DNA from: a virus
Reading direction: 5' to 3' (one strand)
IMG/VR virus record: IMGVR_UViG_3300032308_000916
Coordinates: 1 to 23,621 of that record
Length of the DNA stretch: 23,621 bases
Shown here: one piece after another, positions 1-23,621 of the stretch
How positions within the stretch are numbered: the first letter of the stretch is position 1
Layout of the letters: each line of letters starts with the position of its first letter
Notes under the pieces: generated by a model
Seen by the model: the letters and a program-made list of their open reading frames with translations, nothing else
The model's database searches: none
Told to the model about the DNA's origin: nothing
Made by a program: the position numbers and the translations under genes

Positions 1-5
1 ATGCG

Positions 6-740
6 ATGAAATACTATAGCGTTAGTCAATACCCTGGTAGCACAGGACAATATTACTATACTTACTTCTTTGCGAAGCATAACATTGATGCAACATACAC
101 TCCTTTAGGCTGCACCACTGACAACTTTGAAGCATTGATGAACAGCCTACTTGATGATGTTGACACTGCGGGTATAAGCATTAGTATGCCATATAAAAGA
201 AGCATACTAGAGTATGTTATTAAAAGAAATGGCAACCATGATCATCCTGTCATTCAATATGCGTTAGCCAATACGGTTGTCGTTAACCCAAAGTTGACAA
301 CATATAACTGTGACTTGCAGGGTGTTATTGAAGTCACTAAACAATTGCCGGTTGGTAGCAAAATCTCTATTTTAGGGAACGGCGCAATGGGGAAAATGTT
401 TAATGACTACCTCATTGAGAGTAAATACAACAACGTTATGATGTATAGTCGGAGCATGGGAAATTGGAATGAGCGGTATGATGAAGCCGATGCCATCATA
501 AATTGCACCAATGTTGGCACGGTTACTCGTGAATCACCTATTGAACGTATACCCAAACTCACTAAGACTGTCATCGACTTATCAGTAATTCCGGGAACCC
601 TAGAAACGTTATCGGTAGGGCAGTGTGACTATATCAGTGGATTAAATTTTTATCACCATCAATTCATGGAACAGTTTTACAGATACACTGGCGTGAGACT
701 TGATTATAATGACGTAGTCCAGGCAGGAAATGAACGATGA
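6..740 (+). CDS. Shikimate/quinate dehydrogenase-like (AroE-fold) oxidoreductase
   Basis: The 244-residue protein has the AroE layout. A segment GISISMPYKRS (56-66) matches the family's VTxPxK loop and keeps the catalytic lysine (K64). ALANTVV (86-92) matches the GAxNT element, and NCD (101-103) supplies the partner aspartate (D103). A Rossmann turn GNGAMG (124-129) follows, then INCTNVG and a C-terminal GLNFYHHQFMEQF that matches the family's GxxMLxxQxxxxF helix. The family reduces 3-dehydroshikimate or related cyclic polyols with NAD(P)H. The N-terminal substrate loop (VSQYPGST) lacks the usual SxSPxxHN signature, so the substrate may not be shikimate. It is slightly shorter than a typical AroE (about 270). 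The next gene starts inside its stop (ATGA), so it is part of a coupled cluster. An upstream gene could end at the TGA at 7-9. The fold is fairly sure; the reaction is inferred. Confidence 0.7.
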   Translation: MKYYSVSQYPGSTGQYYYTYFFAKHNIDATYTPLGCTTDNFEALMNSLLDDVDTAGISISMPYKRSILEYVIKRNGNHDHPVIQYALANTVVVNPKLTTYNCDLQGVIEVTKQLPVGSKISILGNGAMGKMFNDYLIESKYNNVMMYSRSMGNWNERYDEADAIINCTNVGTVTRESPIERIPKLTKTVIDLSVIPGTLETLSVGQCDYISGLNFYHHQFMEQFYRYTGVRLDYNDVVQAGNER

Positions 741-1213
741 TTACTAAGTTGATAATGGATGTAGACGGTGTATTAAGCACTGGTCACATGGTATATAGTG
801 CTGATGGAAAAACGTTCAAGTTGTTTGGTCCGCACGATAAAGATGGATTGAAAATTGTCAAGCGGTATCTCAGTGACATTACCTTTATTACTGCCGACAT
901 AACGGGTTGGGATATTACCTACAGACGAATTGTAACAGATTGGGGTTATGATCACAGTCAACTCGTGTTAGTCTCCGAAGAAGATCGTATGAGCTACTTT
1001 GAAAACAACTGCGACTTTGATACTACTGCGTTTATCGCAGACGGATACCATGACGCTCCCATACTCAAGCGAGTCAAATTGGGGATAGCCCCGGCTAGTG
1101 CTAGGATAGAAGCCAAAGATGCTGCGGACTACGTAACACCTAGTGACGCTGGCAGCGGTGCAGTGCTTGATGCTTGCTTACACATTGAAAGAGTCATCAA
1201 TGGACTTTCATAA
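737..1213 (+). CDS. KdsC-like HAD phosphatase (KDO-8-phosphate phosphatase family)
   Basis: This 158-residue protein has the length and layout of the capless KdsC subfamily of HAD phosphatases, which hydrolyse sugar-acid phosphates such as KDO-8-P and are also fused to CMP-sialate synthases. The nucleophile motif DVDGVLSTG (8-16) carries D8 and D10. Motif II is ITAD (51-54). The acidic loop ADGYHDAP supplies D102 and D106. The tail GIAPASA...AADYVTPSDAGSGAV matches the family's LAPxxAxxxVxxxADYVTxxxGGxGAV end. The motif III lysine usually seen as dK is R84 here, which is odd. The start overlaps the AroE-like gene by ATGA, and the next gene starts 14 bases before this stop. The context suggests dephosphorylation of an unusual sugar acid or cyclitol phosphate. 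Confidence 0.8.
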   Translation: MITKLIMDVDGVLSTGHMVYSADGKTFKLFGPHDKDGLKIVKRYLSDITFITADITGWDITYRRIVTDWGYDHSQLVLVSEEDRMSYFENNCDFDTTAFIADGYHDAPILKRVKLGIAPASARIEAKDAADYVTPSDAGSGAVLDACLHIERVINGLS

Positions 1214-2216
1214 ATTTAAATTAGGCGCTGGGCCGATGAGTGAATCAGTAGTTGCGTTATGTTTAGAATATAGCAGCTATCATAAGTTTCCTATCATGTT
1301 CATTGCCAGCAGAAATCAAGCTGATTACAACAGCGGGTATGCATTTACTACTAGTGATTTGGCAGACTTCATACGTAGCAACAAATACTATGATCCTGAT
1401 AGGGTGTTGATATGCCGTGATCACTGTGGTCCGTATTTTAGTGATGCTGATGCCGGATTGCCGTTAGATGATGCAGTAGCTTCCTGTTTAAAAACGATTG
1501 AAGCAGATTGCAATTCAAACTTTGATCTAATACACATAGATGTTAGCCGAATCGACACTGACCAACAATTTGACATCGCTGAAGTATTGTTTGATCATGC
1601 GAGAAAACTTAAGCCCGAGATGGCATTTGAGTTTGGAACTGAAGATAACACCGGTACTAACTTAAAAGATAGTATGCAAAAGCTACAACAGCAATTAGAA
1701 TTCATTGAAGCTTATAAACCATACGTAAAGTTTGTAGTATCACAAACTGGAAGCTTGACAAAACACACGCAAGTAGGTAAGTTTGATCCTGGCGACAACG
1801 TGCAGATAGCAGAGTTGATTCATAATAACGGGATGTTGTTCAAAGAACACAATGCTGATTACTTGTCCGCTGCCGAAGTTACTCTTAGAAAAACCACCGG
1901 AGTAGATGCTATTAACATTGCTCCGCAACTAGGGTCAGTGCAAAGCAGTGTTATGCTTGAGTATAAACATCACTGTCCGACACTTTATGAGACGTTTTAC
2001 AATGATGTGATTGAATCAGGCTACTGGAAAAAGTGGGTGACCCCAGACATCTCGGACAACGATACTAGATTTATAGCAAGCGCACACTATTGTTATGGCT
2101 ATACCAGCGGCAAGTTATTGTTAGATGAACTGTTGAACAACATAGATTTTACAGAAACATTAAAGATGCGTTTATATGATGCACTGGATCAATATAGAAT
2201 AGGATATGAATTATGA
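1200..2216 (+). CDS. GatZ/KbaZ-like class II tagatose-bisphosphate aldolase subunit homologue
   Basis: The protein has 338 residues when started at ATG 1200, which overlaps the phosphatase gene by 14 bases. An upstream in-frame ATG at 1143 would bury 71 bases in the previous gene and is less likely. Recognisable GatZ/KbaZ features are RDHCGPYF (family dHxGPn), FDLIHIDVSR (family xKIHLDxS), FEFGTEDN (family xGTEvP), VKFVVSQTG, FKEHNADYLS (family EAHSTDYQ) and INIAPQLGS (family lKVGPxLTF). In bacteria this TIM-barrel protein supports a class II aldolase in galactitol or N-acetylgalactosamine breakdown. Stand-alone homologues occur in surface-sugar clusters. In this phage it may build or cleave a ketose phosphate that feeds the neighbouring phosphatase and dehydrogenase. 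The family is reasonably sure; the role is inferred. Confidence 0.65.
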   Translation: MDFHKFKLGAGPMSESVVALCLEYSSYHKFPIMFIASRNQADYNSGYAFTTSDLADFIRSNKYYDPDRVLICRDHCGPYFSDADAGLPLDDAVASCLKTIEADCNSNFDLIHIDVSRIDTDQQFDIAEVLFDHARKLKPEMAFEFGTEDNTGTNLKDSMQKLQQQLEFIEAYKPYVKFVVSQTGSLTKHTQVGKFDPGDNVQIAELIHNNGMLFKEHNADYLSAAEVTLRKTTGVDAINIAPQLGSVQSSVMLEYKHHCPTLYETFYNDVIESGYWKKWVTPDISDNDTRFIASAHYCYGYTSGKLLLDELLNNIDFTETLKMRLYDALDQYRIGYEL

Positions 2217-2338
2217 AAATCTTCACTAGATTAAAACACTTTGTTGTTGAAGTTTTGTTTGGACGGGTAACAAGAGAAGTCAGATATCGTAAGAGACTAA
2301 AAGAAATGCGTAAGCGAGATCCTTTCATTTACAAGTGA
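2213..2338 (+). CDS. Small basic protein, unknown (41 aa)
   Basis: This short ORF begins with ATG overlapping the aldolase stop (ATGA) and ends six bases before the carbamoyltransferase start, so it fills the only gap in a tightly coupled cluster. The 41-residue product starts MKIFTRLKHFVVEVLFG and then becomes strongly basic (RVTREVRYRKRLKEMRKRD). The N-terminal half could form an amphipathic or membrane-surface helix. No family was recognised. Position and coupling argue that it is translated; there is no evidence for function. Confidence 0.5.
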   Translation: MKIFTRLKHFVVEVLFGRVTREVRYRKRLKEMRKRDPFIYK

Positions 2339-2344
2339 TATACG

Positions 2345-3838
2345 ATGAACTATGTAGGAATCAGTTGCGGCTTCCATGATGCTGCTTTAAGTGTCATTGA
2401 TGACAACGGCAATATCCTTTTTGCTGGGCACAGTGAACGATATAGTAAGAAGAAGCATGACAGTGAATTGTGTTCAGGTATAATAGAAGATGCTAGAAAC
2501 CGAATCAATGACGAATTTGAGGTTCACTATTATGAGCGCCCATATGTCAAAGCTATTCGGCAGTTGTTTGCTAAGCAAAAACTTGGCCCATTCAATGTCA
2601 ATAAGATCATTGGTACTCGGCACCTACGCATGTTAGAGAGTGCACCGAATACTCGTCGGGGCAAAGTAAAGACACACAATCATCATCTTTGTCACGCTGC
2701 TGCTGGGTTTCAAACGAGTCCATACGAAGATGCAACAGTTGTTGTTATTGATGCCATCGGTGAGCTAGACACTATCAGTATCTGGAATGCAACATACGAC
2801 AAAGAAGGTAAAGCAATATACAAGAAGATTTGGGAACGTAGTTATCCTGACTCTATTGGTCTTTTTTATTCTGCGATGACGGCACGAGTGGGCTTACGCC
2901 CACTAGACGAAGAATATATTCTTATGGGCATGGCTGCATATGGTAAGCCGGTCTATGATATCTCAATGCAAAACTTATTCAGCAACTTCGATGAGATTGT
3001 GTTAAAAGATAATCTGCACATTGGGGTTGATGAAAAGTTCCTGCAAGGTGCAGACGAAATGGATATTGCAGCATCGGCACAATCTGTTGTTGAACAACTT
3101 ATTACAACTGTAGTGAAGACAGCTAAGAAGTTAGGCAATAGCAATAACCTCGTTTACGGTGGCGGCGTAGCACTCAACTGTTCAGCTAATAGGTTGTTAG
3201 GTAAGTATTTTGAAAATATTTGGATTATGCCCAACCCAGGCGATGCTGGCAACAGTCTTGGTGCAGCAGCATTGGGGTATGGTAAAAAGCTCAAGTGGAC
3301 TGATGCATTTCTAGGATACAACATCGAAGGAGAGTATCCGGTTGACAACATCATAAAAGAATTGTATACTAACAAGATGGTAGGTGTAGCCAACGGAAGA
3401 GCGGAGTTTGGTCCTCGTGCATTGGGAAATCGGTCATTGCTAGCAGACCCTAGAGGACCCGAGATCAAGGATAAGGTAAATGAGATCAAGAGAAGACAAC
3501 AATTCAGACCTTTTGCGCCCGTCATTTTGGAAGAAATGGTTGACGATTACTTTGATATGCCTACCGGTTTCAGTGATAGTAGGTATATGCAAGTCATCGC
3601 TCCTTGTAAGCATCCTGACTTATTCCCTGCTATCGTTCACGCTGACGGGACTAGTCGTGTTCAGACTGTACCTAAAGATGCCTCCGGAATCAGAAAACTG
3701 CTAGAAAGGTGGTATGCTGAGACAGGTTGTCCTATGTTGTTAAACACTTCATTGAACATTCGCGGTGAGCCGATGGTTAATGATCGCAAAGACGCTGATC
3801 GTTTTACAAAACTATATGGAGTGGCTGTGTGTCAGTAA
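2345..3838 (+). CDS. NodU/CmcH/TobZ-type O-carbamoyltransferase
   Basis: The 497-residue protein contains both family domains. The N-terminal ASKHA/Kae1-like domain shows CGFHDAALSVIDDNG (8-22), the metal-binding HHLCH (113-117), VIDAIGE (134-140) with D136, SIGLFYSAMTARVG and the MGMAAYGKP turn. It also has VYGGGVALNCSANR and PNPGDAGNSLGAAALGYG. The C-terminal YrdC-like part has EFGPRALGNRSLLADPR, RPFAPVILEE and LLNTSLNIRGEPMV. Family members form carbamoyl-adenylate from carbamoyl phosphate and ATP and move the carbamoyl group to a hydroxyl on a sugar, antibiotic or modified base. It is somewhat shorter than usual (550-600). Related genes are common in marine T4-like phages, and some phage members act on 5-hydroxymethylcytosine in DNA. 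Here the sugar-enzyme neighbours favour a sugar or cyclitol acceptor. It overlaps the next gene by ten bases. Confidence 0.93.
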   Translation: MNYVGISCGFHDAALSVIDDNGNILFAGHSERYSKKKHDSELCSGIIEDARNRINDEFEVHYYERPYVKAIRQLFAKQKLGPFNVNKIIGTRHLRMLESAPNTRRGKVKTHNHHLCHAAAGFQTSPYEDATVVVIDAIGELDTISIWNATYDKEGKAIYKKIWERSYPDSIGLFYSAMTARVGLRPLDEEYILMGMAAYGKPVYDISMQNLFSNFDEIVLKDNLHIGVDEKFLQGADEMDIAASAQSVVEQLITTVVKTAKKLGNSNNLVYGGGVALNCSANRLLGKYFENIWIMPNPGDAGNSLGAAALGYGKKLKWTDAFLGYNIEGEYPVDNIIKELYTNKMVGVANGRAEFGPRALGNRSLLADPRGPEIKDKVNEIKRRQQFRPFAPVILEEMVDDYFDMPTGFSDSRYMQVIAPCKHPDLFPAIVHADGTSRVQTVPKDASGIRKLLERWYAETGCPMLLNTSLNIRGEPMVNDRKDADRFTKLYGVAVCQ

Positions 3839-4086
3839 GTCAACGTTGGACTATTCCATTATATAGTTATGTAGATGATCTCGGGTGGGAAATGGTCGGA
3901 ATACATATGCCTACTGGTGAAAAGATATATTCAGTACGATACGATATTGGAAAATGGATAGAAACGCAACCTTCGCATCTTTGGAAGGCATATGACGCCT
4001 GGAAGGCATATGACGCAGGCTACAGTATCCCGTGCTATATGCTGAGTGAAGAATTGTTAGTTTGGATGACGTTAAAATTCCATTAA
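3829..4086 (+). CDS. Hypothetical protein (85 aa) with internal tandem hexapeptide
   Basis: The gene starts at a GTG inside the end of the carbamoyltransferase gene, with GGAG (3818-3821) seven bases upstream, so it is probably coupled to it. The product is rich in aromatic residues (WTIPLYSYVDDLGWEMVGI). It carries a perfect tandem WKAYDA-WKAYDA made by an 18-base duplication. No signal peptide, membrane helix or known family was seen. Confidence 0.6.
   Translation: MSVSQRWTIPLYSYVDDLGWEMVGIHMPTGEKIYSVRYDIGKWIETQPSHLWKAYDAWKAYDAGYSIPCYMLSEELLVWMTLKFH
3982..4017 (+). repeat. 18-bp tandem duplication inside a coding gene
   Basis: Two adjacent 18-base units (3982-3999 and 4000-4017) differ only in the last base (C or A). 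They keep frame and encode WKAYDA twice. The near identity indicates a recent slippage or duplication event. Confidence 0.9.
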
Positions 4087-4102
4087 CCGACGCAGAGATG
4101 AA

Positions 4103-4128
4103 AACTTTCAGGGTACCTTCCCTGAGTT
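4103..4128 (+). terminator. Hairpin in short intergenic gap, possible weak terminator or processing site
   Basis: TCAGGG (4108-4113) pairs with CCCTGA (4120-4125) around a six-base loop, and flanking AACT/AGTT can extend the stem with a bulge. No clean T-run follows, only AAATAAATTT, so termination is uncertain. It separates the carbamoyltransferase block from the next small genes. Confidence 0.35.
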
Positions 4129-4152
4129 AAATAAATTTAGAGGAGTAAACTT

Positions 4153-4413
4153 ATGTCAGTTGTTGAAAGCAAAGGCCATATTGATTATAATATGGGAAAT
4201 AGAGTCAAGAGTATCATGGAAAAGTACGTGGGTACTGAGTTAACTGAAGAAACCTGTGATATGGTCATGGAAGACCTCCGTGCTACCTTCGGTGAGAGCG
4301 TTGCAGCACAGGTAACGATTGATACTGACATCAATGATATCGAAGTAATGATTCGTGACTCTAATGACAGAATCATGAAGTGTTCGTCGCTGACCCTTTT
4401 TAAGGACGCATGA
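4153..4413 (+). CDS. Hypothetical protein (86 aa)
   Basis: The start is supported by GAGGAG at 4140-4145, seven bases before ATG, one of the stronger ribosome binding sites in this part of the window. The 86-residue product is acidic and appears soluble (MSVVESKGHIDYNMGNRV...), with a predicted alpha-beta pattern and no recognised domain. Its TGA overlaps the ATG of the following small gene. Confidence 0.65.
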   Translation: MSVVESKGHIDYNMGNRVKSIMEKYVGTELTEETCDMVMEDLRATFGESVAAQVTIDTDINDIEVMIRDSNDRIMKCSSLTLFKDA

Positions 4414-4589
4414 TGGACGATCTAGTATTCAATTCGGATAATGGCATCATCACCCTAGCATTGGGAATGTATGTCGAGGCTGCTGAACAGGCCGATGGTG
4501 ATCAGCGTCTGATTGACCGTGCTATGATCCTACAGCATATCTTCAAGAACAAGTCCGCAGACGAGACATATGAATACCCAGAAACGTAG
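4410..4589 (+). CDS. Small hypothetical protein (59 aa)
   Basis: This ORF starts at ATG 4410, overlapping the previous stop, with a second in-frame ATG at 4413. It ends at TAG 4587-4589, 13 bases before the giant repeat gene. The product MMDDLVFNSDNGIITLALG... looks like a soluble helical acidic protein (VEAAEQADGDQRLIDRAMIL). No family was recognised. Coupling and coding-like composition support translation. Confidence 0.5.
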   Translation: MMDDLVFNSDNGIITLALGMYVEAAEQADGDQRLIDRAMILQHIFKNKSADETYEYPET

Positions 4590-4602
4590 AACTAAGTAGT
4601 AG

Positions 4603-7600
4603 ATGTTAAGGGATGTATTTTATTACGGAGCCAAACCAAACGTTCACCCTCGTGAAAGATTCGCAGAATCATTAGACGATGCTAGGCAAAAGTGTACGAC
4701 ACACAGCTTTTGGATCATCAATGAATTCTGCGACTATCGAGGGTTTGATTGGGACTTCGATTTTGAATTCTTACCCGACGAAGATGTCTGGGCAGAAGAC
4801 CACAACAATGTATGGCCTAGTCAACATCAGAAAGATAGCGGGACATGGCTGTGTCCTAAAGAACACAGTGACATAATCATCTATCGCTGTGATGTCGATT
4901 TTGTCACACGCAGAAATGTCAATAACGACAACTGGGTTGAACTTGATCTGATCGATCACTCCAAGTTCGATTTCTCATGGCATCCCGATCCTACTGACCC
5001 GCCCTATATCTACAAGTGGGGATGTAAGTACTTTCCTGCACAGCTTAAGCACGTACTAGAATATAGAGTGCCTGGCGCAACTACTGAGAAGTATATGTCT
5101 TCGATAGTTGAATTGTTGCCTGCTGTTGGCTGGGTAGAACATCAAGAGGTTGACAAGAACAAGTTTGATATGTCATGGCGACCTGACCCAAGAGAACCTC
5201 CCTTCATCTATGTTTGGGGGAACAAGTGGATTGATGCTAAAGTTGAACCAACACTTTCCTACCACGCACCCGGGGCTACTGATAAAAAGTACATGAGCAA
5301 TGACGTTCCCGTTCTTCCTGAATGGGACAGATGGGTTGAAGTACAAAACGTAGATAAAAACAATTTTGACTTCTCCTGGAGACCCGACCCAAGAGAACCG
5401 GCCTACATTTATACATGGGGCAACAAATGGGTTGATGCGGTAGTCTGTCCTACCCTGGAATATCATTGCGATGGCGCAACAGACAGAAAGTATATGAGCA
5501 ACGACGTTCCCGTTCTTCCTGAATGGGACAGGTGGGTTGAACATCAAGAAGTTGATAAGACCAACTTCGACTTTACTTGGCGCCCCGCCCCAAATGAACC
5601 GGCATACGTATACACCTGGGGCAATAAGTGGATTGATGCTACCGTTAAACCCACGCTTGTATACCAAACTCCCGGGGCTACTGATAAAAAATACATGAGC
5701 AACGACGTTCCCGTTCTTCCTGAATGGGACAGGTGGGTTGAAGTACAAAATGTAGATAAGAACAATTTTGACTTCTCCTGGAGACCCGACCCAAGAGAAC
5801 CGGCATATGTATACACGTGGGGCAACAAGTGGGTTGATGCGGCAGTTTGTCCTACTTTAGAATACCATTGCGATGACGCAGCGGACAAAAAATACATGAG
5901 CAACGACGTTCCTGTTCTTCCTGAATGGGACAGGTGGGTTGAACATCAAGCGGTTGATAAGACCAACTTCGACTTTACTTGGCGACCCGCCCCAAATGAA
6001 CCGGCTTACGTTTATACATGGGGCAACAAATGGGTTGATGCCACAGTCGAACCAACACTTTCTTACCGCGCGCCTGGGGCTACTGATAAAAAATACATGA
6101 GCAATGACGTTCCTGTTCTTCCTGAATGGGACAGGTGGGTTGAACATCAAGCGGTTGATAAGACCAACTTCGACTTCACTTGGCGTCCTGACCCAAGAGA
6201 ACCGGCCTACATTTATACATGGGGCAACAAATGGGTTGATGCGGTGCAACGTCCTACCTTGGAGTACCATTGCGATGACGCAACGGACAAAAAATACATG
6301 AGCAATGACGTTCCCGTCCTTCCTGAATGGGATAGGTGGAAAGTTCTCAAGTCAATCGATCAATCAAGCTTCGACTTCACTTGGCGACCTGACCCCAAAG
6401 AACCTCCCTTCACTTACGTGTTCGGCAATGAGTTGTATGATGCAGTCAAGATGCCTACTGTTACGTATAACATGCCGGAAGGTTCGGTGATCAAGTATGT
6501 AGACTTCCAGAAGGCAAGGTTAGTTAGTGATGCTAGCAGTTATGAATATCTAGAAGATTCATACTTAGCTGATCTTTCGTGGGCTCCTGATCCTGACGCT
6601 CCTCCGTATATCTATGCATGGGGTAACCAATGGAACAAGCCGGAAGATAAGATTTCAATACAGTATGTTGTCCCGGGCGCTACCGAGTATGTATACATGA
6701 AAGAACGAGCAGTTCGTAAACCTTGCATGGACAATTGGTATCTTCCTGAAAACGTAGATACCACTGGGTTTGACTTTTCATGGGAACCGCACCCCAAAGC
6801 TCCTCCGTATATCTATCAGTTTGCGACTCAACTAGATGATGTCTGGGTTGATGATGGTCCTAGATACGTCGCGCCGGGCAACGATGGATTTGTAGTTAGA
6901 ATGGAAAACTCAGTTCTATCTACAAGTAAAATTGAATATCCTAGATATACGATAGAAACTACGCTAGACGAGTTAGTCAAGAAACATCCTACCGAACAGT
7001 TTTGGGCGCTTAATAAGAACATCAACTACGATGATTTTGACTTTAGCTGGAGACCTAATAAGGAAAGTCTATTCAATGTAACCGTGTTTGGTTCTCCTGA
7101 AAGTGAACGCACACACACTTACTTTGTCAATGCTAAGTTCTATCTGCAAGGACACACTGACTTAGACTTCGTTCAATCCGGAGTAGAATTGGATGACAAA
7201 TATCTAGCTAAAATCTTTGTCAAGCCAGACCTCTTTTTTGTTGACAGAGGCAACACTGAATCTGCCACCAGATTTGATACATTGAAAGAGAAGTTTGGTA
7301 CGAGGATTCAAAAGACTCGCTATCTTAATTCGTGGGTAGATACTATCAATCGTTGCACCAATCGTGCAACTACTGAAATGATTTGGATTCTCAACAGTGA
7401 ACTAGACTATGATGACTTTGACTTTGAATATTACCCTAACCCTTGGCAAATGAAAATGGTGCAGGTGTTTGGGACTCAGTGGTCACACTGGGGTACTACA
7501 TTCATGGTCAACTGCGAGACGTTCAAAGAAGATACGAAATACATCAACATCATTGAACACTTATCAAATTTGAACTTCGTTAAGACTACCAAAGCAAAAG

Positions 7601-8964
7601 CCACTGCCTGCGTTCATGATGTTGTTATGATTGATCACGGAAACAGCGAACTGCGACAGGTCAGTGATCGAGTGGAACGGCAAACTGCAAGAAAGTTATT
7701 AGCTACGATACCGTATGATAAAAGCTACTTGAACACACTCAAGAACTTTATCAAGAAGTTGCCGGATAAGAAAGAACACTATCTTTGGATTTGCTCAAGC
7801 GTCTGTGACTACTCGCAGTTTGACTTTGCATATGTCTGTGATCCATTCTCCAGAGATAATCTTCATGTGTTCCCGAGCGACACCCAGAAGTTTGGAGATA
7901 CTTTCTTCATAGATGTGAATAAGACTAAAGAGATTATCGATGAACTAGAGGAGTTGGAAGAATATCATAAGATCAACTTCAATGGTTCGACACGGTCCTC
8001 TCGTTTATCGGCTCCTCTTATTTTTTCCAGTGATGACATGCATGTGAATTCTCTAGATAAAATAACAGGTTTCCCGTACGCTACGATCATCGCAGATGAC
8101 AATATCTTTATGGACGCGCCACCTGATGAACCCATGAATCTATGGTCTCCTGAGACGAAGAACATTATCATAACAAGTACCGGTGCAACACGAATCATCG
8201 TGCCAGCAGAAGCCAAAGACATTGTTAAGAAAGAACTATATGACTATCCGTACGTCAAGCGAATGCTCAAACTTACAAAAAGCGAACCGCTTGACATCGT
8301 GTTCGTGAGCAACGGGGAAACCATAGCTGAGCAAAACTATGAACACTTGTTGAAATTTACTGACGGACTAGCTAACAAAATTCACCGGGTCGACGGCATC
8401 AACGGCAGAACAGAAGCATTACACGCTGCTGCTAGAAGCAGTAAGACACCCTGGTTCTTCTGCATCCCTGCAAAGTTATTTGTCAATAAGAAGTTTGACT
8501 GGAGTTATCAAGCCGACAGGATGCAGCAGCCCAAACATTATATCTTCAATGCATTGAACCCTGTCAATGACTTATGTTATGGACACCAATCAATGGTGCT
8601 GTACAACAAGAATCTGGTCCTTGGCAACGAGGGAGTTGGCTTAGACTTCACGCTAGACAGCCTGCATATGTCTGTTGACCTTATTTCGGGTACGGTGTTG
8701 GGCGACACAGACGAATATAGCACATGGAGAACTGCCTTCAGAGAAGCAGTGAAACTAAAATGCTATTCAGAAACTGGCGACGCGGCGGCTATCACACGGC
8801 TTGACGTATGGACTAGCGTTGGCAAAGGTAACTATGGGGAATGGTCAATCAAGGGTGCATTAGACGGCATTGAATTCTATGACGAAGCCGGCGGCGACCT
8901 AGCTGTACTGCGACAAAGTTACTATTGGGATTGGTTAAAAGCTAGATACGAAAGTAAGTACTAA
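4603..8964 (+). CDS. Giant modular repeat protein with glycosyltransferase-like C-terminal region
   Basis: The 1453-residue protein is the largest in the window. After an N-terminal unit (HSFWIINEFCDYRGFDW), about ten modules of 66-67 residues run from residue 111 to roughly 775. Each module has a core F-D-[FM]-[ST]-W-x-P-x-P followed by Y-x-Y/W-G-N-x-W and a PGATDKKYM-like end. Six units (177-578) are nearly identical. Three more distant variants (FWALNKNINYDDFDFSW, IWILNSELDYDDFDFEY, LWICSSVCDYSQFDF) lie around 805-1100. The last 220 residues (from about 1227: DIVFVSNGE, then GRTEALHAAARSSKTPWFF) resemble a GT-A-type glycosyltransferase start, but no clear DxD was identified. No signal peptide or membrane helix was seen. 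Its place beside sugar and carbamoyl genes suggests glycan binding or transfer. That role is inference. Confidence 0.6.
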   Translation: MLRDVFYYGAKPNVHPRERFAESLDDARQKCTTHSFWIINEFCDYRGFDWDFDFEFLPDEDVWAEDHNNVWPSQHQKDSGTWLCPKEHSDIIIYRCDVDFVTRRNVNNDNWVELDLIDHSKFDFSWHPDPTDPPYIYKWGCKYFPAQLKHVLEYRVPGATTEKYMSSIVELLPAVGWVEHQEVDKNKFDMSWRPDPREPPFIYVWGNKWIDAKVEPTLSYHAPGATDKKYMSNDVPVLPEWDRWVEVQNVDKNNFDFSWRPDPREPAYIYTWGNKWVDAVVCPTLEYHCDGATDRKYMSNDVPVLPEWDRWVEHQEVDKTNFDFTWRPAPNEPAYVYTWGNKWIDATVKPTLVYQTPGATDKKYMSNDVPVLPEWDRWVEVQNVDKNNFDFSWRPDPREPAYVYTWGNKWVDAAVCPTLEYHCDDAADKKYMSNDVPVLPEWDRWVEHQAVDKTNFDFTWRPAPNEPAYVYTWGNKWVDATVEPTLSYRAPGATDKKYMSNDVPVLPEWDRWVEHQAVDKTNFDFTWRPDPREPAYIYTWGNKWVDAVQRPTLEYHCDDATDKKYMSNDVPVLPEWDRWKVLKSIDQSSFDFTWRPDPKEPPFTYVFGNELYDAVKMPTVTYNMPEGSVIKYVDFQKARLVSDASSYEYLEDSYLADLSWAPDPDAPPYIYAWGNQWNKPEDKISIQYVVPGATEYVYMKERAVRKPCMDNWYLPENVDTTGFDFSWEPHPKAPPYIYQFATQLDDVWVDDGPRYVAPGNDGFVVRMENSVLSTSKIEYPRYTIETTLDELVKKHPTEQFWALNKNINYDDFDFSWRPNKESLFNVTVFGSPESERTHTYFVNAKFYLQGHTDLDFVQSGVELDDKYLAKIFVKPDLFFVDRGNTESATRFDTLKEKFGTRIQKTRYLNSWVDTINRCTNRATTEMIWILNSELDYDDFDFEYYPNPWQMKMVQVFGTQWSHWGTTFMVNCETFKEDTKYINIIEHLSNLNFVKTTKAKATACVHDVVMIDHGNSELRQVSDRVERQTARKLLATIPYDKSYLNTLKNFIKKLPDKKEHYLWICSSVCDYSQFDFAYVCDPFSRDNLHVFPSDTQKFGDTFFIDVNKTKEIIDELEELEEYHKINFNGSTRSSRLSAPLIFSSDDMHVNSLDKITGFPYATIIADDNIFMDAPPDEPMNLWSPETKNIIITSTGATRIIVPAEAKDIVKKELYDYPYVKRMLKLTKSEPLDIVFVSNGETIAEQNYEHLLKFTDGLANKIHRVDGINGRTEALHAAARSSKTPWFFCIPAKLFVNKKFDWSYQADRMQQPKHYIFNALNPVNDLCYGHQSMVLYNKNLVLGNEGVGLDFTLDSLHMSVDLISGTVLGDTDEYSTWRTAFREAVKLKCYSETGDAAAITRLDVWTSVGKGNYGEWSIKGALDGIEFYDEAGGDLAVLRQSYYWDWLKARYESKY
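4933..6735 (+). repeat. Tandem coding array, 201-bp period (about nine units)
   Basis: Units begin at 4933, 5131, 5332, 5533, 5734, 5935, 6136, 6337 and 6538. Those from 5131 to 6336 have an exact 201-base period and very high nucleotide identity; the outer ones are diverged. A further diverged unit starts at 6736. Units at 5332+5533 resemble 5734+5935 as pairs, pointing to a 402-base higher-order duplication. Several long antisense frames over this region are by-products of the repeat. Confidence 0.92.
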
Positions 8965-9593
8965 GACTTACGGAAAACGCACATAAACCTGTTATACATG
9001 GTAGTTTCTAATTGACCTGCAAAGATAGGATCAGTGACCCGATTCATCTTTATGAAGTCATCTAGGTTGATGCTGCATCTTACATGCTCGTCGCAAGAGA
9101 AAAAATCATTACCTTGAACTACCAATAGTGAACCATGCGGTATGTTATCATACCATTGATCATACGTTTCTTGCGTCACATGTTCGGTGCTCGTGTTTAT
9201 AACGATGTCCGCAGTATCATTGTATTGATATTCTTTCATGTCGGCAGTGTCTGCATAATACCGTTGCATGTTCACATAAGTTTGATTTAGCTTCTCACTG
9301 TTTGGCTTGCACCACGGATCAAGATCAATGTTGTAAATCGTATCAACATAGAACTTGCTATTCTGAAATAGAATATTAGCTAATACACCTAACCATCCAC
9401 CGAAGATATAGATGTTGCTAGGAATCTTGCTATCATAATGCTTGTTGAGTATATCAGATAGCCATATCTTACTATGTATTTGCCCGTCCCAGAACGCATC
9501 TAGCCCTCTTGATCTTTCAGGTTCGGGTAAGTCTCTGATCATATTAAACCATAGTATGATATGGTCACTGTCTAGCTTGATATTAGTCATCAT
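8961..9593 (-). CDS. SAM-dependent methyltransferase-like protein
   Basis: This is the only minus-strand gene. The protein has a class I methyltransferase pattern: IYIFGGWLGVLANIL (motif I, glycine-rich), DTIYNIDLDPWC (acidic end of beta 2), ADTADMKEY, then DIVINTSTEHV (motif IV position) and IPHGSLLVVQGNDF. The frame is open back to an ATG at 9647. The paired ATGs at 9591-9593 and 9588-9590 lie directly after an ATAAATA motif, so a start there (211 or 210 residues) is preferred. No clear Shine-Dalgarno sequence was seen. Its stop (TAG) overlaps the stop of the giant gene (TAA), so the two are convergent with no gap. It may methylate a sugar or a small molecule. Fold likely; substrate unknown. 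Confidence 0.65.
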   Translation of the reverse strand: MMTNIKLDSDHIILWFNMIRDLPEPERSRGLDAFWDGQIHSKIWLSDILNKHYDSKIPSNIYIFGGWLGVLANILFQNSKFYVDTIYNIDLDPWCKPNSEKLNQTYVNMQRYYADTADMKEYQYNDTADIVINTSTEHVTQETYDQWYDNIPHGSLLVVQGNDFFSCDEHVRCSINLDDFIKMNRVTDPIFAGQLETTMYNRFMCVFRKS

Positions 9594-9595
9594 AA

Positions 9596-9603
9596 TATTT
9601 ATG
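9596..9603 (-). promoter_or_regulatory. T4-like late promoter motif for the methyltransferase gene
   Basis: On the minus strand CATAAATA is followed by TT-ATG-ATG. In T4 the TATAAATA box ends five bases before the transcription start, which here would be the A of the second ATG. A leaderless message is therefore possible. Confidence 0.45.
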
Positions 9604-9647
9604 TGGAAATGTGATTCAGAAAAGTTAGTTTTGGGTGTATAAAACAC

Positions 9648-9676
9648 TTGACTTCGTAAGAAAAGATAAGTACATT
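9648..9676 (+). promoter_or_regulatory. Sigma70-like promoter
   Basis: TTGACT (9648-9653), a 17-base spacer and TACATT (9671-9676) precede the secreted-protein gene, whose ATG is 26 bases downstream. The same TTGAC[AT]-N17 form recurs upstream of four other genes in this window. Confidence 0.5.
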
Positions 9677-9701
9677 AGTAACATCCTAAGGAGACTATCG
9701 T

Positions 9702-10070
9702 ATGAAGAAGTTTATCGCAGCAGTAGCTGCATTATCACTAGTTGCTACCCCTGCTTTTGCAGACCATCGCGGCGACCGTAGGCAGCATGAACGCCATGAT
9801 CGTAGCGGTGCAAGCACAAGCGAAGTGGTCGCTATTGGTGTTCTTGGAATGGTGATAGGGGGAATTATCGGCAGTCGTAGCAACGAAGAACGTTATCCTT
9901 CTCGAACAGTAGTGGTAACTCCACAACAGTATGTTTACGAAAACCGCTACTATAATCCTCCCCGAGTAGTAACTCGACCTCAGCCACGACAAGTGTGCCA
10001 GGACGTAGTTCAATATGATTATTACGGCAATCCTTATGTGGCTGGTCGTAACTGCTGGTATCAGTATTAA
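9702..10070 (+). CDS. Secreted or envelope glycine-zipper protein (122 aa)
   Basis: A classical signal peptide is visible: MKKF, a hydrophobic core to residue 17 and an AFA cleavage site after residue 20. The mature protein starts with a charged stretch DHRGDRRQHERHDR, then one hydrophobic glycine-rich segment VVAIGVLGMVIGGIIG (about 42-57) of the glycine-zipper type, then a tyrosine/proline-rich tail. Two cysteines in the tail (VCQDVV and NCWYQY) could form a disulfide in the periplasm. AAGGAG (9688-9693) eight bases before ATG fixes the start. The tail resembles bacterial RcnB/17-kDa-antigen-like envelope proteins only in general style. Export is well supported; function is unknown. Confidence 0.75.
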   Translation: MKKFIAAVAALSLVATPAFADHRGDRRQHERHDRSGASTSEVVAIGVLGMVIGGIIGSRSNEERYPSRTVVVTPQQYVYENRYYNPPRVVTRPQPRQVCQDVVQYDYYGNPYVAGRNCWYQY

Positions 10071-10157
10071 GGTATTAAAGAATTAGTTGTTGACGTAGAC
10101 TGAAAAACGGACAAGACGGGAGTGCGATTCTCCCCGCCTCCACCATAAAGAAATTGC

Positions 10158-10331
10158 ATGATAATTTGTATATGTCGTGACATAAGAGAATCTCACTATA
10201 GCAATCGTGAGGATCTAATCAAAAGGGTCCTTGAAGAAGATTACTGTTGTGGGTCTTGCTTAAAAGAGTTTCTTTATGATGGGGGCGACCAGTATCGATT
10301 GACGTATAATAGGAAAGCCGAGACTGATTGA
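10158..10331 (+). CDS. Bfd-like [2Fe-2S] ferredoxin encoded in the tmRNA intervening segment
   Basis: This 57-residue ORF starts at ATG 10158, 12 bases after the tmRNA acceptor CCA, crosses the intervening segment and stops at TGA 10329-10331, 51 bases into the tmRNA coding piece. It begins MIICICRDIRES and has a second cluster DYCCGSCLKEFL. The cysteines C4-x-C6 and C31-x2-C34 follow the bacterioferritin-associated ferredoxin arrangement (E. coli Bfd: C4, C6, C38, C41), with the inner spacing seven residues shorter. Bfd proteins bind a [2Fe-2S] cluster and pass electrons, for example to release iron from bacterioferritin. Residues from about 42 on are read from tmRNA sequence. No strong ribosome binding site was seen (AAAGAAA only). 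The cysteine pattern is convincing; expression is inferred. Confidence 0.65.
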   Translation: MIICICRDIRESHYSNREDLIKRVLEEDYCCGSCLKEFLYDGGDQYRLTYNRKAETD

Positions 10332-10357
10332 CTGGCAAAGTGCCAAAAAACGTAAAT

Positions 10358-10402
10358 GCAAACGATAACAATGCATATGAGGATTTCGCTCTAGCGGCAT
10401 AA
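10358..10402 (+). other. tmRNA tag-peptide reading frame
   Basis: The resume codon GCA (10358-10360) follows CGTAAAT. The frame reads ANDNNAYEDFALAA and ends at TAA 10400-10402. The ANDN start and the hydrophobic ALAA end are the standard degradation-tag features recognised by ClpXP-type proteases. Confidence 0.93.
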
Positions 10403-10496
10403 TCCATCGGGGTATGAGTTCCACCTGGCAACAGAACGGGCTCACTTTTAATTCACGAGACTAAATAGTTAAAATACGATTTTTATGGAGTATACT

Positions 10497-10799
10497 ATGT
10501 CGTCACATCGTGAAGAAATGCAAAAATTACTTAATTTGTTTGAAGCAGCAGTAGCCCCTGCAGTTAGGGCCCCGAAATCTGACGGCAAACTAATCTTTGA
10601 GATAAAGGTTGAAGTGGATGATAGGGAAGGAATCATGGCTGCTCTTAGAAGCGCAGAGCTTGTTGTTGCCGGACTTAAAAGAAACTCACTAGATAAGAAC
10701 AGAGGTGGTTTCATCAAGGATGTAAACGGTAACACAATGGGCACTTGGGGTATGCGAAGTGCCGATTTGCAGCCAGAAACAAATAACAAATTTCAATAA
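10497..10799 (+). CDS. Hypothetical protein (100 aa)
   Basis: An ATG at 10485 is in frame, but its ATGGAG is better read as the Shine-Dalgarno sequence (GGAG 10487-10490) for ATG 10497, six bases downstream. The product starts MSSHREEMQKLLNLFEAAV and has a probable helix-strand-helix pattern (KLIFEIKVEVDDREGIMAALRSAE). It is soluble, with a polar tail. No family was recognised. It lies just downstream of the tmRNA, which could share a transcript. Confidence 0.65.
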   Translation: MSSHREEMQKLLNLFEAAVAPAVRAPKSDGKLIFEIKVEVDDREGIMAALRSAELVVAGLKRNSLDKNRGGFIKDVNGNTMGTWGMRSADLQPETNNKFQ

Positions 10800-10813
10800 C
10801 AATATTATACTGA

Positions 10814-11218
10814 ATGCGAGACTTGATCAACATTGTCGAGAACTTGCAAGACGATATGCGGGATGCTCGTATGGTGTTTGACGACTGGATGAATGCTATG
10901 GAAAACACCCAGTTTCAAATCAGAAATCATTTTGATGTTACTCCGTACTTTAAGAACCCAGAACTAACAGAGGTCCCTGTGGAAAAATGCTATATTTTTC
11001 ATGATTGGGGCAGACGAGTTTCAGACGAACAGTTGAATAATCCTATCATCGTCATGGCTCGCCCGCAAGGCGGGTATGCAGTTCTTGATGGACAGCATAG
11101 AGTGATGAGATTGAAACAGGAAAACATTCCTACCGTGAAAGCATATGTGATCACCCTGCCCTGGCAGTTCTTAGGTAAGTTCGGCGGCCAGAGAAAATAT
11201 GTGCTTGATGGGAAATAA
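10814..11218 (+). CDS. ParB/sulfiredoxin-fold domain protein
   Basis: The C-terminal half of this 134-residue protein shows the ParB/Srx core: PIIVMARPQGGYAVLDGQHR (about 77-96) followed by VMRLKQENIPTVKAYVI. The DGQHR box is the nucleotide-binding element of this fold. It is used by ParB CTPases, ParB-like nucleases and sulfiredoxin. The N-terminal 70 residues are helical and unknown. No helix-turn-helix DNA-binding domain follows, so it is not a full partition ParB. No Shine-Dalgarno sequence is visible before the ATG; an AT-rich TATTATACT lies only three bases upstream. Confidence 0.7.
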   Translation: MRDLINIVENLQDDMRDARMVFDDWMNAMENTQFQIRNHFDVTPYFKNPELTEVPVEKCYIFHDWGRRVSDEQLNNPIIVMARPQGGYAVLDGQHRVMRLKQENIPTVKAYVITLPWQFLGKFGGQRKYVLDGK

Positions 11219-11231
11219 TCATATATTTTGG

Positions 11232-11260
11232 TTGACAATGGGCAAGTGTTATGCTATTAA
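11232..11260 (+). promoter_or_regulatory. Sigma70-like promoter with extended -10
   Basis: TTGACA (11232-11237), a 17-base spacer ending in TGC, and TATTAA (11255-11260). The expected start near 11267 gives a leader of about 27 bases before ATG 11294, overlapping the late-type motif at 11281. Confidence 0.55.
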
Positions 11261-11280
11261 TATGTATAGTCTAAGAAAGA

Positions 11281-11288
11281 GATAAATA
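11281..11288 (+). promoter_or_regulatory. T4-like late promoter motif
   Basis: GATAAATA ends exactly five bases before ATG 11294. At T4 spacing, transcription would begin on the A of the start codon. Confidence 0.5.
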
Positions 11289-11293
11289 TCGCT

Positions 11294-11494
11294 ATGAAAC
11301 TTAATGAAGTTACCCAGCCTAGCGAAAAGGCTCTCTTTGAGGCCCTTGATGCTCATAACGATACCGGTCTCCGCACCGAAGATGTCGTTTCCATCATCAA
11401 GTCTGTTGATGGACCGTGGCACGGTCCTATGACCGTTGATGAGTTTCATGAACATCTTCAGGAAATGGCTAAAAAGTATGGCGGCATCCTCTAA
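11294..11494 (+). CDS. Hypothetical protein (66 aa), MKLNEV N-terminus
   Basis: This small acidic soluble protein starts MKLNEVTQPSEKALFEALD. The N-terminus resembles MKIKELLNEGM of the gene at 13880 and, loosely, the capsid-targeting leaders of T4 internal head proteins. It is preceded by stacked sigma70-like and late-like motifs but by no good Shine-Dalgarno sequence. Its end overlaps the next gene by 17 bases. No domain was recognised. Confidence 0.6.
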   Translation: MKLNEVTQPSEKALFEALDAHNDTGLRTEDVVSIIKSVDGPWHGPMTVDEFHEHLQEMAKKYGGIL

Positions 11495-11906
11495 TCCTGC
11501 AAATAATGTAATTCTTGATTATGGCTCTATGTGGGAGCCATCTTTAGCCGATGCCATCAAAGACACACCCAACATCCTGCAAAAGATTGCTGAATTTATA
11601 AACATAAAGTCAGCCAATCCAATGGCGCAGTTTGGCACAAACGATAAACCCTTTACTAGTGAGGGTATATATAAACAACATTTACCTAAAGCAAGAAAAG
11701 CCCGTCTTACTCAGGATATTAGCATAGTATACGAGTTGTCAGGTCGTAACCCTACGGTTATAAAAATGTATGGGGTGTTTACTCATGCTGCGTTAGGTAC
11801 CGGTCAACCGCCTAAAATTAATATACAACGGGCTATGGCAAGGACTCTTTCCGGGTCATTCAATGAAAGCCTAGAAGTCTTCCTTCACAAGCTATTGCAA
11901 GAGTGA
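11478..11906 (+). CDS. Unknown protein with possible RelE/YafQ-like fold
   Basis: The frame is open from ATG 11436, but that start would bury 59 bases in the preceding gene. ATG 11478 (142 residues, MAASSNPANN) gives a 17-base overlap and is preferred, with AGGA far upstream as a weak binding site. The segment KARKARLTQDISIVYELSGRN followed by VIKMYGVFTHAALGTGQ resembles the RL...VYE...I.LYGVFSH core of RelE-superfamily toxins and related phage proteins. The 66-residue gene in front would sit where an antitoxin would, but it shows no DNA-binding motif. The toxin reading is tentative. Confidence 0.5.
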   Translation: MAASSNPANNVILDYGSMWEPSLADAIKDTPNILQKIAEFINIKSANPMAQFGTNDKPFTSEGIYKQHLPKARKARLTQDISIVYELSGRNPTVIKMYGVFTHAALGTGQPPKINIQRAMARTLSGSFNESLEVFLHKLLQE

Positions 11907-11915
11907 TGTCTTGTT

Positions 11916-11923
11916 GATAAATA
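11916..11923 (+). promoter_or_regulatory. T4-like late promoter motif
   Basis: GATAAATA lies four bases before ATG 11928, with no Shine-Dalgarno sequence between. It would give a virtually leaderless message for the 651-residue protein. Confidence 0.5.
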
Positions 11924-11927
11924 CAAC

Positions 11928-13883
11928 ATGGACATTTCTGAATTAAAAGACTTTAAGCTTTCAGATGCTGTTGTGTTTCACGACGACCTTAATCCTAACC
12001 TTTGGAACGGTACGCGCCTTGATCCTAAGGTTAGAAAGCAGTTGATGCTGATAGCAGAAGACTTCATCACTACTTTAGGGATTAGCGACCTTCACGTTAA
12101 AGACATCACGATCTCCGGATCTAATGCAGCATATTCATACACCCCGCATAGTGACTTAGACTTACATATCCTAGTTGATATGGATAAGTTACCGAACAAC
12201 GAGGTGTATCGTGAGTTGTTCACTGCAAAGAAAACCCTGTACAATGATCAGCACAATGTCTCTATCCGCAATGTTCCGGTAGAAGTTTACGTACAAGACA
12301 CCAATGAACCCGTTAACTCATTGGGTGAATATAGTGTTGTGAACGATAAATGGATAAGGATTCCTAAAAAACAACGTGCTAACTTCGACCAGGCTGCTAC
12401 CAAAGCCAAATATGAAAACCTAGCTGAACTCGTGGACTTAGCTATAAAGTCCGCTGACATAGACCGCGTTAAAAAACTGATTGACATGATCAGGCGTTAT
12501 CGCAAAGCAGGTCTTTCAAAGGGCGGAGAGTTCTCCCCTGAAAATCTAGCATATAAGGCAGTTAGAAGCCAGGGCGCTATCGACGCACTATACGACCTAC
12601 GCGACACGCTGCACGGCGCCGAGTTAAGCATCGAAGAAGCATCCTCTCGTGAAGATGCGATCATCAAGATCAACAAGCTAAAGAACACTTCTGGCAGAAC
12701 CGAGAACGAGATTGCGACGATTAATGCTATCATTGAAAGGCTGATGAAGCAGTATAACATCAAACCAAAAGAAATAGGAATGTCGCAGGGTATTTCGTCA
12801 AACAACTATCCAAGTCGCGAACCTGTTGATCCGCTTAAAGCAAGGATGGCAAAAGCAGAGTATGAGAAGCAGCAAGCAGCCGCTGAATTAAAGAGAGAAT
12901 GGGAACGCTTCAAGAGCGGATTCTTCAAAAAGAACACAAAACTTGATGAAGCATACACTACTAAACAGCAGGTTATCGATCACTTTGTTCGTATGGCACG
13001 AAAAAGAGGTGAAAACATCGACCTAGCGATGAGAAAAGGTGCGGGAGCTTGGGAACGCGGTTGGAGAGGCCCAGAACCCAAAAAACCGAAAGAACCCAAA
13101 AAACCTAAAGAGGTCAAGCCCTACGACCCTGAACGCTATAAGCCTCGCTTGCCTTACAAAGACGATGATGATGAAACTAACGAAGATTACGACCCGGTAA
13201 ACGAAACCGAAGATAGAAAAGCAGCAGTGCTTAAGATTCAGAAACACTTGAATAAGAAGTACGGTGCTAACCTTGACCTTGATGGTAAGCTAGGCCCACT
13301 CACCCTCAAATCAATCAACAAGTTTATGCCCAGAGCAAAGACTGGATTAGCAGACGAACCTAACAAGACAACAGCCGTACAGGGTAAGAAACTTAAAGAA
13401 ACTGAAAGTAAGCCTACCACGACAATCAATTTTAGAACCTGGCAACACGGTGGCGTACCGAGACACTCGTTTGTAGTCGTGCGTGACGGGAAAAAGATAG
13501 CTTACGGTGAGATATCAAAAGACAATGAATGGGATGATGATCGCGGAGCATCAGTGCAAGATATTGTAGTTCACACTGATTATCGCCGTAAAGGCTTCGC
13601 TACTAAAATCTATAACGAGATAGAGCGCAAATTCAATTATAAACTACACCCGTCTGATGATGTTAAGCCAGATGGCCAAGAGTTTTGGAAAGCTAGAAGC
13701 AATCTAGACGAAGCCTCAGGATACATTCCATCAGCAAAAGAAAAGAACGATCCTCGCTTCAAGACTGCACTCACTGTAGATGTAAAGCCAGACGCAATCA
13801 AGAAGAACGCTAAGGCATTCGGCTTCAAGACTTCCAGAGCAGGCATCCCTCCCCAAGCACGAGCAGATGGAAAGATAAAATGA
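11928..13883 (+). CDS. Multidomain nucleotidyltransferase / PG-binding / GNAT protein, probably virion-packaged
   Basis: This is a 651-residue protein of joined modules. Residues 57-130 form a nucleotidyltransferase-fold domain with GSNA (64-67), SDLDLHIL (75-82) and a third acidic position at E119. A helical region with LSKGGEFSPENLAYK follows to about 230. After a charged helical stretch and a lysine/proline linker (KPKEPKKPKE), residues 430-468 look like a peptidoglycan-binding domain (AVLKIQKHLNKKYG...DGKLGPLTLKSINKFM). Residues 500-590 look like a GNAT acetyltransferase with the acetyl-CoA loop YRRKGFATK (552-560). A C-terminal module SGYIPSAKEKNDPRF ends the protein. Boundaries carry IEEA (235-238), LDEA (339-342) and LDEA (593-596), like T4 gp21 cleavage sites ([LI]-x-E then A/G/S). 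The late-type promoter also fits a packaged polyprotein. Packaging is inference. Confidence 0.7.
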   Translation: MDISELKDFKLSDAVVFHDDLNPNLWNGTRLDPKVRKQLMLIAEDFITTLGISDLHVKDITISGSNAAYSYTPHSDLDLHILVDMDKLPNNEVYRELFTAKKTLYNDQHNVSIRNVPVEVYVQDTNEPVNSLGEYSVVNDKWIRIPKKQRANFDQAATKAKYENLAELVDLAIKSADIDRVKKLIDMIRRYRKAGLSKGGEFSPENLAYKAVRSQGAIDALYDLRDTLHGAELSIEEASSREDAIIKINKLKNTSGRTENEIATINAIIERLMKQYNIKPKEIGMSQGISSNNYPSREPVDPLKARMAKAEYEKQQAAAELKREWERFKSGFFKKNTKLDEAYTTKQQVIDHFVRMARKRGENIDLAMRKGAGAWERGWRGPEPKKPKEPKKPKEVKPYDPERYKPRLPYKDDDDETNEDYDPVNETEDRKAAVLKIQKHLNKKYGANLDLDGKLGPLTLKSINKFMPRAKTGLADEPNKTTAVQGKKLKETESKPTTTINFRTWQHGGVPRHSFVVVRDGKKIAYGEISKDNEWDDDRGASVQDIVVHTDYRRKGFATKIYNEIERKFNYKLHPSDDVKPDGQEFWKARSNLDEASGYIPSAKEKNDPRFKTALTVDVKPDAIKKNAKAFGFKTSRAGIPPQARADGKIK

Positions 13884-14434
13884 AAATAAAAGAACTACTA
13901 AACGAGGGGATGACATTTAACCCAGTCGTAGAAAAAGAATTCAGCACCGGTGAAAAATACTGGACTGGTTCCGATTGGGAACGCAAGATTACAATAGACT
14001 GCCGAGATTGTGATGGTACTGGAAAAGATAGGACGCAACTATGCGTTTACTGCGGGGGAACAGGCAAAGAAGAAGATAGAGTCTCGGATGCTCCGGAACT
14101 TCAAGTAAGCAATGCTAACGGCGAAGAGATTCAACGGATGCTAGGACTAGATCCGGATTATTCAGGAATCGTACATAATAAAGACTTGCCTGATATCATG
14201 CGTAGATTAATAATGTTAAAAAACAAAGGTAGCCAACAGCACACGCAAGATGCCAGCGTGGACAGGGGTATAATGCGCCGACAGAGCGACGATCAAGGAG
14301 TTGCTCGTATTGGCCGTGGCCCCACTATGTACGATGCAGGTCGTAGTCAGTCACAAGTTGATCGTTATATAGATAGATTAATCGAGATCATACAATTCGC
14401 ACAAAAAAACAATACAAGCATAGGCTGGGGTTAA
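13880..14434 (+). CDS. DnaJ-type zinc-hairpin protein (184 aa)
   Basis: The start codon overlaps the stop of the multidomain gene (ATGA). After MKIKELLNEGM comes a zinc-binding hairpin of two CxxCxGxG repeats, CRDCDGTGK and CVYCGGTGK (about 41-63), as in the DnaJ cysteine-rich region. No J domain is present. The rest (DYSGIVHNKDLPDIMRRLIML, then a glutamine/arginine-rich linker and a helical tail) is not recognised. It may bind zinc for structure or protein contact. The MKIKELLNE start resembles that of the 66-residue gene at 11294. Confidence 0.65.
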   Translation: MKIKELLNEGMTFNPVVEKEFSTGEKYWTGSDWERKITIDCRDCDGTGKDRTQLCVYCGGTGKEEDRVSDAPELQVSNANGEEIQRMLGLDPDYSGIVHNKDLPDIMRRLIMLKNKGSQQHTQDASVDRGIMRRQSDDQGVARIGRGPTMYDAGRSQSQVDRYIDRLIEIIQFAQKNNTSIGWG

Positions 14435-14470
14435 CCTCGCCTCTAAATCACAGACAGATAGAAAGATAAA

Positions 14471-14812
14471 ATGAAAGACGCAATTTACTTCACGGATATT
14501 GCTAAAGAACACTTTAAGCAGATATGTGATAACTCCAAAGCACTTGGGGTTCGCCTATCGCTTGCTGGCGGAGGCTGTGCTGGATTCAGTTACAAGTGGG
14601 AGCTAGTCAATTCTGCTGATGATATTTCCTCACATGACTACTGCAAAGCGTATGATGATTGGACGTTTTGGCTAGACAAGACTTCTGAACTATTCTTGAT
14701 TGGAAGCACGGTAGATAAAAAAGTAGACATCACAGGCAGCGTGATTGAAATCAAATCACCCTTAGCAGCTAGCAGTTGCGGCTGCGGCGAAAGTATTAGT
14801 TTTAAAGCATAA
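14471..14812 (+). CDS. A-type iron-sulfur carrier (IscA/ErpA/HesB family)
   Basis: The 113-residue protein has the usual family length. It keeps all three ligand cysteines: C36 in GGGCAGFSYKW and C103/C105 in ASSCGCGES. The intermediate LIGSTVDKKVDITGSVIEIKSP matches the conserved LxGxxxDyxxxxxGxxFxIxNP region. A-type carriers accept [2Fe-2S] or [4Fe-4S] clusters from the Isc/Suf machinery and hand them to target enzymes. HesB-like genes are known in some marine phages. It could mature a phage or host Fe-S enzyme during infection, and a Bfd-like ferredoxin lies 4 kb upstream. Its start region is a near copy of that at 13880. No classical Shine-Dalgarno sequence was seen beyond GAAAG. Confidence 0.92.
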   Translation: MKDAIYFTDIAKEHFKQICDNSKALGVRLSLAGGGCAGFSYKWELVNSADDISSHDYCKAYDDWTFWLDKTSELFLIGSTVDKKVDITGSVIEIKSPLAASSCGCGESISFKA

Positions 14813-14817
14813 ACAGG

Positions 14818-14846
14818 TTGACATATGCCCAAACTTTTTATAGACT
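14818..14846 (+). promoter_or_regulatory. Sigma70-like promoter
   Basis: TTGACA (14818-14823), a 17-base spacer, TAGACT (14841-14846). The following ATG (14853) is only six bases after the -10 box, so the message may start at or next to the start codon. Confidence 0.45.
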
Positions 14847-14852
14847 ACGGGT

Positions 14853-15116
14853 ATGTCTGAGTCACGCTTTCATAATTCAATCGAAGCCCGCGAACTTGTC
14901 ACAGAACTGCGTGATAGGTTAAAAAGAATGCCCTACAATCCTGACTTGAAGCGGTATTGTGATAATTTGGACAAAATGGTCTCGGACCTTAGCTCTCTAG
15001 AAGTGGAAGCCCGCAGGTCCCGCGGGGTTGAAAAGTACAAGATGCATTTGACCAAGCTGGAAAAGGCTGTTGCACATCTGCAACAACTCATGCTTATACA
15101 CCAGCTTATGAGTTAA
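14853..15116 (+). CDS. Hypothetical helical protein (87 aa)
   Basis: The product (MSESRFHNSIEARELVTELRDRL...) is almost entirely charged helix with heptad-like leucines (LRDRLKRM, LDKMVSDLSSLE, LTKLEKAVAHLQQLM), so a coiled coil is likely. No family was recognised. It has its own promoter directly upstream, with no visible ribosome binding site, and is followed by the promoter of the MoxR gene. Confidence 0.6.
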   Translation: MSESRFHNSIEARELVTELRDRLKRMPYNPDLKRYCDNLDKMVSDLSSLEVEARRSRGVEKYKMHLTKLEKAVAHLQQLMLIHQLMS

Positions 15117-15121
15117 AGTGG

Positions 15122-15150
15122 TTGACTTGTGAATTCAGAGTAGCTATATT
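15122..15150 (+). promoter_or_regulatory. Strong sigma70-like promoter of the MoxR gene
   Basis: TTGACT (15122-15127), a 17-base spacer and TATATT (15145-15150, five of six to consensus). The predicted start near 15157 gives a leader of about 55 bases. Confidence 0.65.
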
Positions 15151-15160
15151 GTAAATATCA

Positions 15161-15197
15161 AGAGTGAGTAACGGACTCTCTCTTTTTGATTTTTTTA
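15161..15197 (+). promoter_or_regulatory. Leader hairpin with U-tract, possible attenuator
   Basis: AGAGT (15161-15165) pairs with ACTCT (15175-15179) across a nine-base loop, and a T-rich run (15180-15196) follows. The structure lies inside the leader of the MoxR gene, just before its AAAGGAG. The stem is short, so termination would be weak; an mRNA-stabilising role is also possible. Confidence 0.35.
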
Positions 15198-15212
15198 AAG
15201 GAGCTAAATTAT

Positions 15213-16313
15213 ATGTCTCATGTTTCTGATACCCTGACTGTCACTTCTATTCAGGCTCGTCGGGCTATTCTCACTGCGTTTAAGGCAAAGCGGCCCGTCT
15301 TCTTGTGGGGCCCTCCCGGCATCGGCAAGTCCGAATGCGTTCAAGATATCACTGATGAACTCGGTGGTTATATGGTTGACCTGCGTATGGCGCAGATGGA
15401 ACCGACTGATATTCGCGGTATTCCCTTCTTCAACAAAGACATCAGCAAGATGGACTGGGCTGAACCGGTCGATCTTCCCAGCGAAGAACTTGCTTCGCAA
15501 TACCCCATCGTCGTTCTCTTTCTTGACGAAATGAACTCGGCACCGCCCGCAGTTCAAGCTGCTGGTTATCAGCTTATTCTGAACCGTCGTGTTGGTAAAT
15601 ACAAGCTGCCTGATAACGTCGTTATCGTTGCTGCTGGTAACCGCGACAGTGACAAGGGTGTCACGTATCGCATGCCGATGCCGCTCGCTAACCGCTTCAT
15701 TCACCTTGAAATGCGTTACGACTTCAATGCTTGGCAGACTTGGGCTGTCAACAAGGGTGTTCACCGAGACGTTGTTGGTTATCTCTCGTTCGCTAAGCAG
15801 GACGGTTACGACTTCGACGCTAAAGGCTCGTCTCGTGCGTTCGCTACCCCGCGTTCTTGGGTCTTTGTCAGCGATCTGCTTGCTGATGAAGAAAACATCG
15901 ACAATGACACGCTGTTCAACCTCGTCGCAGGTTCGGTCGGTGACGGTCTCGCTACGAAGTTCATGGCACACCGCAAGGTTGCTGGTCGTATGCCCGACCC
16001 CCTCTCTATTCTTGAGGGCAAGGTGAAGGACCTCAATGTCAAGGAAATCTCTGCGATGTATTCGCTTACGATTTCGATGTGCTACGAACTGAAGGACGTG
16101 CTTGACAACAAGCGGGTTGACACGAAGAAGTTCCACGAAATGTGCGACAACTTCTTCGAATACATGATGAAGAACTTCGAAACTGAACTGATCGTCATGG
16201 GTTCGAAGATTGCTCTCAAGACGTATAAGCTGCCGATCGAGCCTTCTCAGCTTAAGACGTTCGATGACTTCCACAAGAAGTACGGTAAGTACATTGTGGC
16301 AGCAGGCGAGTAA
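15213..16313 (+). CDS. MoxR-family AAA+ ATPase
   Basis: The frame is open from 15186, but AAAGGAG (15197-15203) places the start at ATG 15213, giving 366 residues. The Walker A box is GPPGIGKS (33-40), and the Walker B box is VVLFLDE (100-106) followed by MNSAPPAVQAAGYQLI. The sensor region is VIVAAGNRDSDKGVTYRMPMPLANRF, as in MoxR proteins. These ATPases work with von Willebrand A (VWA) proteins as chaperones that insert cofactors or remodel complexes. The VWA/metallopeptidase gene 700 bases downstream is the expected partner. Codon use is much richer in C/G third positions than in the neighbours, and the antisense frame is open for over 350 codons. This suggests strong expression or a separate origin. 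A strong terminator follows. Confidence 0.92.
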   Translation: MSHVSDTLTVTSIQARRAILTAFKAKRPVFLWGPPGIGKSECVQDITDELGGYMVDLRMAQMEPTDIRGIPFFNKDISKMDWAEPVDLPSEELASQYPIVVLFLDEMNSAPPAVQAAGYQLILNRRVGKYKLPDNVVIVAAGNRDSDKGVTYRMPMPLANRFIHLEMRYDFNAWQTWAVNKGVHRDVVGYLSFAKQDGYDFDAKGSSRAFATPRSWVFVSDLLADEENIDNDTLFNLVAGSVGDGLATKFMAHRKVAGRMPDPLSILEGKVKDLNVKEISAMYSLTISMCYELKDVLDNKRVDTKKFHEMCDNFFEYMMKNFETELIVMGSKIALKTYKLPIEPSQLKTFDDFHKKYGKYIVAAGE

Positions 16314-16326
16314 AGCCTGAGCTCCT

Positions 16327-16360
16327 GGGGGAGGGGTTAGAGACAGCCCCTCCCCCTTTA
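16327..16360 (+). terminator. Strong rho-independent terminator
   Basis: GGGGGAGGGG (16327-16336) pairs perfectly with CCCCTCCCCC (16347-16356) around a ten-base loop, followed by TTTA-TT. It ends the MoxR transcript 14 bases after the stop codon and is the most GC-rich structure in the window. Confidence 0.92.
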
Positions 16361-16389
16361 TTACCTGTCTCTTTGAAAGGACCTGTCGA

Positions 16390-16677
16390 GTGTCTACTAA
16401 GAAATTCTTTACCTATACCGTAGAACAAAAGCATCTTCGCCACTGTCAGTCACGAATCAATGGACTTACTGTAGCAGTGAAGTCTGGAAGTCCATATCAA
16501 GCTGAACTCGATCATTGTCTTGCGGCCCGTGCTGACATTCTTACCCGTATTTCGGCGTCAGATTTGGCAGAAATGCAGACCTATGAAGGTCGTGTCCTTA
16601 CTCAATATGAGAAGGACGAGGAAGCTAAAGCAATGGCAAAAGAAATGAACGAAAACCGTGATCGGCCATCGATCTAA
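16390..16677 (+). CDS. Hypothetical protein (95 aa)
   Basis: The start is GTG 16390 with AAAGGA about ten bases upstream. The product MSTKKFFTYTVEQKHLRHCQ... is mostly helical and charged, with an acidic/lysine-rich C-terminal helix (EKDEEAKAMAKEMNENRDR). Two cysteines are present but no metal motif. It lies between the MoxR gene and its likely partner, so it may be a small accessory factor of that system. No family was recognised. Confidence 0.6.
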   Translation: MSTKKFFTYTVEQKHLRHCQSRINGLTVAVKSGSPYQAELDHCLAARADILTRISASDLAEMQTYEGRVLTQYEKDEEAKAMAKEMNENRDRPSI

Positions 16678-16686
16678 GTAGGAAAA

Positions 16687-16914
16687 ATGACTGAAAAGAA
16701 AATGAAGATCGTCTTTGTTCCGGGTTGTTTTGACAACCTCGACATGACACAAGAAGAAATGGATGAACTCGTTGTGGAAATCAACCGCATGTTAGAGAGC
16801 GGTGAGATGCTAGATAATGCCGTACCGCTGGGTGGGTTGGACCACGACGAACTTCCTGATGATGTGATTGAATGGATTGAAGACCATTCCTCTCCAAAAA
16901 ATACCCGTCATTAA
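16687..16914 (+). CDS. Hypothetical acidic protein (75 aa)
   Basis: AGGAAA lies just before ATG 16687, nine bases after the preceding stop. The protein (MTEKKMKIVFVPGCFDNL...) has one strand, an acidic helix (MTQEEMDELVVEINRMLESGE) and a tail DELPDDVIEWIEDHSS. No domain was recognised. Its place between the MoxR and VWA genes hints at a shared function. Confidence 0.6.
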   Translation: MTEKKMKIVFVPGCFDNLDMTQEEMDELVVEINRMLESGEMLDNAVPLGGLDHDELPDDVIEWIEDHSSPKNTRH

Positions 16915-16917
16915 GGC

Positions 16918-16946
16918 TTGACTTCAGCCCCATCTTATACTATATT
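16918..16946 (+). promoter_or_regulatory. Strong sigma70-like promoter of the VWA/metallopeptidase gene
   Basis: TTGACT (16918-16923), a 17-base spacer and TATATT (16941-16946). Both boxes and the spacing are identical to those of the MoxR promoter, so the two genes are probably co-regulated. Predicted start near 16953. Confidence 0.65.
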
Positions 16947-16976
16947 AATATCATGATCAAACGAAAGGCTATCTCA

Positions 16977-18281
16977 ATGAGCGATGTGATTTCCCCCGCT
17001 AAGAAAAAGCGTTCTCGTAGTAAGAAGTTTGAGAACCTTTTGGGTCTGACTGATCCGAAGATTGACAATGACGCTCGTGAACGCATCATCACTTCTCGTA
17101 TCAGCCTGTTGCTCAAGCACTCGTTCTTCGGCAACCTCGCTACTCGCCTCAAGCTGATCAACGCTGATGAGTGGTGCACGACCGCTGCTACTGACGGTCT
17201 TAACTTCTACTACAACTCTCGTTTCATCATGATGCTTCGTCCGAAGGAAGTTGACTTCCTTGTCGGTCACGAGGTCCTTCACGTTGTCTATGATCATATG
17301 GGTCGCCGCGATCATCGTGATCCGGAAGTCTGGAACATCGCGGTTGACTATGCTGTAAACGCTGACTTGAAGCGCCACAAGATTGGTGAGTTCATCACTA
17401 CTGTCCCTGCGTTGTTCGAAGCAAAGTATGACAGCGTACCGTCTGAGGAAATCTACGATGACCTCATGAAGAATGCACAGTATATCAGCATCGATGATCT
17501 CCTCGACAAGATGCTTGATGATCACATTGATGGTGAAGGCGACGGTGAGGGTGAAGATGGTGAAGATGGTGAAGGTGGCGACAAGAAGGGCAAAGGTCGT
17601 CCGAAACTGTCAGAAGCCGAGAAGGAACAAATCCGTCAGGAAGTGAAGCAGTCCATCATCAACGCTGCACAACAAGCTGATGCGGGTTCTATCCCTGCAG
17701 GCGTTCAGCGTATGATCAAGCAGATGACTGATCCTGTCATGCCCTGGCGTGAACTGATCCAGACTAATCTGACCTCTGCTATCAGGTCAGATTACTCTTG
17801 GATGCGCCCTTCTCGTCGCGGTTGGCATATGGATGCTATCATGCCCGGCATGAACCCCGGTGAAGAGATTGATGTCACTATCATGATCGACATGTCGGGT
17901 TCTATCTCGAACAAGCAGGGTATGCAGTTCATCAGCGAAGTTGCAGGTATGATGGATATCTTTGATGGTTTCAAGATCCATATCGCTTGCTTTGACACTC
18001 GGGTTTACAATGCGAAGGATTATACTTCGGAGAACCTTGACACGATTGATGATTACGAACTGGCTGGTGGCGGTGGCACCGACTTTGATTGCATCTTCAA
18101 GTATCTCAAGGAAGAAGCTATCGTCCCTAATCGTCTGATCGTCTTTACTGACGGGTATCCGTTTGGTAGCTGGGGCGATCCGGATTACTGTGATACGACT
18201 TGGATCATTCACGGTGACCCGAACCCGAACCCGCCCTTCGGTACGTTTGCGCTCTATGACGATCACCGGAAGGGTAAGTGA
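16977..18281 (+). CDS. Zinc-metallopeptidase-like plus VWA domain protein (DUF2201 type), MoxR partner
   Basis: ATG 16977 is chosen because AAAGG (16964-16968) precedes it by eight bases. The in-frame ATG 16953 sits at the predicted transcription start. The 434-residue protein has an N-terminal putative metallopeptidase domain with HEVLH (98-102) in VGHEVLHVVYDH. A strongly acidic glycine/glutamate linker (about 182-200) follows, then a C-terminal VWA-like domain whose metal-ion-dependent site is DMSGS (305-309) with GGGGTDFD downstream. Such proteins pair with MoxR ATPases, which drive remodelling of a target held through the VWA site. Codon use matches the MoxR gene (C/G-rich third positions). 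The target in this phage is unknown. It could be a host complex, a virion assembly intermediate or a metalloenzyme. Confidence 0.88.
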   Translation: MSDVISPAKKKRSRSKKFENLLGLTDPKIDNDARERIITSRISLLLKHSFFGNLATRLKLINADEWCTTAATDGLNFYYNSRFIMMLRPKEVDFLVGHEVLHVVYDHMGRRDHRDPEVWNIAVDYAVNADLKRHKIGEFITTVPALFEAKYDSVPSEEIYDDLMKNAQYISIDDLLDKMLDDHIDGEGDGEGEDGEDGEGGDKKGKGRPKLSEAEKEQIRQEVKQSIINAAQQADAGSIPAGVQRMIKQMTDPVMPWRELIQTNLTSAIRSDYSWMRPSRRGWHMDAIMPGMNPGEEIDVTIMIDMSGSISNKQGMQFISEVAGMMDIFDGFKIHIACFDTRVYNAKDYTSENLDTIDDYELAGGGGTDFDCIFKYLKEEAIVPNRLIVFTDGYPFGSWGDPDYCDTTWIIHGDPNPNPPFGTFALYDDHRKGK

Positions 18282-18511
18282 CTAACGACTCGCCTGATAA
18301 GGGAATGACGGTCTATGCAATAGGGCATGGATCGTCATCCCGCGCCCTTCCTAACACGCATGAATGGTTAGAGAAGGCCAATCGTCTATGGAAACGCAAA
18401 GAACGCCTACTAAAAATCTGCAAACTAGCAGAAACAAATCCTACTCTTAATGACCAGCTACTCAAGCTGGAAGAACTTTATATATTGATGCATGATGACA
18501 AAGACGATTGA
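18278..18511 (+). CDS. Hypothetical protein (77 aa)
   Basis: It starts at GTG 18278, overlapping the VWA gene stop, with GGAAGGG (18268-18274) just upstream. The product is basic in its middle (ANRLWKRKERLLKICKLAE) and acidic at its end (LMHDDKDD), and helical overall. It was not recognised. Codon use returns to the AT-leaning style of the other small genes. Confidence 0.55.
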   Translation: MTNDSPDKGMTVYAIGHGSSSRALPNTHEWLEKANRLWKRKERLLKICKLAETNPTLNDQLLKLEELYILMHDDKDD

Positions 18512-18740
18512 AAATATTAATCTACAAACTTGGTTCACTGAACGTGAGTTGGCGGTAAGCCCCGAACATTTCATCAAGATTTCCACTCCTCTTACCCCTG
18601 AATCAACGATATGGATTCTAGAAAGGCTGCGTGGACGCTTTTCTACACATATCAAACGCAGTACAGTCTTTGAAACCGAGTACACTCCTACATTTGAGGA
18701 TCCAAAGGAAGCAATGTTCTATGAACTTACGTGGGGTTAA
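18492..18740 (+). CDS. Hypothetical protein (82 aa)
   Basis: It starts at ATG 18492 (or ATG 18495), overlapping the previous gene by 20 bases. The protein MMTKTIENINLQTWFTEREL... has a mixed alpha-beta look and no recognised motif. It forms part of a chain of overlapping small genes. Confidence 0.55.
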   Translation: MMTKTIENINLQTWFTERELAVSPEHFIKISTPLTPESTIWILERLRGRFSTHIKRSTVFETEYTPTFEDPKEAMFYELTWG

Positions 18741-19032
18741 AGCAACTGCAATCATTATAGATGATGTTGAGCCGACGCCCAAACGTATAAACACATTTGT
18801 CCGAAACCACAAATTATACGATGAAGGAAAACCGTTGCATTATGCCGATCCAATCATGTACTCGTTTGCAGAGTTGGAAGAAATGGTCGACTGGTGTTAT
18901 GCTACATTCGGTGAATGCGGGTATCGAATCAGCAGTATGGAAACGGTTTGGAGTTATCAGGCTGAGCCGGACTACATATTTTGGTTCGGTGAGGAGAAAC
19001 ACTTGGTGCTATTCATATTGCGTTGGTCATAA
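18721..19032 (+). CDS. Hypothetical protein (103 aa)
   Basis: The frame is open from 18631, but that start would overlap the previous gene by 110 bases. ATG 18721 (MNLRGVKATAIIIDD) gives a 20-base overlap and is preferred, with GGA about 12 bases upstream. The C-terminal half (DWCYATFGECGYRI...EPDYIFWFG) is rich in aromatics and ends in strands. No family was recognised. Confidence 0.55.
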   Translation: MNLRGVKATAIIIDDVEPTPKRINTFVRNHKLYDEGKPLHYADPIMYSFAELEEMVDWCYATFGECGYRISSMETVWSYQAEPDYIFWFGEEKHLVLFILRWS

Positions 19033-19068
19033 AATATTTTAGCATTGTTCTATCCTGTTAAATACTTG

Positions 19069-19077
19069 TGCTATAAA
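19069..19077 (+). promoter_or_regulatory. Extended -10 promoter
   Basis: TGC-TATAAA (19069-19077) fits TGnTATAAT. No good -35 box is seen at standard spacing. The gene at 19098 follows with AAGGAG in its leader. Confidence 0.45.
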
Positions 19078-19097
19078 AACCTTAAGGAGAAAACACA

Positions 19098-19790
19098 ATG
19101 GCTTTTTTAAGACACGTAGGTAAGCAAGGAGACCGCAAAGTAGCGGTAGTATTCCGCGAAGTTCCCGGCGAACCGCACATGGCCTTGGTTGTTTACACTG
19201 AAACGCTAAATCGCAACATTCACGACCCGCTTGTAAAATGTATTGAAAGTGACATCGGCCAGAGCAGTGAAAATCTAGCCGAAGCTCTCAACCGTACTTA
19301 TACTACAGACGGACAAATTATCCTTCAAAAGCTTCACGCTGAAGGCATGTTAAAGAAGGTTCAGACTGAACTCATCGTAATGACCCCTGCTCCAAACACT
19401 CGCATCAAGTTGAATGAACTTAACAAGATTCTTGATGAAATGAAGATGGGTGAGGAAGCAGTCAAGAAGTTGGCTGACATGGATAGTCAGATGGGAATGC
19501 AAGACCCTGCTGCTGTAGCAAGACGTATGCGCGGCGACGCAGTTCCTAGTCTAGACGCTGCACCAATTCAAGCGTCCGGTGACGCATTAGGAGACACGGC
19601 TCTTGCCGCTAATCTACGACAGCAAGCCGACCGTATGAATCGTGAGGCAAACGGACTCCTAGTAGAAGCACAGAGGTTGGTCGAGCAAGCACGTAGTCTT
19701 GATCCTGCTTCAGCAGCCTCTCCTACGCTTGACTCAACCCCCGTTAAGACAAAAGGTCGTCCTAAGAAAACTCCAGTAACGGCAGCTTAA
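19098..19790 (+). CDS. Conserved-looking phage protein with coiled coil and AT-hook-like tail (230 aa)
   Basis: AAGGAG about eight bases upstream supports ATG 19098. The N-terminal 100 residues (RKVAVVFREVPGEPHMALVVY...) form a probable alpha-beta domain. A helical stretch follows (LNELNKILDEMKMGEEAVKKL) and a second one (LRQQADRMNREANGLLVEAQRLVEQA) likely forms a coiled coil. The tail KTKGRPKKTP resembles an AT-hook (GRP core flanked by lysines), which would suggest DNA contact. The general look is that of proteins in T4-like marine phages, but no family name can be given. Confidence 0.65.
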   Translation: MAFLRHVGKQGDRKVAVVFREVPGEPHMALVVYTETLNRNIHDPLVKCIESDIGQSSENLAEALNRTYTTDGQIILQKLHAEGMLKKVQTELIVMTPAPNTRIKLNELNKILDEMKMGEEAVKKLADMDSQMGMQDPAAVARRMRGDAVPSLDAAPIQASGDALGDTALAANLRQQADRMNREANGLLVEAQRLVEQARSLDPASAASPTLDSTPVKTKGRPKKTPVTAA

Positions 19791-19802
19791 GGTCAAGAGT
19801 GA

Positions 19803-20099
19803 ATGTCCCCCGAGTTTATGAGTAAATGGGAACGTTTACTAGAGGGTGTTGATAAGCAAAAGATTCCGGTCGAGTTCATAAAGAAGTTAGTTCTTAAACT
19901 CGAACGGAAACGGCAACGAACTATCAACATTGAACGTCTCTTGAAGGACGGCCTTGATCCTGATCAGGTAGAAGATGCAGTAAGTAAAGTACTTACTGAC
20001 CTAGATGATGAGGTAACAGGTATCGAGTTTGTTCTCAACGTGCAATGTATAGCAGAAACAGTGCAACCAGAAACCGATCAGTTATTGAAAGGGCTATGA
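19803..20099 (+). CDS. Hypothetical protein (98 aa)
   Basis: ATG 19803 or ATG 19818 (MSKWERLLEGVDKQK) could be the start; the second begins the better-folded part. The protein is charged and helical, with basic KLVLKLERKRQRTINIERLLKDGLDPDQ followed by an acidic helix. It looks like a small conserved T4-like phage protein without known function. Its stop overlaps the DHFR start (ATGA), tying it to the nucleotide-metabolism operon. Confidence 0.6.
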   Translation: MSPEFMSKWERLLEGVDKQKIPVEFIKKLVLKLERKRQRTINIERLLKDGLDPDQVEDAVSKVLTDLDDEVTGIEFVLNVQCIAETVQPETDQLLKGL

Positions 20100-20557
20100 A
20101 GCTTATCATTGCAACCGACCCGAATGGTGGGATAGGATATCAGAACAGATTGCCTTGGACTAATATCCAGGGCGATTTGCCAAGATTCAAGCGTCTCACT
20201 GACGGACAGACAGTTATCATGGGGCGTAATACTTGGGATAGCTTACCTAAGAAACCACTGCCCGGAAGAATAAACATTGTCGTATCTTCTAGACCACTAG
20301 ACGAGGAACATCATAATGTGATTCGTGCTCCGGATATGAGTTTCAACCGACCGGATGATGTGGAGTTCTGGCTGATAGGCGGCGCTAAACTTATTGAAAG
20401 TTGCCGGGACTTGATCGATGAAGTTCACTTGACTAAGGTACATGACCATTACACTTGTGATACGTTTGTAGATTTGCTATATATTGAAGCTAACTTTGAT
20501 CAGACATACAGCGAGATGTTCCCTGATCACGAATATCAGATTTGGAAGAGAAAATGA
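20096..20557 (+). CDS. folA: Dihydrofolate reductase
   Basis: A start at 20045 is open in frame, but ATG 20096 begins the true DHFR N-terminus (MKLIIATDPNGGIGYQNRLP) and overlaps the previous stop, with AAAGGG just upstream. The 153-residue length is typical. Family features are the GIGxxNxLPW loop, catalytic D27 in GDLPRFKRLT, VIMGRNTWDSLPKKPLPGR for NADPH binding, and the LIGGAKL turn. The enzyme regenerates tetrahydrofolate, which ThyA, encoded next and overlapping by ATGA, oxidises during dTMP synthesis. Phages carry this pair to supply thymidine for replication, and DHFR can also be a virion component in T4. Confidence 0.95.
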   Translation: MKLIIATDPNGGIGYQNRLPWTNIQGDLPRFKRLTDGQTVIMGRNTWDSLPKKPLPGRINIVVSSRPLDEEHHNVIRAPDMSFNRPDDVEFWLIGGAKLIESCRDLIDEVHLTKVHDHYTCDTFVDLLYIEANFDQTYSEMFPDHEYQIWKRK

Positions 20558-21468
20558 AACAGTATCATGACTTACTGCAAGACATCTTAACTAACGGTGA
20601 AGAGAAAGATGATCGGACCGGCGTCGGTACTATCAGCATCTTTGCCCGTCAATTGCGATTTGACTTGACGAAAGGCTTCCCGGCTGTTACTACTAAGAAG
20701 CTAGCTTGGAAATCCGTCGTTAGTGAACTGTTGTGGTTTTTAGAAGGAACCGGTGATGAGAGAAGGCTTGCTGAAATTCTACACGGATCAAGAGACACAG
20801 AGTGTAGTACGATCTGGACAGGAAATGCTGAGGCAGATTACTGGCAACCTAAAGCAAAGTTTCCCGGAGATTTGGGAAGGGTGTATGGAGTTCAGTGGAG
20901 ACACTGGAGACAGGGCCCTAACGTCACAGCCGAAGATGTAGTCCATCAGGACGAATTTGGCGCATGGTTTACTACCCCAATTGAGATTATGAACGACATT
21001 GATCAGATTGCAAATCTGATTGAAGGACTCAAGACTGATCCAAACGGACGTAGACACATCCTTACTGCATGGAACGTCGGTGAATTAGATCAGATGGCCT
21101 TACCTCCGTGCCACGTTATGAGTCAATTTTACGTTAGTAATGGAAAGTTAAGCTGTCATATGTATCAGCGCAGCGTTGATGTGTTCTTGGGTCTGCCGTT
21201 CAACATCGCATCTTATGCTTTGCTTACCCACATGATTGCTCAGGTTTGTGATTTGCAAGTAGGTGAGTTAATTATCTCTACTGGTGATACGCATATCTAT
21301 AAGAATCATATTGATCAGGTTAAGGAGCAGTTGAGTAGAGAAGAATATCCATTACCTGCACTTTCACTAAATCCTGAGATAAAAGATATTGACAAATTCT
21401 CAATGGATGATATAATGCTAGTTGACTATAAGAGTCACACCGCAATCAAAGCAGAGATGGCAGTCTAA
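20554..21468 (+). CDS. thyA: Thymidylate synthase
   Basis: ATG 20554 has GGAAGAG four bases upstream and overlaps the DHFR stop; a TTG at 20542 in frame is not needed. The protein is 304 residues, longer than E. coli ThyA (264). The extra length is mainly an insertion around residues 90-145. The N-terminus DRTGVGTISIFARQLRFDL and the catalytic PPCH (C186) are conserved. QRSVDVFLGLPFNIASYALL keeps N217, the residue that selects dUMP. In dCMP hydroxymethylases this position is aspartate, so this enzyme should make dTMP and not hydroxymethyl-dCMP. It uses methylene-tetrahydrofolate recycled by the coupled DHFR. Confidence 0.97.
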   Translation: MKQYHDLLQDILTNGEEKDDRTGVGTISIFARQLRFDLTKGFPAVTTKKLAWKSVVSELLWFLEGTGDERRLAEILHGSRDTECSTIWTGNAEADYWQPKAKFPGDLGRVYGVQWRHWRQGPNVTAEDVVHQDEFGAWFTTPIEIMNDIDQIANLIEGLKTDPNGRRHILTAWNVGELDQMALPPCHVMSQFYVSNGKLSCHMYQRSVDVFLGLPFNIASYALLTHMIAQVCDLQVGELIISTGDTHIYKNHIDQVKEQLSREEYPLPALSLNPEIKDIDKFSMDDIMLVDYKSHTAIKAEMAV

Positions 21469-21485
21469 TATTAAAAGGAATTATA

Positions 21486-22514
21486 ATGTCTAAAACTATT
21501 CTCGTTACAGGCGGTGCAGGGTTTATTGCACATCATGCTATTGATACCGTCCTTGCAACCACAGACTGGAATATCGTTTCTCTTGATCGGTTGGACTACT
21601 CGGGTAATCTCAATCGCCTCAATGAAGTCGTGATGAAATATCCTGAACAAGAACGCAAGCGTGTCAAGGTAGTGCATCACGATCTAAAGGCAGAACTCAA
21701 TCCACAAATCCGTCGGTTGGTCGGCTCTGTTGACTATATCGCACACCTTGCTGCAGGGTCCCACGTTGATCGTTCAATTGACTATCCGATGGAATTCATT
21801 CTGGATAACGTCGTAGGTACTGCTAATATTCTTGAGTTTGCGCGCCAACAAGATAACCTCGAGAGGTTCATTTATTTCTCTACAGATGAAATCTTCGGGC
21901 CTGCACCACAAGGTGTTAAGTATCGGGAGAATGATCGATACAATTCAACTAATCCATATTCTGCTTCAAAAGCCGGCGGCGAAGAGCTTGTCGTGGCATA
22001 CGAAAATACTTATAAGGTACCGGCTATCATCACTCATACTATGAACGTGTTCGGCGAACGTCAGCACCCCGAGAAGTATATTCCGCTGTGCATTAAGAAG
22101 TCCCGAGACGGTGAACTCGTTACAATACACTCGAATCCTGAAAAGACCAAAGCAGGATCACGACACTATATCCATGCTGCTGATGTTTCAGACGCTCTTA
22201 TGTTCCTACTAGATTATCAAGGTATGGACGAGCTTCAAGCCGATTATGGCGGTGCCAAATGTCAGAAGTTTAATATCGTAGGAGCCGAGGAGCTAGATAA
22301 TCTTGAACTGGCTCAGATTATCGCTGAGGCTCAGGGCAAGACTCTTAACTATGAGATGGTCGATTTCCATTCTCAACGCCCAGGTCACGATCTACGTTAT
22401 GCTCTTGACGGCTTTAAGATGAAGTCGATGGGATGGACACCGCAACCTGTTCGCGAGCGGCTCAGCCAAGTTATTGACTGGTCACTAGAAAATAATCGCT
22501 GGTTGATGTCGTAA
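21486..22514 (+). CDS. RmlB-like NAD-dependent sugar-nucleotide dehydratase/epimerase
   Basis: AAAGGA before ATG 21486 supports the start. The 342-residue extended SDR protein has the NAD-binding ILVTGGAGFIA (5-15), in which the last glycine of GxxGxxG is alanine. It has DRLDYSGN for the adenosine ribose, HLAAGSHVDRSI, the STDEIFG motif (132-138) typical of dTDP-glucose 4,6-dehydratases and the catalytic YSASK (158-162). The C-terminal half carries PEKYIPLCI and RHYIHAADVSDAL, as in RmlB. The likely reaction is conversion of an NDP-glucose to its 4-keto-6-deoxy form. The STDE box favours a dehydratase over an epimerase. It could feed the sugar cluster at the left of the window. Confidence 0.88.
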   Translation: MSKTILVTGGAGFIAHHAIDTVLATTDWNIVSLDRLDYSGNLNRLNEVVMKYPEQERKRVKVVHHDLKAELNPQIRRLVGSVDYIAHLAAGSHVDRSIDYPMEFILDNVVGTANILEFARQQDNLERFIYFSTDEIFGPAPQGVKYRENDRYNSTNPYSASKAGGEELVVAYENTYKVPAIITHTMNVFGERQHPEKYIPLCIKKSRDGELVTIHSNPEKTKAGSRHYIHAADVSDALMFLLDYQGMDELQADYGGAKCQKFNIVGAEELDNLELAQIIAEAQGKTLNYEMVDFHSQRPGHDLRYALDGFKMKSMGWTPQPVRERLSQVIDWSLENNRWLMS

Positions 22515-22537
22515 TCAAAAAGCATCTGGAAAAAGCA

Positions 22538-22729
22538 GTGAACAGAGAACAAGTTATCAACAACATGTGCATGACTTATCGTCATGACTTCGGACTTGAA
22601 ATTAGTGAAGACGATAGAATGTACACTCTTACGTCAGGCATGACTAAGCGTGAGCGTGAAGCCTTGTATAACACGATGGCACAAATCTTTGACAATGATA
22701 TTGCTCCTTATATGGAATTTAAAGTGTAA
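22538..22729 (+). CDS. Hypothetical protein (63 aa)
   Basis: The start is GTG 22538 with GGA seven bases upstream. The product MNREQVINNMCMTYRHDFGLE... appears soluble and helical, with a C-terminal IFDNDIAPYMEF segment. No motif was recognised. Confidence 0.55.
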   Translation: MNREQVINNMCMTYRHDFGLEISEDDRMYTLTSGMTKREREALYNTMAQIFDNDIAPYMEFKV

Positions 22730-22752
22730 ACTTTGATCTAAACGGAGTCCAT

Positions 22753-22760
22753 GATAAATA
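22753..22760 (+). promoter_or_regulatory. T4-like late promoter motif of the spanin genes
   Basis: GATAAATA lies 42 bases before the i-spanin ATG, leaving room for a normal leader. Late expression fits a lysis function. Confidence 0.5.
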
Positions 22761-22802
22761 AAGTTAATACTTTTTACGTACAAAAGGGGCATAACTAATA
22801 TC

Positions 22803-23264
22803 ATGAATGTACTTTGGATCATCGCATTTCTACCACACTTCGTCATCCCGCTGCTAATCGTAGCTGGCATCGTAGGGCTGTTAGCAGCTTCATTGATGAG
22901 CAAGGTTCCGCTCATCACTCAATACAATCTTCCAATCAAGCTTGTTTCTTTGGTTCTACTCGTGTGCGGTATCTATCTTCAGGGCGCGTTAGACTACAAA
23001 GCAGCTACCGACAAAGAGGTGTCAGAACTTCAAGTAAAACTAGCCCAAGCTGAAGCAAGATCAGCGAAAACAAATACCGAAATAGTCGAGAGAATCGTAC
23101 AAGACACTCGTGTAATTCGCCAGCAGGGCGAAACCATCGTTCAGTATGTTGATCGTGAAGTTGTCAAGTATGATAACACCTGTGAAGTTCCTGCTGAAGT
23201 CATTCGCGCTCATAATGCAGCAGCAACGCTAGACCCTGCTAGATTAGACGGAGAACCTGAATGA
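22803..23264 (+). CDS. Inner-membrane spanin (Rz-like)
   Basis: The 153-residue protein has hydrophobic segments at about 5-31 and 44-60, followed by a long coiled coil (EVSELQVKLAQAEARSAKTN...) and a periplasmic end CEVPAEVIRAHNAAA of the type seen in Rz proteins. Spanins join the inner and outer membranes and fuse them in the last step of lysis of Gram-negative hosts. The next gene, which overlaps its stop, encodes the outer-membrane lipoprotein partner. Two membrane segments are more than the single one of lambda Rz. Confidence 0.8.
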   Translation: MNVLWIIAFLPHFVIPLLIVAGIVGLLAASLMSKVPLITQYNLPIKLVSLVLLVCGIYLQGALDYKAATDKEVSELQVKLAQAEARSAKTNTEIVERIVQDTRVIRQQGETIVQYVDREVVKYDNTCEVPAEVIRAHNAAATLDPARLDGEPE

Positions 23265-23536
23265 AGAAATTAGTAGCTCTTCCTATGATTCTTGCTTTAT
23301 CCGGCTGTGCCATTCACACTGCTCCTGTCACTGCTACTTTTCCAGAAGCTCCGGCGACCTTACAAGAAAGATGCGCTGTCCTTCAGGAGGCTACCGAAGA
23401 CATGACACTTAGTCAATACACTAGGACTGTAGTTGACAACTACATGCTATATCACGAATGCAGCCGCAAGGTTGAGGGTTGGAATGAGTGGTATATTAGG
23501 CAAAAAGAAATATTCGAGGCCGCCACCAAAAAGTGA
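23261..23536 (+). CDS. Outer-membrane spanin lipoprotein (Rz1-like)
   Basis: The start overlaps the i-spanin stop (ATGA), with GGAG seven bases upstream. A lipoprotein signal is clear: MKK, hydrophobic core and lipobox LSGC with C16 as the acylated cysteine. The 75-residue mature part contains CAVLQEATEDM, an NYMLYHECSRKVEGWNEWY segment and a basic tail. Size, lipobox and position directly after an Rz-like gene identify it as the o-spanin. Unlike lambda Rz1 it is not embedded in the i-spanin frame and is not especially proline-rich. Confidence 0.82.
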   Translation: MKKLVALPMILALSGCAIHTAPVTATFPEAPATLQERCAVLQEATEDMTLSQYTRTVVDNYMLYHECSRKVEGWNEWYIRQKEIFEAATKK

Positions 23537-23551
23537 ATTGGGTCTTCCACT

Positions 23552-23559
23552 GATAAATA
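23552..23559 (+). promoter_or_regulatory. T4-like late promoter motif
   Basis: GATAAATA lies 22 bases before the partial gene at 23582, with GGAAGG in the leader, so this gene has a normal leader unlike those at 11294 and 11928. Confidence 0.5.
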
Positions 23560-23581
23560 CTTAACAAGATGGAAGGCTAAC

Positions 23582-23621
23582 ATGAGTACAACCCCACTTT
23601 ATTCACAAGAAGTTATCAACA
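23582..23621 (+). CDS. Start of a further gene, truncated by the window end
   Basis: ATG 23582 is preceded by GGAAGG (23571-23576) at five bases and a late-type promoter motif. Only MSTTPLYSQEVIN is visible. An earlier ATG at 23569 reaches a stop after three codons and is not used. Confidence 0.5.
   Translation, partial: MSTTPLYSQEVIN

Follow-up and report, generated by a model that had tools for sequence, protein, structure and literature searches.

A 201-bp repeat array inside a viral reading frame raises the question of what protein is built from such units, how their number changes and what the protein might do for the virus. The stretch analysed here (henceforth the window) is the 23,621-nt IMG/VR record IMGVR_UViG_3300032308_000916, positions 1-23,621; it comes from a large freshwater virus of bacteria, and the repeat gene with its units and modules and the window genes upstream of it lie on the plus strand. 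The array sits in an ORF (4603-8964) that runs from ATG to stop, intact and without a frameshift, and encodes a 1453-residue protein, henceforth the repeat protein. Scans of the whole window protein gave no usable match in Pfam or PHROG (in Pfam, none), scans of the same type with 51 C-terminal and 34 N-terminal family members returned weak or scattered matches only, a profile search of PDB sequences for relatives gave none, and a description of the protein was not found in the literature. An IMG/VR scan found 80 loci encoding relatives, and a profile scan of IMG/VR with the C-terminal part gave at least 597 matches. Eight large records (250-364 kb) carrying the repeat gene all encode a T4-type Gp23 capsid protein as well, about 65% identical to the Gp23 of jumbo phages such as PA5oct, and the repeat protein is assigned to T4-like jumbo phages. 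Among isolate phages (50,697 records), tblastn with the full protein, a two-unit consensus or two of the C-terminal modules defined below (M2 and M5) returned nothing credible, and a scan of GTDB genomes by two peptide patterns gave 26 pattern matches, none of which was confirmed. One relative (L007:7680-12029) seems to have an interruption close to the 3' end of the gene, leaving a 1308-residue frame and a separate 133-residue ORF, either through a frameshift or through a sequencing error.

TRF detected both a 201-bp period (score 1224) and a 402-bp period (score 1709) at 5215-6404. Unit alignment places six core units, each exactly 201 bp (67 residues), at 5131-6336. They alternate as two subtypes in the order A-B-A-B-A-B, with units 1 (5131-5331), 3 (5533-5733) and 5 (5935-6135) of subtype A and units 2 (5332-5532), 4 (5734-5934) and 6 (6136-6336) of subtype B, forming a 402-bp dimer. 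An earlier note on this DNA had claimed an exact 201-base period for six units, which the TRF result and the unit starts bear out within a single intact ORF; the near identity that it ascribed to these units does not hold, since the core units are 71-89% identical at the nucleotide level and their pairwise dS ranges from 0.65 up to saturation. The match that it reported between units 2+3 and units 4+5 is real (0.89 and 0.87) and is explained by the alternating pattern. The flanking units were rightly called diverged, being 23-56% identical to the rest: unit 0 (4933-5130; 198 bp, 66 residues), unit 7 (6337-6537), unit 8 (6538-6735; 198 bp, 66 residues, with an ADLSW variant of the FDFSW motif) and unit 9, the last (6736-6882, residues 711-760). 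The repeat is thus present throughout the 4933-6735 interval first assigned to it, and the array extends beyond, to about 6882. A unit HMM recovers ten units above 30 bits in the window protein (residues 110-760, E 6e-19 to 5e-29), with aromatic residues (F, W and Y) making up 16% of the units. Three minus-strand ORFs within the array (5173-5748, 5544-5903 and 5857-6270) were judged to be by-products of repeated codons.

Exchange between units was probed with a permutation test on the longest runs of sharing across 79 polymorphic sites. The test identifies unit 6 as a mosaic, with a start shared with unit 5 (unit positions 6-40, p 0.0002), a middle shared with unit 2 (positions 56-110, p<0.0002) and a short segment shared with unit 4 (positions 132-147 only, p 0.009); the sharing of an end with unit 4 noted earlier is supported at these last positions alone, and the strongest sharing is with units 2 and 5. 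Similarly, the proposed sharing of an end between units 5 and 1 is visible in block 108-150, where the two agree at 0.86 while units 3 and 5 agree at 0.69, but their longest run is not significant in the permutation test (p 0.08). The array units are under purifying selection, with dN/dS of 0.05-0.21 wherever dS is measurable. The dS between the window and its closest relative (locus L001, 92% nucleotide identity in the C-terminal part) is 0.37 in that part, lower than the dS of at least 0.65 between the window's own core units, so that most duplications in the window probably predate the split of the two.

Comparison with relatives revealed how the number of units changes. The number of units (>30 bits) in the array ranges from 1 to 33 among 58 complete, distinct relatives, whose proteins are 841-3084 residues long; a constant N-terminal module of about 110 residues and a constant C-terminal part of about 670 residues frame the array. 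L001 has five core units where the window has six, a difference of 67 residues; flanking units of the two match by position (93-95% nucleotide identity; 95% for unit 0 and 93% for unit 7), whereas cross-matches between core units lie at 83-89% and L001 has two core units that are 94% alike. Differences of 1 to 12 units separate other pairs whose C-terminal parts are more than 90% identical in amino acids, and a tree of 57 rows requires at least 42 parsimony changes of unit number. Near-identical contigs keep their number (L036/L040/L041/L047/L070, L018/L019/L051/L072 and L031-L033), so that the array is stable over short time scales and the copy-number variation predicted by the earlier note is found between lineages, not within the closest strains. 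Neither a constant number nor equal divergence of all units was seen among the relatives. The array behaves as a concertedly evolving tandem array: its core changes in number and contains mosaics, while its edge units stay orthologous. Together with the mosaics, the six versus five core units, the range of 1-33 and the at least 42 changes strongly support unequal homologous recombination between 201-bp units, with conversion, as the DNA mechanism, as had been proposed. Recombination and conversion would yield the alternating subtypes, the mosaic units and the concerted evolution in mid-array, under purifying selection on the protein.

A major question is what fold the units and their flanks adopt. 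An AlphaFold2 model of the C-terminal 674 residues (51 relatives in the alignment) has a mean pLDDT of 87, and the top PDB chains found with Foldseek are tandem GT-A proteins, LH3 and the chondroitin polymerase K4CP, with heparosan synthase also among the top matches; WrtF and SpsA are further GT-A fold matches. In the Foldseek viral library the best matches are two uncharacterised phage proteins, followed by viral glycosyltransferases. The C-terminal part is thus predicted with high confidence to consist of tandem GT-A (glycosyltransferase-type) modules: a reduced GT-A-like module M1 (6940-7227, residues 780-875), a full GT-A-like module M2 (7228-7617, residues 876-1005), a GT-A-like module M3 (7618-7974, residues 1006-1124), a linker domain M4 (7975-8280, residues 1125-1226) with no detected relation to the modules (hhalign <1%), a full GT-A module M5 (8281-8712, residues 1227-1370) and, in the structure model, a helical tail (8713-8961, residues 1371-1453). 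VIA-align superposes M5 on B4GALNT1 (Z 11.3, rmsd 3.0, 143 residues) and M2 on IspDF and MobA (Z about 9.4-10.1, model residues 90-226). The modules are also related to one another by hhalign (M1-M2 98.4%; M2-M3 98.1%, E 1e-13). GT2 models in Pfam match one or two of the 51 relatives weakly (E 0.006-0.04), and the window protein itself matches none of the Pfam GT families.

The 67-residue unit itself aligns by hhalign with M1 (97.8%, E 7e-13), M2 (96.3%) and M5 (86.3%), and with the control M4 at 0.4%; the alignment runs from the W of the DxD strand via FDF.W.P and FGTQW to the next strand. Profile comparison thus shows the unit to be homologous to what follows the DxD strand in a GT-A-like module, namely its second half. 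The N-terminal module (4603-4926, residues 1-108, FWIINEFCDY..FDWDFDF) is likewise of a reduced GT-A-like type (hhalign to M1 91.9%, M3 88%, M2 83%) and has a weak fold match to the HddC nucleotidyltransferase (Z 4.1), in a model whose confidence is low in places. The repeat-region model has confident all-beta units (pLDDT about 95); it gave no Foldseek match below E 0.001, and its VIA matches are confined to the N-terminal module, so it is sequence profiles that carry the GT-A descent of the units. DHFR, which surfaced in the fold search of this model at E about 1, was dismissed as chance. By computation, then, the N-terminal module, M1-M3 and M5 frame the array, and the protein is almost wholly made of GT-A-type modules.

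The canonical DxD motif is absent from the commonest strings at the DxD place in the N-terminal module, M1, M2, M3 and M5 in the alignment of 51 relatives. The residues found there are NE in the N-terminal module, LN, IN or LR in M1, NSE in M2, mostly SS in M3, and AK or GK (mostly as FAK) in M5. Around the would-be active site, conservation is strong in both M2 (NSELDY, FGTQWSHWG) and M5. A homologue of M5 (hmmsearch E about 1e-12, hhalign 96.9%) is encoded upstream of the repeat gene as a separate single-domain GT-A protein (L017:20-967 and L077:1537-2493). This protein retains VDGDN, with an intact DGD, which makes it a plausible active enzyme beside the DxD-less repeat protein. It was not found in isolate phages. 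At the edge of locus L001, a fragment resembling it (L001:41-652) also lies upstream of the repeat gene.

We then asked in which company the repeat gene is found. Upstream of it in the window lies a sugar cassette, assigned through Pfam, comprising a shikimate-dehydrogenase-like gene (6-740), a HAD phosphatase gene (737-1213; the name KdsC-like is by inference) and a GatZ/KbaZ-like aldolase gene (about 1143-2216), followed by a NodU/TobZ-type O-carbamoyltransferase gene (2345-3838; PF16861/PF02543, phrog_1601). The carbamoyltransferase gene is present in 49 of the 56 loci with enough upstream sequence; L001 is among the seven that do not have it. In 44 of the 51 relatives having it, the repeat gene comes next, after a gap of 0-34 nt, and in the window the two are separated by 764 nt with two small ORFs. 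Other neighbours encode UDP-glucose dehydrogenase, DegT aminotransferase, epimerases, MobA-like NTP transferases, dehydroquinate-synthase-like and kinase-like proteins, a 2OG-oxygenase and many radical SAM proteins. Similarity between the window and L001 begins at about window position 3830, the end of the carbamoyltransferase gene, and downstream sequences are about 88-95% identical, whereas the upstream gene sets (window 1-3838 versus L001 2148-7145) are wholly different; that of L001 appears, by eye, to contain DHQ-synthase-like, kinase, nucleotidylyltransferase and SDR genes. Thus, the sugar cassette is exchanged while the repeat gene stays.

Several further features of these loci were recorded. 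In several loci (among them L001:4326-5465, minus strand, and L007:4553-5524), the neighbours include a dehydroquinate-synthase-like gene and an amidinotransferase lookalike (by eye, with no Pfam match), alongside genes for aminotransferases and O-carbamoyltransferases; such a set recalls the chemistry of aminocyclitols (pseudo-sugars), here in phages. Downstream of the repeat gene, a small protein with an apparent signal peptide and no Pfam family (window 9702-10070) is kept in 22 loci, a Gram-negative porin (L075:14697-15578) represents a cluster found in 12 loci, and a phosphate transporter subunit is encoded in some other loci. A short 18/9-bp coding repeat (EPKKPK) lies at 13073-13111, within a nucleotidyltransferase-like ORF (11928-13883).

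The biochemical function that we infer for the repeat protein, with a probability of about 0.45, lies in a phage locus for glycan modification, where it would serve as a GT-A repeat scaffold of a non-catalytic or non-canonical kind or as a protein that binds glycans. The protein would work inside the infected cell, as no signal peptide was seen and its gene lies within the sugar cassette. The half-modules, rich in aromatic residues, would hold either a long glycan or an unusual sugar in activated and often carbamoylated form, and would thereby serve the swappable upstream enzymes, the length of the array setting the reach or the number of binding sites (valency). The protein may bind glycans. 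A bolder proposal, which we regard as doubtful, is that the protein represents a new class of length-variable pseudo-glycosyltransferases, in which half of a catalytically dead GT-A domain would have become an autonomous repeat, amplified as a scaffold or molecular ruler for the swappable cassettes of jumbo phages.

An alternative that we consider unlikely is an active but unusual glycosyltransferase, in which M2 and/or M5 would transfer sugar without a canonical DxD, through NSE or another motif, and the array would be a device for processivity or chain length. The conservation of M2 and M5, the two-GT-A-domain polymerases K4CP and heparosan synthase among the top Foldseek matches and the neighbouring genes making nucleotide sugars speak for such an enzyme, but the DxD is lost from the commonest strings of the modules in the 51 aligned relatives, A/G-K is fixed in M5, and the single-domain homologue with its intact DGD, present in several loci, is the better enzyme candidate.

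Improbable, too, is a role on the virion surface, as an adhesin or fibre that would tune its length or its avidity for host glycans through the number of repeats; the earlier note had already drawn a comparison with adhesins. The array does resemble surface repeat proteins in its variable copy number, its concerted evolution and the aromatic residues of its units, and GT-A folds can bind glycans. However, no tail or structural family is among the PHROG matches listed (the top 25) for 112 neighbour representatives, the neighbours being metabolic sugar enzymes; in the records checked, tens of kb separate the repeat gene from that of the major capsid protein; and GT-A modules make up the protein, so the comparison with adhesins is not supported. 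The repeat-region model, which matches no fold significantly, has no match to fibre proteins either.

We consider it very unlikely that the locus belongs to a phage DNA hypermodification pathway with modified DNA as the substrate of the GT-A protein, even though a carbamoyltransferase gene usually adjoins the repeat gene and a thymidylate synthase is encoded at 20542-21468. The latter carries PFNIASYA, with an Asn that typifies thymidylate synthases and not dCMP hydroxymethylases. Phage carbamoyltransferases can carbamoylate 5-hydroxymethylcytosine, and their genes are reported to adjoin thymidylate-synthase domains in modified contigs and glycosyltransferase or other unrelated genes in unmodified ones (PMC8670742). 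Here the neighbours are nucleotide-sugar genes, resembling the unmodified case, and the thymidylate synthase gene lies at a distance of 16 kb. Least credible of all is that short-read metagenome assembly created most of the copy-number differences: every relative is a metagenomic contig and arrays of identical units tend to break or collapse during assembly, but most units are clearly distinct in sequence, the array differs in its middle while its flanking units remain orthologous, and one phage present in several contigs shows the same unit number, which speaks against an artefact.

We find a large, previously unnamed jumbo-phage protein family in which an enzyme fold has apparently been halved and reused as an expandable repeat. 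With 1-33 copies in a constant frame beside swapping sugar cassettes, a link between repeat length and glycan type is directly testable. Each ingredient is already known, be it the GT-A fold, the tandem GT-A protein or the variable repeat array; a half-domain amplified 1-33 times with loss of the catalytic motif is a combination not found in the libraries or literature searched. Glycosyltransferases are reported in another freshwater jumbo lineage, moraphage, with no link to the repeat-protein family shown (PMC12619734). The usual upstream neighbour belongs to the NodU/TobZ-like carbamoyltransferase family (phrog_1601) that includes the 5hmC carbamoyltransferase (PMC8670742), but its context here is one of nucleotide-sugar genes, with no sign of a DNA substrate. 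Two proteins of uncultured Caudovirales phages, A0A6J5LK21 and A0A6J5L5L5, annotated as uncharacterised, share the C-terminal fold (Foldseek E 3e-72 and 3e-67, 30-34% identity) and are family members; at 804 and 1076 residues, they probably have shorter arrays. The streptococcal alpha C and M proteins resemble the repeat protein in their long in-frame units, concerted evolution and lineage-variable copy number, whereas the unit here is apparently derived from an enzyme fold, the gene lies in a phage sugar cassette and no secretion signal is seen. Closest in architecture are tandem GT-A proteins such as K4CP, heparosan synthase 2, LH3, which carries an additional non-catalytic GT-A-like domain, and viral multi-domain glycosyltransferases, which likewise have several GT-A domains in one chain; these have a canonical catalytic DxD and few full domains, whereas the repeat protein has no DxD in its modules and carries a half-module 1-33 times.

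Follow-up and report, generated by a model that had tools for sequence, protein, structure and literature searches.

A 57-codon open reading frame (ORF) lies inside a tmRNA gene in the window, by which we mean the whole stretch of viral DNA analysed here (one record, 23.6 kb), and it raises the question whether the segment between the two pieces of a permuted tmRNA can be a protein gene and what such a gene would encode. The tmRNA, at 10085-10446, is permuted (two-piece) and of the alphaproteobacterial type. Two Rfam families matched it at full length and above their gathering thresholds, RF04321 tmRNA_permuted at 10085-10402 (97.2 bits, gathering 47) and RF01849 alpha_tmRNA at 10035-10446 (90.2 bits, gathering 50). 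The gene was missed by ARAGORN run on the window. Its order is the permuted one, the acceptor 3' strand and CCA being upstream of the acceptor 5' strand with an intervening segment (IVS) between them. Because GGGGGCG at 10281-10287 pairs with CGCCTCC at 10135-10141, which is followed by the discriminator and the CCA at 10143-10145, the IVS was placed at 10146-10280. The tag frame, ANDNNAYEDFALAA and a stop, ends in a hydrophobic Ala-Ala tail, as permuted tmRNA tags do. Mature two-piece tmRNA lacks the IVS, and by analogy with this known biology the segment would be removed in the window as well. The features of the locus are listed below.

10085-10145, plus strand: tmRNA acceptor piece with T arm and CCA (CCA at 10143-10145), from the Rfam RF04321 and RF01849 matches
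10146-10280, plus strand: IVS of 135 nt, between the CCA and the acceptor 5' strand
10146-10155, plus strand: 5' strand of the helix closing the IVS, from a 10-bp pairing with 10267-10276
10158-10331, plus strand: 57-codon ORF with a Bfd-like cysteine layout, from the ORF listing, the substitutions against contig L001 and Bfd profile comparisons
10267-10276, plus strand: 3' strand of the helix closing the IVS, from the 10-bp pairing with 10146-10155
10281-10446, plus strand: tmRNA coding piece, starting with the acceptor 5' strand GGGGGCG, from the Rfam alignments (3' end approximate)
10358-10402, plus strand: proteolysis tag frame ANDNNAYEDFALAA with its stop, read from the sequence and Rfam-aligned

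The ORF was found exactly where the original prediction had placed it, with 57 codons, an ATG 12 nt after the CCA and an end 51 nt inside the coding piece (stop TGA 10329-10331). ATG 10158 is the only reasonable start, since an in-frame TAA at 10146-10148 precedes it. The IVS accounts for codons 1-41, the last of them ending exactly at 10280, and the coding piece for the other 16 codons and the stop. The C-terminal tail, YDGGDQYRLTYNRKAETD, is encoded by sequence of the tRNA-like domain, as had been claimed; because the tmRNA sequence dictates most of it, this tail is no independent evidence of protein selection. The predicted cysteines were also present, C4, C6, C30, C31 and C34 forming CxC ... 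CCGSC. No canonical Shine-Dalgarno sequence (SD) stands before the ORF, TAAAGAAATTGC-ATG having no 4-nt match to AGGAGG.

An open frame alone is unremarkable in such a short segment, and an early ATG ORF of at least 25 amino acids was found in 11% of shuffled IVSs (13.4/119). The frame was compared with that of L001, another viral contig of the same arrangement, which is also present as L007. The two 135-nt IVSs differ by 11 substitutions, with no indel and no stop. One substitution precedes the ATG and 10 are inside the ORF. Eight of these ten affect the third base of a codon; the other two, at a first (I/V) and a second (Y/F) position, are conservative replacements. The third-position excess has p = 0.0034, or 0.010 allowing for three frames, and pN/pS for the IVS part of the ORF (IVS-only codons) is 0.06. 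The flanks differ at 1/61 positions in the acceptor piece, 1/80 in the coding piece and 3/303 in the downstream gene. Judged by these substitutions, the IVS is the fastest-changing part of the locus, yet it is changing like protein-coding sequence. The comparison supports a window frame that is real and conserved at the protein level in its one homolog. The original prediction had looked to related segments for conservation at synonymous sites, and had counted against itself a want of Bfd similarity together with frameshifts or stops in homologs; L001 has the synonymous excess and contains neither a stop nor an indel.

L001 was the only further homolog of the ORF in the searched collections, which are fragmentary. 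A CTCCACCA pattern search for more Bfd-type ORFs returned L007 and six unrelated chance matches. Gp26 of Bcep781/Bcep43 (34% identity, E 0.4, inside a 522-bp gene) was rejected as a chance match, and L002-L004 were rejected as protein homologs, their match to residues 39-57 only being DNA identity of the tmRNA. In these three contigs the tmRNA pieces are almost unchanged and the upstream gene is similar, but the IVS measures only 14 nt; the ORF is therefore a spacer module that can be inserted or deleted. Downstream of the tmRNA, a 134-codon ORF at 10814-11218 (plus strand) has a weak ParB-like match (PHROG 1033, E 1.6e-5).

As for the identity of the product, the assignment to the bacterioferritin-associated ferredoxins (Bfd) held in part. 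The ligand set CxC ... CxxC (C4, C6, C31, C34) is present in the window and L001 ORFs and fits the Bfd type, but the pairs stand 7-8 residues too close, 24 residues apart in the window ORF as compared with about 31 usual in Fer2_BFD. The proposed HMM check against Fer2_BFD (PF04324) was likewise divided. A Pfam search of the window ORF gave no match up to E = 10, a PF04324 search across the record gave none, and a PHROGs search of the ORF gave none either, but a custom Bfd profile, built from 36 alphaproteobacterial Bfd-domain segments, scored the ORF at 9.7 bits (E 0.22), above 1998/2000 shuffles and above 1996/2000 shuffles with the cysteines fixed. With hhalign against nine single-domain Bfds, the probability was 89% and the pairwise E 2e-6; the aligned region runs from CxC to CCGSC and has a gap of 8 residues between the two cysteine pairs. 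An AlphaFold model of the ORF had low confidence (pLDDT 55), with helices at 17-26 and 32-40, and a Foldseek search with it gave no significant match. The PDB ferredoxin 1h98 (E 2.6) was dismissed as a chance match. Like Fer2_BFD, the window ORF has CxC near the N terminus, CGxC later and a predicted helix after the second pair; unlike it, the ORF has the shorter spacing, falls below Pfam detection and has a C-terminal tail fixed by tmRNA sequence.

The ORF might instead encode a real small protein that is a cysteine-rich, metal-binding peptide unrelated to Bfd. The silence of Pfam, the inconclusive structural model and the IVS ORF family of contigs L074 and L132, which is cysteine-rich yet not Bfd-like, are what such a peptide would lead one to expect; the profile, however, favours the real residue order over 99.8% of shuffles, also with the cysteines fixed, and the hhalign alignment spans CxC through CCGSC. 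We regard an unrelated peptide as a possibility that we do not favour, and we lean towards kinship of the window ORF with Bfd. A Fe-S_biosyn (PF01521) gene, a relative of the A-type iron-sulphur carriers, is located at 14471-14812 (plus strand) of the window; it fits an iron-sulphur theme and proves nothing.

The shortened cysteine spacing and the silence of Pfam, together with the missing canonical Shine-Dalgarno sequence, would also suit an ORF that was once a gene and is now an untranslated passenger in this phage. The ORF of the Coxiella 23S rRNA spacer offers a precedent, its expression evidence being doubtful in the part of PMC4990558 that was available. The eight synonymous and two replacement substitutions against L001, with no indels or stops, indicate constraint since divergence, and a passenger is unlikely.

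The original prediction had addressed this ORF alone. The instance itself stood, but it turned out to be one of a broad class of ORFs in viral IVSs. Permuted tmRNAs were collected by pattern scans of viral contigs, and all counts below describe samples, among the matches listed. The scans yielded at least 182 distinct viral IVSs, most of them chosen for a length of 90-150 nt, and a second sample, chosen on the coding piece only, yielded at least 88. Rfam confirmed 13/13 tested representative loci as permuted tmRNAs. Many of the viral IVSs among the matches listed open with a ribosome-binding sequence, and the ORF follows the CCA by 7-22 nt, for example ACCATAAGGAGTCTTATA-ATG in L184 and ACCAAAAGGAGATTAGTT-ATG in L026. 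An SD-led ORF was defined as one of at least 20 amino acids with an SD match of at least 4 nt, and was sought in the non-redundant IVSs of at least 60 nt (n=147, matches listed). Such ORFs were present in 29/147 of these listed viral IVSs, as compared with a mean of 2.7 and a maximum of 8 in 300 shuffles; with an SD of at least 5 nt the listed matches gave 12/147, and the shuffles a mean of 0.41 and a maximum of 3. The coding-piece sample gave 18/88 among the matches listed. The window ORF starts within the 30 nt after the CCA that delimit the class (at 12 nt), and is outside the set of SD-led IVS ORFs.

Alphaproteobacterial host IVSs had an SD-led ORF in 0/72 cases, a limited control as they are mostly 5-60 nt long and only 12 reach 80 nt. 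The class of G001 had been tried as the host control; it contains almost no alpha_tmRNA and was replaced by the class of G002. Some host DNA may be present among the IMG/VR contigs, and exonuclease and ribonucleotide reductase PHROG matches fit a phage origin for some. Among cultured phages, the IVS of Melnitz contains a frame of 54 codons that is SD-led, starts MFKWLSKTRLVV and has its stop in the coding piece. No SD-led ORF was found in the IVSs (about 90-110 nt) of isolates RcXuper, DSS3P8, Cp1R7A-A1, vB_EliS-L02, MD18 and CcrBL10, so the arrangement is common and not universal. In the deposited records of these six isolates (L570-L574 and L577), the permuted tmRNA is unannotated.

The IVS ORFs belong to unrelated families, several of which are, as judged from substitution patterns in their IVS-only codons, under purifying selection at the protein level. 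The values were as follows: family C (beginning MDEVLLWQFRQKCVEYICINNYS, 13 members), pN/pS 0.21 and third-position p = 6e-13; family B (MNWDWHWISWFKGTPFQWG, 7 members), 0.09 and p = 2.5e-5; family D (MWIYKCNVGEYTES, 5 members), 0.19 and p = 1.9e-5; the family beginning MSNQNLFWAFVILLG (3 members), 0.07 and p = 4e-4; and family A (MFDRLTEFFIKLFKIQ, 15 members), 0.33 and p = 8e-4. Overall, pN/pS in the main early-start families was 0.07-0.44. Overlapping alternative frames in the same IVSs served as an internal control and had no protein-level constraint (pN/pS 1.3, 2.3 and 3.9). By their sequences, several families resemble membrane peptides with a single helix, and one appears rich in cysteine. 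Ten representative IVS ORFs had no Pfam match above the cut-off and no convincing PHROG match, families A and C had no tblastn match in the phage collection, and family C was not found in 289 host genomes, an empty answer that shows little. Taken with the window, we consider it probable that the 57-codon frame represents a genuine gene for a small protein, which sits in the spacer as a module and is one example of a recurrent phage arrangement.

Several of these IVSs have features of their own. The cysteine-rich ORF of L074 and L132 (141-nt IVS), beginning MKYCKNCKHYWTKGTKGKWCCKFGKKCEKA, is possibly metal-binding, with no Pfam or PHROG match. L500, L510, L522, L528 and L550 (IVS 159-183 nt) seemingly contain two overlapping ORFs each, an acidic peptide ending in GDSDEEPSSKKNIGGNV before its stop followed by a peptide of membrane type, its ATG overlapping that stop (GTAATGTTTAA). 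In L500 these read MVIEMLGDSDEEPSSKKNIGGNV with its stop and then MFKLYITWSICADIILIAGI, the second ORF being read by eye. Families A and C each occur with quite different T-arm sequences across many contigs, hinting that spacer modules and tmRNA bodies may recombine. In L059, some 230 nt separate two permuted tmRNA-like genes (L059:6648 and L059:6882), whose IVSs measure 143 and 81 nt.

The ends of the IVS pair in a helix of at least 7 bp in 95% of the non-redundant viral IVSs (matches listed), as compared with 26% when the ends are mismatched. The precursor region of the window folds 4.5 SD better than shuffles (z -4.5), to which the acceptor and T stems contribute. One could suppose from these data that the IVS is conserved as RNA only, as a processing hairpin, and that the open frame is fortuitous. 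The closing helix is found in nearly all IVSs with or without an ORF, the folding score is strong against shuffles, open frames of this kind occur in about 11% of shuffled IVSs, and the roseophage and other isolates have 90-110-nt IVSs with no SD-led ORF. Base pairing, however, does not predict a bias of substitutions to third codon positions, alternative frames in the same IVSs do not have that pattern, and viral SD-led ORFs are about tenfold over shuffles among the matches listed. A purely structural role is very unlikely.

In the window, the ORF fills the IVS loop, crosses the 3' strand of the helix and enters the tRNA-like domain. The SD was predicted to be paired in the closing helix in 22/32 SD-led cases among the matches listed, although an SD is near the helix by position anyway. 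The stop is in the coding piece in 12/32 SD-led IVS ORFs and inside the IVS in 20/32 (matches listed); the ORFs of the window, Melnitz and families A-C have it in the coding piece. As the ribosome-binding site is often predicted to be part of the helix between the two ends of the IVS, competition between translation and processing is plausible.

The arrangement may work as follows. The apical part of the IVS hairpin would hold short ORFs of unrelated families, recurrently in phages. In the window, the ORF would be translated, if at all, from the unprocessed precursor, from a start just inside the closing helix. Cleavage at 10280/10281, for which RNase P is the presumed enzyme, would sever the final 16 codons and the stop from the rest of the ORF, and because of this, tmRNA maturation and protein synthesis should compete for one transcript. 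A translating ribosome would open the helix and the acceptor stem, and folding and processing would mask the start and cut off the 3' part of the message. The product would probably be a shortened Bfd-like protein whose CxC ... CxxC cysteines could hold a [2Fe-2S] cluster, and it may act in iron or Fe-S handling during infection. We tentatively propose, with less than even confidence, that the precursor is a dual-function transcript for diverse small proteins, with start sites in the closing helix and stops often in the tRNA-like domain, that maturation and synthesis are mutually exclusive, and that the rescue RNA times or limits how a phage protein is expressed in this way.

The predicted cut would keep precisely 41 whole codons of the ORF and no stop, which would fit a switch like that of ArfA: the cleaved message would be non-stop, tmRNA rescue would tag the peptide for degradation, and stable protein would accumulate only when little mature tmRNA is present. 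For arfA, regulation by way of a non-stop message has been described (PMC8012679), and the stops in the coding piece of 12/32 listed SD-led ORFs fit such a switch, although a run into the coding piece may just be reading to the nearest stop. Like ArfA, the ORF would yield a possible non-stop message from RNA cleavage and so possibly come under tmRNA control; the difference is that here the cleaving step would be the maturation of the tmRNA, and that the stops of most IVS ORFs are within the IVS. Because 20/32 SD-led ORFs (matches listed) stop inside the IVS, this purpose was rejected for the class as a whole and the switch is a rival for part of it only, and a rather unlikely one.

The window gene is like other permuted tmRNAs (RF04321/RF01849; Melnitz, PMC9004378) in its permuted order, IVS, CCA, tag frame and viral origin, and differs from them in the conserved, protein-like ORF of its IVS, which extends into the coding piece. 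In the accessible parts of the literature on permuted tmRNA, the IVS is only a segment missing from the mature tmRNA. The available portion of PMC9004378 describes the Melnitz two-piece tmRNA with no IVS gene. In that of PMC11915505, a 2025 tmRNA database, one permuted IVS is described as containing a tRNA and another as containing a repeat, and homing endonuclease genes are noted in tmRNA genes interrupted by group I introns; ORFs in permuted IVSs are not mentioned in that portion. Like the window ORF, these endonuclease genes, as described there, are protein-coding and sit within a section of a tmRNA gene that can be removed. By contrast, the locus described here has no intron and no endonuclease; the gene is permuted, and the ORFs are much smaller, diverse and overlap a functional RNA. 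The Coxiella 23S rRNA intervening sequence with its S23 protein ORF, as given in part of PMC4990558, is similar in having an ORF in a helix-closed segment cut from a structural RNA precursor; it differs in the RNA, in the bacterial host and in the single larger protein family.

Given the group I intron endonucleases of tmRNA and the Coxiella spacer ORF, as far as these sources cover them, genes nested in removable segments of structural RNAs were already known. What is new here is therefore nested protein genes in another structural RNA, their diverse small cargo and the overlap with a functional RNA. Protein genes in permuted-tmRNA IVSs were not found in the accessible parts of the open-licence literature, in agreement with the view that no case had been described, and an earlier mention elsewhere is possible. 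A segment held to be discarded is a recurrent home of phage genes, and the tmRNA gene itself frequently goes unnoticed in phage genomes. Should conserved small proteins commonly be encoded in the IVS, a number of phage genes will have escaped notice, and the RNA would give a directly testable case of translation versus RNA processing on one molecule. Melnitz, being in culture with an IVS ORF of this kind, makes such a test possible now.

Elsewhere in the window, a 1453-codon ORF at 4603-8964 (plus strand) contains many tandem repeats of a DFSWRPDPREPAYIYTWGNKW-type unit.
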